In this document: positions 1 through 64,000 of the stretch, piece after piece
Position numbering within the stretch: position 1 is the first letter of the stretch
Layout: every line of letters begins with the position of its first letter
Assembly: GCA_009692265.1 (NCBI GenBank)
Contig: SHZM01000007.1
Span: forward strand, 1 to 64,000
Length of the DNA stretch: 64,000 bases
Direction of reading: 5' to 3'
DNA from: Gammaproteobacteria bacterium
Lineage (GTDB): Bacteria > Pseudomonadota > Gammaproteobacteria > Ga0077536
Notes under the pieces: model-generated
What the model saw: the letters and a program-made list of their open reading frames with translations, nothing else
Database searches by the model: none
What the model was told of the DNA's origin: nothing
Translations under genes and position numbers: made by a program

Positions 1-285
1 CGTCGCGAGTTCGAAGTCCTTGTCGGTGATCCCTTTCGCTGCATGGTTTTGTAGTTTCACCGTAACAAACGCGTACGACACATTCAGATCCGGATGATGC
101 CAAGCTGCTTCGGCGAGATGCCCGATGATATTGACCACCATCAAGGTGCCCTTCCAGCCAGAAGTTTTGTAGCTACGTCGAATCCAGCCTTCTTTCAAAC
201 TCCATTTCGGCAGGATTTCTTGGAGCTTGGCTTCCACTTCAGCCTCGGTGTAGACCTTTTCAGATTTGCGTTCGCGCCATGCCAT
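1..285 (-). CDS. phhB: Pterin-4a-carbinolamine dehydratase, partial (C-terminus beyond window)
   Basis: The 95 visible residues match the PCD/DCoH family: a central AEAAWHHPDL stretch supplies the paired catalytic histidines, followed by a YAFVTVKLQNHAAKGITDKD segment typical of the fold. The family dehydrates 4a-hydroxytetrahydropterin after aromatic amino-acid hydroxylation and is also found as a stand-alone protein near molybdopterin and pterin genes. The ATG at 283-285 follows GAGGAGAG, a good ribosome site. The reading frame runs off the left edge of the window with no stop. The gene start lies inside the 3' end of mfnB (26-bp overlap), so the two are probably co-translated; a role in (methano)pterin turnover is inferred from that position. 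Confidence 0.9.
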   Translation of the reverse strand, partial: MAWRERKSEKVYTEAEVEAKLQEILPKWSLKEGWIRRSYKTSGWKGTLMVVNIIGHLAEAAWHHPDLNVSYAFVTVKLQNHAAKGITDKDFELAT

Positions 286-997
286 GGTTGCTCTCCTCGT
301 TGGTGGTGTGTGCCGCGGGCGTTGGGGCCAGCAGACGTCGAATGGTCCGGATTGCCTCGGGCGCGAGCGCTGCGGTGCGCAGCTGGCCTTGGCAGAGGGC
401 GCCCCGGAAACCGAGATAATCAGCGCCCAGTGGCAACAATTCTGCGACATCACGGGTCCGCAAGCTACCGGCGAGGCCGACTAACAAACGATGTTCCCGC
501 GCGGCTCCCACGAATTGTTGGAGAGCCGTGGCCGGCACCCGAGTCGGGAGCGCGCCACCGACTTTATCCGCGGTATCCAGCATCACCCCGACGAAGCCGA
601 ACGTGGCGAGGCGAGCAACGTCTCGCGGTCGCGGAACGGCTTCAACGAAACACACGGCGATCAGCCGGGGCATAATCGCAATCGCGGCCCGCAAGGCGCA
701 TTCGAGTTCGGTGCTGATCTGATCGACAAACAACCCCACCTTTAGATAATCGACGCCAGTGGAGGTTAGCGCCGCGACTCGCGCCGGAATTAATTTCGGT
801 CGGTCCCAGCAGTCGCCAATCGTGGCACTAATCGGCAGTTGTCCGTGAAAGCGGGCGACAATTCTTGCAATGCAGGCCCTCGGGAGAGCACCGAGTGCGC
901 CGGTCCGAGGTTCCTTCAGGTCCAGCCAATCGCAGCCCGCGTCCACTGCGATGCTGGCTTCACGAAGGGTTCGAACGCTGGCGAGAAGGGCTGTCAT
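260..997 (-). CDS. mfnB: (5-formylfuran-3-yl)methyl phosphate synthase, MfnB family
   Basis: About 245 residues beginning MTALLASVRTLREA, the standard N-terminus of the DUF556/MfnB family, followed by DWLDLKEPRTGALGA with the active-site lysine region. MfnB condenses two glyceraldehyde-3-phosphates to the furan precursor of methanofuran. In bacteria the gene belongs to the tetrahydromethanopterin/methanofuran formaldehyde-oxidation gene set, so it is a marker of methylotrophy. The frame is open further upstream, but the ATG at 995-997 was chosen because it matches the family N-terminus and starts just after the DUF447 stop at 1008. The ribosome site is weak, which suits translational coupling. 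The 3' end overlaps phhB. Confidence 0.88.
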   Translation of the reverse strand: MTALLASVRTLREASIAVDAGCDWLDLKEPRTGALGALPRACIARIVARFHGQLPISATIGDCWDRPKLIPARVAALTSTGVDYLKVGLFVDQISTELECALRAAIAIMPRLIAVCFVEAVPRPRDVARLATFGFVGVMLDTADKVGGALPTRVPATALQQFVGAAREHRLLVGLAGSLRTRDVAELLPLGADYLGFRGALCQGQLRTAALAPEAIRTIRRLLAPTPAAHTTNEESNHGMARTQI

Positions 998-1007
998 ACA
1001 GAGTATT

Positions 1008-1586
1008 TCAAAGCGCGCTAAGGTTACTTGAAGCATGTCGTGGATGCGCGATGATCGCCGCCACGAGCCAATTCCAGGCTTCACGCTCTTCAGGTCCCGC
1101 AGTCTTATCGATCGCAATCTGCAAGTAGCGTATTTCGCCCTGCACCTTCTCGACCTCTAACCAATCCAGGCGCGAGACGAGGATCGCGAGTTCAACGACT
1201 GCTGCCTGAGCGCGATTAAATCCAAGGAATGGACGGTGATTCGCCCTCGCCACGATCCGGCATAAAAACTCGGGGCGTTCGAGGAGTTCGCGAACGGATT
1301 CCACTTCCAGCTCCCAGTGCGCCAATGGATCCGCTAAACGCGGACAATCCACCTGGGTGGCGGGCGTCGTCGGCCAGGCCCGACGTCCGGTCAGGGCACC
1401 CGCAATAATTCGCACCTCATCCGTGAAATTCAGCACGGCGACGCGACGCTCACGGAGGTTCTCAAGGGTTTGCGAGGGCACGAAAGGTGCCAGCACTACG
1501 TATTCACCATTCAGGCGGTAGCCGAGCGGCGTGATGTGCGCGGCACCATTGGCCGCAATGGTCGTGATCACTGCTTCTCGAATCAT
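1008..1586 (-). CDS. DUF447 family protein, H4MPT-pathway associated
   Basis: A 192-residue protein beginning MIREAVITTIAANGAAHITPLGYRL, which is the start of the DUF447 family (FMN-binding split-barrel-like fold). The family occurs in methanogens and in bacteria that carry the tetrahydromethanopterin C1 pathway, where it clusters with mfnB, mch and fae-type genes; its biochemical role is not established as far as I know. Here it is the first gene of a three-gene minus-strand unit with mfnB and phhB. The start is preceded by AAGGGACAG, a fair ribosome site. The pterin/C1 role is inferred from family and context, not from catalytic residues. Confidence 0.82.
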   Translation of the reverse strand: MIREAVITTIAANGAAHITPLGYRLNGEYVVLAPFVPSQTLENLRERRVAVLNFTDEVRIIAGALTGRRAWPTTPATQVDCPRLADPLAHWELEVESVRELLERPEFLCRIVARANHRPFLGFNRAQAAVVELAILVSRLDWLEVEKVQGEIRYLQIAIDKTAGPEEREAWNWLVAAIIAHPRHASSNLSAL

Positions 1587-1776
1587 GCCTGTCCCTTTCT
1601 AAGATCGCGCTGGTTCATATCAGCCATGGTACGCAGTCATAGAAACCAGTTGCCCGCGTATCGCATCGACTGCGCTGACGAAGTGTGAGAGCTCACCATC
1701 ACTAACTTGTTGATCATCATTAGAGTCTTGACGGTTTCTCGGTTTCGAATCGGCCTGGCATGGATGCTGCGTGTCT

Positions 1777-1839
1777 GCCGCGAATGCGGCGCGATCTCTC
1801 GGGATTGTCGCAGTGTGGGGGATGCGCCTCAAGCGCATC
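1777..1839 (+). promoter_or_regulatory. Two small hairpins in the pqqA upstream region
   Basis: Between the divergent DUF447 start (1586) and pqqA (1867) there is no gene. Two perfect hairpins sit in the likely pqqA leader: GCCGC/GCGGC with a GAAT loop (1777-1790), and GATGCGC/GCGCATC with a CTCAA loop (1821-1839), the latter 27 bases before the start codon. Neither has a T-run, so they do not look like terminators. They may protect the message or influence translation. I could not find a convincing sigma-70 promoter. Confidence 0.4.
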
Positions 1840-1866
1840 GGCGGTTCACCTTCGGGAGAGTCAATC

Positions 1867-1941
1867 ATGTCTTGGGAAACCCCTTCGTACAACGATGTAC
1901 GTTTTGGCTTCGAAGTCACGATGTACATCAACAACCGTTGA
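1867..1941 (+). CDS. pqqA: PQQ precursor peptide PqqA (copy 1)
   Basis: A 24-residue open frame starting [11 protein letters not shown] and ending EVTMYINNR. PqqA is the ribosomally made peptide from which pyrroloquinoline quinone is built; PqqE links the glutamate and tyrosine side chains. Both are present at the expected positions, Glu16 and Tyr20, three residues apart. GGGAGAG lies 6-12 bases before the ATG. It heads a pqqA-C-D-E cluster. A second copy with almost the same peptide lies at 22450. Confidence 0.95.
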
Positions 1942-2041
1942 TCGTCGTCTGACGGATGCCGGCCCGGGGCCGTTCGCGGTCCCAGGGCTTTATGCCCATT
2001 GCACCGCTCCTCCCCGCTCGCCGCAGCAGATAAATACGATT

Positions 2042-2806
2042 GTGGTTCAACTCGCAGTTCCCCGCCCTCGCGTCACCACAACCGAACCCTGGTCTCGAAC
2101 CGAGTTCGAGCATCGCTTGCGCGCCAAAGAGCACTACTACCATATACATCATCCTTTTCACGTCGCCATGAATGGCGTCGGAGTGTCGCGCGAAGCCGTT
2201 CGCGGGTGGGTCGCGAACCGGTTTTACTATCAACAAGCTATCCCGCTCAAGGACGCCGCGGTGCTCGCCAATTGCCGCGACCGCGATGCGCGTCGACTGT
2301 GGATCCAACGCATTCTCGATCACGATGGGACGGACGGTGACGAAGGCGGGATCGAGGCTTGGTTGCAGCTCGCGGACGCGGTCGGTTTGTCGCGTGAGGA
2401 AGTCGAAAGCGAGCAACATGTTTTGCCCGGTGTTCGTTTCGCCGTGGATGCCTACATTAACTTTGCACGCGCGGCTAGCTTCGAAGAAGCCGCGTGTTCG
2501 TCCCTCACGGAACTCTTCGCGCCAACTATTCATCAGAAGCGGCTCGACAACTGGCCGGAGATTTATCCGTGGATCGAGATCCAAGGGTATCGCTACTTTC
2601 GTAAGCGCCTGAGCGAAGCGCGCCGAGATGTAGAGCACGGCGTGCAGGTTACCCTCGATCATTTTCGCTCACGCGCCGACCAGGAATACGCACTCAACAT
2701 CTTGCAGTTCAAATTGAACATCCTATGGACGATGTTGGATGCGATGTGGATGGCATACATCGAAAAGAAACCACCGTTTTATAGTTGTAATACTCCCCAT
2801 GAGTGA
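2042..2806 (+). CDS. pqqC: Pyrroloquinoline-quinone synthase PqqC
   Basis: About 254 residues, the usual PqqC length (around 250). PqqC is a cofactorless oxidase that performs the last ring closure and eight-electron oxidation of PQQ synthesis. Visible family blocks are HHPFHVAMN (about 36-44), [11 protein letters not shown] (54-64), RILDHDG (90-96) and [15 protein letters not shown], which carry the substrate-binding Arg/Gln/His residues. No in-frame ATG gives the full N-terminus; I chose GTG at 2042 from family length, and its ribosome site is poor, so the start is uncertain. The reading frame is open further upstream to about 1760. The 3' end overlaps pqqD by 8 bp. pqqB, normally between pqqA and pqqC, is absent. 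Confidence 0.92.
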
Positions 2807-3083
2807 CGAACTTCCCCCCACGTTGATTCCCCGGATCGCACCGATGTTCCGCCTACAATGGGAAGAAGCTCAGAATTGCCACGTGCTCCTTTATCCGGAA
2901 GGGATGGTCAAGTTGGGCGGCAGCGCTGGCGAAATCCTAAAACGAATCGATGGCAAAAAATCCATCAGTACCCTCATCGACGAACTCAAGGCACAATTTC
3001 CAGGAGTTCCACTCGAAGCAGATGTCCATAAATTTCTGGAGACCGCATATGGCAATGGTTGGCTCCGTTCCGAATCAAAGTAA
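2799..3083 (+). CDS. pqqD: PQQ biosynthesis peptide chaperone PqqD
   Basis: A 94-residue protein, the normal PqqD size. PqqD is a winged-helix-like RiPP recognition element that binds PqqA and presents it to PqqE. Matching features are [15 protein letters not shown] near the N-terminus, [18 protein letters not shown] (about 31-48) and a C-terminal [11 protein letters not shown] segment. The ATG at 2799 overlaps the pqqC stop and is the family start. The 3' end overlaps pqqE by 35 bp, so PqqD and PqqE are likely made in step. Confidence 0.93.
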
Positions 3084-4188
3084 GCCCTTGTGGTTGTTGG
3101 CAGAACTCACCTACCGCTGCCCGCTGCAATGCCCGTACTGCTCGAATCCTCTAGATATTGCGAAATATAAAGAGGAGCTCGATACCGAAGGCTGGCTACG
3201 CGTGTTGCGCGAAGCTCGCAAAATGGGCGCCGCGCAACTTGGCTTTTCCGGGGGCGAGCCTTTAGTCCGCCAGGACCTCGAAATCCTGATCGCGGAAGGC
3301 CGCAAGCTTGGTTACTACACCAACCTCATCACCTCCGGAGTTGGGATGGACGAGGCGCGAATTGCGGCCTTCAAGGAAGCCGGTCTCGATCACATACAGA
3401 TCAGCTTTCAAGCCAGTAACGAGGAGCTTAATAATTATCTCGGTGGCAGCGACTCGTTCCAACACAAGTACGATATGGCGCGGCTGGTCAAGAAGTATGA
3501 GTACCCGATGGTACTCAACATCGTCATTCACCGTCAGAACATCGACCAGATTGAAGACATCATCAAGATGACGATCGATTTGCAAGCCGACTATGTCGAA
3601 CTTGCCAGCACCCAGTATTACGGTTGGTCGAAGCTTAACGAAGCGCAACTGCTGCCGACGCGCGAACAGCTGGCGCGCGCCGAGCGAATTGCTCATGAAT
3701 ACCAGGAGCGGATGAAAGGCCGCATGCGCATCCTTTACGTCGTGCCGGACTATTATGAGACGCGACCGAAGGCCTGCATGAATGGCTGGGGATCGATCTT
3801 TTTGACGATCTCGCCCGACGGCTCCGCGCTGCCATGCCATGCCGCCCGGCAATTACCGGGAATGACATTTCCAAATGTCCGTACCCACAGCGTGGACTGG
3901 ATCTGGAACCAATCGCCGACCTTCAATTTCTATCGCGGCGACAATTGGATGCAGGAGCCCTGCCGCAGTTGTCCCGAGAAGACCAAGGATTTCGGTGGCT
4001 GCCGGTGTCAGGCTTATATGTTGACAGGGGATGCGACGAACGCCGATCCAGTGTGTGACAAGTCTGCATATCACGCGGAGCTCGTGGCGCAAGTTGATGC
4101 GATGACGATGAAACCACTCTCGAGCCGAGATACGAAGCCGCTGGTGTTTCGAAATATGCGGAATTCTAAAGAGTTGGCATCGGCATAA
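3049..4188 (+). CDS. pqqE: PqqA peptide cyclase PqqE (radical SAM/SPASM)
   Basis: A 379-residue radical SAM enzyme. The CPLQCPYC motif (Cys24, Cys28, Cys31) binds the SAM-cleaving [4Fe-4S] cluster; FSGGEP follows as the SAM-binding GGE motif; the C-terminal SPASM cysteines are visible as [19 protein letters not shown] and a later DPVCDK. PqqE forms the Glu-Tyr carbon-carbon bond in PqqA with help from PqqD. The ATG at 3049 was chosen because GGAG lies 7 bases before it and the size then equals the family's. It overlaps pqqD and is the last gene of the cluster; the next gene, folP, converges from the other strand. Confidence 0.96.
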
Positions 4189-4233
4189 ACGCGAATAGCG
4201 ACCGAACCAGACTTACCCGGTATTCCAGCGTCC

Positions 4234-5073
4234 TTAAGTGGCTGAGTGTTGAATTGCCCACGCGACTTCCAGCGCTTGGCGATTCGCCTTCACGTCGTGC
4301 ACTCGAAACACGCGGACACCTGCCTGTACGCCTAATGCAGTCGTCGCACAGGTAGCACCTACTAGATCTGTAAACACCGTTTCGCGGCAAATTGACCCCA
4401 TGAAGCGTTTGCGGCTCGTACCGAGCAGTATCGGATAAGGCAACGCGACAAAACGTGGCAGTGCGGCGAGCAGCGCTAAATTGTGCGCCTTGGTTTTACC
4501 AAAACCGATACCGGGATCGAGCAGAATGCGCTCACGCGCCACACCACGCGCCGCTGCCGCGGCGGCATGCTTGCCGAGCGTGTCGAGCACTTCAGTCACG
4601 ACGTCGTCGTACTGCGGGGCGAGTTGCATCGTCACCGGGGTGCCTTGCATGTGCATCAATACCATTCCTGCGTCGTGTTCGGCGACTACCTCGTACATCC
4701 CTGGACTGTCACCCGCTGAAATGTCATTGACCAGCGACACGCCTGCGCTAAGTGCCGCGCGCGCCACCATTGGCGAACGAGTATCGATGCTGAGCATGAC
4801 GTCGCCCTGGCAAGTTCCTTGCAGCGTCCGCAGGAGTGGCATCACGCGTTCGATTTGTTCCGCGTCGCTGATTGGCGACGCGCCGGGTTGTGACGATTCA
4901 CCACCGATATCGATGATCGATGCGCCTTCTTGGATCATTCGCCTCACCCGCTCCACCGCGACCGCAACTTCTGTATACCGCCCACCGTCTGAAAAACTAT
5001 CGGGAGTAGCGTTTAACACCCCCATCAAGATCGGGCACTGCGTTAGATCCTGTAGCCGTTCAAAGATCGTCAT
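4234..5073 (-). CDS. folP: Dihydropteroate synthase
   Basis: A 279-residue TIM-barrel enzyme that joins p-aminobenzoate to dihydropterin pyrophosphate in folate synthesis. Family blocks are GVLNATPDSFSDGG (pterin site), DIGGES, SIDTRSP, NDISAG, DPGIGFGKT, LLGTSRKRFMG and the C-terminal RVHDVKA. One oddity: the loop usually read as STRPGA is SSQPGA here, so the conserved arginine is replaced by glutamine. The ATG at 5071-5073 fits the family N-terminus and follows the upstream peptidase gene by 16 bp; the frame is open further upstream but would overlap that gene. Most likely ordinary folate synthesis, though the genome also makes a methanopterin-type cofactor. Confidence 0.93.
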   Translation of the reverse strand: MTIFERLQDLTQCPILMGVLNATPDSFSDGGRYTEVAVAVERVRRMIQEGASIIDIGGESSQPGASPISDAEQIERVMPLLRTLQGTCQGDVMLSIDTRSPMVARAALSAGVSLVNDISAGDSPGMYEVVAEHDAGMVLMHMQGTPVTMQLAPQYDDVVTEVLDTLGKHAAAAAARGVARERILLDPGIGFGKTKAHNLALLAALPRFVALPYPILLGTSRKRFMGSICRETVFTDLVGATCATTALGVQAGVRVFRVHDVKANRQALEVAWAIQHSAT

Positions 5074-5089
5074 CGCGGCTCTGGCAACT

Positions 5090-6040
5090 TTAGCGTGCTT
5101 CAAGACGCTCAGCCATGGCATCGGCGGCGCGCAGCAGCGCGTCCTGCACGGGTGCTTCTCCGGAAAGATGACCCGCAGTACGTAGAATTTCGAACGTCGA
5201 GCCGGGCACGGCTTGATGAATAGCCCACCCGGCTTCCGGGGCGCAGGTTAGATCGCGTTGACCATGGATCACGTGAATCGGTACGCGAGGCAACTTGTGC
5301 GCGTTCGTCAGTAGTTCGTTGTCTGCGAGGAAGTAACCATTGATTGCGTAATGAAGCTCAATCCGGGTCTTCCCCAATAAATGGTCCAGTGGTTCGGGAG
5401 CATCACCGGGCGCATTATCAAAGGCGTACATGACAACTTCGTTAGACCATTTAGCCCAGGCGCGAGCTGCCGATTCCGCGACAGTCGAATCACTTCCGAA
5501 CACTGCGTCGTGCAGCGCTGAAATCGATTGCCCTATCTCGCGAGTCGAAGCAACGAAATCTGCCCAGGCTTTTGGCAGGAGGCGCGCCGCGCCCACCTGC
5601 ATAAACCAATCGAGATCGCGTTTGCGAGCAAGAAATGTTCCTCGAAGTACCATCGCAAGCACTCGATCAGGATGGAATTGCGCATAGGCGAGCGCCAGCG
5701 CCGCACCCCACGAACCGCCAAACAGAGCCCAGGCCTCGACACCTGCCCAACGTCGAAGCGCTTCCAAATCCGAGATCAGCGCTTGCGTAGAATTATGCTG
5801 AGTAGACCCAAACGGCTTCGAGCGACCGCACCCACGCTGGTCGAATAAAAAGCTACGGTAACGAGTAGGTTCGAAGAATTGTCGATGGCTAGGCTTACAA
5901 CCCGAACCCGGGCCGCCATGGAGGAATACGATCGGAATCCCCTCTGGGTTTCCAGCTTCTTCGAAATAAATCGAGTGGCCGTCGCCAACCTCCAGCCATT
6001 CGGCCCGGCGCGGTGCGGTGGCGGGGTACAGCGATCGCAT
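5090..6040 (-). CDS. pip: Proline iminopeptidase (alpha/beta hydrolase, family S33)
   Basis: A 316-residue serine peptidase that removes N-terminal proline from peptides. The sequence shows the S33 signatures: YFEEAGNPEGIPIVFLHGGPG (oxyanion hole), DQRGCGRS, the nucleophile elbow GGSWG, an aspartate in HGQRDLTCAP and the catalytic histidine in TAGHLSGE. No signal peptide, so cytoplasmic. Start ATG at 6038-6040; the length matches the family. It is followed at 16 bp by folP on the same strand, possibly co-transcribed, without an obvious functional link. Confidence 0.93.
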   Translation of the reverse strand: MRSLYPATAPRRAEWLEVGDGHSIYFEEAGNPEGIPIVFLHGGPGSGCKPSHRQFFEPTRYRSFLFDQRGCGRSKPFGSTQHNSTQALISDLEALRRWAGVEAWALFGGSWGAALALAYAQFHPDRVLAMVLRGTFLARKRDLDWFMQVGAARLLPKAWADFVASTREIGQSISALHDAVFGSDSTVAESAARAWAKWSNEVVMYAFDNAPGDAPEPLDHLLGKTRIELHYAINGYFLADNELLTNAHKLPRVPIHVIHGQRDLTCAPEAGWAIHQAVPGSTFEILRTAGHLSGEAPVQDALLRAADAMAERLEAR

Positions 6041-6053
6041 GAATCAATGAGTG

Positions 6054-7046
6054 CTAAATATCCTGCAGAATTTCGTCGCGTCGCCGCTGATACTCTTCGT
6101 CGGTGATTAAATTTTTGGCGCGCAAAGCCTGCAGGGTGGCTAAGCGCTCTTCAAGCGATTTTGTTTGGGCACCGGCCTCGCCGCTACCCAGTTCTTTAAT
6201 TTGCTGTCGCAAACGCGCCATCTCTTCTCGCATCTGGCGACGTTCCAGGGTCAGTTTGGCGGATTCCTGCTTGACCTTCTCGGTGGTCTTTTTCTGCTCT
6301 TCGGGGATAAGCGCTTCGCGATACGCTTGTGCGGCGATGGGAACGTTTATGGCCACCCAGTCTGAACGCCCACCTTCCGCGGCCGTTGGAATCGAAACGC
6401 CTTCGGTCGTCACAATGCGACCTTCCATCTTGCCCGTATTCTTTAAGCGGTTACCGGGATCAAAATAAAGATCTGCGTAGTTGTCGATTACGCCGTGCGC
6501 CGCCTCGGCATTTTTAATGCCGCGGTCTTTCTTAAGACGGTAAGTTCCAATAATGATGTTCAACTTGCCATCAGCATAAAAGATTCGTCCGCTGCTCCAC
6601 TCTCGCTCTTTCAGGGTATCGAGCGCCAATTTTCCATAGCCGCGCACTGTAAAAATGATGTCTTCCGTGGATTTTGCCTTTAACAGCGCTTCCGCGACAT
6701 AACGCCCGAGAACTTCTGCTTGTCCCGAAGCAAACACCGGATGGGATTCCTCATTTCGGAAGAACCCACCTTCACTCCAGACTTCGAGTGACTGCAGAGC
6801 ATCACGAATATCTTCAACTTCCAAGGTTGCTGGGTGCGCGTTGGGCGGAAACGCCTCACCGCGCTTGCCCTGGGTGGACAGCGCCACATACTGCTCTTGT
6901 TCTTTCCAAATATTTTTCGAGATTTCCGGTTTGCTAAAGAAATCTGGCAGGAGATCTAGCGCGGTCGCAACTGGTGAAAGCAGAATACTCGCGCAGAACA
7001 TCGCTGCACTGACGAAAGATCGATTGTCGCGACGTAACGAAGTCAT
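6054..7046 (-). CDS. Secreted protein of unknown function with coiled coil and C-terminal SHOCT domain
   Basis: A 330-residue protein I do not recognise as a named family. Residues about 1-29 form a signal peptide (basic start, hydrophobic core, cleavage near TALD). The middle (about 30-230) has no motif I can name. A charged heptad-like stretch (about 240-285, EEQKKTTEKVKQ to QIKELG) looks like a coiled coil, and the last 34 residues, SLEERLATLQALRAKNLITDEEY onward, are a typical SHOCT oligomerisation domain. It ends 13 bp before pip on the same strand. Probably exported and self-associating; function unknown. Confidence 0.75.
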   Translation of the reverse strand: MTSLRRDNRSFVSAAMFCASILLSPVATALDLLPDFFSKPEISKNIWKEQEQYVALSTQGKRGEAFPPNAHPATLEVEDIRDALQSLEVWSEGGFFRNEESHPVFASGQAEVLGRYVAEALLKAKSTEDIIFTVRGYGKLALDTLKEREWSSGRIFYADGKLNIIIGTYRLKKDRGIKNAEAAHGVIDNYADLYFDPGNRLKNTGKMEGRIVTTEGVSIPTAAEGGRSDWVAINVPIAAQAYREALIPEEQKKTTEKVKQESAKLTLERRQMREEMARLRQQIKELGSGEAGAQTKSLEERLATLQALRAKNLITDEEYQRRRDEILQDI

Positions 7047-7237
7047 AGAGTTTTTTGCGGTTGAGGTGTGGGTTTAATCGACGCGCGGAGTATAGCTGAT
7101 GCTTTGGTTTTGGCTTCGCTCCCGAGACTTCCGAGTGCTGTACGTAATTCTAGTTGTTATGACTGAATGTCACCGTAACGAGAGGCGCTGAAGGTGAGTG
7201 GTCGACGGCCGCAAATTGAGCCTCTTTGGGCCATAAA

Positions 7238-7268
7238 AAAAGGCGCATCCAGAACGGATGCGCCTTTT
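7238..7268 (-). terminator. Rho-independent terminator of the porin gene
   Basis: A 13-bp perfect stem (AAAAGGCGCATCC paired with GGATGCGCCTTTT) around a 5-base loop. Read on the minus strand it ends in a run of seven T, 25 bases after the porin stop codon. The A-rich left arm also gives it a T-run on the plus strand, but no plus-strand gene ends here. Confidence 0.9.
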
Positions 7269-7292
7269 GAGCTTTCGCTGTCTACGACTGGT

Positions 7293-8636
7293 TTACCAGA
7301 AGAAGAAACTGCCGATGCTGAAGGTGTTGGATTCGCTGTTTCCGCCACCGACTCCGCCAACGCTGCCATAATCGTTTTCGGCTTTGCTGTATTCGGCGAT
7401 GACTTTAAGCCACGAGCTAACGTCGTGATAAACGCCAACTGTCCACATGTTGAGTTCGACATCACCAGTTGCCGTTAATCCATCAGCTATCGATGCAAAT
7501 GTGTTACCCAACCCAAAGCCGTCCTGGTTCGACTCACCGTAGCTCGCGCCGACTTTAGTCTTGCCAGTGAAGTTGTATGTGCCTTGGACGTAGAAACCGT
7601 CGTTGTCAGCCGCCTGGCATTCTTGGCCATTTGCAAGGTTGCCGGCACCGTCGTTACATCTTGTACCGCCGAGAAACTGCAAGGATCGGCCGAGACCCTT
7701 ACCGTCATAGAAATAACCGGTTAAACCGAAGCCCATGAATTTCGCTTCGGCTCCGACGCCCCAACCTTGTACCGTGACGTTGTCCGCCGCGCCAGGTAGC
7801 GTGCTTTCGATGTCCTGCCACAAGCCGTCGATCCAGCCTTGAATGCTGCCGCCGCTCAGAGCTGCGGTATAGCTGACTTCGCCTTCGAAACGCGGTGTGT
7901 CGGTTTGGTCGAGGAGGCCTGTCCCACCAAGGGTTTGTTCGACAGACGGATCATAGAGACCAATCTCGCCTTGCAGGCCGCCCAGGTTTGGCGTTTTGTA
8001 CGAGAAGCGTGCATTGAAATTCGGATAGGTGTAACCACGACCAATGCGGCCAGCAGTAACCCCAGCACCGTCCTGGTTCGCGACACCGACACCGAAGAGT
8101 GTCATGTCTTTCAGAATCGCTTGGCGACCGTAAATCGACAGTGTGCGACCGTAACTAAAGGTGCCGAACCCGCCATCTAGATTGACGAGCACTTCACGAG
8201 TATCGATCGAGGAACCTTGAATACCACCGTTGCCGGCATTTCCGAGACCGCCTCCAGCGTACACTTCCGTCTTGTTCGTGGAATTCTGAATCGTCGGCGC
8301 AAAACTGAATCGCGCGGAGCCCGTCATGCCATTTATTGTCGGGCTTTTCACGTTAAAACTGAAGAAAGCAGGCAAGAAGCCCGATGTGACGCGCGAAATG
8401 TCCTCGGCGGCAGACGCGCCCGGTTCATCCGAAGGGGTGCCAAACCCTAGCGCATTCCAACCAGCATCATTGTCGCTCTGTACCCAGAACGCATTGACGT
8501 TGCCGTCGAAACTGACTTCCCACCCATTATCGCCACCAACCACAACTACGGCATTCGCAGCTGCGCTCAGACCTAGGCTAACTACCGCAGTGGCCACCGC
8601 AGCCGCTAACTTTGTCTTTTTGGATTGTGTCGCCAT
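7293..8636 (-). CDS. Outer-membrane porin
   Basis: A 447-residue beta-barrel protein. Residues 1-29 are a clear signal peptide (KKTKLAAAVATAVVSLGL ... ANA). The mature part opens with GWEVSFDGNVNAFWVQ, continues with alternating polar/aromatic strands (for example GFGTFSYGRTLSIYGRQ, EGEVSYTAALSGG) and ends with SFFFW, a terminal aromatic residue as used for BAM insertion. This is the layout of gammaproteobacterial general porins that let small solutes cross the outer membrane. The ribosome site TTAGGAGGAAG is strong and a good terminator follows, so it is probably a highly expressed single-gene transcript. Substrate specificity cannot be read from the sequence. Confidence 0.85.
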   Translation of the reverse strand: MATQSKKTKLAAAVATAVVSLGLSAAANAVVVVGGDNGWEVSFDGNVNAFWVQSDNDAGWNALGFGTPSDEPGASAAEDISRVTSGFLPAFFSFNVKSPTINGMTGSARFSFAPTIQNSTNKTEVYAGGGLGNAGNGGIQGSSIDTREVLVNLDGGFGTFSYGRTLSIYGRQAILKDMTLFGVGVANQDGAGVTAGRIGRGYTYPNFNARFSYKTPNLGGLQGEIGLYDPSVEQTLGGTGLLDQTDTPRFEGEVSYTAALSGGSIQGWIDGLWQDIESTLPGAADNVTVQGWGVGAEAKFMGFGLTGYFYDGKGLGRSLQFLGGTRCNDGAGNLANGQECQAADNDGFYVQGTYNFTGKTKVGASYGESNQDGFGLGNTFASIADGLTATGDVELNMWTVGVYHDVSSWLKVIAEYSKAENDYGSVGGVGGGNSESNTFSIGSFFFW

Positions 8637-8662
8637 TACTTCCTCCTAACTCAAGGATTCTT

Positions 8663-8770
8663 AAAGCTTAAGCTTTCTCTCTAACTATTTGTTTCCAGGC
8701 CTTCCCCCAACGACCAGACCTGAACCGTTGCAGCTAAAGAGACGTTTGAAATCTTTGTCACTTGCAAGTG
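8663..8770 (-). promoter_or_regulatory. Porin upstream region with two perfect palindromes
   Basis: The 273-base gap between the porin start (8636) and the next gene end (8910) holds no gene. It contains a perfect 14-bp palindrome, AAAGCTTAAGCTTT (8663-8676), 27 bases before the porin start codon, and a perfect 12-bp palindrome, CACTTGCAAGTG (8759-8770). The second is the more operator-like. No regulator for them can be named. Confidence 0.4.
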
Positions 8771-8909
8771 TGAACGTAGCGAACATTAGACGATACGCGC
8801 GCGCCATGCAAGCTGTTTGACCACATTTATACGACAAACTTCGCGCCCACGGCTAATTACGTGGCGCGAGAACAACACCGTCGAAGAATTCCCCTGCGGC
8901 CATCTGTGT

Positions 8910-9236
8910 TTAGCCCCCGCCTTTGTGGAACATACGGTCGAATCGTCCCATAAAGGCATCGACGCCCGATTGCTCCCACCCGTGGAAAGCGAACTGTAAT
9001 TGGACGTAAGGGATGCGCATACGGCCTAAGCGGCGCTCCTGCTCAGGTCCAAGGACTAGCACAATGTCGCGACCTCCACAGAACGTCAAGGCATAGCTGT
9101 TTAGAGAATCGACAATGCTTGCGCCCTCGAACCGCGGCAAAATTCGGTGTAAGTCAGCGTGGCTCAGCCCATATTCACGTGTAAACGAAATCACGGTGGA
9201 GGCAGGCTCGGCACAGACTTGGGCGCGGTTGCTCAC
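8910..9236 (-). CDS. Small protein of unknown function, last gene of the aldehyde oxidoreductase operon
   Basis: A 108-residue soluble protein I do not recognise. It has no signal peptide or membrane segment. It contains one RILPRFEGASIVDSLNSYAL stretch, LVLGPEQERRLGRMRIPYVQL and a C-terminal HGWEQSGVDAFMGRFDRMF segment. The start is GTG at 9234-9236 with AAGG upstream, 22 bases after the MoaD-like gene. Position at the end of the aor gene set suggests a maturation or accessory role for the tungsten enzyme, comparable in place to the extra small genes after aorABC in other bacteria, but that is inference only. Confidence 0.6.
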   Translation of the reverse strand: MSNRAQVCAEPASTVISFTREYGLSHADLHRILPRFEGASIVDSLNSYALTFCGGRDIVLVLGPEQERRLGRMRIPYVQLQFAFHGWEQSGVDAFMGRFDRMFHKGGG

Positions 9237-9258
9237 CTAGCCTTATGACCCGCGAAGT

Positions 9259-9510
9259 TTATCCACCCGCCACAGGCGGCCAGATCGCCAAGGCATCGCC
9301 GTCCTTGAGTAAGGCTTCATCACGGCGCGTCGGCGGAATATAGACGCCGTTCACCAGCACTAGGTGCGCGCGTGCACGCGGTACTCGATGAAGATCCAAG
9401 ACTTGATACGGAGTAGTAGATTCCGGAATGTCTATCTCGGCGACGTTTGACACGGCACCTGGCGGAAGGTACTCGGCGAGCGTTGCGTATAGTTTGAGGT
9501 GGAGTTTCAT
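9259..9510 (-). CDS. MoaD/ThiS-like sulfur carrier protein (AOR-associated)
   Basis: An 83-residue ubiquitin-fold protein starting MKLHLKLYATLAEYLPPG and ending PPVAGG. The terminal Gly-Gly is the site adenylated and thiocarboxylated in MoaD/ThiS carriers, which donate sulfur to form the dithiolene of molybdopterin. The family member next to aldehyde ferredoxin oxidoreductase genes is thought to serve tungsten-pterin synthesis. It lies downstream of aorC, separated by a 178-base stretch that may be a structured RNA. No Shine-Dalgarno is visible before the ATG; instead a CCCTCC run lies 4 bases upstream. Confidence 0.82.
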   Translation of the reverse strand: MKLHLKLYATLAEYLPPGAVSNVAEIDIPESTTPYQVLDLHRVPRARAHLVLVNGVYIPPTRRDEALLKDGDALAIWPPVAGG

Positions 9511-9511
9511 A

Positions 9512-9610
9512 GTTGGAGGGCCGAGCCAGTCAGGGTCATTTATGCGCTCCGGTCACAGCGCCCTTCGGTGCCGTAGGGCGGGGACTAGACCTGGAACCGA
9601 CCGTTTCGCG
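9512..9610 (-). ncRNA. Candidate structured leader RNA, possibly Moco/Wco-type riboswitch
   Basis: The 178-base gap between aorC (stop at 9689) and the MoaD-like gene (start 9510) holds no gene. Read on the minus strand its 3' part is rich in pairing potential: CGCCCT/AGGGCG (9575-9580 with 9559-9564) closing a loop that contains GGCACCGA, and GCGCT/AGCGC (9557-9561 with 9544-9548); the two share three bases and could be alternatives. It ends AUAAAUGACCCUGAC ... GGCCCUCC just before the start codon. These pieces resemble what I remember of the Moco RNA motif, which controls molybdenum- and tungsten-cofactor genes, and the neighbours are right for it. The match is from memory and not verified. 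Confidence 0.4.
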
Positions 9611-9688
9611 GGGTGGGGTACCAGCCCCTGCTGTCCTAAAGATTAGGTGTCGAACGGCAACAGTCCGCCCACGAATTGGTTTCGAACC

Positions 9689-10960
9689 CTATTTGAGGAT
9701 ACCTGCATTGAAACCCACGGCTTGGGTGCTCATAAGGTAGGCTTCCATCAGCCGGGTCGGATCTTCGATCAACTTCTGCTTCCACTTCCCGAGCCGCGTC
9801 TTGGTCTGGATCAGGCCTCGCACAACGCCGATGTGTTGGGTCATGCCGAGACTGGTCGCGCCTACGAGGATGTCATCCTCGAATTGTAGGTTCATATATT
9901 TGAACCGATCGCGGTTCAGAAGCTCCGCAGAATCACCACCTGGCTTGCCCATCCACAGGCCAAAAGAACTCGAGATCAGCCCAAGGGTATCCAGCACGTT
10001 CATGTTGACGCTGCCGCGATGAATTGCGCCTTGCAGGCCTGCCATATTCCGTGCGGCCAGCTGGCCGTGTTCGGCGGCGGTGGGTTGGATGGCTTGTACC
10101 GAGTACTCACCCGTGGAGAAATCACGGCCCTGAGCAACATCACCCGCGGCAAAAATGTCCGGATCGTTCGTTTGCATTTGGCGATTCACCAAGATCCCTT
10201 GATCAGTTTGAATGCCGCTGCCATTTAGAAAATCAATGTTGGAGCGCACGCCAGTGGCCGAAACAATCATGTCCGCATCGACGACTTTGCCAGTGCTTAA
10301 TTCGGCGGCCAATGCATGCGCGGTACCCTTACGAATGGCAGTCACGCGCGTCGATGTATGCACTGTCACGCCCTGCTTTTCGCACCAGGCCTTGATCAAG
10401 TTACCCGCTGTGTCGTTCATCATGCGGGGCACCATGCGATCCGCCATCTCGACCACGGTTAAATCCGCGCCGCTTTGCGCCAAAGCTTCGAGGATGATGC
10501 ACCCGATGAAGCCCGCACCCATCAGCAGTACTTTCGCGCCTGGTTTAGCGCGTGACGCGATACTGCGGCTATCGGCCAAGGTCCAGCAATTGAAGATGCC
10601 GGGCAAATCCATGCCTGGGATCGGTGGCGCAATTGGATGCGAGCCGGTCGCGAGCAATAATTTGTCGTAGCTAGCCGACCCACCGCTTTTCAGTTTCGCC
10701 TGTTTGGCTGCGCGATCGATACTCGCCACGCTATCGCGAACCACTTTGATGTTCTGCTTGCTGAAGTGATCTGGCTGCTTGCGAAGGTGAGTGCCCTCTT
10801 CCTTGATCTGCTTAATCAAAAAGTACGGAAGCGCCATGCGTGAGTATGGCGATTCGGGTTCGTCACCAAGCAAGGTGATTGGGTCAGATGGCCGCAACTT
10901 ACGCAGTGCTTCCGCGGCAACCACCCCAGCTGGCCCTGCACCAATGATCAAATGATTCAT
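9689..10960 (-). CDS. aorC: FAD/NAD(P)-dependent oxidoreductase subunit of aldehyde oxidoreductase (AorC-like)
   Basis: A 423-residue flavoprotein of the pyridine nucleotide-disulfide oxidoreductase fold. It shows the FAD-binding IIGAGPAGVVAAEAL at the N-terminus, ATGSHP, the NAD-binding LLMGAGFIGCIILEAL (about 145-160) and the second FAD motif DIFAAGDVAQG. No redox-active CxxC pair is seen. In the tungsten AOR of Aromatoleum, a subunit of this kind lets the enzyme use NAD+. It starts 10 bp after aorB with a TAGGAG ribosome site, so the three subunits are one transcript. Symbol assigned by gene order and fold. Confidence 0.85.
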   Translation of the reverse strand: MNHLIIGAGPAGVVAAEALRKLRPSDPITLLGDEPESPYSRMALPYFLIKQIKEEGTHLRKQPDHFSKQNIKVVRDSVASIDRAAKQAKLKSGGSASYDKLLLATGSHPIAPPIPGMDLPGIFNCWTLADSRSIASRAKPGAKVLLMGAGFIGCIILEALAQSGADLTVVEMADRMVPRMMNDTAGNLIKAWCEKQGVTVHTSTRVTAIRKGTAHALAAELSTGKVVDADMIVSATGVRSNIDFLNGSGIQTDQGILVNRQMQTNDPDIFAAGDVAQGRDFSTGEYSVQAIQPTAAEHGQLAARNMAGLQGAIHRGSVNMNVLDTLGLISSSFGLWMGKPGGDSAELLNRDRFKYMNLQFEDDILVGATSLGMTQHIGVVRGLIQTKTRLGKWKQKLIEDPTRLMEAYLMSTQAVGFNAGILK

Positions 10961-10970
10961 CGCGAGTCTC

Positions 10971-12821
10971 CTACACGCCGAGGCGGTTCATGGTAGCGGC
11001 GGTTGGAACACCGTCGGTGGTCCAGCCCCGGATCTCGTAGTAATGCGGCAGCATCTTGTGCAGATCATTTACCCGGCCCTTGGCCGGACCAGTCTTGGCG
11101 GCATCCTTGAGTAGTCGCTTGGGTAGGGTGTCGTCAGCCTTCGTCAAGCCCGCATCTAAATTGAACTGGCGTTCCAGGTTCCAGATACGCTCGCCCGCTT
11201 CCATCATTGACTCTGAACTCCAGCCGCCATCGCAGGCCGCGTCCACTTGCGGGGCGATGTCTTCGAGGGTCCAAGCAAACGTAGTAAACACACACAGGCC
11301 GGTCGAATCCACTGCGGCGGTCGCGTCTTGAAAGGCCTTGACCAACTCGGGTTTACCGTCGGTTTCCAGCGGATCGGTTTTAATCGGAACGCCGAGGATC
11401 TCTGACGAAACCGTGTAGCTGCGCAGGTGACACGCACCACGATTCGACGTCGCGTAAGTGAGCCCCATGCCCTGAATGCCGCGGGGATCATAGGCCGGGA
11501 ACTCCTGACCCTTAACCGTCATCGACAATTCCGGGTGCCCGTACTTTTCGCAAAGCCGTTTGGAGCCAAGCGCAAGTTCACGACCGAAGCCTTCACCTTT
11601 GGCGACTAACTCCGCGGCGCGAGTGAGCGCTTCAGCCGAGCCAAATTTCATTTCAATGCCGCCAGTGTCGGCCTTGGTCAACGCACCAATCTCGTACATC
11701 TCCATCGCGGCCGCGACGGTAGAACCGAATGAGATCGGATCGAAACCATCTTCGTTGCAAATGAAATTGGCGTAGGTCAATGCGTCCAGATCATCAACGC
11801 CAGTATCGGACCCAAGCGCCCATGCTGCTTCGAATTCGAGCCCGCCGTTCGCGCCCATATACTCCGGCTTATTGACGATAGTGTAGTGCTTGGGATCGAT
11901 CGTCGAAATTCGGCCACAAGCAATCGTGCAGCCAAAGCACGCCGCGTTCGTCGTTAAATTCGGCTTACCATCGCTCTCGCGCGGAATGTGCATCGCCTCG
12001 GCGGAAATGCGGTTCGCGCCTTCGAACTGGACTTCGCGCATATTGCGAGTCGGCATCGCACCGACCTCGTTGATCACGTTCATCAGCACCTGGGTGCCCA
12101 TTTTGGGCAGCCCTTCTCCGGTGACCGGATTCCCCGCAAGCACTCGCTTTGCGGTTTGCGTTGCTTTCATGAATTGCTTGGCATCGCGGATGTTGCCGAC
12201 CCCCTTGGTGCCACGTACTGCGACAGCTTTCAGGTTCTTCGACGCCATCACCGTACCGACCCCTGACCGTCCCGCGGCTCGGTGCAAATCGTTGACCACG
12301 CCCGCATATAGGCAACCCTGCTCCGCTGATCGGCCGACGCAGGCAATGCGTAACAGGGGATCCTGATGCATGGTGTGCAGTAGTTCATCCGTTTCCCACA
12401 CGGACTTGCCCCACAGCGCGGTGGCGGAGAGTAATTCGGCGCTGTCGTTTTCGAGATACAGATAGACCGGTGTTGGCGACCGGCCTTCGAAGATAATCAT
12501 GTCGAAGCCAGCGTTCTTGATCTCATTGCCAATGAAGCCGCCCGAGTTTGAACAGGCAATCGTGCCGGTTAAGGGGCTTTTAGTGATTACCGAGTAGCGC
12601 CCACCGGTCGCCGCCATTGTCCCGGTCAGCGGGCCGGTCGCCATAATCAGCTTGTTCGCTGGCGAGAGCGCGTCGATTTTCGGATTGATTTCTTCCGCCA
12701 GGTACTTGGACGCGAGTCCGCGCTGCCCCAGGTATTTCAACGCCCAATCCATGTTCAGCGGTTCGGCTTTACACGTGCCGTCGGTTAGATTTACCCGTAG
12801 GATTTTTTTGGTCCAAGCCAC
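10971..12821 (-). CDS. aorB: Tungsten-dependent aldehyde oxidoreductase, catalytic subunit (AorB-like)
   Basis: A 616-residue member of the aldehyde ferredoxin oxidoreductase family, which oxidises aldehydes to carboxylic acids with a tungsten-bispterin and one [4Fe-4S] cluster. The N-terminal domain reads ILRVNLTDGTCKAEPL, YLGQRGLASKYL, ATGPLTGTMAATGGRY and SNSGGFIGNEIKNAGFD. Cluster ligands are in CFGCTIAC (Cys295, 298, 302) and GLCVFTTF near residue 510; pterin-binding blocks include YDPRGIQGMG and TSNRGACHLR. Start is GTG at 12819-12821 with AAGGAG upstream. Flanked by ferredoxin (aorA) and flavoprotein (aorC) genes, as in the heterotrimeric NAD-linked bacterial enzymes rather than the single-subunit archaeal ones. 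The metal (W rather than Mo) is inferred from the family. Confidence 0.95.
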   Translation of the reverse strand: MAWTKKILRVNLTDGTCKAEPLNMDWALKYLGQRGLASKYLAEEINPKIDALSPANKLIMATGPLTGTMAATGGRYSVITKSPLTGTIACSNSGGFIGNEIKNAGFDMIIFEGRSPTPVYLYLENDSAELLSATALWGKSVWETDELLHTMHQDPLLRIACVGRSAEQGCLYAGVVNDLHRAAGRSGVGTVMASKNLKAVAVRGTKGVGNIRDAKQFMKATQTAKRVLAGNPVTGEGLPKMGTQVLMNVINEVGAMPTRNMREVQFEGANRISAEAMHIPRESDGKPNLTTNAACFGCTIACGRISTIDPKHYTIVNKPEYMGANGGLEFEAAWALGSDTGVDDLDALTYANFICNEDGFDPISFGSTVAAAMEMYEIGALTKADTGGIEMKFGSAEALTRAAELVAKGEGFGRELALGSKRLCEKYGHPELSMTVKGQEFPAYDPRGIQGMGLTYATSNRGACHLRSYTVSSEILGVPIKTDPLETDGKPELVKAFQDATAAVDSTGLCVFTTFAWTLEDIAPQVDAACDGGWSSESMMEAGERIWNLERQFNLDAGLTKADDTLPKRLLKDAAKTGPAKGRVNDLHKMLPHYYEIRGWTTDGVPTAATMNRLGV

Positions 12822-12840
12822 GGCAAGCGCTCCTTGAAAG

Positions 12841-13305
12841 TTATTTCGGGATCGACTGGCTGGCGTGCGCTTTCATGCGCGCCAAGCCCGTGTGATCCGC
12901 ATCCACATAGGTGATGGCCCCAGTAGGACAGGCTTCGGCGCACGCCGGTTCACCACCACACAGGTCGCATTTAATGACTTTGCCGCTGTCGGAGTTGTAA
13001 TTGACGGTGCCGAACGGGCACGCAATCGTACAGACCTTACAACCGACACATATATCTTCGATAACTTCCTTGGCCCCGGTTTTCTGATTGATGACGATGG
13101 CCTCAACCGGGCAAGCATGCAGACACCAAGCCTCTGAACACTGCGAGCAGGTGTAAGGCGCGAACCGCCCTTCGTCGTGGAAGGTAAACACCTTAATGCG
13201 GGACTTGCTCGGATTAAAGACGCTCTCGTTCTCATACGAGCAGGCCATTTCGCACTGCAAGCATCCTGTGCACTTTTCAGGTTCTAGTTGCAAGGCTTTA
13301 TGCAT
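12841..13305 (-). CDS. aorA: Four-cluster ferredoxin subunit of aldehyde oxidoreductase (AorA-like)
   Basis: A 154-residue polyferredoxin with sixteen cluster cysteines in four groups: CTGCLQCEMAC, CSQCSEAWCLHACP, CVGCKVCTIACP and CDLCGGEPACAEACP. That is enough for four [4Fe-4S] clusters, forming an electron wire between the tungsten subunit and the flavin subunit. The size and cluster count match the AorA subunit of the Aromatoleum-type AOR. First gene of the operon, ATG at 13303-13305 after GGGGAG, with aorB 19 bp downstream. Related ferredoxin-like electron-transfer subunits occur in DMSO reductases, but gene order favours AorA. Confidence 0.9.
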   Translation of the reverse strand: MHKALQLEPEKCTGCLQCEMACSYENESVFNPSKSRIKVFTFHDEGRFAPYTCSQCSEAWCLHACPVEAIVINQKTGAKEVIEDICVGCKVCTIACPFGTVNYNSDSGKVIKCDLCGGEPACAEACPTGAITYVDADHTGLARMKAHASQSIPK

Positions 13306-13375
13306 CGGAGATCTCCCCTGAGGTTAGCGAGCGTGTGCTCTGTCGAATTGTGCCTTCAGACTAACGAGATTGGTT

Positions 13376-13440
13376 GTAAAAAACCAGTCCATTCGAACGG
13401 CGTGCACGTGTACAGAAATTGCTCGACCTGGTTTTTTTAC
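13376..13440. repeat. Long-armed inverted repeat in the aorA / PQQ-binding-protein divergent region
   Basis: The 213 bases between the divergent starts of aorA (13305) and the binding-protein gene (13519) contain no gene. GTAAAAAACCAG (13376-13387) is repeated in inverse at 13428-13440 (CTGGTTTTTTTAC, one extra T), with a 40-base spacer that itself holds an 8-bp palindrome, CGTGCACG (13401-13408). It could be a binding site for a regulator of both divergent genes, or an RNA hairpin with T-runs on both strands. Confidence 0.6.
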
Positions 13441-13518
13441 CGGAAAGGAGTCGAACTTCGTTACGATGGCAGGACAGACCTCAGTACACTAAATTTTTAA
13501 TCGGGAGGGGCCACGCTC

Positions 13519-14334
13519 ATGTGTTATCGCCAGCATGTTAAATCCGCGTGCCAACTCCTCGTCCTTGCGCTGCCGATGTTGGCATTCTCCGCGCTCGGTC
13601 AACCGTTAGACATCCGGATCGCTTTTGTCGGCGCGCCCGATAGTGCGGCGCACCACGGTGCACTGCTGGGCCTCGACGAGGCGAAGGTCCAAGGCGAATT
13701 CCTTGGACAGCGCTATTCACTCGCGGTGCTCGAGCCCAACCTTGAGGCGACGTCGAACTTCACTGCGTTCGTGGTTGCCGCGGCACCCGAGATTTTGCTG
13801 CGACTGGCGGAGCGGTTCCCCTCGCAGCCGGTATTCAATGTCAGCCAGACCGCTGACGATCTACGCGCCGACTGCCACCCAAATCTGTTGCATGTCATGG
13901 CGAGCGACGAGATGCGGTCGAAGGCAATCGGGCAGTGGCAGCAGGCCAATCCGGAAGCGAGCGAGGTAACGGCCAGGGCTTGGCACCCTGCCTTCGAGAA
14001 ATATGCGGCCACGCAACTGAACAAGCGGTTTGAACAGAAGTATGGGTTCACAATGAACGACGACGCGTGGTCCGGTTGGGCCGCGGTTAAGCTCCTGTCT
14101 GACATGATCGCGCGCAGCCAAACTGGCGACGGCGCCACCCTGCTCGCGGCGATCCGGGAAAATCTGGCGTTCGATGGGCAAAAGGGCATGGATCTGAGTT
14201 TTGCCGACACTGGTCAGTTGCGCCAACCCTTGTTGCTGGTGGTTGGTGAGAAACTCATTGGTGAAGCGCCGGTGCGCGGGATTGCCGACGTAGAGGATCT
14301 CGACAGTTTAATTTCCACCGTCTGTGCTAAGTGA
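13519..14334 (+). CDS. Periplasmic substrate-binding protein, PQQ-dependent alcohol dehydrogenase-associated ABC type
   Basis: A 271-residue exported protein with an N-terminal signal peptide (about 1-28, LLVLALPMLAFSALGQP). The body resembles the branched-chain amino-acid-type binding proteins reduced in length: IRIAFVGAPDSAAHHGALLGLDEA, then NVSQTADDLRADCHPNLLHVMAS and WSGWAAVKLLSDM. This pattern fits the TIGR03863 family, which accompanies PQQ-dependent alcohol dehydrogenases and PQQ synthesis genes. The start ATG follows GGGAGGGG. The next gene, a YVTN propeller, begins 7 bp downstream and is the usual partner. The ABC permease and ATPase that often complete the set are not in the window. 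Confidence 0.82.
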   Translation: MCYRQHVKSACQLLVLALPMLAFSALGQPLDIRIAFVGAPDSAAHHGALLGLDEAKVQGEFLGQRYSLAVLEPNLEATSNFTAFVVAAAPEILLRLAERFPSQPVFNVSQTADDLRADCHPNLLHVMASDEMRSKAIGQWQQANPEASEVTARAWHPAFEKYAATQLNKRFEQKYGFTMNDDAWSGWAAVKLLSDMIARSQTGDGATLLAAIRENLAFDGQKGMDLSFADTGQLRQPLLLVVGEKLIGEAPVRGIADVEDLDSLISTVCAK

Positions 14335-14341
14335 GCGTGCT

Positions 14342-15304
14342 ATGAATCGACTAGGACCTGGGTACAAATTTGTCGTTGCAGCCGGATTCTGGGTATGCAC
14401 CAATCTTGCCTACGCCGCACCGCGAATCTTCGTTACTAACGAGGGGGGCGACAGCGTATCGGTCATCGACGCCGCGACCAACCAGGTCACCACTACGATC
14501 GCCGTTGGCAAGCGACCGCGCGGAATCGGCGTAAGCCCCGATGGTAGCGAGATTTATGTCGCGATCAGCGGCGACAACGCGATTGCGGTGATCGATTCTG
14601 AAAGCTTGGCGGTAATTCGTACCTTTCAGAGCGGGAATGACCCCGAGACTTTCGCCGTTCATCCGAACGGGAATCTCTACATCTCGAAAGAAGAGGATGC
14701 CAAAGCTTCGGTGTACGACCCGAAGTCTGGCGAGTTAATCGCCGAGATAAAAGTCGGAATCGAACCCGAAGGCGTCGCAATCTCTCCGGACGGGAGCCGT
14801 GCGATCGTAACCAGCGAGTCGACCAACATGCTGCATGTGATTGCCATTCCAGAACATTCGATCGTCGCGAATATTCTGGTTGGCGCGCGGCCTCGGGCAG
14901 CTAGTTTCAGCGCCGACGGGAAAGTCGCTTATGCGACCTCGGAGATCAGCGGCGAAGTGAAGAAAGTCGACGTCGCCAGCGGCAAGATAATCGGGCGCAT
15001 GCCGCTAGCCGATAACAAGGCCAAGCCAAAGGATATTCTGCCCAGCCGCGATGGCAAACAGCTGTTCGTCGCAGGTGGTCGCGCCAATCGGGTTTTCGTG
15101 CTCGACGAGAAAACCCTGGAGATCGTCGACGAGATTCCGGTCGGCAATCGCGTCTGGGGCCTGGCGTTAAACCAGGATGGCTCCCGCCTGTACACCACCG
15201 ATGGCGCGAGCGACCAAGTCTCCGTGATTGATACACACGCTAGAGATGTGGTCGCGACAATTGCTGTTGGCAAGATGCCCTGGGGGATCGTCATTCGCGA
15301 ATAG
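14342..15304 (+). CDS. YVTN-family beta-propeller protein, PQQ-linked catabolism associated
   Basis: A 320-residue secreted protein: signal peptide about 1-26 (VVAAGFWVCTNLAYAAP), then seven or so repeats of the type DSVSVIDAATNQVTTTIAVGKRP ... GIGVSPDGSEIYVA, ending in WGIVIRE. This is the beta-propeller family (TIGR03866 type) found next to PQQ-dependent alcohol oxidation genes in proteobacteria; its exact role is not established. The ATG at 14342 is preferred to an upstream GTG (14324) because the signal peptide then begins properly and the previous stop is 7 bp away. Probably co-transcribed with the binding-protein gene. Confidence 0.87.
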   Translation: MNRLGPGYKFVVAAGFWVCTNLAYAAPRIFVTNEGGDSVSVIDAATNQVTTTIAVGKRPRGIGVSPDGSEIYVAISGDNAIAVIDSESLAVIRTFQSGNDPETFAVHPNGNLYISKEEDAKASVYDPKSGELIAEIKVGIEPEGVAISPDGSRAIVTSESTNMLHVIAIPEHSIVANILVGARPRAASFSADGKVAYATSEISGEVKKVDVASGKIIGRMPLADNKAKPKDILPSRDGKQLFVAGGRANRVFVLDEKTLEIVDEIPVGNRVWGLALNQDGSRLYTTDGASDQVSVIDTHARDVVATIAVGKMPWGIVIRE

Positions 15305-15310
15305 CGACTT

Positions 15311-16203
15311 TCAGTACCGCAACCGCACCCCCACCCATCCGGCGAGCGGCGGGCCAGCCCCGAGAAACACGGGTGAATCATCGCTCAGTCCGGGGAGAAC
15401 TTCCGCTGGATCCTCGCCCAACAGTCCAAAGTTCTCATACTCGGTGTTAAACAAATTTGTCACTCGCCCAAACACCTCAAGCGTCTCATTGACCGAATAC
15501 CTCGCGCGCAGATTAACCAACGCATAGCCGGCGATCGTCTCCAGGAGGTTCGCCTCGTCGCCGCGCAATAACCGATCGGAGTTGTACAGAACTTCAAGCC
15601 CGAGGCTGAAGCCAGCGTCAAAATCGTAGTCACCACCCACCTTGAGTTGATGACGTGGGATCCCCGGTACCCGATTGCCTGGTTCGACCTGCAGGGTTCC
15701 CCGCGCACTGGCGGCTGGATGATTCGGGGTAAGCACTTCGAAGCGACTTTCAAACGTCGCAGAGATACAGCTATAGGCGGTGAACCACTCTATCCCGAAC
15801 GTCGATCCGGCCAGCCCGAGTTCCACTCCTTCGCGCCGGGTCTCGTCGACATTCGCAAACAGACCGGTCGAGCGCCCAGTAGATTGAAAAATAATGTCGT
15901 CATTGTTCTGCGTACGGAAGACACCAAGCCGATAATCAGTGTTCCCTAACTCACCTCGAACCCCCGCTTCGATACTTCTCGCGACAACTTGCGCCAACGG
16001 TGGATCGGCGAGAAAGGCGTTCGGCAGGCGACACTCGAAATCAACCTCGTTGGGATCGTCGCCGTCCTCCAGCGAGAATTGACGCGCGACTTCGAACACC
16101 CCTTCATTGCACGACGATTCGATCGGCGTCGTCGCGCGCGCGGATTCCATGTAGCTGATATAGAAATTGACTTCGTCGCGTGGCGAAAACGTTGCGCCAA
16201 TTG
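15311..16203 (-). pseudogene. TonB-dependent receptor, 3' fragment (5' part deleted)
   Basis: From about 16203 down to the stop at 15311 the frame encodes the C-terminal half of a TonB-dependent outer-membrane receptor: IGATFSPRDEVNFYISYMESA, then barrel strands such as EGVELGLAGSTFGIEWFTAY, GIPRHQLKVGGDYDF, the NLFNTEYENFG block and the terminal strand WVGVRLRY. No plug domain, TonB box or signal peptide exists upstream; instead the sequence turns directly into a cyclase gene on the other strand. The frame stays open upstream of 16203 only as arginine-rich antisense sequence of that gene. A truncated barrel without a signal peptide cannot be exported, so this is a gene remnant. Confidence 0.85.
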
Positions 16204-17397
16204 ACCGACGGCGTCGTGACCTTGGATAGCGCCTTAAACGTGGTGCGGATAAACGATGTCGCCGCGCGTTTGCTCGGCGTGACACCCGAGCGGGTACTTG
16301 GCGCAGAAGCGCAACGCGTGTTCCGCCAGGCAAATAATTGGGTACGCCGGTCTTTGCGCAAAGTGATACGCACTCAAACATCGGATTTGACCGTTGACGG
16401 AGTCATTATTGACGCCAAGAAGAATATAACCTCGGTTAACCTGAACGTCAGTCCTCTGCTCGACCCCCACAACGAACTTCACGGTTACGCGCTAGTCTTC
16501 GAAGACATTACCAACGAAAAACGCGTGCGGAGCGCGATGGCCAGATACATGACTCGCGAAGTGGCGGAGCAGGTTCTTGCCCAACGCGACGCGGTACTGG
16601 GTGGTCGCGCTCAGATGGTGACTGTGCTGTTTGCTGACATCGCGAACTTTACGACCTTGACCGAATAACTCGGCGCTGTCGAAACGGTCGCGCTGCTCAA
16701 TGCCTATTCCACCGAAATGGTCGAAGTAATCTTTAAACACGGTGGCACCCTGGACAAGTACATCGGTGACGCGATCATGGCGGTGTTTGGCGCACCTTTC
16801 GGATCCGAGAGAGACGCGGACAATGCGGTTAGTTGCGCCCTCGACATGCAACGCGCATTGACGGCCTTCAACCAGGGTCGAGAGGCCGCCGGCCTTCCGG
16901 AGCTCGCTGTTCGGATTGGGATCAATACCGACGAGGCGATCGCTGGAAATATTGGCTCGACCCGCCGCATGGATTACACCGTGATCGGCGACGGTGTGAA
17001 TTTGACCGCCCGCCTCGAATCGGCGAACCGCTACTTTGGGACCTATATTCTCCTCAGTGGATCGACCGTCAACGTTCTGCGAAGTCACTACGGCTTGCGC
17101 GAAATCGACTCGGTGCGGGTCAAGGGGAAATTAGCGCCAGTGCCTATTTTCGAATTGCTTGGCGACGAGACTAATGCGCTACCCCCTGGAACCGCGGGGG
17201 CTATCGCGCACTATGCCGCGGCACTGCGTGCCTATCGCATGCGTGATTGGAACACCGCCTTGGCGCGGCTTGAGGACGCGCTCGTGGCGGCGCCGCTCGA
17301 CCAACCGAGTCAATTGCTACGCGCGCGGGTCCTCGATTTTCGTGAGTCACCGCCACCGGCGCAGTGGGACGGCGTATGGGTCCTGGCGGATAAATAA
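16180..17397 (+). pseudogene. PAS-domain class III adenylate/guanylate cyclase, 5'-truncated with internal stop
   Basis: The frame starts abruptly in a PAS domain (LRQLTDGVVTLDSALNVVRI; a GTG at 16180 exists but any upstream sensory domain is missing) and continues into a class III cyclase domain: VLFADIANFTTLTE, GTLDKYIGDAIMAVFGAPFG, GINTDEAIAGNIGSTRRMDYTVIGDGVNLTARLES. At 16666-16668 a TAA interrupts it after TTLTE; the same frame resumes LGAVETVALLNAYSTEM. Relatives usually have glutamine here, so a single CAA to TAA change explains the stop. The cut lies just after the first metal-binding aspartate, which separates the catalytic halves. C-terminal residues after the cyclase domain form a helical extension ending at 17397. 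Confidence 0.85.
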
Positions 17398-17420
17398 GCG
17401 CGCATCAAAACCGCGATCGA

Positions 17421-17729
17421 TCAGCCCGGCACCTTAGGACCCGGGCGATGGTCAAAAGCCGCTTGCTGCGAGGGGGTCGATTCGCGCTGATACTGCTCGC
17501 GCCATTGCGCATATGGCATGCCGTAGATCAACTCGCGTGCTTCTTCGTAATCCAAGGTAGCGCCTAGCGCTTCGGCTTCGGCGCGATACCACTTGGCCAA
17601 ACAATTGCGACAGAAGCCCGCAAGGTTCATCAAATCGATATTTTGGACTTCGGTGTGCTCTCGCAGAAAGTCACGAAGTTTGCGAAAGGTCGCGGCTTCC
17701 AATTCCAGAATGGTTTGAGGATCTGTCAT
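17421..17729 (-). CDS. DUF1244 family protein
   Basis: A 102-residue conserved protein. Its core NIDLMNLAGFCRNCLAKWY (about 30-48) and the later LIYGMPYAQWREQYQ are the signature blocks of DUF1244, a small helical family common in proteobacteria with no assigned function that I know. The two cysteines in FCRNC are family-conserved. No signal peptide. It converges on the cyclase remnant (23 bp) and diverges from ndh. It stands alone, so context gives no clue. Confidence 0.9.
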   Translation of the reverse strand: MTDPQTILELEAATFRKLRDFLREHTEVQNIDLMNLAGFCRNCLAKWYRAEAEALGATLDYEEARELIYGMPYAQWREQYQRESTPSQQAAFDHRPGPKVPG

Positions 17730-17842
17730 AGCGATGCAATCTTCAGTGGTGAGGGAAATTAGCCGGAATTATTATCTTAGGCCTATAGTACACCGACAAG
17801 CGGACCGCATCATTCGTACCGGCCGATTGCTGGAGTTCCGAG

Positions 17843-19183
17843 ATGCTCAACGCCAAATCTTCGGGGTCGTTTCGAATTGTAGTAGCCGGCGGTGGTGCGG
17901 GCGGATTGGAACTTATCACTCGTCTCGGCAAGCGCCTCGGTCGCCGCCCCGGAGTAACCCTTACCCTGATCGATCAGAACCCAGCGCACCTGTGGAAGCC
18001 ACTGCTGCACGAAGTCGCCGCAGGTACCTTGAACTCGAATGAAGACGAACTGGGTTATCTCGCCCACGCGCACTGGCATCATTTTCAATTCCACTTAGGG
18101 CGGCTGGCAGCACTCGATCGCACGCGTAAAGTGCTTGCCATCGCGGCAACAGTGGATGACGACGGACAGGAATATCTGCCCCGGCGCGAGTTGCCCTACG
18201 ACTGCCTTGTCGTCGCGATTGGCAGCGTAACCAACGACTTCCAGATCCAGGGCGTGGCCGAGCATTGCTGGTTCCTGGATTCACGCGCGCAGGCGGATAG
18301 CTTTCATCTGCGATTGCTACACGCGTGTTACGCCGCCAATGCCCAAGCGGCGCCCCTACGCGAAGGTCAACTCCATGTCGCGATTGCCGGGGCTGGCGCG
18401 ACCGGCGTTGAGCTGGCCGCCGAACTACACCACGCGGTGCGCGCACTAATTCGCTACGGCCTGGATCGGATCAACCCCGAACGCGATATCCGTATTCATC
18501 TGATTGACGCCTCGGCCCGCATTTTGCCCGGCCTGAGCCCGGAGATTGCGCGCGCCGCCCAACGTGCCTTGGAGTCATTAAGCATCACCGTTCACACCGG
18601 CGAAGTCATCACTGCGGCAACGGCCACTGGCTTACATACCAAAAGCGGCAAAACTATTCCGGCCGAGATTAAAGTCTGGGCCGCCGGGATCAAAGGCTCG
18701 GACGTCTTAGCGAAGCTCGATGGCCTCGAAGTGAACCGGGCCGGCCAGTTGGTCGTGCGCGCCACATTGCAAACAACAGTCGATGAGAATATCTACGCGT
18801 TCGGCGACTGCGCCGCTTGCCCAATGCACGACGGCACGGCGTCAGTACCACCACGCGCCCAAGCCGCGCACCAACAGGCGAAGCTACTCGCGCGAATCCT
18901 GGCGAATCGTTCCTTCGGACGCGATTCTGGCCTCGTGTTCCGCTACCGCGACTTCGGCTCGCTTATCAACCTAAGCGTGCACAACACGGTCGGCAATTTG
19001 ATGGGGAATTTATTTGGGCGCCAGGCCGGTGCAATCGGCATTGAGGGGTGGTTCGCGCGTCTTGCGTACCTGTCGTTGTATAAGCTGCATCAAATCACGG
19101 TTCAGGGTGTCATCCGGACTGCGTTGATGACCTTGGCAAACATTCTGACTCGCTCTGCCAAGCCGCGCCTGAAGCTCCATTAA
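17843..19183 (+). CDS. ndh: Type II NADH dehydrogenase (NDH-2)
   Basis: A 446-residue membrane-associated flavoprotein that passes electrons from NADH to quinone without pumping protons. Visible: FAD-binding VVAGGGAGGLELITRLGKRLG (about 12-32), HLWKPLLHEVAAGTL (quinone/FAD-site block typical of NDH-2), VAIGSVTNDF, the NADH-binding VAIAGAGATGVELAAEL (about 182-198), and IYAFGDCAACP as second FAD motif. The C-terminal region LAYLSLYKLHQITVQGVIRT is the amphipathic membrane-binding part. Start ATG at 17843. The gene stands alone between a DUF1244 gene and the convergent two-component genes. Could take NADH from the neighbouring aldehyde oxidoreductase pathway, an inference. Confidence 0.93.
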   Translation: MLNAKSSGSFRIVVAGGGAGGLELITRLGKRLGRRPGVTLTLIDQNPAHLWKPLLHEVAAGTLNSNEDELGYLAHAHWHHFQFHLGRLAALDRTRKVLAIAATVDDDGQEYLPRRELPYDCLVVAIGSVTNDFQIQGVAEHCWFLDSRAQADSFHLRLLHACYAANAQAAPLREGQLHVAIAGAGATGVELAAELHHAVRALIRYGLDRINPERDIRIHLIDASARILPGLSPEIARAAQRALESLSITVHTGEVITAATATGLHTKSGKTIPAEIKVWAAGIKGSDVLAKLDGLEVNRAGQLVVRATLQTTVDENIYAFGDCAACPMHDGTASVPPRAQAAHQQAKLLARILANRSFGRDSGLVFRYRDFGSLINLSVHNTVGNLMGNLFGRQAGAIGIEGWFARLAYLSLYKLHQITVQGVIRTALMTLANILTRSAKPRLKLH

Positions 19184-19212
19184 TGCGGCGCCGCCCAAAA
19201 CCTTTATCTATC

Positions 19213-20607
19213 TTAAAGGCCGTGCTGCTTCATCCGATAACGCATCGTCATTCGCGTAATTCCAAGTTGACGGGCGGCTTCGGAGACGTTCTCCCCGGTC
19301 CGACGCAAGGCATGCTCGATGAGCGTTTTCTCTGCTTGGTCCAAGGTCAAATCGAATAGATCCCCGCCGCTGGCGGTCTGCGCAACCGCAGCCTTGGCGC
19401 TCGGGAGCATTAACGAATCCGCTGAATCGACGACTCCACTCGATAGCAGCAGCGCGCGTTCAATGACGTGGCGCAATTCGCGAATATTGCCCGGCCAGTG
19501 GTAGCCCAAGAGGGCCGCCCGCGCTTGCGGTCCAAGTTCGAAGGCCGGGAAGCCGTAGCGCCGCGCTAATTGCCGTCCGCAGTGCTCAGCCAACATCACG
19601 ATATCGGCGCCACGTTCGCGTAACGGTGCCAAGTACAGGCTTAAGACATTCAAACGGAAATACAGATCTGAACGCAATGTGCCCTCGGTGACCATCTTCT
19701 CTACGTTGCGGTTCGTGGCCGCGATAAACCAGGCATCGATCCGACGTTCCTGGCTGCTGCCGACTCGGCGTAGCGAACGGCGCTCAAGTACGGCCAACAG
19801 CTTTGCTTGTAACTCAAGCGGTAACTCGCCGATCTCATCCAAAAATAAAACGCCATGTTCCGCGGCTTCGATCAACCCTGTGCGCTCCCCCACCGCGCTG
19901 GTAAAGGCACCTCTGACATGCCCGAACAGCTCTGCCTCGATCAAATCCTTCGGTAGCGCGGCGCAGTCGACATGGACGAACGGATGCGCGGCGCGCGAAG
20001 ACTGTTGGTGCAGCATTCGCGCCGCGAGATCTTTCCCTGTTCCGGTTTCGCCCACGATCAACACGGTCGGTGCCACGCCCCCAGCGGATCCGGCCACCGT
20101 TGCCATTTGGAGGATCTGCGCCCGTAGAGTCGTGGCAATCGGCGACTTCCCAATGATTTCCGCCGCCTCACTGACTACGGCTTCACGCGCCTTCGAATAT
20201 TCGAGCTGCTGCGAGACACGTTGATTACTCAAAATCTTACGAACGTTGAGCAGTAGCTCGTCGAGATCAATCGGCTTCTTCAGATAATCCGCGGCGCCGA
20301 GTTTCATCGCAGTCACTGCGTCTTCGATTTCGCCGTAGGCGCTCATCGCCAAAATCGGTGTAAGCAACGCCAAACCGCTTCGCAGGCGCTGGATAAAATC
20401 CAGGCCTGAGCCATCGGGTAGCCGCATATCGAGGATCAAAAGATCGGGCTCGCTGGCGGTTAATGCGCGCTCGCCCTCAGCGAGAGTGGTGATCGCTTCA
20501 CAGGTGTACCCAGCCTTAGTCAGGCGACGCGCGACTGCCTTCGCGAACAATGCTTCGTCTTCAATAATCAGGATCCGAGCGGGCGGCTCAAGGAGGGCAT
20601 CAGTCAT
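19213..20607 (-). CDS. Sigma-54-dependent response regulator, NtrC family
   Basis: A 464-residue three-domain regulator. Receiver domain (about 10-125) with acidic IIEDE and phospho-acceptor Asp60 in LILDMRLPDGSG; AAA+ domain (about 150-390) with Walker A GETGTGKD (186-193), Walker B LFLDEIGELP and arginine-rich sensor blocks; Fis-type helix-turn-helix at the C-terminus (NVSEAARQLGITRMTMRYRM). The sigma-54 contact loop reads GAFTSA (233-238), not the usual GAFTGA. It overlaps the sensor kinase gene by 8 bp and is translated after it. Its targets are unknown; the free-standing pqqA lies just beyond the kinase on the opposite strand. Confidence 0.93.
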   Translation of the reverse strand: MTDALLEPPARILIIEDEALFAKAVARRLTKAGYTCEAITTLAEGERALTASEPDLLILDMRLPDGSGLDFIQRLRSGLALLTPILAMSAYGEIEDAVTAMKLGAADYLKKPIDLDELLLNVRKILSNQRVSQQLEYSKAREAVVSEAAEIIGKSPIATTLRAQILQMATVAGSAGGVAPTVLIVGETGTGKDLAARMLHQQSSRAAHPFVHVDCAALPKDLIEAELFGHVRGAFTSAVGERTGLIEAAEHGVLFLDEIGELPLELQAKLLAVLERRSLRRVGSSQERRIDAWFIAATNRNVEKMVTEGTLRSDLYFRLNVLSLYLAPLRERGADIVMLAEHCGRQLARRYGFPAFELGPQARAALLGYHWPGNIRELRHVIERALLLSSGVVDSADSLMLPSAKAAVAQTASGGDLFDLTLDQAEKTLIEHALRRTGENVSEAARQLGITRMTMRYRMKQHGL

Positions 20608-22075
20608 CGGCGGTGCGAATCGCTAAGGGGGCGACAATAGTAACGCGGGTGCCCGTTTTATCGATGACCTCAAAATCAAGCGACCAGCCATGCGCATTGC
20701 AGACCTTGAACGCGATAGGGATCCCAAGGCCAGTGCCGAATCGCTTAGTCGTCGGTCCGGGGGTTAAGTCGGAGGGGTTCGGAATAAACGGGATGCCGCC
20801 AGCCTGGTCGACTAAAGTCATGACGGTTCCACTGCTAAGTTGCTCGATACCAAGGGTAAGTTCGGTCCCTGGTGGTGATGCTTCAACAGAGTTCGACAAC
20901 AAGCCGTAGATTGCCTGCTCCATCAAATCTAGATCGACCTCGAGCAGCACCTCCTGCTGCCACGGCACGCGGATCACATTAATCGCCTTCTCCAATATGC
21001 GCGGTTTCAGGAGTTCGACGATGCCGTCCCACAACTCAGCAGCACGATGGGTTTGCAGACGCGGTTGGAAAGGATGCAAGTAGGAGACGAGCGCACTTAC
21101 CCACCGGCCTAGGCGATCGACCGCTTCGATAATGGCGTGTCCGGTCTCGAGGGTTTCGGCATGCGAGTCGGCGTACTCGAGCATTTGCGCATTGGCCCTG
21201 ATACTGGCCAACGGATTTCGAATGTTATGCGCAACCACCGGCACCAGCGCACCTAACGCCGCTTGGCGTTCCGATTCGACTAGCGCATCGCGTTTGGCTG
21301 CGAGTTCCTGCGCCATATGGTTAATCCCACTGGCGAGATCAGCGATTTCGGTGACGCCGGCGCGTGGCAGGCGAAGGTCAAAGTCACCGGCGCTGATTTG
21401 TTGCGTACCGCGCATAATCCCGTCGATGGGCCGCACAAATCCGCGCGTTAAACTCCCTCGCGACACCAATAACAACCCAATCGCAATTAACAAGGGCAAA
21501 GGCATGAGGTACGGGGCGTAACGGGTCCATTGGTTTACTCGCGCGTTCTGAATTGCGAGGGATTGTTCAATTAACCCGGTGAAGGTGTCGTACGCCGATT
21601 CGAATCCCCGCAAGAGTTGCGCCTCGAAACTCGGATCAAGTAACTTGCTGCGAACCATCCTATTCAGAAGAAATGAATCCGCGAGTACAGTTTGGAGATC
21701 CGCCTGTAGGTGGCTGTAGGCTTCCTGCAGATGCTGGATCGCATAATCTTCGCCCCGCGAGTCGGAGCGCTGGCGAAGCGTATTGAAACGAGTCTGAATC
21801 TCTTGGTAGTAGCGCATATACGCCGGCTTGTCTGACGGCTCCGCGCGCATGCGAGAAATCGCCGCTTCCTGGATCTGACGAAACAACAACGTCCGGATGT
21901 CCTGTGCCGCATCGCGCACGGCATGAAGGCGTAAGGTCTCGGTCGAGGTCTGTTGCCAGAAGTAGGCCCACGCCCCGCCCATGCCGCCCGTCACTGCCAC
22001 TAGCACTAAGAAAGCGAGTTCGTGTCCCAATAAAAGTCGACGAAGAGACTGCGAGGCGGCGGGCATAGTGGCCAT
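20600..22075 (-). CDS. Membrane sensor histidine kinase, partner of the sigma-54 regulator
   Basis: A 491-residue kinase. Transmembrane segments at about 19-40 and 190-205 bracket a periplasmic helical sensor region of about 150 residues; a HAMP domain follows (VRPIDGIMRGTQQISAGDFD). The phospho-acceptor box is VVAHNIRNPLAS with His283, the N box LLSNSVEASPPG, the G1 box DQAGGIPF and the GTGLGIPIA lid. The ATG at 22073-22075 follows GAGGG and puts the first membrane helix near the N-terminus; the frame is open 25 codons further. It forms an operon with the downstream regulator. The signal sensed is unknown. Confidence 0.92.
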   Translation of the reverse strand: MATMPAASQSLRRLLLGHELAFLVLVAVTGGMGGAWAYFWQQTSTETLRLHAVRDAAQDIRTLLFRQIQEAAISRMRAEPSDKPAYMRYYQEIQTRFNTLRQRSDSRGEDYAIQHLQEAYSHLQADLQTVLADSFLLNRMVRSKLLDPSFEAQLLRGFESAYDTFTGLIEQSLAIQNARVNQWTRYAPYLMPLPLLIAIGLLLVSRGSLTRGFVRPIDGIMRGTQQISAGDFDLRLPRAGVTEIADLASGINHMAQELAAKRDALVESERQAALGALVPVVAHNIRNPLASIRANAQMLEYADSHAETLETGHAIIEAVDRLGRWVSALVSYLHPFQPRLQTHRAAELWDGIVELLKPRILEKAINVIRVPWQQEVLLEVDLDLMEQAIYGLLSNSVEASPPGTELTLGIEQLSSGTVMTLVDQAGGIPFIPNPSDLTPGPTTKRFGTGLGIPIAFKVCNAHGWSLDFEVIDKTGTRVTIVAPLAIRTADD

Positions 22076-22449
22076 TATAGAACCCTCGCTAAGCCCCACA
22101 ATCCGCCGAGGTGGTTCATATGGGCCGAAGAGTTGGTTGACAGCAGCCATGACTTAGCAGGAGCAATCTTGCCGATGGCTGTGCAATGCCGGCTCGCGGC
22201 TTGTACGACCCTCTATCGACTCGACCTAAGTCAACGAACTTGGGCCGGCTGGGCTTGCAGAATTACTCCACAGGGACTCTTCGGATTCAACGGCTTAACT
22301 CAAGTTCAAGGCATGAAACGCCATTTGGGAGTGGTCTTCAGGCGAGTCCTTCAGTCCCCGGCGTTACAGGGCGATACCGACATGAGTCCCACTGCGGCAC
22401 ACGCTTTGCACAGGCCTAGCCAGGCACACTGTTCAAATGAGGTAGCGCG
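22076..22449. other. Intergenic region between sensor kinase and second pqqA
   Basis: About 370 bases with no gene I would support. Short open frames are present but have no family features or ribosome sites. It must hold the divergent promoters for the kinase operon and for the second pqqA. I looked for a sigma-54 promoter (GG-N10-GC type) for pqqA and did not find a convincing one. GAGG lies 9 bases before the pqqA start. Confidence 0.5.
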
Positions 22450-22524
22450 ATGAATTGGGAAACTCCGTCTTACAGCGACGTTCGCTTTGGTTTTGAAGTC
22501 ACGATGTACATCAATAACCGCTAA
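22450..22524 (+). CDS. pqqA: PQQ precursor peptide PqqA (copy 2, orphan)
   Basis: A 24-residue frame identical to the 1867 copy except for Asn2 (Ser there) and Ser9 (Asn there); Glu16 and Tyr20, joined by PqqE, are kept. At DNA level ten codons differ silently and only two change the residue, while the EVTMYI codons are identical, which indicates an old duplicate kept by selection. It has its own terminator 24 bases downstream and no other pqq gene beside it, so it is a monocistronic source of extra precursor peptide. Confidence 0.93.
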   Translation: MNWETPSYSDVRFGFEVTMYINNR

Positions 22525-22547
22525 GCGACTGCGCTAACGTTTAAATG

Positions 22548-22577
22548 GAAGGGGCCTCAGGGCCCCTTCTGTTTTTT
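22548..22577 (+). terminator. Rho-independent terminator of the orphan pqqA
   Basis: A 9-bp perfect stem (GAAGGGGCC paired with GGCCCCTTC) with a TCAG loop, followed by TGTTTTTT. It lies 24 bases after the pqqA stop and defines a very short transcript. Confidence 0.92.
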
Positions 22578-22777
22578 CGTGTTCGCGATTACCAGCCTGG
22601 TTCACCAGGGTAAAAATCGGCGCAACCGACGATAACCCGTTTCTAGGTCTAAACTTTCGACATCATGACCATCCATGGCTCGCTAACGCATGGGTGTTCA
22701 AACGGTTTGGGCGCTCTATACTTCCGCCGCCCAGACGGACACGGGCCAGTGCAACCAATGGAGGTCAGGACACGCTA

Positions 22778-23407
22778 GTGAATCGAGACTGTTCTCGCAT
22801 GTCGTTTTCAAAAACTTCACTATTCGCTCGTGCCCTTCTGATGCTACTCCCGTCGCTCGCGGCTCCCGGCATTGGTCGGGCGGACGGTATGGAGGACCAT
22901 ATTTCTTTGCCCTCCGCCGAGTACAGCCTTGAAATAGACAAATCCGCACGCGAGCTGTTGTTGCGTCAAGGCTCGCGGATTGCGCGAAAGTACAGGGTCG
23001 CTGTAGGTCGTGGCGGCCACGGTGAAAAGCAGATCAGGGGCGACAATAAAACGCCCGAAGGCGTGTACTACATCGCTGGGTTCAACGAAGAAAGCACGTT
23101 CGACATTTTTTTTCGACTCAACTACCCGAACGTGAAAGACGGGTTCTTTGGTCTGCAGCGGTTGCTCATTACGCGCCAGGAGTTCAATCAGATTGTCGAC
23201 GCGCAGCGTCAAGATGCGTTGCCGCCCCAAAACACTCCGCTCGGCGGCGCGATCGGGATCCACGGCATCGGCCAGGAAACCCCGTCGTTACTCAAAATTC
23301 ACCGGAATATGGATTGGACTAAGGGCTGCATTGCATTGACCAACCGCGAGATTCACGAATTGCGCAGCTATGTCGACGTGGGAACACGGGTGGTGATCCG
23401 CGAATGA
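22778..23407 (+). CDS. L,D-transpeptidase (YkuD domain), exported
   Basis: A protein of about 209 residues with a signal peptide in its first 37 or so (SLFARALLMLLPSLAAPGIGRADG). The rest is a YkuD catalytic domain: SLEIDKSARELLL, TPEGVYYI, GIHGIGQE and the active-site block TKGCIALTNREI, whose cysteine forms the acyl-enzyme. Such enzymes make 3-3 cross-links in peptidoglycan or attach proteins to it. I chose GTG at 22778 because AGGA and GGAGG precede it; an ATG at 22799 is possible and keeps the signal peptide. The stop overlaps the next gene (ATGA), so the pair is co-translated. Confidence 0.87.
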   Translation: MNRDCSRMSFSKTSLFARALLMLLPSLAAPGIGRADGMEDHISLPSAEYSLEIDKSARELLLRQGSRIARKYRVAVGRGGHGEKQIRGDNKTPEGVYYIAGFNEESTFDIFFRLNYPNVKDGFFGLQRLLITRQEFNQIVDAQRQDALPPQNTPLGGAIGIHGIGQETPSLLKIHRNMDWTKGCIALTNREIHELRSYVDVGTRVVIRE

Positions 23408-23874
23408 GAATGCGTGGTTTACGCAGCGTGTGGGCGATGGCGGGTGTACTGTTGATGCTCACTGTGTTGGCGAGCGAACCTGGCACCAACACCGATCTCG
23501 TTGTTCGCGGGACGACCTCAAAAACCTTTGACGAGGTCATTCTGGAATTGAATTTTGCCATCACCGAGCGCAACTTTCGGATTACCGGCCGCAATACTAT
23601 CGGCAAGGGCCTTCGCGAGCGCGGCTACAAAGACTTCCCCGACGTCGAAGTCATACATTTCTGTAATCTCGAGTACGCGCACGAAGTGTTACTGCTCGAC
23701 CCAGGATATGTGGCGATGATGCCCTGCCGCGTCTCCGTACATGAGGTCGCCGATAAAACCGTGGTGAGCGTAGTCTTGCTACCGGAAACGCATGCCGATC
23801 CACGGGTAGTTGCATTCGCTAAACGGATGAACATCTCGTTGCGGGAAATTTTGACCTACGTGCTGGAAGAGTAA
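23404..23874 (+). CDS. DUF302 family protein, exported
   Basis: A 156-residue protein with a signal peptide (about 1-24, WAMAGVLLMLTVLAS). The mature part carries the DUF302 pattern: SKTFDEVILELNFAITERNFRITGR, then FPDVEVIHFCNLEYAHEVLLLDPGY and MMPCRVSVHEVADKTVVSVVLL. The family has a small alpha-beta fold and no firmly assigned reaction; several members are periplasmic or redox-linked. The start overlaps the L,D-transpeptidase stop by 4 bases, so the two are made together. Any link to cell-wall work is only inferred from that. Confidence 0.85.
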   Translation: MRMRGLRSVWAMAGVLLMLTVLASEPGTNTDLVVRGTTSKTFDEVILELNFAITERNFRITGRNTIGKGLRERGYKDFPDVEVIHFCNLEYAHEVLLLDPGYVAMMPCRVSVHEVADKTVVSVVLLPETHADPRVVAFAKRMNISLREILTYVLEE

Positions 23875-23923
23875 TTAACTCCGGCATGTATACTATCGAT
23901 GACCTTAAAGGCCTCCGTCCCCC

Positions 23924-24679
23924 ATGCTAAATCCCCTCGATACGCGCGTTGCGGGCCCTCCCCACTTGTTGTTGTTGATCTGGTTATGCTTGGTGAGTCT
24001 CGTGATATTCGGCTCGGTGGTATCGATCGATCAGGGACTGCTGCAAGCAATGCTGAGCGCCGATCGCAGTCAGATTTGCATCGTCGTCATCGCGATGACC
24101 CTCGTTGGCTTCGGCCACACCTATGTTAGAACAGAGCTGATCTCGTCAGAACTCGTCGCGGCTGAGCGAGTCGTCGCCCGCCTCGAAACCGACAATGGCG
24201 CGCTGAGCATGAATTCGCGTAGCCTCCAATTCGCCAACGGCGATCAGGCACCACATAGCTTTATCACGAATTATCTCGTGGCCGAGTATGACCATCTGCG
24301 GCAGGCGAAGGATAACAACTTAGCCGACTCGAATTTGCTCGAGGCGTTTAGCTCAAAGATCCGCAGCGCGAACGAGTTCGGTTGGTTCTATATCGATCTG
24401 ATGTTAAAAATCGGGTTCTTGGGCACTCTCGTGGGTTTTATCTTGATGTTGAGTTCAGTCGCCGACACGGGAGCGTTGGACGCAACCACCATGCAGAAGG
24501 TTCTCAAGCACATGAGCCTCGGCATGAGTACGGCGCTCTACACGACGTTGGCGAGCCTGGTCGGCGGGATTCTCCTGTCGCTTCCTTACTATCTGCTTGA
24601 TCGCGGCTTGGAGCGTCTGCTCCAACTGACGGTCTACGCTAAGGACGTGCTCTTACCTGCGCGGTTGTCGTCGAATTAA
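23924..24679 (+). CDS. MotA/TolQ/ExbB-like proton channel family membrane protein
   Basis: A 251-residue membrane protein. Hydrophobic helices at about 14-38 and 50-67, then a cytoplasmic stretch, then the channel domain: FGWFYIDLMLKIGFLGTLVGFILML (about 155-180) and MSLGMSTALYTTLASLVGGILLSLPYYLLD (about 200-230). The GTLVGF and the T-A-L-Y-T-TLA-S-VGG pattern are those of MotA, TolQ and ExbB, which use proton flow to drive a periplasmic partner. The next three genes follow at 9, 10 and 20 bp and probably form its complex. It is neither a normal TolQ (no tolRAB) nor MotA (no motB). Confidence 0.8.
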   Translation: MLNPLDTRVAGPPHLLLLIWLCLVSLVIFGSVVSIDQGLLQAMLSADRSQICIVVIAMTLVGFGHTYVRTELISSELVAAERVVARLETDNGALSMNSRSLQFANGDQAPHSFITNYLVAEYDHLRQAKDNNLADSNLLEAFSSKIRSANEFGWFYIDLMLKIGFLGTLVGFILMLSSVADTGALDATTMQKVLKHMSLGMSTALYTTLASLVGGILLSLPYYLLDRGLERLLQLTVYAKDVLLPARLSSN

Positions 24680-24688
24680 GGCCCCTGC

Positions 24689-25312
24689 ATGTCTGCCTTT
24701 GCGCGTGCCAGTAGTCGTCACCGTCAGCCGTTCGATCCGATTACGGCGGTCCTGTTCAAGATTATTCAGGCGATCACCTACCTGTTCGTGTTGGCGGTAA
24801 TGTTTATGAATCCGGTGTCCAAGCAGGGCATCATCGATCCGAAAGCGGAATACATCATTACAGTGACCTGGCCGGATAAAAATCCGAACGACATCGACAC
24901 CTATGTCGAAGATCCGGCTGGAAATATGATCAATTTCTCCTCTGCGGCCGCCGGGCTTATTCATCTTGATCGCGATGACCGAGGTAATTTGAACGACACA
25001 CTCAATATCAATGGTAAGGTAATCGAGAACCCGCTGAACCAGGAAGTTACCACCATCCGCGGGGTAATCACTGGCGAGTACATCGTCAATATCCATTACT
25101 ACGCGACTGAAGATAACAAGCCTGTCCCAGTCACTGTGCGTGTCGACAAAGTAAACCCAAAACTGGAAGTGCTGTACTACGATACCTTGACCCTGGAACG
25201 CAAAGACGACGAAAAAACCGCGATCCGTTTTACGATCTTGAGTGGCGGGACAGTCACCAACATCAATCACATCTCGAAGAGCCTGGTTGCCAAGGCCTTC
25301 AAGCGCAGTTAG
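24689..25312 (+). CDS. Membrane-anchored periplasmic protein, putative ExbD-like partner
   Basis: A 207-residue protein with one transmembrane helix near the N-terminus (about 20-41, AVLFKIIQAITYLFVLAVMF) and a periplasmic beta-rich domain. The domain contains YIITVTWPDKNPNDIDTYVEDPAG and GEYIVNIHYYA, reminiscent of the DUF2135/YfaP-type fold in which a D-x-D-x-Y/H-x-x-D-P-x-G loop is typical. The topology, one helix plus periplasmic domain directly after an ExbB-like gene, is that of ExbD, TolR or MotB, but the sequence is not theirs. Named function unknown; a proton-driven partner role is inferred. Confidence 0.65.
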   Translation: MSAFARASSRHRQPFDPITAVLFKIIQAITYLFVLAVMFMNPVSKQGIIDPKAEYIITVTWPDKNPNDIDTYVEDPAGNMINFSSAAAGLIHLDRDDRGNLNDTLNINGKVIENPLNQEVTTIRGVITGEYIVNIHYYATEDNKPVPVTVRVDKVNPKLEVLYYDTLTLERKDDEKTAIRFTILSGGTVTNINHISKSLVAKAFKRS

Positions 25313-25322
25313 GGGAACTCGA

Positions 25323-25847
25323 GTGAATTTTGGACACGGTGCAATTGTCTCGGCCTTCGTTGTTACTACCCTCATTCTGCTCGGCTTGGGGCTTTATTCG
25401 AAGTGGTCTCCGCGGACCAAAACAGGCGCTATCGTACTCGTGACTTTGGCTTATCTGCTGGTGTATTTCGCGCTACCGCGGATACTCGGTTGGCCGACCG
25501 ATCGCCAGGTACCCCGTCGATTTAACTTGATCGCGGTGTATATCCAGGATCCGGACGAGCAAACGGGCGAAGCCGGCAGCGTGTTCTTCTGGGCCGGTGA
25601 TCTCGCGCCCGGCGCCGATCCGCGGCCACGTGCCTACCGCATGCCGTTCAAGGCTTTGTTCAAATCGGTTTTTCAAGAAGCCCAAGGCAAGCTTCGGCAG
25701 AATATTCCGCAAGAAGGCGAAATCGAACTGGACGATGAGCCAAAAGGCGCGCCGTTGGATTGGACGCGCATGGGTCAGAAAAGCGTCAAGCTTAAATTCA
25801 AGGACGCCATGGTCAACTTACCGCCTGCCAAAGGCACTCCGAATTAA
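25323..25847 (+). CDS. Membrane protein of unknown function, paralogue 1 of the ExbB-like cassette
   Basis: About 174 residues starting at a GTG with AGGGGA in front. Two hydrophobic helices (about 5-24 and 33-54) are followed by a soluble domain beginning RILGWPTDRQVPRRFNLIAVYIQDPDEQ and including FFWAGDLAPG and PRAYRMPFK. The same order of blocks occurs in the next gene, so the two are tandem paralogues. The domain is not one I can name. It may lie in the periplasm after the second helix. The C-terminal part is more charged (EGEIELDDEPKG) than in the paralogue. Confidence 0.7.
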   Translation: MNFGHGAIVSAFVVTTLILLGLGLYSKWSPRTKTGAIVLVTLAYLLVYFALPRILGWPTDRQVPRRFNLIAVYIQDPDEQTGEAGSVFFWAGDLAPGADPRPRAYRMPFKALFKSVFQEAQGKLRQNIPQEGEIELDDEPKGAPLDWTRMGQKSVKLKFKDAMVNLPPAKGTPN

Positions 25848-25867
25848 GCGCGAGAGAGTTTAATGTT

Positions 25868-26380
25868 ATGAGCACGCCAAGTGTCGCGGCCTTCGTTGCA
25901 GGCTACATCGTGATCGCCTTACTGCTTGCAAACCTGTTGTTCTGCACTCGTTGGAGGTGGTGGATAAAACTCGCGGCGCTGCTCTGGGTGGCTGGTCTTT
26001 TTCAGATTACCTACCGCTCGTTGCCCGATCTCTTAGGGTGGCCAACCGCGCGAAGCGTGCCCGAGCGTTTCAATCTCATGGGGTTACATATTGTTGAACC
26101 AGACAAAAGCGGCTCGACCAAAGGTGATATTTATCTGTGGGTGACAGACTTAAATTTAGACGGCTCGGCACGGGTGCCGCGCGCCTTTGTCGTGCCGTTT
26201 CACCCTGAATTGCAGGTCAAACTCATCGCGGCGGGTACTAAATTGCGCAAAGGTTTACCGCAACTCGGGGAACAGGTCGATACACCGTTTGAATCCGGCC
26301 CAGCGACATTGGGCCACGCCGATAACGCGCTTAACCTCGATTTCTACGACATGCCCGATCCGCTGTTCCCTGAGCGTTAG
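25868..26380 (+). CDS. Membrane protein of unknown function, paralogue 2 of the ExbB-like cassette
   Basis: A 170-residue protein with two hydrophobic helices (about 6-26 and 33-50) and then LLGWPTARSVPERFNLMGLHIVEPDK, DIYLWVTDLNLDG and RVPRAFVVPFHPELQ. These align by eye with the preceding gene (LGWPT-x-R-x-VP-x-RFNL, W-x-x-DL, PRA-x-x-x-PF), which marks an internal duplication. No enzymatic motif is visible. It is the last gene of the four-gene set; the next gene converges from the other strand 22 bp away. Confidence 0.7.
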   Translation: MSTPSVAAFVAGYIVIALLLANLLFCTRWRWWIKLAALLWVAGLFQITYRSLPDLLGWPTARSVPERFNLMGLHIVEPDKSGSTKGDIYLWVTDLNLDGSARVPRAFVVPFHPELQVKLIAAGTKLRKGLPQLGEQVDTPFESGPATLGHADNALNLDFYDMPDPLFPER

Positions 26381-26402
26381 CGCTGCCAGGGGTAGTTTGA
26401 GT

Positions 26403-27425
26403 CTAAATTAGGGCTCTACTACGGAGCTCATCCTTGAGATAAGCGTAATAGATTGGAGCGGCGATTAGTCCAGCGATTCCGAACGCGGCCTCCATCACCA
26501 GCATCGCGATTAATAGTTCCCACGCACGGGCACGGATGTGCCCACCGATTATCCGTGCGTTTAAAAAATACTCGAGCTTGTGGATAACAATTAAATACAA
26601 CAACGACCCGGTCGCGATTATCAGCGAGTGACTCAAGCTCACCGTGAAAATCATCGTATTCGAGATCAAGTTACCGAGAATCGGTATCAGTCCCGCGACA
26701 AACGTAATCACAATTAAGGTTTTCGTGAAGGGCAGGTTGACGTCAAACTGTGGCAGTACCACGGCGAGATAGAACCCGGTTAGCGCCGTATTAATGGATG
26801 AGATCCAGATCTGAGCAAAGACCACCCGCCGGAAAGCCAGCGATAACCGCAGCCCACGATGCGCGAAAGCCGAGGTTAATGGTCCGAAACTCCGCACCGG
26901 GATCGCGGTCTCGAGAGACAGCAACGCACCAATGACCAGCCCGATCAACACATGCGCCAGGCCACGTCCCAACCCTGCGCCGGCCATTTGAAACATGTCG
27001 GTGTGGCCCCGCAGCCAGTTGACCAGCGCGATTCGTAACTCTTCGGCATCCGCGGGTGTGTTTTCAAGCACCCAGGGCGGAAGGCTTCCGCGTGAATTCT
27101 CCAGGATCTCGGCCATACGTTGGATAAGCGCCGGGACGTTTTCCTCGCTATTGCGCAAAAATGAGCTGAGGCTCAAGCCAGCCGTCGTAAGCAGTGCCAG
27201 CAACACCGCCGCGATAATCGTCACCGCCAGTAAGCGCGGTCCGCCCCGGCCTAGCGCAGGAATGCGTAGCGGCCGCACCAACGCATTGACGAGCGCGAAT
27301 ACGAAGAGACCAGCGAGTAAGGCCGGCAATAAATGGAGGTAAAGCAACAGCAAGAGACCGCCGCCAAACACCACCCAACTCGCCGATTCAAAACGGGCGG
27401 CAGTCGAATCGTTCATCGTTTGCAA
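26403..27425 (-). CDS. AI-2E family transporter (PerM-like permease)
   Basis: A 340-residue polytopic membrane protein of the AI-2E/PerM family. It has the N-terminal helix pair (GGGLLLLLYLHLLPALLAGLFVFALV), a long loop with a charged helical segment (ENVPALIQRMAEILENS), and several C-terminal helices including the family block FVAGLIPILGNLISNTMIF. Members export small molecules, autoinducer-2 or ions; substrates differ and cannot be told here. Start ATG at 27423-27425 with a weak ribosome site. It ends facing the membrane cassette and is followed upstream by tilS on the same strand. Confidence 0.85.
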   Translation of the reverse strand: MQTMNDSTAARFESASWVVFGGGLLLLLYLHLLPALLAGLFVFALVNALVRPLRIPALGRGGPRLLAVTIIAAVLLALLTTAGLSLSSFLRNSEENVPALIQRMAEILENSRGSLPPWVLENTPADAEELRIALVNWLRGHTDMFQMAGAGLGRGLAHVLIGLVIGALLSLETAIPVRSFGPLTSAFAHRGLRLSLAFRRVVFAQIWISSINTALTGFYLAVVLPQFDVNLPFTKTLIVITFVAGLIPILGNLISNTMIFTVSLSHSLIIATGSLLYLIVIHKLEYFLNARIIGGHIRARAWELLIAMLVMEAAFGIAGLIAAPIYYAYLKDELRSRALI

Positions 27426-27515
27426 GCTTTCATTCCTGTGACTTAACGCGAAAAACGCTCGACGAACATATTAGCTACTCTTCGTGGCTGTCTGCTGAAG
27501 GTCACTGACTGCCGG

Positions 27516-28871
27516 TTACTCACTGCTGGGCGCCCATTGTAGCTTCCAACCCTGCTCATCCGCCCCTGCCGCGTACTCAGCGCACACCCAGAGATCAGCC
27601 ACGGCCGCAAGCGTGTCCCCCACATAAATCAACGGAAGTTGCGCGCGTTCCCACGGGGGAATTTGCTGCGTTTGTAATAGTCGCTTCAAGGTTTGGCTGT
27701 GAGCACTTCCGACCGGGCGACAGCGCTCGCCGCCTACCCTTGCACGTACCACAACTTCGTTACTTTCAAGTGAGTCAACGCGGATCCCGCAGCCCGCAAC
27801 GAGCGACGCCGACAGATAGCCCCCTGGTAATGACAATGCGCCAGCAAGATCCCAGGTGATTGGCGTAAAGGCTCGTGCTTTCGGGCTGACCTGATACAAG
27901 TACAAACAGCCACGGTGCCGGCGAAGGCCACTACGCCCCCATTCAACTACAGGTAATCGGTCTCGACGCGACCCAAGCACCGTCCTGAGCATCACGTCCA
28001 ATTGCGCCGAGCTTGGCGCGCGGTGCCCGCGGCTCAAAATCCATTGGCGCAGGCACAGCGCTTGCCACTCCGGCGAAAGCGGAGCGAACACCGCGAGGTC
28101 AAGATGATCGGATGTCCGATACAGGGTAGCCGACAGGATGCAACCCGCCCGCTCTGCGAGATTTTCCGCGGCAACTCGTTGCAGGCTCGCCACACGGCTT
28201 AGCGTGCTTGCTGCGCTCGGCCAACGCTTGTACAAGATGGGCAAAACATGATGTCGTAGAAAATTTCGGTCGTAATTCAGCACCTGATTGCCGGGGTCAT
28301 CAACACCGCTAACCCCGACTCCCGCACAGTACTGACGAAGCTCAGTGCCAGAGAGGTCCAGGCAGGGTCGACCAAGCCAGCCTTCACCGAGTACGCGCAA
28401 TGCTGCAATTCCCTGAAGACCGTCAGGGCCTGCACCACGCAATGCGTTGAGCAGAAAGGTCTCGGCCTGATCGTCGCGGTGATGCGCAGTCAATATTAAA
28501 TCGCGGGCAGTAGTTCGCCGTGCCAGCGCCGCGTAGCGCTGTTCGCGCGCCCAGGCTTCCACGCTTTCACCTGGCGGCGGCGGCGAGACGAGCTTCAGGA
28601 TTTCGAATTCGATGCCGAGCGCAAGACAGCGCTTATGACAGTGGTCTGCCCACTGCTGGCTATGCGCGTGTAGGCCGTGATCGACATGCAACGCGCGTAA
28701 GTTTGGTGAACTCGGCCCGCGGGTGCGTGCTAACGCCACCAACAACGCAGTTGAATCCCAGCCACCGCTGTAGGCTACCGTCCAGCGCGAGATGCCGACA
28801 CAAGTAGCGGCTAAGGCGGCGCTGGTAGCCGCGATTTTTTGCTCTACCGCGACCTGCTTATTCTCGGCCAC
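27516..28871 (-). CDS. tilS: tRNA(Ile)-lysidine synthase
   Basis: A 451-residue enzyme that converts C34 of the tRNA(Ile) CAU anticodon to lysidine so that it reads AUA. The PP-loop ATP site is VAYSGGWDSTALL (about 33-45; the common form is SGGxDS), followed by HVDHGLH, EAWARE-RY and LTAHHRDDQAETFLLNALRG. The C-terminal half holds the substrate-binding and tRNA-binding domains (CRPVGSAHSQTLKRLLQTQQIPPWERAQLPLIYVGD region). Start is GTG at 28869-28871. It follows accA by 12 bp, as in many gammaproteobacteria. Confidence 0.95.
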   Translation of the reverse strand: MAENKQVAVEQKIAATSAALAATCVGISRWTVAYSGGWDSTALLVALARTRGPSSPNLRALHVDHGLHAHSQQWADHCHKRCLALGIEFEILKLVSPPPPGESVEAWAREQRYAALARRTTARDLILTAHHRDDQAETFLLNALRGAGPDGLQGIAALRVLGEGWLGRPCLDLSGTELRQYCAGVGVSGVDDPGNQVLNYDRNFLRHHVLPILYKRWPSAASTLSRVASLQRVAAENLAERAGCILSATLYRTSDHLDLAVFAPLSPEWQALCLRQWILSRGHRAPSSAQLDVMLRTVLGSRRDRLPVVEWGRSGLRRHRGCLYLYQVSPKARAFTPITWDLAGALSLPGGYLSASLVAGCGIRVDSLESNEVVVRARVGGERCRPVGSAHSQTLKRLLQTQQIPPWERAQLPLIYVGDTLAAVADLWVCAEYAAGADEQGWKLQWAPSSE

Positions 28872-28883
28872 AATCCAATTTTT

Positions 28884-29873
28884 TCATAGTTCTGTGAATT
28901 CGCCGAATCGGTTCAAGCGATCATGCCGTTGTCGAACCAAGGTGTCCGTATCCAACGCGACAAGCTTTTCTAAAGCATCCTGGATTGCGGTGCCAACCTT
29001 TGCGCTAATCGCATCGTAATTCCGGTGTGCGCCGCCGAGCGGCTCTTCGATGAGAGTGTCCACCAGCTTGAGCTGTTTCAGGCGTTCGGAAGTAATTCCC
29101 ATGGCTTCCGCGGCATCCGCGGCTTTATCCGCGCTCTTCCACAGGATCGACGCGCAACCCTCGGGAGAAATTACTGCATAGGTCGCGTACTGCAGCATGA
29201 TGACGCGGTCAGCCACGCCGATTGCGAGTGCGCCACCCGAACCGCCCTCTCCGATCACGGTCGTAACAATCGGCACCCGCAGATTCGCCAAGACCAGCAA
29301 ATTACGAGCAATTGCTTCGCTTTGTCCGCGCTCCTCGGCGTCGATGCCGGGATACGCACCCGGCGTATCGATAAATGTCAGCAGCGGTAAGCCGAAGCGC
29401 TCCGCTAGCTGCATGATGCGCAAGGCCTTACGGTAGCCTTCGGGCTTCGGCATCCCGAAGTTCCGCAGCAAGTTCTCTTTCGTATTGCGTCCCTTTTGGT
29501 GACCGATGAACGCGACACCGCGGCCGTTGAAACGCGCAACCCCGGAGACAATCGCCGGATCATCCGAATAGTGCCGGTCACCATGGAGTTCCTCGATCTG
29601 CTCGAACAAGCGAGTCACATAGTCCAGGGTGTACGGCCGTTGCGCGTGACGCGCGAGCTTCGCGATCTGCCACGGACTCAAGGCACCAAAAATTTGGCGG
29701 GTAAGTTCGCGCGAGCGCTCCTGCAGGCGATTAATCTCTTCGGAGATATTGAGCTCTGAGTCGTTACCCACTTTGCGCAGTGCTTCGATCTTTGCTTCGA
29801 GCTCGGCGATAGGCTGTTCGAAATCAAGGAACTGGTAATTCAAGGTCGTGGGTTCAGTTGCAGCCTCAGCCAT
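28884..29873 (-). CDS. accA: Acetyl-CoA carboxylase carboxyltransferase subunit alpha
   Basis: A 329-residue subunit that, with AccD, transfers carboxyl from biotin to acetyl-CoA to make malonyl-CoA, the first step of fatty-acid synthesis. The N-terminal helix [17 protein letters not shown], the [22 protein letters not shown] block, [34 protein letters not shown] and the oxyanion-type [17 protein letters not shown] are all standard. Size is close to the E. coli protein (319). It lies between dnaE and tilS as in E. coli and is probably transcribed with them. Confidence 0.97.
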
Positions 29874-29925
29874 AGCGGGGTCCTACCGTCTAGTCATGAT
29901 CCAAGCGCTGGATGCTTCAGCGCGC

Positions 29926-32900
29926 TTAATATTCGATTCTGACAGCCTCATCGCCAACATGCGCGCGTAATTGGTCCAGCAGTGCTTCCGTCGCAGGCAC
30001 TCGCCATTCGTCCGCCAGCCGTACGCGCGCGCGCGCGGACGCGGTTCGGTAATCAATACTCACAGGGCAGGTTCCTGGGCCGTACGCTTTTAACGCAGTT
30101 TGCAAGCTGCCTACTAAACCATTCAGAACGCCATCGAGTTGAATAACAACCGCTTTGGCGTAGCGTTGTCGCGCATCGTCCAGACTCCACACGACCTGTG
30201 CATTGAGCGCTTGATCGCCACTGTAGTCATCGACTGCGCAATCGCCTTCAATCACGACCAAGCGATCGGCTGCCAGTTTGTCGAGCGAACTCTCAAGCAC
30301 CTTATTGTAAACAGTGACCTCGACTCTCGCGGTGTTGTCGTCGATCGTTAGAATGGCCATTCGGCCGCGTCGTCCCTTGATAAAACGCAGGGCGAGTATT
30401 AAGCCAGCAGCTCGACGTTTCCCTGGTTTCATATCAACTAATCGAGAAACGTTTAGGCCTTCCAACTCGCCTCGGTATCGATCGATTGGATGCCCGCTTA
30501 AATATAGTCCGAGCGTTTCTTTTTCCCAATTCAAAAGTTGCGGTTTTGACCATTCATCGCTCGCTTGTGCCCGTTTCCAAGCAGCAGAGTCCAAAGTCGA
30601 AGCAGGCTCGTCGGCGCTTATGCCGAATAAATCAGACTGCCCACGAGCGGCGGCAGCGGCCTGTTGCTCGGCCGCCAACATTGCCTGTTCCAAAATTGTC
30701 ATTAAGCCGCGGCGACGCGCTCCGAGCGAATCCAACGCGCCTGCCTTGATCAAGGCTTCGAGCACCCGTCGATTAAGTTTGCGTGAATCATTTCGTCGGC
30801 ACAGATCGAATAAATCACTGTACAAGCCCGTCTCGCGGGCCTCGGCAAGGGCCACGACGGCGGCCTCACCAACTCCTTTGACTGCGCCGAGACCGTAGCG
30901 GATTGTGGTGGCATTCGCGACGGTAAATCGATAGCCGCACGCATTGATGTCCGGCGGTTGTACTTCGACCCCAAGCTGTCTGCATTCATCGATGAGCCGC
31001 ACCACTTTGTCGGTCGTGTCCATGTCGGCGGACAGAACCGCCGCCATAAATGCCGCTGGATAGTGCGTTTTGAGCCAAGCAGTCTGGTACGCCACCAAGG
31101 CATAGGCGGCGGAATGAGACTTATTAAAACCGTAGCCCGCGAATTTCTCCATTAAATCGAAGATCTGGGCGGCGACTTCGCGGTCTATCCCACGCTCGGT
31201 AGCGCCGTCAGTGAAGGTCTGGCGCTGCATCGCCATCTCCTCGGCCTTTTTCTTGCCCATCGCGCGGCGCAGCAGATCAGCCGAACCCAGGGTATAACCC
31301 GCAAGCACTTGTGCAATTTGCATCACTTGCTCTTGGTAGAGGATCACGCCGTATGTCGGCTTGAGAATTTCCTCAAGCTGCGGGTGAGGGTATTTGACAA
31401 CGGCCCGGCCGTGTTTGCGATCAATGAAATCGTCGACCATACCGGATTGCAGCGGCCCCGGCCGAAATAGCGCGACTAACGCGATAAGGTCTTCGAACCG
31501 ATCTGGCTTTAAGCGCTTAATTAACTCCTTCATGCCACGAGATTCGAGCTGAAACACGGCGGTCGTCTGGGCTTGTTGCACCAGTTTGTAGGTCGCGTCG
31601 TCAACTAATGGCAAAGCACCTATCTCTAGCGCAGACTCACCTCTCGCGCGGCGAATTAGATCGATGTCGCGAATCGCCCAATCAATGATCGTCAAGGTTC
31701 GCAGTCCGAGGAAATCGAATTTCAGCAGGCCTACCGCTTCGACATCGCTCATGTCGAACTGGGTAACTGTGCCCTCGCTGCCTTGCTCGCAATACAGCGG
31801 CATAAAGTCAGTTAGCGGCGCTGGCGCGATGACTATTCCGCCCGCGTGTTTACCCGCATTGCGCGCGAGCCCTTCCAGCGATAAGGCAAGATCCAAAATC
31901 GCGCGAACGTCATCTTCTTCCCTATAACGAGCTTTTAGTTGGGGTTCCTCTTCCAGCGCCCGATCCAGGGTCATATTCGGATCAAAGGGCACTAGCTTGG
32001 CCAGCTGGTCGACAAAACCATAGGGAAAACCGAGAACTCGTCCTACGTCGCGCAACACTGCTTTCGCTGCCATCGTCCCATAGGTGATGATCTGAGAGAC
32101 TTTATCCCGACCGTAACGATTGCTCACGTAGCCGATCACCTCATCACGGCGGTCCATGCAAAAATCGACATCGAAGTCTGGCATCGAAACCCGTTCTGGA
32201 TTCAGAAAACGCTCGAAGAGCAGGTCATAGTCCAGAGGATCAAGCTCGGTAATGCCAAGAGCGTATGCGGCTAACGACCCCGCGCCCGAACCGCGCCCGG
32301 GCCCGACCGGTATGCCGGAATTTTTTGCCCATTGAATAAAATCCGAAACGATCAAGAAGTAACCTGCGAAGCCCATTTCGATAATGACCCCAAGCTCATG
32401 CGCGAGGCGGTCTGCATAAAGCTTAAAGTCGCGCTTCCCCGTGTGCGTCGCATATCGGCGTTGCATGCCGGCGCGGGTTTCGTCTTCGAGCAGGGCAGCT
32501 ACGGTGGTGCCCTCCGGCACCGGGAAGTGCGGCAAATGGTACGCACCAAACTCCAGAACCAGGTTACAGCGATGCGCAATTTCAATGGTATTCGCTAGCG
32601 CGTCGGGAACATCCGCGAACAGTTCCACCATTTCCGTCGGGCTGCGAAGGTATTGCTCCGCGGTGTAGGATCGTGGACGCCGGGGATCTGAAAGGGTGCG
32701 CCCTTCCTGTATGCAGACGCGTGCTTCATGCGCTTCAAAGTCGGTAGGCGCGAGGAAGCGAGCATCGTTGGTCGCTACAAGTGGTAAATGCAGTACATCG
32801 GCGAGATCTATCGCCGTGCTCACGTAGCGTTCTTCGCCAGCCCGGCCAGTGCGCGAAATTTCGACATAGAACCGGTCAGGGAAAATCGTGGAAATTACCG

Positions 32901-33375
32901 TCGCCCGAATCCGGGCTTTTTCGAGCTGCCCCTCGCTCAGCAAAGTACCGAGCTCGCCGTATAAACCGCCGGAAAGCGCGATTAATCGCGTGGTGTCCGA
33001 TGTGAACCACTCCCACGCTAGTTGCGGCACTCCTTGCACCTGACCCTCACGATATCCGCGCGTCAGCAAGCCGCACAGCTGACGGAAGCCCGTGCGATCT
33101 TGGCACAAAAGCACTAGCCGAGATTTTTCGATGCCCTCGTCACGCTGATGAACCCAAACCTCGGCGCCTAAAATCGGTTTGACACCCGCGCGTTCCGCTT
33201 CTTGATAAAACTTCACCGCGGCAAACGTGTTGGATAAATCTGTGATCGCGAGCGCTGGCATGCCGGAATCTCTCGTCTGCGCAATGAGCTCCGGAATCCG
33301 AATTAGACCGTCGGATAGCGAATATTCCGTGTGCAGATGAAGGTGGACGAATGAATTCGTGTTCATTCGAGACAT
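29926..33375 (-). CDS. dnaE: DNA polymerase III subunit alpha
   Basis: About 1149 residues, the DnaE1 size. The N-terminal PHP domain begins FVHLHLHTEYSLSDG; the palm carries PGRGSGAGSLAAYALGIT and the metal-binding PDFDVDFCMDRRDEVI; finger-region landmarks are ARNAGKHAGGIVIAP, FDFLGLRTLT and YGVILYQEQVMQIAQ. The C-terminus has the helix-hairpin-helix and OB-fold (GLILALRFIKGRRGRMAILTIDD). ATG at 33373-33375 or 33364-33366 both fit; I use the first. The frame is open further but would run into rnhB, which ends at 33395. Main replicative polymerase subunit. Confidence 0.96.
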   Translation of the reverse strand: MSRMNTNSFVHLHLHTEYSLSDGLIRIPELIAQTRDSGMPALAITDLSNTFAAVKFYQEAERAGVKPILGAEVWVHQRDEGIEKSRLVLLCQDRTGFRQLCGLLTRGYREGQVQGVPQLAWEWFTSDTTRLIALSGGLYGELGTLLSEGQLEKARIRATVISTIFPDRFYVEISRTGRAGEERYVSTAIDLADVLHLPLVATNDARFLAPTDFEAHEARVCIQEGRTLSDPRRPRSYTAEQYLRSPTEMVELFADVPDALANTIEIAHRCNLVLEFGAYHLPHFPVPEGTTVAALLEDETRAGMQRRYATHTGKRDFKLYADRLAHELGVIIEMGFAGYFLIVSDFIQWAKNSGIPVGPGRGSGAGSLAAYALGITELDPLDYDLLFERFLNPERVSMPDFDVDFCMDRRDEVIGYVSNRYGRDKVSQIITYGTMAAKAVLRDVGRVLGFPYGFVDQLAKLVPFDPNMTLDRALEEEPQLKARYREEDDVRAILDLALSLEGLARNAGKHAGGIVIAPAPLTDFMPLYCEQGSEGTVTQFDMSDVEAVGLLKFDFLGLRTLTIIDWAIRDIDLIRRARGESALEIGALPLVDDATYKLVQQAQTTAVFQLESRGMKELIKRLKPDRFEDLIALVALFRPGPLQSGMVDDFIDRKHGRAVVKYPHPQLEEILKPTYGVILYQEQVMQIAQVLAGYTLGSADLLRRAMGKKKAEEMAMQRQTFTDGATERGIDREVAAQIFDLMEKFAGYGFNKSHSAAYALVAYQTAWLKTHYPAAFMAAVLSADMDTTDKVVRLIDECRQLGVEVQPPDINACGYRFTVANATTIRYGLGAVKGVGEAAVVALAEARETGLYSDLFDLCRRNDSRKLNRRVLEALIKAGALDSLGARRRGLMTILEQAMLAAEQQAAAAARGQSDLFGISADEPASTLDSAAWKRAQASDEWSKPQLLNWEKETLGLYLSGHPIDRYRGELEGLNVSRLVDMKPGKRRAAGLILALRFIKGRRGRMAILTIDDNTARVEVTVYNKVLESSLDKLAADRLVVIEGDCAVDDYSGDQALNAQVVWSLDDARQRYAKAVVIQLDGVLNGLVGSLQTALKAYGPGTCPVSIDYRTASARARVRLADEWRVPATEALLDQLRAHVGDEAVRIEY

Positions 33376-33394
33376 CGGCGAAGGCGTACTGCAT

Positions 33395-33958
33395 TCATCG
33401 ACGTTGCGCCTCGGCAACGGGACGAAACGAGCGTCGATGTTCAGGGCAAAGTCCATGCGTCTGTAGCGCCCGCAAATGCACCGCGGTCGGATACCCGCGA
33501 TGTCGGGAGAACCCATAGTCGGGGTATTCGAGATCGAGGGCATCCATCATTCGATCGCGTGCGACCTTGGCGAGAATTGAGGCTGCACTTATAACCGCCA
33601 CTTTCGCGTCCCCTTTCACGATCGCTTCAGCTAAATAGGGCAAACTCGGACACACGTTTCCGTCGATCAACACTTTGTCTGGTTTTAAACTCAATCCGTT
33701 TACTGCTCGTTGCATCGCCAGTAGCGTGGCATGGTAGATGTTTAAACGGTCGATTTCCTCGACGCTTGCGAGTGCAATAAAGTAGCTCGAGGCGTCACGA
33801 ACAATGACTGAATAGAGCCTCTCACGCTGCACCGCCGATAACATTTTAGAGTCTTTAAGTCCCGAAATGGGACGCCGCGGATCGAAAATTACCGCCGCCG
33901 CGACAACTGGTCCCGCGAGCGGGCCGCGCCCTGCTTCATCTACACCTGCAATCAGCAT
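33395..33958 (-). CDS. rnhB: Ribonuclease HII
   Basis: A 187-residue endonuclease that removes ribonucleotides from DNA-RNA hybrids. The N-terminus [18 protein letters not shown] gives the catalytic Asp-Glu pair; [28 protein letters not shown] (third acidic residue) and [15 protein letters not shown] (with the fourth acid in the conserved block) follow. The ATG directly abuts the lpxB stop codon. The order lpxB-rnhB-dnaE is conserved in gammaproteobacteria. Confidence 0.96.
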
Positions 33959-35164
33959 CTAAGCCGAACTGTCGCGCCGGGCGCGGGCATAATCAAGGAC
34001 CGCGGTTGCCGCTGCGCCCCCGGCGTCATTGCGCAAGGTTTGATGTAACGCTCGGCAATCGCTGCGATACGCTTGAACCTCATCTTGCGCCGCCAACCAT
34101 CGCAACATCCGCTGCGCCAAGTTGCTGGGACTTGCCGCCGATTGGATGAACTCCGGTACAAGCTCACGCTCGGCCAAGATATTCGGTAAGGCAATCCACC
34201 GCGTTTTCACCAGTCGCCTTAGCACCTCGAAGGTGATGCGCGGCATCTGATACGCTACGACCAGCGGTGTCTTTGTTAAAGCCGCCTCAAGCGTGATCGT
34301 ACCTGAGACACACAGCGCGACATCCGCCGCCATCAAGGTGTCGCGGGAGCGTTGAATCACCACTTCAACTCTTGTCGTCGAAGGCACGCGCTTACGGTAG
34401 TCGGTTACCACCGCGGCCGCACTCGAGCTAATCACACCGATCACAAACAGCGCGTCGGGATATTTGCGGGCGATGAGATCCGCGGTCGCCAGGAATAAGG
34501 GCAGGTGCCGAATGAGCTCTTGACGTCGACTGCCCGGCATCAGCGCCACTAATGGCCCCCCGGGGGTAATTCCGAGGCGCGCCCGCGCCGACTCGCGATC
34601 GATCTCCATCGGGATCCGATCCGCGAGCGGATGTCCAACAAAACGGGCTTGGACTCCGTGCCGCGCTAGAAACGGGATCTCGAAAGGAAATAGGGCCAAC
34701 ACGCAGTCTGTGGCGCGCTTGATCGCGCTGATCCGACTTTGTCGCCACGCCCACACCTGTGGGCACACGTAATGCAGTGTTGGAATACCCGCGCGCTTAA
34801 GTCGCGACTCCACATATAAAACAAAGTCCGGAACATCGATTCCGACGAAAACGTCGGGTGGAAAGGACAAATAGTATTCGGTGATCCGTTGACGCAACCG
34901 ACGAAGTCTCGGGTAGTGCTTAAGTACTTCTACTATCCCCATAACTGAAAGCTCGTCGATCGCGGCGACCTCGATGCATCCCGCGTCGCGCATGCGCGGT
35001 CCGGCAAGGGCGTCGATTATTACCTGCGGATGACGCGCGCGGAGAGCTGTAATTAAATCAGCACCCAATTGATCGCCGGAGGGTTCGCCGGCCACAATTC
35101 CAATGCGCAATGGTCGAGAGGGAGTCGAAGTCACAACAACCGGCGCGTGATTCTCCGCGCCCAT
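33959..35164 (-). CDS. lpxB: Lipid-A-disaccharide synthase
   Basis: A 401-residue GT-B glycosyltransferase that joins UDP-diacylglucosamine and lipid X to the lipid A disaccharide at the inner membrane. Characteristic: IGIVAGEPSGDQLGADL near the N-terminus, SVMGIVEVLKHYPRL, GIDVPDFVLYVESRLKR, HYVCPQVWAWRQSRI, FEIPFLARHGVQARFVGHPL and LMPGSRRQEL. The first 17 residues are an extra polar leader; start at ATG 35162-35164. Adjacent to rnhB without spacing and 8 bp after lpxA. Confidence 0.97.
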   Translation of the reverse strand: MGAENHAPVVVTSTPSRPLRIGIVAGEPSGDQLGADLITALRARHPQVIIDALAGPRMRDAGCIEVAAIDELSVMGIVEVLKHYPRLRRLRQRITEYYLSFPPDVFVGIDVPDFVLYVESRLKRAGIPTLHYVCPQVWAWRQSRISAIKRATDCVLALFPFEIPFLARHGVQARFVGHPLADRIPMEIDRESARARLGITPGGPLVALMPGSRRQELIRHLPLFLATADLIARKYPDALFVIGVISSSAAAVVTDYRKRVPSTTRVEVVIQRSRDTLMAADVALCVSGTITLEAALTKTPLVVAYQMPRITFEVLRRLVKTRWIALPNILAERELVPEFIQSAASPSNLAQRMLRWLAAQDEVQAYRSDCRALHQTLRNDAGGAAATAVLDYARARRDSSA

Positions 35165-35172
35165 CGGAGCGA

Positions 35173-35958
35173 TCAGTTAACCCGACACCGTACGATGCCG
35201 CGCTCGCTCTTGGCAATAAAATCAACCATGGTCCTGATTACTTGATGTTCCGTAGCCAGTAACGACAATTCGGCCATTGCCTTATCAAGTGTCAGACCTT
35301 GCCGATACAAAGTCCGATAAGCCCGCTTTACAAGATCAATAGTCGCCGGATCAAAACCGCGACGACGCAAACCCTCACGATTGATGGCACGCGCCCGCGC
35401 GGTGTTTCCCTCTACCATTACGAACGGTGGAACATCCTTAACAATGACGGTAGAGATCGCAGTAAAACTGCTCTCACCCAACCGACAGAACTGATGCACA
35501 CCCACAAATCCCGCCAGTATCGCGTGGTCACCGACTTCGACATGACCTGCGAGTGTCGCGTTATTGGCAAAAATCGTGTGGTTCCCGACCCGACAATCAT
35601 GCGCGACATGGCAATAAGCCATGATCCAGTTGTCGTCGCCAATTGCCGTAATTCCACCCCCACCAGGTGTACCTCGATTAATGCTGCAGTACTCACGGAT
35701 CGTGTTGCCGTTGCCAATTTCCAGTCGCGTTGGGGTTCCTGGTTCGAACTTTTTATCTTGTGGATCCTCGCCGATCGAGCAGAAAGGTGAGATCCGATTA
35801 TTCAAACCGATGCGAGTAGGTCCCGCCAGTACGCAGTGGGACCCAACTTGGCTGCCAGCGCCGATCTCGACGCCATCGCCGACTATAGTCCACGGTCCAA
35901 CCTTGACATCGGTGGCTAATATCGCGCGGGGATGAATTCGCGCGCTAGGATCGATCAT
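35173..35958 (-). CDS. lpxA: UDP-N-acetylglucosamine acyltransferase
   Basis: A 261-residue left-handed beta-helix enzyme, first step of lipid A synthesis. Hexapeptide repeats begin at IDPSARIHPRAILATDVKVG and run to about residue 180; the catalytic histidine is in the block MAYCHVAHDCRVGNHTIFANN. IGEDPQDKKFEPG and NREGLRRRGF are LpxA-specific. Length equals E. coli LpxA (262). Its start overlaps the fabZ stop by 4 bases (ATGA), coupling the two as usual. Confidence 0.97.
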   Translation of the reverse strand: MIDPSARIHPRAILATDVKVGPWTIVGDGVEIGAGSQVGSHCVLAGPTRIGLNNRISPFCSIGEDPQDKKFEPGTPTRLEIGNGNTIREYCSINRGTPGGGGITAIGDDNWIMAYCHVAHDCRVGNHTIFANNATLAGHVEVGDHAILAGFVGVHQFCRLGESSFTAISTVIVKDVPPFVMVEGNTARARAINREGLRRRGFDPATIDLVKRAYRTLYRQGLTLDKAMAELSLLATEHQVIRTMVDFIAKSERGIVRCRVN

Positions 35959-36404
35959 TTACTTCCATCCATCTCTGTGGTCATAAACTCAGCAGACGAT
36001 ACTAGATCCTCGCCAACATGGGCCTTGGCTTCGAACTTATAAATCCCCCTGATGCGTCGTTGCAAGCGAGCGGTCAAAATCAACTGATCTCCCGGTTCCA
36101 CCGGCCGCTTAAACCGGGCCTTATCCACACCTACCAGGTAATACATCTTCTTGCTGTCTGAACGGGAATTATAAGAATGAAACGCGAGTAGACCGGTCGC
36201 TTGGGCCATGGCTTCAAGGATTAGGACACCTGGCATGATCGGCTTGGTCGGGAAATGTCCCTGAAAAAAAGGCTCAGTAATCGTTACATTCTTGAGAGCC
36301 TTGATGCTTTCAAAGGGAATGCATTCAATAACGCGGTCGACCAATAGAAACGGATATCGATGTGGCAGCATCTCAAGGATTTGTTGGATCGCGATCTCCG
36401 TCAT
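35955..36404 (-). CDS. fabZ: 3-hydroxyacyl-[acyl-carrier-protein] dehydratase FabZ
   Basis: A 149-residue hot-dog-fold enzyme of fatty-acid elongation that dehydrates 3-hydroxyacyl-ACP. IQQILEMLPHRYPFLLVDRV contains the catalytic histidine; FFQGHFPTKPIMPGVLILEAMAQATG contains the conserved glutamate helix. The start at ATG 36402-36404 gives the family N-terminus; the longer frame upstream lies inside lpxD. Placed 8 bp after lpxD and overlapping lpxA, so all three share 3-hydroxyacyl-ACP substrates from one operon. Confidence 0.97.
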   Translation of the reverse strand: MTEIAIQQILEMLPHRYPFLLVDRVIECIPFESIKALKNVTITEPFFQGHFPTKPIMPGVLILEAMAQATGLLAFHSYNSRSDSKKMYYLVGVDKARFKRPVEPGDQLILTARLQRRIRGIYKFEAKAHVGEDLVSSAEFMTTEMDGSK

Positions 36405-36412
36405 GTCCGCTC

Positions 36413-37375
36413 CTAGATTTTGTCCGCCCGCATTAGGCGTGCGACACTCCGCCACCAACTGCGGCTCGGGTGTGCGGGCCATGCGCCAGTGTGACACGTA
36501 TTCGCGCGTACTATGGATTTGCTCACCAGACTCATGGCGGTAACCGTGACCGCATCCGCGACACTCACACCGTCGACGATGCCGACGCGTCCACCGATGA
36601 TGCACCCTCTACCAATACGCACGCTTCCGGCGATCGTCGCTGCGCCCGCGACCACTGTGTCATCACCTAGCTCTGTGTCGTGCCCAATATGGACCTGATC
36701 ATCGAGGTGAACGCGACGACCAATACTCGTCGCCTTAAACACACCACGGGCTATCGTACAGTTCGCACCAATAACCACATCGTCGGCTATGGTCACTTCT
36801 GCGAAGCCGGGAAAGGTGACCCACTGCGCGCCATCGCGTACAAGGGAAAGCGGCGCCGTCCCTAGCCTGCTCCCCGCGCCAACACGAATTCGGTTGCCGA
36901 GCTGTGAGTTAGAAATCGTCACGTTTGAGTCGATGACGCAATACGCCCCAAGCCGAGTCCCCGCACCAATAAACGTTAAAGCGCCCACGCGGCTAAAGGG
37001 TCTGATTATCGCGCCAGGCTCGATTACGCACCCCGGTCCGATGTCGGCGGTAGAATCAACCTGCGCGGAAACTGACTCAGGTTGTCGAACGGTTGAACAA
37101 ACCGGTAGCCAGGCAGTTGCCCTCGCGCAGGCTAAGATCGGATCGGCTACAAAGATAGCGACGACACCGGCCGGGGCAGCTTTTGCAAGCGGGAACAGGA
37201 CTGCGCCCGCGGATGAGCATCGCGCTACGTACGGAGCATCGGAATCATTGGAAACGGAACTTAAATCCGACGATGTCGCCGTTTCTAGCGGCGCAATCCC
37301 AGTTAATTGTAGGTCGCTCGACTCGCTTAGTCGGCCACCGAGGCGGTCTGCGATCCAAGCGACATCGACGCCCAT
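36413..37375 (-). CDS. lpxD: UDP-3-O-acylglucosamine N-acyltransferase
   Basis: A 320-residue enzyme adding the second acyl chain in lipid A synthesis. N-terminal uridine-binding domain (VAWIADRLGGRLSESSDLQLTGIAPLE), then a long run of hexapeptide repeats (DIGPGCVIEPGAIIRPFSRVG ...) with the catalytic histidine in HLDDQVHIGHDTELGD. The ATG at 37373-37375 is well supported by GGGAGGGG six bases upstream, although the frame stays open 24 codons more. The C-terminal tail (TGAWPAHPSRSWWRSVARL) is standard. Confidence 0.95.
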   Translation of the reverse strand: MGVDVAWIADRLGGRLSESSDLQLTGIAPLETATSSDLSSVSNDSDAPYVARCSSAGAVLFPLAKAAPAGVVAIFVADPILACARATAWLPVCSTVRQPESVSAQVDSTADIGPGCVIEPGAIIRPFSRVGALTFIGAGTRLGAYCVIDSNVTISNSQLGNRIRVGAGSRLGTAPLSLVRDGAQWVTFPGFAEVTIADDVVIGANCTIARGVFKATSIGRRVHLDDQVHIGHDTELGDDTVVAGAATIAGSVRIGRGCIIGGRVGIVDGVSVADAVTVTAMSLVSKSIVRANTCHTGAWPAHPSRSWWRSVARLMRADKI

Positions 37376-37550
37376 GCGCAGCCCCTCCCTCGGCGACCAA
37401 CGTTTAATTAGTTCTCGTGCCGCTAATGGACCACCTCCGCAGGCCAACTCTCCGGAACCCGCCTACCGCGTCTTCTTCAGATTGGCGCAGGAGGATTGGA
37501 GCGCGCGACCAATGCGCCCGTCTGTGCTTGGAGATCCCAATGTGAGCGGA

Positions 37551-38060
37551 CTACGGACCCTTCTTCAAGCGCTCGATTACGAGATCGGAAATATCAACCG
37601 CCTTGCTCGCGTAGACTACACCTTCGCCCAGCACTACGTCGTATTTCTGCTCGTCGGCAAGGGCTCTGATGGCTTCAACAATTTGGCGCTGAATTTTCCC
37701 AAACTCTTCATTTCTGCGGAAGTTTACGTCTTCTCGGAACTCATCCGAATTGCGCTTGAGATCTCGGCGCTTATTCATGATGTCGCGCTCTAACCGCTGG
37801 CGCTCGGTTTCACTCATGATTGCCGCGTCTTTGCCAAGCCGATCTTCGAGAGTTTTCAACGCCTTTTGATCGTTCAAGAGTTCCCTATCGCGACCAGCAA
37901 ATTCAGTTTCTAGCTTCTTCTTAGCCGCCTCGGCTTGTGGGGCGGCTTCCAGCACGCGTACGGCCTGCACGTAGCCGATTTTGTAATCAGCGGCCACTGC
38001 AGCTCCGCTGAGCAGGCACAACCCAAGTAAGGTGAATAGCGGTTGTCTAAGTTTCAACAT
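37551..38060 (-). CDS. skp: Periplasmic chaperone Skp (OmpH family)
   Basis: A 169-residue periplasmic chaperone for unfolded outer-membrane proteins. Signal peptide about 1-23 (LLGLCLLSGAAVAA), then YKIGYVQAVRVLEAAPQAEAA and a long charged helical hairpin (about 45-125) forming the tentacles of the trimer, returning to the beta core at KYDVVLGEGVVYASKAVDISD. It lies between bamA and lpxD as in E. coli. The 175 bases from its stop to the lpxD start hold no gene. Confidence 0.94.
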   Translation of the reverse strand: MLKLRQPLFTLLGLCLLSGAAVAADYKIGYVQAVRVLEAAPQAEAAKKKLETEFAGRDRELLNDQKALKTLEDRLGKDAAIMSETERQRLERDIMNKRRDLKRNSDEFREDVNFRRNEEFGKIQRQIVEAIRALADEQKYDVVLGEGVVYASKAVDISDLVIERLKKGP

Positions 38061-38141
38061 AATTAAGCTCTACCCTCTAGATGAAATTTAATTGAACTCT
38101 GGGTGGTATCCAGTCGCGAGCAAGACGGTTTCGTCATGTCG

Positions 38142-40433
38142 TCAGAAGGTGGTTCCGAAAGTGAACTGAAATTTCTGAATATCATCGTTACGTTGGTCGT
38201 GGAACGGCTGCGCGATACTAATCGAAAGCATCCCAAACGGCGAGAGCCAGATACCAGATAATCCGGTCGACATTCGAAGCTTCTCAACATCGAAATCTTC
38301 CTGGGCGCCATAAACGTTTCCTACGTCGTAGAACGCCGTAACTCGGACCGACTTGAAATCCTTGAGGAATGGAAACGGTAAAATTATTTCCGCATTTCCC
38401 ACCATCAGAAAATCGCCGCCCAGTGAGTCGCCAAATTGGTCTTGTGGGCCCAGAGAGCTTTCCTCATAACCACGAACGGTCCGAGGTCCGCCCGCATAGA
38501 AGTTTTCGAAAAACGGTAGTTCGAAGGTATCCCCATAGGAGTCGCCGTAGCCGAGGCGCCCCTTTAGCAATAACACGTAGTCCTTTCCGATCGGAAAGAA
38601 ATACCGTGAGTCGTAATCAAGTTTGTAATAGTTGAGATCGCCGACAGGCACCGCTATCTCCGCGCGAATAGCCTGCAACATCCCTTCGGTAGGAAATAAA
38701 GTCGAATTCCTGGTGTCGTACGCATAGCCAGTGTTTAGACGCACAACGTTGAAATCATTCCCTTCGAGAAAAATAAATCGATAGACGGATGGATCAAGGA
38801 AAAACGGATTAGTATTAATGGTGGTCGCTTCGTAATTTGCACCAAAGGTAAAAAAGTTGTATTCGGTAATCGGGATACCAAAGCTCACTCCGCCCGAGAC
38901 TATTTTTGAATTGAACCGCGTAATGTTGCCATCACCGGCATCTGTTTCCTGATAACCAACATTGAACCCTCGGCTAACACCGTCGATGGTCCAATAGGGA
39001 TTCAAGTAACCCAAGCGGAAGGTTCTATTGATATCGCTATTATTGAAGGCAAAACTCAGACTCTTACCGCTTCCTAAGAAGTTGTCCTGCGTGATGTTGG
39101 TATTGAAGATTATGCCTTGAGACTGAGAGAAGCCAACACCGAGCATCAAGTTGCCGGAAGGCCGTTCTTTCACCGTATAGTTGATGTCGACCTGGTCGGT
39201 TGTCCCCGGTACGGCAGGTGTCTCGACGTTAACTTCCTCGAAATACCCCAATCTCTGTAGGCGAACCTTGGAGCGTTCCACCCACTTGGTCGAAATCCAG
39301 CCACCTTCCAGCTGACGCATCTCACGGCGCATGACTTCATCACGGGTTTTTGCGTTGCCATTAAAACTGACCCGCCGTACGTACACTCGTTGGCCTGGAT
39401 CGACAAAATAAGTTATTGCGACCGTGCGCTTCGCCTTATCTAGCTTCGGAATCGCGTTCACGTTCGCGAATGCATAGCCTTCATCACCTAAACGATCAGT
39501 GATATTTTTCGTCGTCTGCGTAACCTCTTTGCGCGAAAACATCATGCCGCTTGGCGTGGTGATACGTTCGAACAATTCCTTCTCGTCGACAATGAGTTTG
39601 CCCGCAAGTTTTACTTCCGAGATCGAGAAGCGTTCGCCTTCGCTAACATTTATCGTCACGTACACGTCGGCCTTATCCGGGGTAATCGAGACCTGAGTTG
39701 AGCTCACGTGAAAATCTACGTAGCCGTCGTCTTGGTACTTCGATCTCAATATTTCGAGATCGCCCGACAACTTTTGCTTGGAATACTGGTCATCCTTGGA
39801 AAACCAGCTTGTCCATGTCGGTGTAGTGAGCTTGAATTCATTGAGTATTTCTTCGTCGGTGTAGGCTTCATTCCCGACGATATTGATCTGTTTGATGAGG
39901 GCGGCTTCGCCCTCGGATATTTTGAAATGAATGGTGAGACTGTTGTCATCGAGCGGAGTTACGACCGGCTCGATTTTGACGCCATACTTTCCGTTGGAGT
40001 AATACTGGCGCCGCAACTCCTGAACAACCTTGTCCATTTTCGATTCGTTATAGACCTCGCCTTTCGCGAAACCGGCTTCGCCCAGACCTTTCTCGAGGTC
40101 CTCGGTTTTAATGGCTTTGTTTCCGTCAAACGTGATATCGGCGATCGATTCACGCTCGACTACCCGCACGACAAGTACATCGCCTTCGCGATCGAGCTTA
40201 ACGTCCTTAAAGAATCCTGTCTTAAATAGCGCTCGCAGCGCTTCTTGCGACCGGTTTTCATCAACTTTGTCGCCGACTGTAATCGGCAGGTAGTTGAAGA
40301 CCGTGCCCGGCGAGATCCGTGACAAACCTTGGACTTGAATATCGTCGACGATGAAATCGTCGGCCTGAATAGTTTGCAGGCCAAGCGCACAGAGCGCGCC
40401 GACAACCCACTTAGATGCTCTGAGTTTCAGCAT
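38142..40433 (-). CDS. bamA: Outer-membrane protein assembly factor BamA
   Basis: A 763-residue Omp85 protein, core of the BAM complex that inserts beta-barrels. Signal peptide about 1-24 (WVVGALCALGLQTIQA); five POTRA domains (about 25-425), the first beginning DFIVDDIQVQGLSRISPG; a 16-strand barrel with the loop-6 motif as TVRGYEESSLGP and a C-terminal strand ending FTFGTTF with terminal Phe. Length is close to E. coli BamA (810). Transcribed downstream of rseP with skp following. Confidence 0.97.
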   Translation of the reverse strand: MLKLRASKWVVGALCALGLQTIQADDFIVDDIQVQGLSRISPGTVFNYLPITVGDKVDENRSQEALRALFKTGFFKDVKLDREGDVLVVRVVERESIADITFDGNKAIKTEDLEKGLGEAGFAKGEVYNESKMDKVVQELRRQYYSNGKYGVKIEPVVTPLDDNSLTIHFKISEGEAALIKQINIVGNEAYTDEEILNEFKLTTPTWTSWFSKDDQYSKQKLSGDLEILRSKYQDDGYVDFHVSSTQVSITPDKADVYVTINVSEGERFSISEVKLAGKLIVDEKELFERITTPSGMMFSRKEVTQTTKNITDRLGDEGYAFANVNAIPKLDKAKRTVAITYFVDPGQRVYVRRVSFNGNAKTRDEVMRREMRQLEGGWISTKWVERSKVRLQRLGYFEEVNVETPAVPGTTDQVDINYTVKERPSGNLMLGVGFSQSQGIIFNTNITQDNFLGSGKSLSFAFNNSDINRTFRLGYLNPYWTIDGVSRGFNVGYQETDAGDGNITRFNSKIVSGGVSFGIPITEYNFFTFGANYEATTINTNPFFLDPSVYRFIFLEGNDFNVVRLNTGYAYDTRNSTLFPTEGMLQAIRAEIAVPVGDLNYYKLDYDSRYFFPIGKDYVLLLKGRLGYGDSYGDTFELPFFENFYAGGPRTVRGYEESSLGPQDQFGDSLGGDFLMVGNAEIILPFPFLKDFKSVRVTAFYDVGNVYGAQEDFDVEKLRMSTGLSGIWLSPFGMLSISIAQPFHDQRNDDIQKFQFTFGTTF

Positions 40434-40465
40434 TGATTATTGTTTTGTAGCTTTAAGCCCAGCGG

Positions 40466-41830
40466 TTAAAAAATACGTACTAAATCGTTATATATCGCCA
40501 ACCCCATCAGGCTCATCAGCAGGACGAGCCCGATCTGTTGACCGTACAGCTGGACCGCCTCCGGCACCGGCCTGCGCGCCAAGAATTCTATCAGGTAAAA
40601 CACCAAGTGTCCGCCATCAAGTGACGGAATAGGCAAAAGATTCAGGACGGCTAGGCTTACGCTGACGAGCCCGATGAATTCCAAAAAGCGCGATAGCCCA
40701 AGCTTGGCCGACTCGCCCGCGAATTGGGCGATGCTTAACGGCCCACTGAGATTATCGAGTGACGCTCGTCCGACGATCATTTGCCGCAGAAATTTAAGCG
40801 TCGTGTGCGTAAGTTCCCACGTCCGGTCAAGCGCCCTGATCGCCGCCGCCAGAATTGAATACCTCTCAGTGGCCATGAGCGGAGGAGTAACCTGCGAGGG
40901 CGGAAAGACTTCCGCGCCGATACGACCGATTAAACGCCCGTCGTCGTTCACACTTTGTGGAGTGAGCGCGACTTGGACAACCGTACCATCACGCTGCACC
41001 GTAACCGCTAAGGGTTGGCCCGGACTAGCCCGAATTTGTTCTACCCAACGTATCCAATCGTCGATAACAAGCCCGTTAGCTTTGAGAATCACATCGCCGG
41101 CCTTTAACCCGGCTTTAGCCGCCGCTTCCCCGGCAACGACTTGGAGAATCTTCGGCGGTATCTTGCTCCGCACTAGCTCGAAACCTATCTTGTTAAAAAA
41201 ATCTCCGCGCGATAAATCATCTACTGAGAGACCCGAAAAATCGAGTCGTAAGTCGCGCTCAAGTTGTTCAGCTCGGCGCACCCGCAGTTCAAGTACACTG
41301 GCGTCTAGGATCGCTTCAATCGCGGTATTTAATACGTTGTCCCAGATTGCTGTTGGCCGCCCGTTAACCGCAACAATCTCGTCCCCTTCGCGCAAGCCGG
41401 CGGAATATGCCACTCCCTCGGGCGCAACGACCCCGAGAATCGGGCGCGGCCCGGAGACCCCGGTCATATAGATCAACCAATAAACGATAAAGGCGAGCAA
41501 GAAATTCGCCAACGGACCAGCGACGACTATTGCCGCACGCACCGCGATTGTTTGCCGATTGAAAGCGCGCTTTCGCTCCCCTTCTTCGACTTCCCCTTCC
41601 CGCTCGTCGAGCATTTTGACATAGCCGCCGAGTGGGATCGCCGCGACAGCAAATTCAGTCGAATCTGCGCCGAATCGACGAGACCAAATCGGTGTGCCAA
41701 AACCCACCGAGAAGCGAAGGATCTTTACCCCTAGCTTGCGCGCAACCCAAAAGTGCCCGTACTCATGAAACGTCACGAGCACGCCTAAGGCAAGAATGAA
41801 TGCGCCGACAGTCTGCAGGAATTGCATCAT
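40466..41830 (-). CDS. rseP: RIP metalloprotease RseP
   Basis: A 454-residue inner-membrane site-2 protease that cleaves the anti-sigma factor RseA and leftover signal peptides. Zinc site HEYGH (about 22-26) in the first helix; GGYVKMLDE; two periplasmic PDZ domains (about 120-210 and 215-300: [15 protein letters not shown] and [13 protein letters not shown]); and the C-terminal [12 protein letters not shown], whose aspartate is the third zinc ligand. ATG overlaps the dxr stop by 4 bases. Confidence 0.97.
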
Positions 41831-43011
41831 CTGGACGATTGACGGCGCACGATACCCAGCGCGTGTTCACGCGCGCGGCGATCGGCGTCGAGCACAATGT
41901 CAAGATCAGTCGCGGCACTTGAGTCGATCTTGTCTAGCGTTTCCTCGACCACGGCCGCGATCCGTGGGAAGCGGATTTCGTTTGCAAGGAAGGCGCTAAC
42001 TGCCTCTTCATTCGCGGCGTTTAGGATAGCGGCGGCAGTACCGCCTGCGGTTAGTGCTTCTCGGGCTAGACGCAGGCTTGGAAAGCGGCGAGGGTCCGGC
42101 TCCTCGAATTCGAGCTTCCGAATATCGAACAAGTTCAAAGTCGCGACGCCTGACGCCATGCGCTCCGGCCACGCAAGTGCGAAGGCTATCGGTGTCCGCA
42201 TGTCTGGATTGCCAAGCTGCGCCAGTACGGATCCATCGACATACTCCACCATCGAGTGAATAACGCTTTGCGGATGCACGACAACTTCTACCCGCTCCTG
42301 CGTCGTACCAAACAACCAGCACGCTTCGATGATCTCAAGCCCCTTATTCATCATCGTGGCGGAATCCACCGAAATTTTCCGCCCCATAACCCACTTGGGG
42401 TGAGCACATGCTTGATCAGGTGTGACATGCTCAAGCTCAGTAAGTTCGCGAGTGCGAAAGGGCCCGCCTGAGGCGGTCAATAGGATCCGCGTAACTCCAA
42501 CTTCGTTCAAGCCACGTGAAAATCCTGTCGGCATACATTGGAAGACCGCGTTATGTTCGCTGTCGATTGGAAGTAATTCTGCTCCGCTTAGACGAACCGC
42601 ATCCATGAATAATTGGCCCGACATGACCAACGATTCCTTGTTCGCCAGCATCACGCGTTTACCGGCTCGTGCAGCCGCCAGATTAGGGAGCAAGCCAGCT
42701 GCGCCGACGATTCCAGCCATCACATAGTGAGTTTCTGGATGTCGTGCGACGTCGCAGAGGCCTTCGGTACCGACCAAGACTTCAGTGGCGATTCCCTCCG
42801 CTCGCAGGGCTTGTGACAGACGCTTGGCGGCAGCGGTATCGACCATCACCGCGAGTGGGGGCCGCCAAGTTCGACACTGCTCGAACAGAGCATCCACGTT
42901 TTTATTCGCAGTGAGTGCAGTAACTCGGTAGCGCCCAGGTTCGCGCGCTATGACGTCCAGGGTGTTTACACCGATCGTGCCGGTAGACCCAAGAATAGCG
43001 ATGCCAATCAT
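41827..43011 (-). CDS. dxr: 1-deoxy-D-xylulose 5-phosphate reductoisomerase
   Basis: A 394-residue NADPH-dependent enzyme, second step of the MEP isoprenoid pathway. NADPH-binding [16 protein letters not shown] at the N-terminus, [26 protein letters not shown], the metal/substrate block [12 protein letters not shown], and [17 protein letters not shown]. The gene sits between cdsA and rseP, the pseudomonad-like position, whereas in E. coli it precedes uppS. Overlaps both neighbours by 1-4 bases. Confidence 0.97.
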
Positions 43012-43820
43012 TAGAATTGCGCCTGAATTAGGATGCAGCTCGCGTAGACAGGTGCCGCGGCAATTAGCCCATCAATTCGGTCCAGGACGCCACCGTGACC
43101 CGGCAATAGCGTCCCGCTGTCTTTAAACCCGTGGCGGCGTTTCATTAAGCTCTCAAAGAGATCTCCGATAATGGCAATGGCTGTTGTTACAGCAGCCACC
43201 AACGCGACCTCCGCTAAATTCTCTGGTTTAGGGTCAATCCATACGTTAATGCCGACTGCGACTCCGATCCCGCCACCCATCGCCGCCCACGCGCCCGCCC
43301 ACGTTTTCCCCGGACTGACGCGGTCCGCTAAGCGCGTTCTTCCCCATCGTCGACCAGCAAAAAATGCCATTGTATCTGCGGTCCAAACCAGCGCCACAAG
43401 GGTCAACAGCTTAATCGGTGCAAGTTCATGCAGCCATAGCAACGCAAAAAAGCTAGGTACCAACGCAACCCATCCTAATAATCCGAGCATCACTCGGTTA
43501 GCCAGCTTTACCGGGTGCCCAAGCTGCGCGCCAAACACCAGTACTGCCGCCAAGAGCCACCATACGCAGGCCGCCCCCAGGAGGTACGCTCGAATAGTCG
43601 AATTGCCAAAATCGAAAGCAATGAGCACTACAACTGCGAGAGTTGTGATAATAAAGGCGAGTCGCACACCCCCTACCAGGCCGCTCAACACCGACCATTC
43701 GTAGCACGCCGCTAGTAAAAACAATCCGAGCACGCCTCCAACCACTGGCAGCGTACCAAACCAAATCGTCGCGACCAGAAACGGAATTAGGGCAGCTGCT
43801 GTCGCTATTCGGGTAATCAC
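43011..43820 (-). CDS. cdsA: Phosphatidate cytidylyltransferase
   Basis: A 269-residue polytopic membrane enzyme that makes CDP-diacylglycerol from phosphatidate and CTP. Several hydrophobic helices from the N-terminus onward ([21 protein letters not shown] ...) and the CdsA signature near the C-terminus: [32 protein letters not shown], with its conserved Asp pair. GTG start at 43818-43820. The stop overlaps the dxr start by one base. Confidence 0.95.
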
Positions 43821-43870
43821 AGAAGCTGAAGGCGCAGGCGATTTGGAATCGATGGGCCCGGCTCCTGCGC

Positions 43871-44626
43871 TCAGCCTTGCGGAGGCGCGACGGTTTCCAC
43901 CCCGTGAGCAACCTGCTCACCCGTCATTCCGAATCGGCGTTGGCGCTGTGCGTAACTTGTCAGCGCACGCTCGAATTCCAGACGATCGAAATCGGGCCAC
44001 AGGCAATCTGTAAAATAGAACTCCGTGTAGGCAAGCTGCCACAGTAGAAAATTACTGATTCGTTGCTCACCGCCGGAACGAATAAAAAGATCCGGTGGCG
44101 GCAAGTCGCTCGCCGAAAGATGCTGCTGGACGAGTTCCGACGAAATCTCGTCGACTCGCAAATTACCCGCCCTAACTTGCTCGGCAAGCGTCCGAGCAGC
44201 CTGTGTGAGATCCCAATGCCCGCCATAGTTTGCAGCGATAACCAGGGTTAATCCGCCGTTACTTCGCGTCAACGTCTCTGCGGCGGCGATCGCTTCTTGT
44301 AATTTGGCGGGGAATTCAGTGCGATTTCCAATGATGCGCAGGCGAACTTTATTCGCGTGCAAGCGCTCCGCCTCTTGCTCCAGGGCCATGATGAATAGGT
44401 CCATCAACAAACGCACTTCCAGCGGGGGACGCCGCCAATTCTCGCTACTGAACGCGAAAACGGTGAGGCATTCGATTCCGATTTCGGCTGCGCTGCTCAC
44501 TAAGGTACGAATGTTTTCGACCCCGGCGCGGTGACCTGCAATTCTCGGCAGGTTGCGCTTATTTGCCCACCGCCCATTGCCGTCCATGATGATAGCCACG
44601 TGGCGCGGAACGGACTGAAACTTCAT
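43871..44626 (-). CDS. uppS: Undecaprenyl diphosphate synthase
   Basis: A 251-residue cis-prenyltransferase that makes the C55 lipid carrier for cell-wall and O-antigen units. IIMDGNGRWANKR contains the catalytic Asp; GHRAGVENIRTLV, TVFAFSSENWRRP and the C-terminal DLFIRSGGEQRISNFLLWQLAYTEFYF are the UppS signatures. Start taken at ATG 44624-44626 (a TTG one codon upstream is possible). Between frr and cdsA. Confidence 0.97.
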   Translation of the reverse strand: MKFQSVPRHVAIIMDGNGRWANKRNLPRIAGHRAGVENIRTLVSSAAEIGIECLTVFAFSSENWRRPPLEVRLLMDLFIMALEQEAERLHANKVRLRIIGNRTEFPAKLQEAIAAAETLTRSNGGLTLVIAANYGGHWDLTQAARTLAEQVRAGNLRVDEISSELVQQHLSASDLPPPDLFIRSGGEQRISNFLLWQLAYTEFYFTDCLWPDFDRLEFERALTSYAQRQRRFGMTGEQVAHGVETVAPPQG

Positions 44627-44652
44627 CAAAGGGGGCTCGTGAGAAATCGCGA

Positions 44653-45210
44653 CTAGACAGCTAGGATCTCTTGCTCTTTGGCGGCTGCCGCTTCGTCTAT
44701 TTTCTTCACAAAGCCGTCGGTAAGTTTCTGGACGTCGTCCTCCGCTTTACGCTCCTGATCTTCGGAGATTTCTTTTTCCTTGAGCAGATCCTTCAAATCT
44801 GTAATCGCATCACGTCGGATATTGCGCACCGCAACTTTCGCCTGCTCTGCTTCGGATTTAACAACCTTCGCTAGTTCGCGCCGACGCTCTTCAGTCAATG
44901 CCGGCAAAAAAATGCGGATTACCGTGCCGGCTGTCGCCGGATTGAGTCCAAGCTCAGATTCCAGGATGGCGCGCTCAATCGCTTGCACCATCGATTTATC
45001 CCAGGCGGTTACCGTCAACGTGCGCGAATCTTCGATTGCGACATTAGCGGCGCGACTCAGAGGAGTAGCGGTGCCGTAATAGTCAATGGAAATATGGTCC
45101 AACAGGCTGGGGTGAGCTCGACCCGTTCGAATTTTCGCCAAGTCTAGCTTTAATGATTCCACGCTCTTGCCCATCCGGGCCTGTGCGTCTTTGAGGATAT
45201 CTTGCAGCAT
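44653..45210 (-). CDS. frr: Ribosome recycling factor
   Basis: A 185-residue tRNA-shaped protein that, with EF-G, splits ribosomes after termination. Matches the family over the full length: [70 protein letters not shown] and VRNIRRDA. Size equals E. coli RRF (185). ATG at 45208-45210, 4 bases after the pyrH stop. Confidence 0.98.
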
Positions 45211-45214
45211 GCAT

Positions 45215-45949
45215 TTAACTCGCTGTTACTAATGTCCCGACGTTTTCGCCCAGGGCCGCTCGCACAAATGCACCAGGTTGAGTCATGTCGACCACACGTA
45301 ATGGCATCGCGTTATCCCGGCATAAGACTACAGCGGTTGCATCCATCACCGCGAGCTTGCGGTCCAGAACATCATCGTAATCTAGCGTTTCGTACCGAAT
45401 CGCATTAGAAACCTTGGTGGGATCGGCCGAATACACTCCATCTACTTTAGTTGCCTTGATCATTAAATCGGCATTAATCTCGATGGCACGCAAACTTGCC
45501 GCTGAGTCTGTCGTAAAGAACGGATTCCCAGTCCCGGCCGCCAGTACCACGATACGACCCTTCTCAAGATGTCGAATCGCGCGTCGACGAATATAATCTT
45601 CGCAGACTTCGTTAATTTTTATCGCCGACATGACGCGGGCATACATATCGTGACGCTCTAGCGCGTCCTGAAGCGCAAGCGCGTTAATTACGGTCGCCAG
45701 CATGCCCATTTGGTCGGCCGAGACACGATCCATTCCCTTTGCGGCAAGGCCGGCACCTCGAAAAATATTTCCCCCACCAATCACAATCGCAACTTGTACA
45801 CCCACGCGCGCGAGCTCGCCGACCTCATCGGCTATGCGGTCGAGAACCACAGGATCGATTCCATAGTCTTCTCGCCCCATAAGTGCCTCGCCGCTCAACT
45901 TGATTAGGACGCGGCGATAACAGGGCTCGGCGGAAGGCATTGTTGTCAC
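45215..45949 (-). CDS. pyrH: UMP kinase
   Basis: A 244-residue amino-acid-kinase-fold enzyme that phosphorylates UMP to UDP and is GTP-activated. [13 protein letters not shown] (phosphate loop), [57 protein letters not shown]. Start is GTG 45949 or, three codons in, ATG 45940; neither has a clear ribosome site. Conserved position between tsf and frr. Confidence 0.97.
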
Positions 45950-46036
45950 TGGCTCAGCGTCCTGTTTTGTTACACCCTGCTAATTCGTCCCCGCGGTGTG
46001 CGCGGACCACAATTCGACGCGGCAATACTGCCTCGG

Positions 46037-46915
46037 TTATTCGGCTCCGCGTGCTTGCGCTTTGACTTCCTCTGCGAAATCGACTGCTTTTTTCTCGATA
46101 CCCTCGCCTACTTCGTAACGTACGAAATTGCGGACTTTGGTCTTGCCGCCCAGAAGCTTCCCGACCGTGGTGTCCGGATCTTTCACGTACGGCTGTCCTA
46201 GCAGCGTGATTTCACCGATAAATTTCCGCAGCTGTCCGCCGACCATCTTTTCCACGATGTCGGCCGGCTTGCCGCTCGTGGCGGCCTGCGCGAGCCGTAT
46301 CTCGCGTTCTTTCGCGAGTAAGGCTGGCGGAACGTCCGTCTCGTCGATGCACGCCGGGTTGCTTGCCGCGATGTGCATTGCTATGTCGCGCGCTAACGCA
46401 GCGTTATCTCCTTCGAGGCTAACCAGAACACCGATTCGTTTACCGTGTCGATACGCGCCGAGGGCCCCGCCTTGCGCTGTTTCAATTTCAAAGCGTCGAA
46501 TTGAAATATTTTCGCCCACCTTCAACACAAGTTGCTGCCTCGCCGATTCGACTGTTTCAGCAGCACCGGCGAGCGGCAACGCACCCAGTGCCGCAACATC
46601 CGTTGGTCGACCAGCTAATATTGTTGCCGCGACGGCATTGGCGAAAAGTGTGAAACTTTCGTCGTTAGCAACGAAGTCCGTTTCGCTATTGATTTCAACT
46701 AACGCAGCGACTCCGTCCTTCTCCGCGACGACTACCGCACCGTCGGCTGCGATTCGCCCGGCTTTCTTGGCGGCCTTTGCCGCCCCAGATTTTCTCAGGT
46801 GTTCGAGCGCCAGATCGATATCGCCGTTGGTCGCTACAAGCGAAGACTTACATTCCATCATCCCGGCGCCGGAGCGCTCGCGGAGTTCTTTAACCGCAGC
46901 AGCACTAATCTGCAT
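46037..46915 (-). CDS. tsf: Translation elongation factor Ts
   Basis: A 292-residue guanine-nucleotide exchange factor for EF-Tu. AAVKELRERSGAGMMECKSSL at the N-terminus and the EF-Tu-contacting EINSETDFVANDE block are textbook. The start at ATG 46913-46915 is supported by GAGG 9 bases upstream and family N-terminus; an in-frame start 8 codons upstream is less likely. It follows rpsB by 48 bp, the universal pair. Confidence 0.98.
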   Translation of the reverse strand: MQISAAAVKELRERSGAGMMECKSSLVATNGDIDLALEHLRKSGAAKAAKKAGRIAADGAVVVAEKDGVAALVEINSETDFVANDESFTLFANAVAATILAGRPTDVAALGALPLAGAAETVESARQQLVLKVGENISIRRFEIETAQGGALGAYRHGKRIGVLVSLEGDNAALARDIAMHIAASNPACIDETDVPPALLAKEREIRLAQAATSGKPADIVEKMVGGQLRKFIGEITLLGQPYVKDPDTTVGKLLGGKTKVRNFVRYEVGEGIEKKAVDFAEEVKAQARGAE

Positions 46916-46963
46916 TACTCGAATCCTCGTAACTGTCAAAAAATCAGCAGCTTAGCGCCGGGA

Positions 46964-47857
46964 CTATTCAGGGGTTTCATTTTCGTCGGCCGGGCCACTC
47001 GTCGCTTTTCGCGCGACCTTTTTCTTAGGTATGACCTTTCTTTTTGCCTTGCGCGCGGCATCTTCGGCAGTCCCTTCTGGGCCGCGGCCGTCTCCAGCAC
47101 CCCTGCGCAGCACGGGTTCACCGTTTTCGTCGAGTTCCACGAACTCATCTTGCGCACCGGTGGCGGCTGCGGACATGGTCATGCGCGCGTCCATCACTGC
47201 ATCCGCCGCGGCTTTAGCGTATAGATTGATGGCGCTAATCGCGTCATCGTTACCGGGAATGATGTAATCGATATTGTCTGGTTTACAGTTGGTATCCACC
47301 ACCGCAATGACTGGGATCTTGAGTTTAATGGCTTCAGCAACCGCAATTTTCTCGAAGCCCACATCAATAACGAATAGTGCATCCGGAAGGCGTTCCATGT
47401 CCTTGATGCCTGAGAGACCAAGGTTGAGCTTGTCGTATTCTCGGCGGAGCTGCAGTGCTTCGCGTTTGGTCACCCGTTCCAGCGAGCCACTATTGATCCG
47501 CTCCTCAAGCTCCTTGAGGCGCTTAATCGATTGCTTAACGGTCTTGAAGTTGGTCAACATACCGCCTAACCAGCGGCGATTTACAAACGGCATTCCACAT
47601 CGCGCCGCTTCGCGAGCAACCGCTTCTTGCGCTGCTCTCTTGGTGCCGATGAATAATATTTTTCCGCGCTTGCTCGCCATACGGCCGATGAAGCTCATCG
47701 CATCGCCAAATAGCGGCACAGTCTTCTCGAGATTGATAATATGAATTTTGTTGCGTTCACCGAAGATGTAGGGGCCCATCTTGGGGTGCCAAAAACGCGT
47801 TTGGTGTCCGAAATGCACGCCAGCTTCTAGCATCTGGCGCATGCTTACGTCAGCCAT
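46964..47857 (-). CDS. rpsB: 30S ribosomal protein S2, with long C-terminal extension
   Basis: A 297-residue S2. The conserved part (about 1-235) opens [24 protein letters not shown] and includes [33 protein letters not shown] and [12 protein letters not shown]. coli S2 has 241 residues; here about 60 extra follow, acidic first ([12 protein letters not shown]) and then lysine-rich ([15 protein letters not shown]). Such tails occur in other lineages and are probably disordered on the ribosome surface. CAGGAG precedes the ATG. Heads the long minus-strand block. Confidence 0.97.
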
Positions 47858-47886
47858 TCTTGAACTCCTGTGTGGGTTTTGCCTCC

Positions 47887-47948
47887 ACGAGTCCCGACGG
47901 TCAATCTGGGCCAGAGCTCAGACACCCAGACCGTCAGTTACGGCTCGT
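47887..47948 (-). promoter_or_regulatory. Structured leader of rpsB, candidate autoregulatory site
   Basis: A nested inverted repeat starting 30 bases before rpsB: ACGAG/CTCGT (47887-47891 with 47944-47948), GACGGT/ACCGTC (47896-47901 with 47930-47935) and an inner CTGGG/CCCAG (47906-47910 with 47925-47929). It would form a long hairpin in the rpsB message. In gammaproteobacteria S2 represses rpsB-tsf translation through a conserved leader, so this is a good candidate for that element; promoters for rpsB and the divergent map must lie between here and 48043. Confidence 0.55.
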
Positions 47949-48042
47949 GTGTGGGATAAGTGTAGTGTTCGTTTGCTTGAAACGCGGGCGCTTTATACCA
48001 TAGAAGCTTTTAAGCAACAACGAGTTGGGCGAAATTTAGAGT

Positions 48043-48819
48043 ATGCCGGTTACGATTAAATCAGAGGCTGAGATTGAAGCGATGCGACGGGCCTGCCGGC
48101 TAGCAGCCGAAGTCCTGGGCATGGTCGCGCCCCACGTTCAGCCCGGGGTAAGCACCGATGAACTCGATCGCCGATGTCATGACTACATCGTCGACGTTCA
48201 ACACGCGATACCGGCACCACTGAATTACCACGGCTTTCCAAAGTCGATTTGCACTTCGATTAATCACGTGGTGTGTCACGGGATACCCAGCGAGAAACGC
48301 TTGAAAGACGGCGATGTCGTCAATATTGATATCACTGTAATTAAAGACGGCTTCCATGGCGACACCAGCAAGATGTTCTTGGTTGGTGCCGCATCAACCA
48401 AAGCTCAACGTTTGGTCGATACAGCTTACGAGTGCTTAAAGCTTGGAATCGAATTGGTGAGGCCAGGAACACGACTCGGCGACGTAGGTGCGGCCATTCA
48501 AAAATATGCCGAAGCCCGTAACTTTTCGATTGTTCGCGAATATTGCGGGCATGGAATCGGACGCGAGTTCCACGAAGACCCACAGGTGCTGCATTACGGG
48601 CAATCCGGTACCGGCTATGCTCTTGAGGTCGGCATGACTTTTACGATCGAACCGATGATCAACGCCGGAAAACGGCATGTTCGTCTACTCCCAGACGGTT
48701 GGACCGTGGTCACCAAAGATCACAGCTTGTCTGCGCAATGGGAGCATACCATTCTCGTCACCGCCAGCGGCCACGAGGTCTTAACAGCACGCCCCGACGA
48801 GCAGTTTTCGCGAAACTGA
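48043..48819 (+). CDS. map: Methionine aminopeptidase, type I
   Basis: A 258-residue metalloenzyme that removes the initiator methionine. Five metal ligands are visible in order: Asp in VVNIDITVIKDG, Asp in FHGDTSKMF, His in CGHGIGREFHE, Glu in FTIEPMIN and Glu in QWEHTILV. HGIP near residue 85 is the substrate-side histidine. Size equals E. coli Map (264). Divergent from rpsB, as in most gammaproteobacteria, with glnD 11 bp downstream. Confidence 0.97.
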   Translation: MPVTIKSEAEIEAMRRACRLAAEVLGMVAPHVQPGVSTDELDRRCHDYIVDVQHAIPAPLNYHGFPKSICTSINHVVCHGIPSEKRLKDGDVVNIDITVIKDGFHGDTSKMFLVGAASTKAQRLVDTAYECLKLGIELVRPGTRLGDVGAAIQKYAEARNFSIVREYCGHGIGREFHEDPQVLHYGQSGTGYALEVGMTFTIEPMINAGKRHVRLLPDGWTVVTKDHSLSAQWEHTILVTASGHEVLTARPDEQFSRN

Positions 48820-48830
48820 CCTCATCTTCA

Positions 48831-51506
48831 ATGTCCTTGTCAGCACTCCCTCAACTAGAAACTGCACTTGATAAAACCGCGCTGGCGATAGCGTTCGAGC
48901 ACCCCGCCGGGGATCTCCCACCAATTAGTCGCGTCCGCAAGGTCATTCAGCGTTTTAGTGACGTGCTGAAAGACGCGTTTTTCACCGGATTGACTGCCGA
49001 CCGAGTAGTACGACTTCGAGCCGCCGCACTGGACGACATCGTCATTCAGGTGTGGCGCCTGTTTGAACTCGACGCATCGGATCATACATTGCTTGCAGTT
49101 GGTGGTTACGGCCGGGGCGAGTTGCACCCTTATTCCGATATCGACATAAGCATTTTAATTACAGATGCGTTGAACGACGTCGAGCGTCAGGAAATAGAAG
49201 GCTTTGTACGTTATTTAATGGATCTTGGATTTGACGTAGGCCAAAGCGTTCGAACGGTACATGAAACACGCGATGCCGCAGCGGCTGACATCACGGTCAT
49301 AACCAATTTAATGGAGGCACGAGTTATTACGGGCCCCCGCGCGATCTTCTACGATATTCAGGCTGAAATCGCCACCACTAGAATGTGGAACAGCGAAGAT
49401 TTTTTTACCGCGAAATTATCCGAGCAAGATCGGCGCCACGAACGCTATAACGATGCATTCCAGCAACTTGAGCCCAACATCAAAGAAAGCCCTGGAGGCT
49501 TGCGCGATATCCAGGTCATCGCTTGGGTTGCAAATCGGCATTTCAGTTCTCAAGGCCTGAGCAGCTTAGTTGGCCATGGCTTTTTAACCGAAGCAGAATT
49601 CAACGTATTAGAACGCGGTCGCAGCCACTTATGGCGAATTCGATGCGCGCTGCATTTTTTAGCTGGTCGACGCGAAGATCGCCTGTTATTCGACCACCAA
49701 AAACGTGTGGCGGAATTATTTGGGTACACCGACGCCGGAAGCAACCGCGCGGTCGAGCATTTCATGAAGGACTTCTACCGCACTGTACGAGAATTAAGTC
49801 GGCTTAACGAAATCCTTCTCGGTTTATTTCAGGAAGCAATCCTGCAACGCGATCGTGAAGTTCGCACGACTCCTTTGAGTCGGCGTTTCCAAGTGCGTGG
49901 GAATTATATCGAAGTGTCGAATGAGAGTGTGTTCGTTCGAACACCCCCCGCGCTGCTTGAACTATTTTTGTTGATGCAGAAAAACCCCACGATAAAAGGG
50001 GTGCGCGCCAGTACGATCAGACTCATTCGTGCAAACTTACATCTCATCGACGATTCGTTTCGACGCGATATTCGGGCGCGCAGCCTGTTCATGGAAATTA
50101 TCAAAGAGCCACGTCGGATTGGGCACGAGCTACGGCGCATGCATCGCTACGGGGTGCTCCCCGCCTATTTACCAGCATTCGCGCGAGTTGAAGGCTTAAT
50201 GCAATTCGATTTGTTTCACGTCTACACCGTTGACGAGCACTTGCTATTCGTTGTGCTTCACATGCGTCGATTCTCGTACCCAATTACCGAAGAGGACCAG
50301 CCGTCACTCGTTCGTCAAGTAATCGAGCGAATCCCCAAACTGGAACTCTTGTACCTTGCCGGGCTATTTCACGATGTGGGTAAAGGGCAAGGCAAAGACC
50401 ATTCGACGACGGGTGCCGAAGACGCTGAAGAATTTTGCCAGAATCACGGCCTTAGCTTATTCGATACGAACATTGTTACCTGGCTCGTACGCAATCATTT
50501 GTTGATGTCGAACGTGTCTCAACGCCAAGACATCTATGACCCCGATGTTGTCGCGGCTTTCGCGACTACCGTGGGGGATCAGATGCGCCTCGACTATTTA
50601 TTTCTGTTAACCATCGCCGATATTCGTGGCACCAATCCAAAACTCTGGACGAGCTGGATCCACTCGCTGCTATCGGAGTTGTACCTCATCACCTTGCGTC
50701 GAATGCGGAGCGGCGGCGAGTCGCCAAACGACAAGACCGAGCGAATTCGTGAAACACAAGCCGAGGCGCGCAAACATATTGACTCCAGCCGCTTCTCGGA
50801 GCACGCGATCTCGGTTCTGTGGAGTACCTTGGGAGACGCCTATTTTTTGCGTCACAGGGCCATCGAAATTGCCTGGCAGACTGAAACAATTCTTGGAGCA
50901 GACGATGCTGATCTTCCGGTAGTGGCTGTGCGTAATTTCGAAGGTCGCGGGAGCACCGCAATCTTTATTTACGCCGTTGACATGGACTATCTATTCGCGA
51001 TCTCCACCGCGACTTTGGATCGGTTACGTCTGGACGTACAAGATGCACGCATTATTACTTCTGAAGCTAACTACACACTGGACACCTACAATGTACTCGA
51101 CGCTGAAACCCGCAGCCCGGTAGACGATCCTCTGCGGATACAGGAGATCCAATCTCGCGTGCGTTCGTCAATAAGCGCCAAAGAGATCCCTGCCATGCGC
51201 ACCGGGCAACTTGGCCAGAGGCGACTACAACCCTTCAAATTCCCGGCGGCCGTGGGGTTCTCCATCGCCCAAGCTCAGAGCAATACGGTCATGGAAGTCA
51301 TCGCGCCCGATCGACCGGGTTTCTTATCGGTCATCGGACGCGCGATGCAGAACTGCGGTGTACGATTACACGACGCGCGGATCGCAACCATTGGCGAGCG
51401 CGCGGAGGATTATTTTTACATCACGGATTTCTGCAACCAGCCGGTCATCTCTCTCGAAACTCAAAACGCCTTGCGCGAGACAATTATTCGCGACCTGAAT
51501 GCGTGA
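48831..51506 (+). CDS. glnD: Bifunctional uridylyltransferase/uridylyl-removing enzyme GlnD
   Basis: An 891-residue nitrogen sensor that uridylylates PII proteins when glutamine is low and removes UMP when it is high. Nucleotidyltransferase motif GGYGRGELHPYSDIDI (91-106); PII-uridylyltransferase domain with QQLEPNIKESPGGLRDIQ; HD hydrolase domain FHDVGKGQGKDHS (about 515-527); two C-terminal ACT domains (FAISTATLDRLRLDV and VIAPDRPGFLSVIGRAM) for glutamine. ATG at 48831; the frame is open into map but that part is map sequence. Overlaps mutH by 4 bases. Confidence 0.96.
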   Translation: MSLSALPQLETALDKTALAIAFEHPAGDLPPISRVRKVIQRFSDVLKDAFFTGLTADRVVRLRAAALDDIVIQVWRLFELDASDHTLLAVGGYGRGELHPYSDIDISILITDALNDVERQEIEGFVRYLMDLGFDVGQSVRTVHETRDAAAADITVITNLMEARVITGPRAIFYDIQAEIATTRMWNSEDFFTAKLSEQDRRHERYNDAFQQLEPNIKESPGGLRDIQVIAWVANRHFSSQGLSSLVGHGFLTEAEFNVLERGRSHLWRIRCALHFLAGRREDRLLFDHQKRVAELFGYTDAGSNRAVEHFMKDFYRTVRELSRLNEILLGLFQEAILQRDREVRTTPLSRRFQVRGNYIEVSNESVFVRTPPALLELFLLMQKNPTIKGVRASTIRLIRANLHLIDDSFRRDIRARSLFMEIIKEPRRIGHELRRMHRYGVLPAYLPAFARVEGLMQFDLFHVYTVDEHLLFVVLHMRRFSYPITEEDQPSLVRQVIERIPKLELLYLAGLFHDVGKGQGKDHSTTGAEDAEEFCQNHGLSLFDTNIVTWLVRNHLLMSNVSQRQDIYDPDVVAAFATTVGDQMRLDYLFLLTIADIRGTNPKLWTSWIHSLLSELYLITLRRMRSGGESPNDKTERIRETQAEARKHIDSSRFSEHAISVLWSTLGDAYFLRHRAIEIAWQTETILGADDADLPVVAVRNFEGRGSTAIFIYAVDMDYLFAISTATLDRLRLDVQDARIITSEANYTLDTYNVLDAETRSPVDDPLRIQEIQSRVRSSISAKEIPAMRTGQLGQRRLQPFKFPAAVGFSIAQAQSNTVMEVIAPDRPGFLSVIGRAMQNCGVRLHDARIATIGERAEDYFYITDFCNQPVISLETQNALRETIIRDLNA

Positions 51507-52165
51507 TCATCGCACCAACGTCCGAAGCTGAGCTTCTCTCTCGCGCACGAAGTCTTGTAGGCTTGAGCTTGGGTGGAGTGGCGAACGCATTGTTCATCGC
51601 AAACCCCGGCGCACCTGCACAAGCCAAAGGTTGGATCGGCGAACTCATGGAGCGCGCCCTAGGGGCGGACGCGGGATCGCGCCCCGAACCCGATTTCACC
51701 CGCATCGGCGTCGAGCTTAAAACGATACCCATCACCGCCAACGGTAAACCGAACGAGTCGACATACGTGTGCGTAGCACCAGCAGTGGTGAGCCCCGAGC
51801 AGACTTGGGAGACCTCCGTTGTGTTTCGAAAGCTGCAGCGCGTGCTCTGGGTCCCGGTTGAAGCGGAAGGGGAAATTGTGCAACGAAGAATTGGTTGGCC
51901 CTTTCTGTGGACGCCAAATGCTCTGGAATCGGCGACATTGCGCGCAGATTGGGAAGAAATTATCGAACTAATTGCCACTGGCCGACGAGAAGCGCTCTCC
52001 GCACGGCTTGGGACGTACCTACAAATCAGACCAAAAGCCGCCAACAGTCGCAGCCGTACTCAAGCAGCGAATGCTGCTGGCGTTCCTGAAGCAACTTTGC
52101 CGCGCGGATTTTATTTGCGAGCAACGTTTACAGAAATGGTACTTGCCGCTGGAATGCTCGACTAA
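51503..52165 (+). CDS. mutH: DNA mismatch repair endonuclease MutH
   Basis: A 220-residue Sau3AI-like nuclease that nicks the unmethylated strand at hemimethylated GATC during mismatch repair. The catalytic D-x(n)-E-x-K is Asp64, Glu71, Lys73 in EPDFTRIGVELKTIPI; AKGWIGELMERALGA supplies the upstream glutamate; the C-terminal LRATFTEMVL helix is family-typical. The start GTG overlaps the glnD stop. MutH is almost confined to gammaproteobacteria with Dam methylation, so it helps place the organism. Its position behind glnD is unusual. Confidence 0.94.
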   Translation: MIIAPTSEAELLSRARSLVGLSLGGVANALFIANPGAPAQAKGWIGELMERALGADAGSRPEPDFTRIGVELKTIPITANGKPNESTYVCVAPAVVSPEQTWETSVVFRKLQRVLWVPVEAEGEIVQRRIGWPFLWTPNALESATLRADWEEIIELIATGRREALSARLGTYLQIRPKAANSRSRTQAANAAGVPEATLPRGFYLRATFTEMVLAAGMLD

Positions 52166-52253
52166 CCTCGGATAGATAACCGTCGTAGCATTGGCCGCTA
52201 ATCTGTCGTAACCAGTCTAGTTGACATTGGTGCTTATCCCTTATCATCCGGGA

Positions 52254-53285
52254 ATGCGCCAGCTAACCGAATTCCCGAGTGTGACAAGCAATTCGAAAGG
52301 TTGGAGCTGTTGGCGCTTCTGCATCGCCCCCATGATGCAGTACACCGATCGTCATTTTCGTTATCTCGCCCGATGCCTGTCCCAGCACGCGCGTTTGTAT
52401 ACTGAAATGGTGGTTGCTAGCGCCATAGTACGGGGGGACGCGCGGCGCTTTTTGGCACATGATCCACTCGAAACGCTGGTCGCTCTGCAGCTTGGCGGTA
52501 GCTTGCCAATAGAACTCGCTCTCGCGTCGAAAATGGGCGAGGACGCGGGCTTTTGCGAGATTAATTTGAATGTCGGCTGCCCCAGCGATCGGGTCCAGGC
52601 CGGGCGCTTTGGAGCGTGCTTAATTGCTGAACCTAATTTGGTCGCTGAGTGTGTCAACGCGATGCAAAACGCGGTTCGAATTCCGGTGACGGTTAAAACA
52701 CGCTTAGGTGTCGATCACTTCGATAGTGAAGAGCATTTGCATAACCTCGTCGCTGAGATCGCCGCCGCCGGCTGTACGACGGTGTTGCTACACGCGCGGA
52801 AAGCCTTGTTGAATTTCAGTCCTCGTGCGAATCGGGAAATCCCGCCACTGGATTATCCGCGTGCTTATCGCGTGAAACAGGCGTTCCCGGAGCTCTCCAT
52901 CGTATTGAATGGAGGTATCGATTCACTAACGGCCTGCACTGAACACCTGAAGCACCTGGACGGAGTCATGCTCGGTCGCGCCGCTTACGCGAATCTCGCA
53001 CTCATAGCCGACGCCGATCATCAATTGTTTAATGCCGCATGGTCCCGCGTCGATGAAATCGAACTCTTGCACAACCTGCGCGCCTACCTCGACGCGCAGG
53101 TCGCGAGCGGTACCGCACTCCACCACCTGACCAAGCACTGGTTGGGATTACGACAGGGGCGACCCGGCGCGCGTGAATGGCGTCGCCTGTTAGCTACTCA
53201 CACCACCCGCTCGTTGACGGTAGTGGATGCAATCGACGAAGCCGTAGCGTTTTTTACAGCGTCCAAGCATTCTCAAGCGGCCTAA
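52254..53285 (+). CDS. dusA: tRNA-dihydrouridine(20/20a) synthase DusA
   Basis: A 343-residue FMN enzyme reducing uridine 20/20a in the tRNA D-loop. RFCIAPMMQYTDRHFRYLAR, YTEMVVA, INLNVGCPSDRVQAGRFGACL with the catalytic cysteine, VKTRLGVD, LHARKALLNFSPRANREIPPL and LNGGIDS are DusA-type rather than DusB or DusC. Start uncertain: ATG 52254 is used; a TTG at 52221 would add 11 residues. Neither has a clear ribosome site. Converges on the methyltransferase remnant. Confidence 0.94.
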   Translation: MRQLTEFPSVTSNSKGWSCWRFCIAPMMQYTDRHFRYLARCLSQHARLYTEMVVASAIVRGDARRFLAHDPLETLVALQLGGSLPIELALASKMGEDAGFCEINLNVGCPSDRVQAGRFGACLIAEPNLVAECVNAMQNAVRIPVTVKTRLGVDHFDSEEHLHNLVAEIAAAGCTTVLLHARKALLNFSPRANREIPPLDYPRAYRVKQAFPELSIVLNGGIDSLTACTEHLKHLDGVMLGRAAYANLALIADADHQLFNAAWSRVDEIELLHNLRAYLDAQVASGTALHHLTKHWLGLRQGRPGAREWRRLLATHTTRSLTVVDAIDEAVAFFTASKHSQAA

Positions 53286-53298
53286 GCTTGCCGCCCGA

Positions 53299-54085
53299 TT
53301 ACGGATTCGGCTTTAGAAATTTCAGCGTCATCCGATCGGATTCACCTATCGCGAGGTACTTATCGCGATCTTTCTCCCCGAGACGCAGCACCGGCGGGAG
53401 AGTCCAAACCCCCGCGGCGTAATCCTTAGTATCGTTGGGATTCGCGTTGATCTCGGACGTCTCGACCAGTTTGAAGCCCACGGATTCGAGATAGTTGATT
53501 AAATAATCCTGCGGCACGTAGCCGCTCTCCGCCACAATATTCGGGTTCGTGCCTCCCTTAGCCCGATGCTGTTCGATGCCAAGCACGCCACCTGGTTTTA
53601 GGACATCAAAAATCTTTATACACCGCATCGAGCTGGCCGCCGCGGATCCAGTTATGTGTGCTGCGAAAAGTCACCACCATGTCGGTCGAGCCCGCAGCAC
53701 CGAGATCGATCGCGTCTTTGCTCAGCGTGCGACGCTCGACTTTGTCGTAGACCGCAGGATTCGCATCGAGCTTGGCGTTGAACTTTTGAAAATGTTCGCG
53801 GAGATGTTCCACCGGGCTATCGGCGGGCGGCGTCACCGTGACGAGCTTACCTGCATGACTCACTACCGGCGCTAGTACTTCTGTGTACCAGCCCTCCCCG
53901 CCGGGCAACATTTCGACCTCTCGCATCTGCGGCTCAAGGCCGAAGAACAATAGCGTCTCTTTAGGATGGCGGTCGCGGTCTCGCGCTTTGTTCGCAGCGG
54001 TGCGATGACTGCCTGCTAGCGCCGCGTCGAGGGCGTCACCCGTATCAGCCATGATCGATTCACTAGCCAAACAGATGGCGAGCAA
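53299..54085 (-). pseudogene. Exported class I SAM-dependent methyltransferase-like gene, frameshifted
   Basis: Two overlapping frames together make one protein of about 260 residues. The first (54085 to 53606) has a hydrophobic export-like N-terminus, then VEMLPGGEGWYTEVLAPVV and TDMVVTFRSTHNWIRGGQLDAVYK; the second (to 53299) resumes FDVLKPGGVLGIEQHRAKG and ends with LKFLKPNP. The family (predicted methyltransferases, COG4798 type) has these blocks in one frame. The break is at a run of five T on the coding strand near 53613-53618. No ATG fits; a TTG at 54085 is the only visible start and would cut the signal peptide short, so a second lesion upstream is possible. Either a recent pseudogene or a sequencing error in the run. 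Confidence 0.75.
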
Positions 54086-54132
54086 TGCGACTGCCGGCCA
54101 AGCATTCTTCTTTGGGAGTATAACAATCTCAC

Positions 54133-56190
<2,058 letters not shown>

Positions 56191-56298
56191 CTGCTGTCGT
56201 GCGGCGGACTATAGCGTATATAATCCGTGGCACTCAAAACCTTTCGGCGTCCTGCACAACCTGCTCCGCTCGGGGCTGACAATTCAAGGCTCAAACGG

Positions 56299-56952
56299 AT
56301 GAATATCGAACAAGCGAGATTCAATATGGTGGAGCAGCAGGTTCGACCGTGGGAAGTGCTCGATCAAGCAGTCCTGGATGCGATGATGACCATCCCGAGG
56401 GAGCGTTTCGTACCTGACGAATTCAAGCGCGTCGCGTTTTCTGATACAAGAATCCCGCTTGCACACGGACAGGCGATGTTGGCTCCAAAGTGGGAGGGTA
56501 GAATTTTGCAGGCGTTGGCGCCGACTAAGCGTCACAGAGCGCTCGTCATCGGGACCGGCAGCGGCTACCTGACCGCGTTGTGCTCGCATTTAGCGCGAGA
56601 GGTCGTGAGCGTTGACCTCTACGAGGATTTTATTACCAAAGCAAACCGGAAATTTCGTGCTAACGGCCTAAAAAATATCGACCTGCAGGTTGGGGACGGC
56701 TGCGATGGCTGGCCCACTGCAGGATCCTTCGATGTAATCGCGGTAACAGCCTCGGCGCCGCAGCGCCGTGACGCAATCGAACGCCAACTTAGCGTCGGTG
56801 GGCGTTTGTTCATAGTCATCGGCTCGGCGCCGGCTATGGAGGCCTTGGTCCTTACGCGGAGCACGCTGGACGTCCTGGAGTCGGAATCGTTGTTTGAACT
56901 CGAGTTGGAGCCGCTTGTAGGAGCCGAAGCGAAACCGCAATTCGAATTCTAG
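56299..56952 (+). CDS. pcm: Protein-L-isoaspartate O-methyltransferase family protein
   Basis: A 217-residue SAM methyltransferase of the PCMT family (COG2518), which starts repair of isoaspartyl residues. RFNMVEQQVRPWEVLDQAVLD, IPRERFVPDEFKRVAFSDTRIPLAHGQAMLAP are the family blocks; motif I is VIGTGSGYLTALCSHL, then VVSVDLYEDF and the motif-II region FDVIAVTASAPQ. In canonical PCMT the substrate loop reads GQTISQP; here it is HGQAMLAP, the variant seen in a divergent subgroup, so the exact substrate may differ. ATG at 56299. Divergent from thiC. Confidence 0.83.
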   Translation: MNIEQARFNMVEQQVRPWEVLDQAVLDAMMTIPRERFVPDEFKRVAFSDTRIPLAHGQAMLAPKWEGRILQALAPTKRHRALVIGTGSGYLTALCSHLAREVVSVDLYEDFITKANRKFRANGLKNIDLQVGDGCDGWPTAGSFDVIAVTASAPQRRDAIERQLSVGGRLFIVIGSAPAMEALVLTRSTLDVLESESLFELELEPLVGAEAKPQFEF

Positions 56953-57023
56953 ACCTCACGACTGGCAACAGATGCACCATGCGTCCTGCGTCGATCTAAA
57001 CTTAATCGCGAACACTAATCGTA

Positions 57024-57344
57024 ATGGACCTCGGCGAAATATCTCCTCAAACATTAATGGAGCGCTTGACCCGCGAGCCGCCGAAGTTAATAGATGTTCG
57101 TGAGCCTTGGGAATTCGAGTTGTGTCGAATAGCCGGCGCTATCAACGTACCGCTGCAGACCCTCCCCGCCCGCCTGCCCGAGCTTGAGCAAAGCCATGAT
57201 ATTGTCGTTATCTGTCATCACGGCATGCGCAGTCTTTACGCCGCGGAATTTTTGCGCGACCAGGGTTTTTCAAGCGTGTTAAATTTGACGGGCGGAATCG
57301 CTCGTTGGGGGCGCGAAATTGACCCTGGAATGCCACAATACTAA
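57024..57344 (+). CDS. Rhodanese-like sulfurtransferase, single domain
   Basis: A 106-residue rhodanese domain. LIDVREPWEFELCRIAGAINVPL is the CH2A-like start, and the active loop ICHHGMRS places the persulfide-carrying cysteine at residue 64; LTGGIARWGREIDPGMPQY is the usual end. Similar single-domain proteins (GlpE/PspE-like size) move sulfane sulfur to acceptors. No signal peptide. It sits 28 bp before the tolC-like gene, an arrangement seen in other gammaproteobacteria next to pcm and tolC. Confidence 0.92.
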   Translation: MDLGEISPQTLMERLTREPPKLIDVREPWEFELCRIAGAINVPLQTLPARLPELEQSHDIVVICHHGMRSLYAAEFLRDQGFSSVLNLTGGIARWGREIDPGMPQY

Positions 57345-57372
57345 CGACCTAACCCATTCGGAGCGATAACGC

Positions 57373-58752
57373 GTGTTCACACTTATTCGCGATCGCGCGC
57401 CCAGCAGGTGCGCGGCTCTTCTACTGATCCTAAGCAGCCCTTCCCCGCTTTACGCCGGGAATTTGATTCAAGCTCTTACCCTCGCCGAGCAATCCGATCC
57501 AACCTACCGCGAAGCCCAAGAGACAGCACTCGCAGTGGCAGAGGGGATTCCGCAAGCCCAGGCGATCCTCTGGAAACCAGAGATTGAACTCACAACGGGC
57601 GGTAGCCATGCGCGCCAGCAAATTGAAACTGATTTCGCGTTTGGGAATGGGGGCGGCGTGGTCTTTCAGAATTACGATTACCGTCTAAACTTAACTCAGC
57701 CGGTCTACCACCACGACCGCTACATCCGCCTCCAGCAAGCAAATAAACGCTTGCAACAAGCCCAAGCCGAACTCGACTCTGCTTTTCAAGCGCTGATCTT
57801 GAGGGTCGCGGAGCGCTACTTCGAAGTTCTAGCCGCTGCGGATACGGTCACCTTCGCTGCCGCCGAAAAGGAATCCTTGGCCGGTCAGTTAGAACAAGCA
57901 AAACAACGCTTTGAGGTCGGTTTGATTGCTATTACGGACGTTCAGGAAGCGCATGCCGGATATGATCGTGCACTGGCTCAAGAGATCGGCGCCACAAACG
58001 AGCGAGAAAACGCCCAGGAAGCACTACGTGAGGTGACTGGTGTCTATGATTCAGAACTTGTTCCGTTGGGTGCGGAATTCACCTTAAACCGACCGGATCC
58101 CGACAATATCGAGACTTGGACTGAAACTGCGCTTACACAAAACTTGGAAATCCTTGCCGCTCAATTCGCGACACTGATCGCGCAGGACGATATCCGTGCA
58201 GAATACGCTGGCCACTATCCTACGGTCGATATCACAGGGAGCCACGGGTTCGCTTCGCAGGGCGGACGTTTTGGACAGACCGATATCGATGGCAGTGACG
58301 TTGGCATCCGAATGAATATTCCGCTCTACGCCGGCGGCAGTATAGCCTCGCGAACCCGCCAGGCTACCCACGAACATGCGGCCGCGTTAGAACGCCTTGA
58401 GAAAGCGCGTCGCGCAGTTCACCGTGAAACGCGAGAATCCTACCTTGGTATCTCCGCCCAGATCAGCGCCGTCCAGGCGCTCAAGCAAGCGGTCGTTTCA
58501 TCCAAGACAGCAGTTGACTCAACCCGAGCGGGATTCGAAGTCGGTACGAGAACTACCGTTGATGTGGTTACTGCCGAGCGCGGACTGTCAGAAGCCCGTC
58601 GCGATTTTGCGCGAGCACGTTACGATTATGTTCTCGACGTGCTACGACTAAAAAGGGCCGCAGGCACACTGTCGCCAACGGATCTTGCGACCGCAAATAC
58701 CTGGCTGGCACCTGAGCCAGCGGTTGCGACGGCTAAAACGACCACACCTTAA
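57373..58752 (+). CDS. tolC: TolC family outer-membrane efflux protein
   Basis: A 459-residue outer-membrane channel. Signal peptide about 1-28 (LLLILSSPSPLYAG), then the first OEP repeat NLIQALTLAEQSDPTYREAQ, barrel strands around VVFQNYDYRLNLTQPVYHHDR, long helices, and the second OEP repeat ending in a motif GFEVGTRTTVDVVTAERGLSEARRDFARARYDYV. TolC trimers form the exit duct of type I secretion and RND or ABC efflux. GTG start at 57373. No periplasmic adaptor or pump gene is adjacent, as is common for a shared TolC. Confidence 0.92.
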   Translation: MFTLIRDRAPSRCAALLLILSSPSPLYAGNLIQALTLAEQSDPTYREAQETALAVAEGIPQAQAILWKPEIELTTGGSHARQQIETDFAFGNGGGVVFQNYDYRLNLTQPVYHHDRYIRLQQANKRLQQAQAELDSAFQALILRVAERYFEVLAAADTVTFAAAEKESLAGQLEQAKQRFEVGLIAITDVQEAHAGYDRALAQEIGATNERENAQEALREVTGVYDSELVPLGAEFTLNRPDPDNIETWTETALTQNLEILAAQFATLIAQDDIRAEYAGHYPTVDITGSHGFASQGGRFGQTDIDGSDVGIRMNIPLYAGGSIASRTRQATHEHAAALERLEKARRAVHRETRESYLGISAQISAVQALKQAVVSSKTAVDSTRAGFEVGTRTTVDVVTAERGLSEARRDFARARYDYVLDVLRLKRAAGTLSPTDLATANTWLAPEPAVATAKTTTP

Positions 58753-58783
58753 ATGCTACGCGACCACTTTGAAGGAATCTCCC

Positions 58784-59368
58784 ATGGCTGCTAGTCCCTC
58801 GGGCCTAACAAATACGAAGTGCCGCGCGGAGGCGTCCCTACTGGCTGTGGTCGATATTCAGCAGCGCTTGGGCGACGCAATGCCCAACAAGGTATTAAAT
58901 CGAGTATTACAAAATGCGGCGTTATTAGTGCGTTCCGCTGAACTTTTATCGGTGCCGATCCTGTGTACTGAACAATATCCTGAAGGGCTCGGCGCGACCC
59001 ATCCAACGGTCGCCGCCGCGTTACCCGCAAAAGTCGTCGCAATTCGCAAAACGACGTTTAGTTGCGTGGGTGCGAGCGTGTTTCACGAAGCATTAGTGAA
59101 TGCGCCAGAACGCCGACAGATTGTGCTGGTCGGCATGGAAGCGCATATCTGCGTTCTGCAGACCGCCTTGGACCTGTGTGCCGCGGATCACGAAGTGTTC
59201 GTGGTTGAAGACGCGATTTGTTCGCGAAGATTAGAAAATTACCAAAACGCGCTCGACCGGCTTCGCGCGCATGGGGTAAGCGTCGTTAGCGCTGAATCGG
59301 TCGTTTTCGAATGGCTGGCGGATTCGAAGCACCCGCATTTTAAGGCGGTACAAGCGCTACTACGCTAG
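58784..59368 (+). CDS. Isochorismatase-fold cysteine hydrolase
   Basis: A 194-residue hydrolase of the YcaC/isochorismatase-like family. The catalytic triad is visible: Asp24 in LAVVDIQQRLGDAM, Lys89 in VAIRKTTFSC and Cys123 in VLVGMEAHICVLQTALDL; VFVVEDAICSRRLENYQNAL follows. Members cleave C-N or C-O bonds in small amides; the natural substrate cannot be told. ATG at 58784 with GAAGGA 11-16 bases upstream. Downstream of tolC at 31 bp. Confidence 0.9.
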   Translation: MAASPSGLTNTKCRAEASLLAVVDIQQRLGDAMPNKVLNRVLQNAALLVRSAELLSVPILCTEQYPEGLGATHPTVAAALPAKVVAIRKTTFSCVGASVFHEALVNAPERRQIVLVGMEAHICVLQTALDLCAADHEVFVVEDAICSRRLENYQNALDRLRAHGVSVVSAESVVFEWLADSKHPHFKAVQALLR

Positions 59369-59375
59369 TCCGTGG

Positions 59376-59891
59376 CTATGGTTCGGTACAGGCTGCTGGT
59401 AACGGACGTTCAATACTCAACCGGTACGCGCGCTGTAGCACCAAAGCATCGGCACTTGCCCGATGGCGGTTCAACTGGAGTTGAACCCGTGCGTTGTTCT
59501 TGAGATCAGCCCACGCAATTTGTTGGGCTTCAGACAAAAGCCGAGTGAGCGCGTCTATCCTATAAGAAGCGGGGATCTCACAGCTTGCGTGTAGTAGCGC
59601 CAGCCAACTGCTATCAAAGCCCCAGGCATCGCTGTAGATCACTCGACTTCCAAGTAACGAATTGAGCTCAAGGGCGATTTCGGCCGCGGGCCGACCGCGA
59701 GTAAGCAGCAGTCCTCGCGAAATCCCGTGCAATGCTTCCGCCTCGCTTGTCCAGTGCGTCCATTCGGGAAGCGGTTTGATCAGAAAACACGCTATCTCGC
59801 CATTCGCCAGCGCGACCCCGACTTCAATGGGATAGCTCCCACGACCGAAACCGGACGCTTCGACGTCGATAATGCCAGGACTTGTGATCAT
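59376..59891 (-). CDS. DnaQ-fold 3'-5' exonuclease family protein
   Basis: A 171-residue DEDDh-type nuclease fold. IIDVEASGFGRGSYPIEVGVAL gives the first two acids (Asp and Glu of D-x-E), GVALANGEI follows, YSDAWGFDSSW carries the third aspartate, and LNRHRASADALVLQRAY the catalytic histidine and last aspartate. This is a short single-domain member, not the polymerase III epsilon subunit. Its natural substrate (RNA or DNA) is not known. It converges on the hydrolase gene, 7 bp apart. Confidence 0.85.
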   Translation of the reverse strand: MITSPGIIDVEASGFGRGSYPIEVGVALANGEIACFLIKPLPEWTHWTSEAEALHGISRGLLLTRGRPAAEIALELNSLLGSRVIYSDAWGFDSSWLALLHASCEIPASYRIDALTRLLSEAQQIAWADLKNNARVQLQLNRHRASADALVLQRAYRLSIERPLPAACTEP

Positions 59892-59995
59892 CTTAGGGAT
59901 TCAAGAGAAAAAGCGTAATGAGCCCATGCCGCGATTAATGGATTAACTGAGTATCGGCCGAGCAGCGCACATTCGCAAATCGATCAAACATGTGA

Positions 59996-61270
59996 TTACA
60001 AGGTCGCGTCCAAAACGGCAAGAATTCTCATCGTGGCGCCACGATTCGCTTCGACAATCTCTCGCCCTGTACGTCCTGCTAAATCGCGCGTATCACTGCT
60101 GCTCAACCAGCTGGAGGTGATTTCGACGATCTCCGAGCTGGTATTGGCAACCTTAAGCGAACCACCAGCTATGAGTTTTGCTGCAATTTCGGCGAAATTA
60201 AATAGATGGGGTCCCGTCACGATTGGCACACCAAGCCCGGCCGGCTCGAGCACGTTGTGACCGCCGAGCGGCGCAATGCTGCCACCAACGAAAGCAACAT
60301 CGCTTGCAGCGTAAAAGCGAACCAATTCGCCCATGGAATCCAGGAGAAGAATTTCAATAGAGGGCACGCATTCAGTTCCGCTACTGCGCCTCTGCATTTT
60401 TAGACCGCGGACTTCACACAAGGCTGCGACTTCGGCAAACCGTTCTGGGTGACGCGGCGCTAACACCATCAGCAAATTCGGAAAACGTTCCTTTAGTTCG
60501 GCATAAATTTCGATCAGCGCGTCTTCTTCGCGTGGACGCGTGCTACCCGCCATAAAAATAGGACGATCCTGTCCTAGGTTACGACGTAGCGCCGCCGCTT
60601 CCTCATAAACGCTTGGGGGAATGTAAATATCGAACTTTAAGCTTCCGGTAACGCTTACCGCTTCCGGTCGCGCACCGATCCCAATCAACCGGAGCGCATC
60701 GGTATCGGATTGCATCGCCGCGTGCCACAAGCCAGCCAACATCGGCTGTACCAAAGGCCGGATAAGGGCGTATTGACGTGCCGACTTGGACGATAGACGC
60801 CCATTAATCAGGCACACCGGAACTCGCCGCGCGCCACACGCATGAATTACGTTTGGCCACAGCTCGGTTTCCATCAATAGCAGCAATCGGGGCGTGAAAT
60901 AATTCAAAAAGCGGACGACGATCGGCGAAAAGTCGTAGGGGAAATAAGCATGCTGGACACCTTGACCGAACAGCCGGGCCACCGTGTCGTAACCCGTTGG
61001 AGTAGTTGTAGTCAGCAGAATCGGGATATCACGATCACGCTCGCGTAGCGCCTTGATAAGTGGCGCAGCTGCGTTCACCTCCCCAACCGACACCGCGTGA
61101 ATCCAAATTGGGCGTACGGCGGGTCTTGGATGCGAATACCACCCGAGGCGCTCGCGCCAGCGCAGTCGATATGCCGGATTTACAATTCCTAACCACCACA
61201 AGCGGACTAGCAGTAGTGGTAATGCACACGCGAATAGCGCGCTGTACGCGCGTCTCACCCGTTTAACCAA
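59996..61270 (-). CDS. waaA: 3-deoxy-D-manno-octulosonic acid transferase
   Basis: A 424-residue GT-B enzyme that adds Kdo to lipid IVA at the inner membrane. N-terminal membrane anchor (about 8-28), then the KdtA blocks RERLGWYSHPRPAVRPIWIHAVSVGEVNAAAPLI (with the catalytic Glu), LLTTTTPTGYDTVARLFG, METELWPNVIHACG and LINGRLSSKS; C-terminal FMAGSTRPREEDALIEIY, LAPRHPERF and the GGHNVLEPAGLGVP sugar-binding loop. Its start overlaps the hldD stop by 16 bp. With hldD and hldE it forms an inner-core LPS operon. Confidence 0.96.
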   Translation of the reverse strand: MVKRVRRAYSALFACALPLLLVRLWWLGIVNPAYRLRWRERLGWYSHPRPAVRPIWIHAVSVGEVNAAAPLIKALRERDRDIPILLTTTTPTGYDTVARLFGQGVQHAYFPYDFSPIVVRFLNYFTPRLLLLMETELWPNVIHACGARRVPVCLINGRLSSKSARQYALIRPLVQPMLAGLWHAAMQSDTDALRLIGIGARPEAVSVTGSLKFDIYIPPSVYEEAAALRRNLGQDRPIFMAGSTRPREEDALIEIYAELKERFPNLLMVLAPRHPERFAEVAALCEVRGLKMQRRSSGTECVPSIEILLLDSMGELVRFYAASDVAFVGGSIAPLGGHNVLEPAGLGVPIVTGPHLFNFAEIAAKLIAGGSLKVANTSSEIVEITSSWLSSSDTRDLAGRTGREIVEANRGATMRILAVLDATL

Positions 61271-62199
61271 TCAAGGTACTGCTTGATCCCCATCGCCACA
61301 GACCGAAACTCGTGACTATATCCCGCACACCGCAAGTTTCCGAGATTCGCGCATGTATGACTTTGGTAGGCCTCGATGAGTTCGTCTGGAAACGGGATGT
61401 AATCGATCTGTCCACGCCCATGCCACGCGACTATAGCCTCAGCGACTGCATTGAAAGTCGCAGCGGTGCCAGTTCCGCAATTCAAAATCCCGGAATACTG
61501 AGACTGCTCGCCACACCACAAAGTTAAATTAATTGCATCGTCGACATGGACAAAATCTCGGCGTTGTTCACCCGGACCAACGCCGTGTGAGGCACCAAAC
61601 AGACGGACCTTTCCGTCGTCATTGAGTTGTCGATTGAAATGATAGCCGACGCTTGCCATTCGCCCTTTATGCTGCTCGCCCGGTCCATACACATTAAAGT
61701 ATCGCAGTCCGATCACAGATGATTGCGCTGACGGCAAGGTTCGCCTTACGTATTGATCAAATAGAAGTTTGGAATATGCGTACACGTTAAGCGGACTTTC
61801 GCGCATCGGTTCTTCGATGCAATCGGAAGCTAACCCGTAAACTGCGGCGCTCGAGGCATACACAAAGGGAATACGGCGCGCCAGGCAGGTCTCGAGTAGC
61901 GCTTTGGAATAGGCAAAATTTGTCTCCAGCATGTAACGGCCATTCCATTCGGTCGTGTCCGAGCAGGCACCAAGGTGGTAGACGATCTCGGTGTTCGCAA
62001 AGCGCGTTTCATCTGCCTCAAAACGCCGCTGAAATTCCGCGCGATCGAAATAGTCCGCGATGCTAGCCGTCGCAAGGTTGACGAACTTTCGTCCGTCCGT
62101 CAGATCGTCGACGACTACGATATCCGAACGATTTTGCAGGTTGAGGGCGCGGACGAGATTGCTGCCAATAAATCCCATGCCCCCAGTGACTATAATCAT
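61255..62199 (-). CDS. hldD: ADP-L-glycero-D-manno-heptose-6-epimerase
   Basis: A 314-residue short-chain dehydrogenase-fold epimerase that makes the heptose donor of the LPS core. NADP-binding IIVTGGMGFIGSNLVRAL at the N-terminus; YHLGACSDTTEWNGRYMLETNF; Tyr-x3-Lys in NVYAYSKLLFDQYVR; RYFNVYGPGEQHKGRMASVGYHFNRQ; and RRDFVHVDDAINL. Length matches E. coli HldD (310). Overlaps both waaA and hldE. Confidence 0.97.
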   Translation of the reverse strand: MIIVTGGMGFIGSNLVRALNLQNRSDIVVVDDLTDGRKFVNLATASIADYFDRAEFQRRFEADETRFANTEIVYHLGACSDTTEWNGRYMLETNFAYSKALLETCLARRIPFVYASSAAVYGLASDCIEEPMRESPLNVYAYSKLLFDQYVRRTLPSAQSSVIGLRYFNVYGPGEQHKGRMASVGYHFNRQLNDDGKVRLFGASHGVGPGEQRRDFVHVDDAINLTLWCGEQSQYSGILNCGTGTAATFNAVAEAIVAWHGRGQIDYIPFPDELIEAYQSHTCANLGNLRCAGYSHEFRSVAMGIKQYLDWLNG

Positions 62200-63632
62200 T
62201 CGGATTTAGCCCTGACTTCGCGGGCGGCGGCAATGATCCGTGAGCTGGAGTAGCCAGGGTGGAAAGGCAAACTCAGTACGCGTCCTCCTGCTGCAATGAC
62301 TTCGCTTCCGCCGACAATGTCCTCGAGTTGGTAATCACCACCTTTAACCAGTACGTCGGGGCGCAGAGTCGCTATAAGCTCATGGGGAGTATCGGCATCG
62401 AACGAAGTGACCCAATCAACTGCGCGTAGACGGGACAAAACCTCGAGTCTGTCAGCGAGCGAATTAATTGGTCGTTCGGCGCCCTTTAGGCGCGCGACCG
62501 AGGCATCCGAATTCACGGCAACCACTAGCCGATCACCAAGGGCGGCTGCGGCTTCCAGGTAGCGCACGTGCCCTGTGTGCAAGAGGTCAAAGCACCCATT
62601 AGTCATAACGATTCTTTCGCCGCGCAGGCGTGCCGCTGTAACTTCCACAGTCGCCTCATCTATTGAGAGAATGCTGCGCATCAACTGTGTCGACTGCCCC
62701 AATGCTTTCGCAAGCTCGGCGCTCGTAACGACGGCGGTACCAAGCTTGCCGACCACAATGCCCGCCGCGGTGTTGGAGATTTCGACGGCGTGATCGAGTG
62801 GAACACCGACTGCCAGCGCACACGCCAACGTAGCGCAGACGGTATCTCCGGCGCCGGTAACATCGTAGACATCTCGTGCGCAGGTGGGGAGCGCATGTGA
62901 TCGCCCACCGGACTGCACCAGTAAGAGTCCGCGCTCACCGCGCGTAATTACCACGGCACCAAAGTCGTGACGCTCGCACATAGCCTGAGCACGAGCAATG
63001 AGTTCACTTTCGTCTCGACTGCTCCCGACTACAGCCTCGAACTCACTCAAGTTCGGTGTAATCACATCGGCGCCACGATAGCGGGAAAAGTCGTTCCCTT
63101 TGGGATCCACGATCACCGTCTTTCCACAATGCTTCGCAGATTGGATCAAAGCCTCGATCCCGTTCAATGCTCCCTTGGCGTAATCGGAAAACACGACAAC
63201 GTCTACACTAGGTAGTACGGAACTCAATAGGTCCGAGAGGTCCGCTCCAAGGAATGCCTTCGGGTCTTGTTCGAAATCTAGCCGAAGAAGCTGTTGGTGC
63301 TGCGCAAGAACACGGAGTTTTACGGTAGTCGGAATCGCTGGCAACTCGCAGAATTGGACGGCTATTCCATGCGCTGCGCATACCGCCCGAAGAGATTCCG
63401 CGGCGGCATCGCTGCCCGTTACGCCAATCAAACTTGCTTTTACGCCTAGGGCCGCGATATTGGCGGCGACATTGCCGGCACCACCTAGTCGCTCGTCGCA
63501 CGAGGTGATCCGCACGACAGGTACCGGTGCCTCCGGTGAGATGCGTCGCGCCGGCCCGCTCCAATACCGGTCGAGCATCACGTCCCCGACCACGACTATA
63601 TGTGCCGAATTCAGTGCCTCAAGCCATCGCAT
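62196..63632 (-). CDS. hldE: Bifunctional heptose 7-phosphate kinase / heptose 1-phosphate adenyltransferase
   Basis: A 478-residue two-domain enzyme of ADP-heptose synthesis. N-terminal PfkB-family kinase (about 1-315): VVVGDVMLDRYWSG, GGAGNVAANIAALG and the catalytic YDVTGAGDTVCATLA. C-terminal cytidylyltransferase-like domain (about 335-478): MTNGCFDLLHTGHVRYLEAA, VAVNSDASVARLKG and PDVLVKGGDY. The full fusion is as in E. coli HldE (477). Stop overlaps the hldD start by 4 bases; first gene of the LPS core operon. Confidence 0.97.
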   Translation of the reverse strand: MRWLEALNSAHIVVVGDVMLDRYWSGPARRISPEAPVPVVRITSCDERLGGAGNVAANIAALGVKASLIGVTGSDAAAESLRAVCAAHGIAVQFCELPAIPTTVKLRVLAQHQQLLRLDFEQDPKAFLGADLSDLLSSVLPSVDVVVFSDYAKGALNGIEALIQSAKHCGKTVIVDPKGNDFSRYRGADVITPNLSEFEAVVGSSRDESELIARAQAMCERHDFGAVVITRGERGLLLVQSGGRSHALPTCARDVYDVTGAGDTVCATLACALAVGVPLDHAVEISNTAAGIVVGKLGTAVVTSAELAKALGQSTQLMRSILSIDEATVEVTAARLRGERIVMTNGCFDLLHTGHVRYLEAAAALGDRLVVAVNSDASVARLKGAERPINSLADRLEVLSRLRAVDWVTSFDADTPHELIATLRPDVLVKGGDYQLEDIVGGSEVIAAGGRVLSLPFHPGYSSSRIIAAAREVRAKSE

Positions 63633-63732
63633 CGTTAATAATTTCCGAATAGCTGACGCGTGTTTCTGCTCTCAATGTCGCGCCACGAGTAGAATGTGAA
63701 GAATCGGTTTATCCTGTGAGCGATACTACCAT

Positions 63733-64000
63733 ATGGCCATTCGCGACCTAACCACGGCCCGGCAGCGCACGCTGTACGCGTCCATGTTCGCGTTCACCCT
63801 CATGAGCGCAACATCGGCAAGCGCACAAACTAAATCGTTTGACGCGAGGTACGAAGTTCGCGCTCACGGTCTGCGGATTGGAGAAATGCGTCGAAAACTC
63901 GAGATTAAGCGCGACCGCTATCGCTTCGACTCACACATTGAATCTAGCGGCCTCGCCGCGCTACTGAACGGTGGCCGCATTGATGAATCCAGCGAAGGCA
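63733..64000 (+). CDS. DUF3108 family exported protein, partial
   Basis: The first 89 codons of a gene cut by the window edge. ATG at 63733, then a signal peptide (about 1-35, ASMFAFTLMSATSASAQT) and FDARYEVRAHGLRIGEMRRKLEIKRDRYRFDSHIESSGLAALL. The pattern of a short beta-strand followed by G-x-x-x-G-x-x-x-R and a periplasmic or outer-membrane-like body fits DUF3108, proteins of unknown function in gammaproteobacteria. Divergent from hldE. Confidence 0.75.
   Translation, partial: MAIRDLTTARQRTLYASMFAFTLMSATSASAQTKSFDARYEVRAHGLRIGEMRRKLEIKRDRYRFDSHIESSGLAALLNGGRIDESSEG

Follow-up and report, generated by a model that had tools for sequence, protein, structure and literature searches.

A three-gene operon linking a MotA/TolQ/ExbB-family channel protein to a DUF2135-like periplasmic domain in bacterial chromosomes and rhizobial phages

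What kind of membrane system is built around an ExbB/MotA-family channel protein when the genes that follow it encode none of the usual partners? The question is raised by a locus of Gammaproteobacteria bacterium (assembly GCA_009692265.1, GTDB lineage Ga0077536), where the original prediction, made from the DNA alone, saw a new four-gene system. The window, meaning the whole stretch analysed, comprises 64,000 nucleotides of contig SHZM01000007.1 (positions 1 to 64,000). The four genes are located on its + strand as A (23924..24679), B (24689..25312), C (25323..25847) and D (25868..26380), with intergenic gaps of 9, 10 and 20 bp, which bears out the tight spacing first described. Chance open reading frames are ruled out, since dozens of genomes keep these genes side by side. 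Upstream on the same strand are a gene for a YkuD-type L,D-transpeptidase (22694..23407, +; Pfam YkuD 9.1e-20, HG...GCI motif), whose likely start is at 22799 and whose product carries a signal peptide, and a DUF302 gene (23404..23874, +; Pfam DUF302 1.5e-14) lying between it and A. The run therefore begins earlier than had been proposed, and since these genes share a strand with A to D, overlap each other by 4 bp and end 49 bp before A, it is plausible that YkuD, DUF302, A, B, C and D form a single six-gene transcription unit. Divergently oriented upstream are genes for a sensor kinase and an NtrC-type regulator (window 19213-22150), with homologues in the same place in many relatives that carry YkuD and A-B-C.

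Gene A encodes a 251-residue member of the MotA/TolQ/ExbB proton-channel superfamily. It scores 32.1 bits against Pfam MotA_ExbB (PF01618; E 1.1e-7), above the curated cut-off of 22.9, and 17 of 18 A-family members, phage members among them, match the same model at E<=0.1. Five further MotA_ExbB genes were found in a search of the window's own genome. Four helices are predicted in A (residues 15-33, 50-68, 159-177 and 207-225), the second and third joined by a cytoplasmic loop, which is the topology of MotA and ZorA; the solved structures closest to the A profile are PomA/MotA (8gqy, 3e-5) and ZorA (8vvn, 6e-5). The early label of "ExbB/TolQ-like" is thus valid at the superfamily level only. 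Two motifs of A, GT (T168) and TT (T207/T208), align to their counterparts in 8gqy (PomA), and T208, the second threonine of the TT motif, is retained in all 60 aligned chromosomal A proteins and in 32 of 34 from phages. Phage A proteins, mostly about 132-172 residues long, are missing the greater part of the cytoplasmic domain, and their first channel threonine is often replaced by Asn; D47 is retained in 33 of 34.

Gene B encodes a protein of 207 residues with one predicted helix (residues 21-39), followed by what appears to be a periplasmic β-sandwich of the DUF2135 superfamily. An AlphaFold2 model (pLDDT 84; the alignments for our models drew on window and viral-contig sequences) places the helix at 17-40 and strands from 49 to 193, so that the periplasmic part is predicted to be all-β. 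The original prediction of a single helix with a DUF2135-like domain has held up, with a family assignment that is distant: against DUF2135 (PF09906) the window's B scores 15.2 bits, below the gathering score of 22 (E 0.024), and 6 of 19 B members give sub-threshold matches, the best at E 8.8e-4. A more indirect connection is provided by the B profile, which detects a VIT-DUF2135 protein of 1118 residues with a Pfam DUF2135 domain (L106 1083-4436, G399), and through it the B domain would belong, as a distant relation, to the DUF2135 neighbourhood. Matches to B in the viral library are proteins with a β domain, and a fold search of B against the PDB returned nothing at E<=1e-3. The periplasmic domain is the best-conserved part of B, and purifying selection on the family is strong. 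Conserved residues are W61, D68, D70, R95, D96, D97, G99, E119, R124, G129, N134, E175 and T177. No OmpA-like peptidoglycan-binding domain was matched in B with Pfam or NCBIfam, and the ExbD model PF02472, searched against the window's own genome, matched five other genes and not B. By its sequence features, B is the predicted counterpart of MotB, ExbD and TolR with a different periplasmic domain.

The helix of B bears most directly on proton coupling. In most B proteins it reads D-P-F-T-D-L-L-F-N, in which we take the second D to be the site of the proton-carrying aspartate of MotB, ExbD and TolR; the PF-x-D pattern resembles that of ExbD/TolR. This canonical aspartate is present in all 33 phage B proteins and in 41 of 67 from chromosomes. 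The other 26 chromosomal proteins, the window's among them, we call type 2: in all of them the aspartate is replaced by Ala or Val, a Lys stands four residues on, and D16 is retained. In the window's B (codons 16-24, 24734..24760, +) the canonical site is A20, with D16 one turn before it and K24 one turn after. Both the window's lineage and a genus with 6-8.8 Mb genomes have lost the canonical residue and have the Lys four positions further on, and convergence is possible. Two independent losses are what the tree points to, at a p-AU of 0.0625, not significant, when it was retested without the helix columns. Because the canonical aspartate is kept in most B proteins, and D47 and T208 in phage A, the A/B family as a whole looks, from its residues, like a proton motor. 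Within it the window's copy stands out as unusual: coupling is its least certain point, and it may lack coupling of the usual kind, since its B has lost the aspartate and carries a lysine in the helix. Of the ion-path residues anticipated at the outset, then, the channel threonines were found in A and the partner-helix aspartate in most relatives, and the latter is missing from the window's own B.

Genes C (174 residues, GTG start) and D (170 residues) are tandem paralogues, about 33% identical, and share LGWPT...RFNL as had been noted. Both are predicted to have two helices followed by a small periplasmic domain of the strand-strand-strand-helix type; in the model of D (mean pLDDT 70) the helices span 6-26 and 31-56 and the tail is disordered. 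No convincing Pfam model matched the C family, and fold searches of C and D against the PDB returned nothing at E<=1e-3. The initial view that B, C and D are not ExbD, TolR, TolA, TonB or MotB stands, as none of those models matched. What does not stand is a unit of four genes. The genes do travel together, but a second copy of C is limited to family f133 and, within the window's family, to genera g1, g4 and g9; D is a lineage-specific duplicate confined to some lineages, and the core is therefore A-B-C.

The association of the core genes was examined across bacterial genomes. In a survey of 369 genomes of the window's class, 42 were found to carry B and 37 to carry C; every genome with C (37/37) also has B, in keeping with the co-occurrence expected at the outset; the Fisher p value of 8e-46 is indicative only, since related genomes are not independent. 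Five genomes have B and no C at that cut-off. Local HMMs detect C in two of these (G288 and G366), B lies near a contig end in G398, and the B matches in G303 and G399 are weak and fall within large proteins. In a sample of 58 genomes of relatives B is present in 28, and apart from contig ends and one genus the loci that were read all have the order A-B-C; genus g6 has A-B with no C alongside. At the phylum level B was found in 17 of 398 genomes, including the genus with 6-8.8 Mb genomes.

Three contexts recur on chromosomes. About two dozen loci have YkuD upstream, mostly with DUF302, which is thus a conserved neighbour, and tilS downstream. In a second context of 11 loci a lipoprotein gene with a weak DUF3108-like match adjoins C, and its product may be a fourth component in those lineages. 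This gene encodes about 235 residues and often overlaps the C stop codon (L037, L080, L082, L087-L091, L102, L103 and L107). Two-component genes form the third context, which includes the 6-8.8 Mb genomes and L096. Three genomes (G153, G174 and G268) have one copy beside YkuD and tilS and another elsewhere. A-B-C is also kept in genomes of ~1.0-1.1 Mb (L093 and L108; G176 and G288), beside genes that read as fumarate hydratase- and aconitase-like.

The same three genes are carried by phages. All credible tblastn matches to B came from phages of Rhizobium and Sinorhizobium, in 27 records if duplicates are counted and with a best E of 9e-27, and in each phage locus read a small A-like gene precedes B and a C-like gene follows it. 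Matches in Klebsiella thyA phages (E 0.4-2) and in Caulobacter RBC57 (E 0.1) were left out as chance or domain-only. IMG/VR holds 27 distinct loci with B, and A, B and C are in order on one strand in all 27, often with small genes inserted between them. Inserts in L046 and L048 include HNH or Seg-like homing endonuclease genes. Twenty-five of the loci are of the 16-3 type. These usually begin with the endolysin, followed by Rz-like and Rz1-like or holin-like genes, then a small one-helix protein and a trypsin-like protease, with A, B and C last. Pfam and PHROGs searches of representatives identified lysozyme, GH19-like, amidase and muramidase endolysins, an Rz1-like spanin and the protease; for phage A, B and C, PHROGs offered no usable family. 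An endolysin gene lies upstream in 22 of the 22 16-3-type contigs with enough sequence there, counted by cluster membership and the Pfam/PHROGs scans, the other 3 of the 25 ending short. Rz/Rz1-like and trypsin-like protease genes are found in most, and A-B-C stays in its slot while the type of endolysin varies. In one viral contig (L137 6027-6569) the place of the trypsin-like protease ahead of A is taken by an unrelated protein with no Pfam match, which by eye looks like a periplasmic serine protease of the ClpP/SppA type. P10VF and RHph_I1_9, which are large lytic phages, carry A-B-C away from the lysis genes.

A match to a named complex was looked for, and none was found in the libraries used. 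MotAB/PomAB comes close: A has the same Pfam family, four-helix topology and GT and TT motifs, and in most relatives an Asp stands close to where the single N-terminal helix of B begins. The differences are a DUF2135-like β-sandwich in place of the OmpA-like peptidoglycan-binding domain, the extra subunit C, and the loss of most of the cytoplasmic domain in phage A. ExbBD-TonB and TolQRA share the superfamily of A. They differ in that B here is unmatched by PF02472 and has a predicted all-β periplasmic fold, A has four predicted helices, and there is no TolA- or TonB-type protein, C having two helices. Within or directly beside the operon there was no match to TolA, TonB, Pal/TolB or a TonB-dependent transporter. 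DUF2135/YfaP-type β domains resemble the domain of B, which in B is fused directly to a motor-type transmembrane helix. The replacement of the usual periplasmic domain by a new one has a parallel in the TPH-vWA and SHLS-vWA force transducers, recently proposed TolQ-linked modules; these differ in having a vWA domain and often heterologous pairs, in place of a DUF2135-like domain with C (PMC12204202). Our searches of the open literature returned no paper on ExbB and DUF2135 together, and none that placed an ExbB/TolQ/MotA-like system among the lysis genes of a phage. The portions available of two 2025 papers on the superfamily contain no description of an A-B-C operon. The type of motor is already known; the A-B-C version and its phage setting appear to be undescribed.

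We favor a reading in which A, B and C form a PMF-driven motor of the 5:2 type, with C as an accessory, that acts on peptidoglycan or on the link between peptidoglycan and outer membrane; its probability is roughly 0.5. What the analysis shows is the gene content, the co-occurrence, the family of A, the helix and fold predictions, the conserved residues and the neighbors; the stoichiometry, proton coupling, movement, target and role in lysis are what we infer. A would assemble as a pentamer in the inner membrane, with two B helices passing through its pore that rotate or tilt as protons pass. The β-sandwich of B would carry this movement into the periplasm, where C, together with its copy D in the window, would dock on the motor as an accessory subunit and contact the target. 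Peptidoglycan or its outer-membrane attachment is the likeliest target because the chromosomal neighbors are L,D-transpeptidase or lipoprotein genes and phage endolysin, spanin and protease genes lie upstream. In phages the motor may help to open the envelope at lysis, and in bacteria it may serve envelope upkeep or remodelling. Proton coupling in the window's copy, if there is any, would run through D16 in place of the lost canonical aspartate. Several points tell against the motor: adjacency of genes is no proof of joint function, P10VF and RHph_I1_9 carry the module away from lysis genes, the window's B has a Lys and lacks the Asp, and phage A has neither most of the cytoplasmic domain nor, often, the first channel threonine.

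Some of these points would suit a gated ion channel or PMF sensor made of A and B that produces no force. In phages it could be a depolarising leak that triggers lysis, and in bacteria a regulated leak or a stress sensor wired to two-component systems. The minimal phage A, with its cytoplasmic domain absent, is consistent with this, as are the two-component genes next to some loci and the several phages in which, on a reading of the sequence, the endolysin is a lysozyme that bears a hydrophobic segment at its N terminus and no obvious holin lies next to it. A simple leak, however, would need neither the periplasmic domain, which is the best-conserved part of B, nor C, which phages always keep, and the transpore-type aspartate is conserved as in motors; we consider this explanation rather unlikely. 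Less likely again is that the window's type-2 copy has lost coupling and become a passive scaffold between inner membrane and periplasm, with the duplication of C into D as part of the change. The substitutions in all 26 type-2 B proteins fit such a scaffold, and in g1, g4, g9 and f133 type 2 goes with a doubled C. Type 2 also occurs with a single C in the 6-8.8 Mb genomes, though, and with no C beside it in g6, and the channel threonines of type-2 A, the invariant D16 and the strong purifying selection also tell against it.

A Zorya-like anti-phage system, or superinfection exclusion in phages, is the least probable of the alternatives and is very unlikely. It draws on the four-helix topology in common with ZorA, on a profile match to ZorA about equal to that with PomA, on weak PADLOC ZorA matches (6e-5) and on the carriage of the module by phages. 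In ZorAB, however, A has a long tail, B an OmpA-like domain, and ZorC/D or ZorE effector genes lie alongside; here none of these was found, and the neighbors are YkuD, DUF302, tilS or lysis genes. The chromosomal loci have a stable context, syntenic by housekeeping genes (tilS; in reduced genomes fumarate hydratase- and aconitase-like by reading), and do not lie in defence islands.

If the motor reading is right, A-B-C would add a new periplasmic domain, and a subunit found only with it, to the PMF-driven 5:2 motors, which are few in kind. Two recent papers indicate that more kinds of PMF-driven motor are left to explore (PMC12505986, PMC12204202). Its spread in Gram-negative bacteria is broad but patchy and reaches genomes of ~1 Mb, and the phage version sits beside endolysin/spanin genes; a working A-B-C would mean an energised step in phage lysis and another PMF-driven link to the cell wall in bacteria. 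In Rhizobiales, L,D-transpeptidases tether the β-barrels of the outer membrane to peptidoglycan (PMC11527210). Spanins may therefore not be enough for phages that infect these hosts. It is possible, although doubtful, that rhizobial phages include a miniature MotA/MotB-like proton motor in their regular lysis program, powered by the host's PMF before it collapses and acting alongside a periplasmic protease so that the covalent bonds holding outer-membrane proteins to peptidoglycan are loosened, while the bacterial version by the L,D-transpeptidase gene manages the same attachment. With the temperate laboratory phage 16-3 and its Sinorhizobium host, the phage copies open the function to direct test. 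The layout of the 16-3-type loci, with an endolysin, a holin-like gene, a trypsin-like protease and A-B-C, is also seen in a prophage-like region of a bacterial genome (L105; G577 C38).
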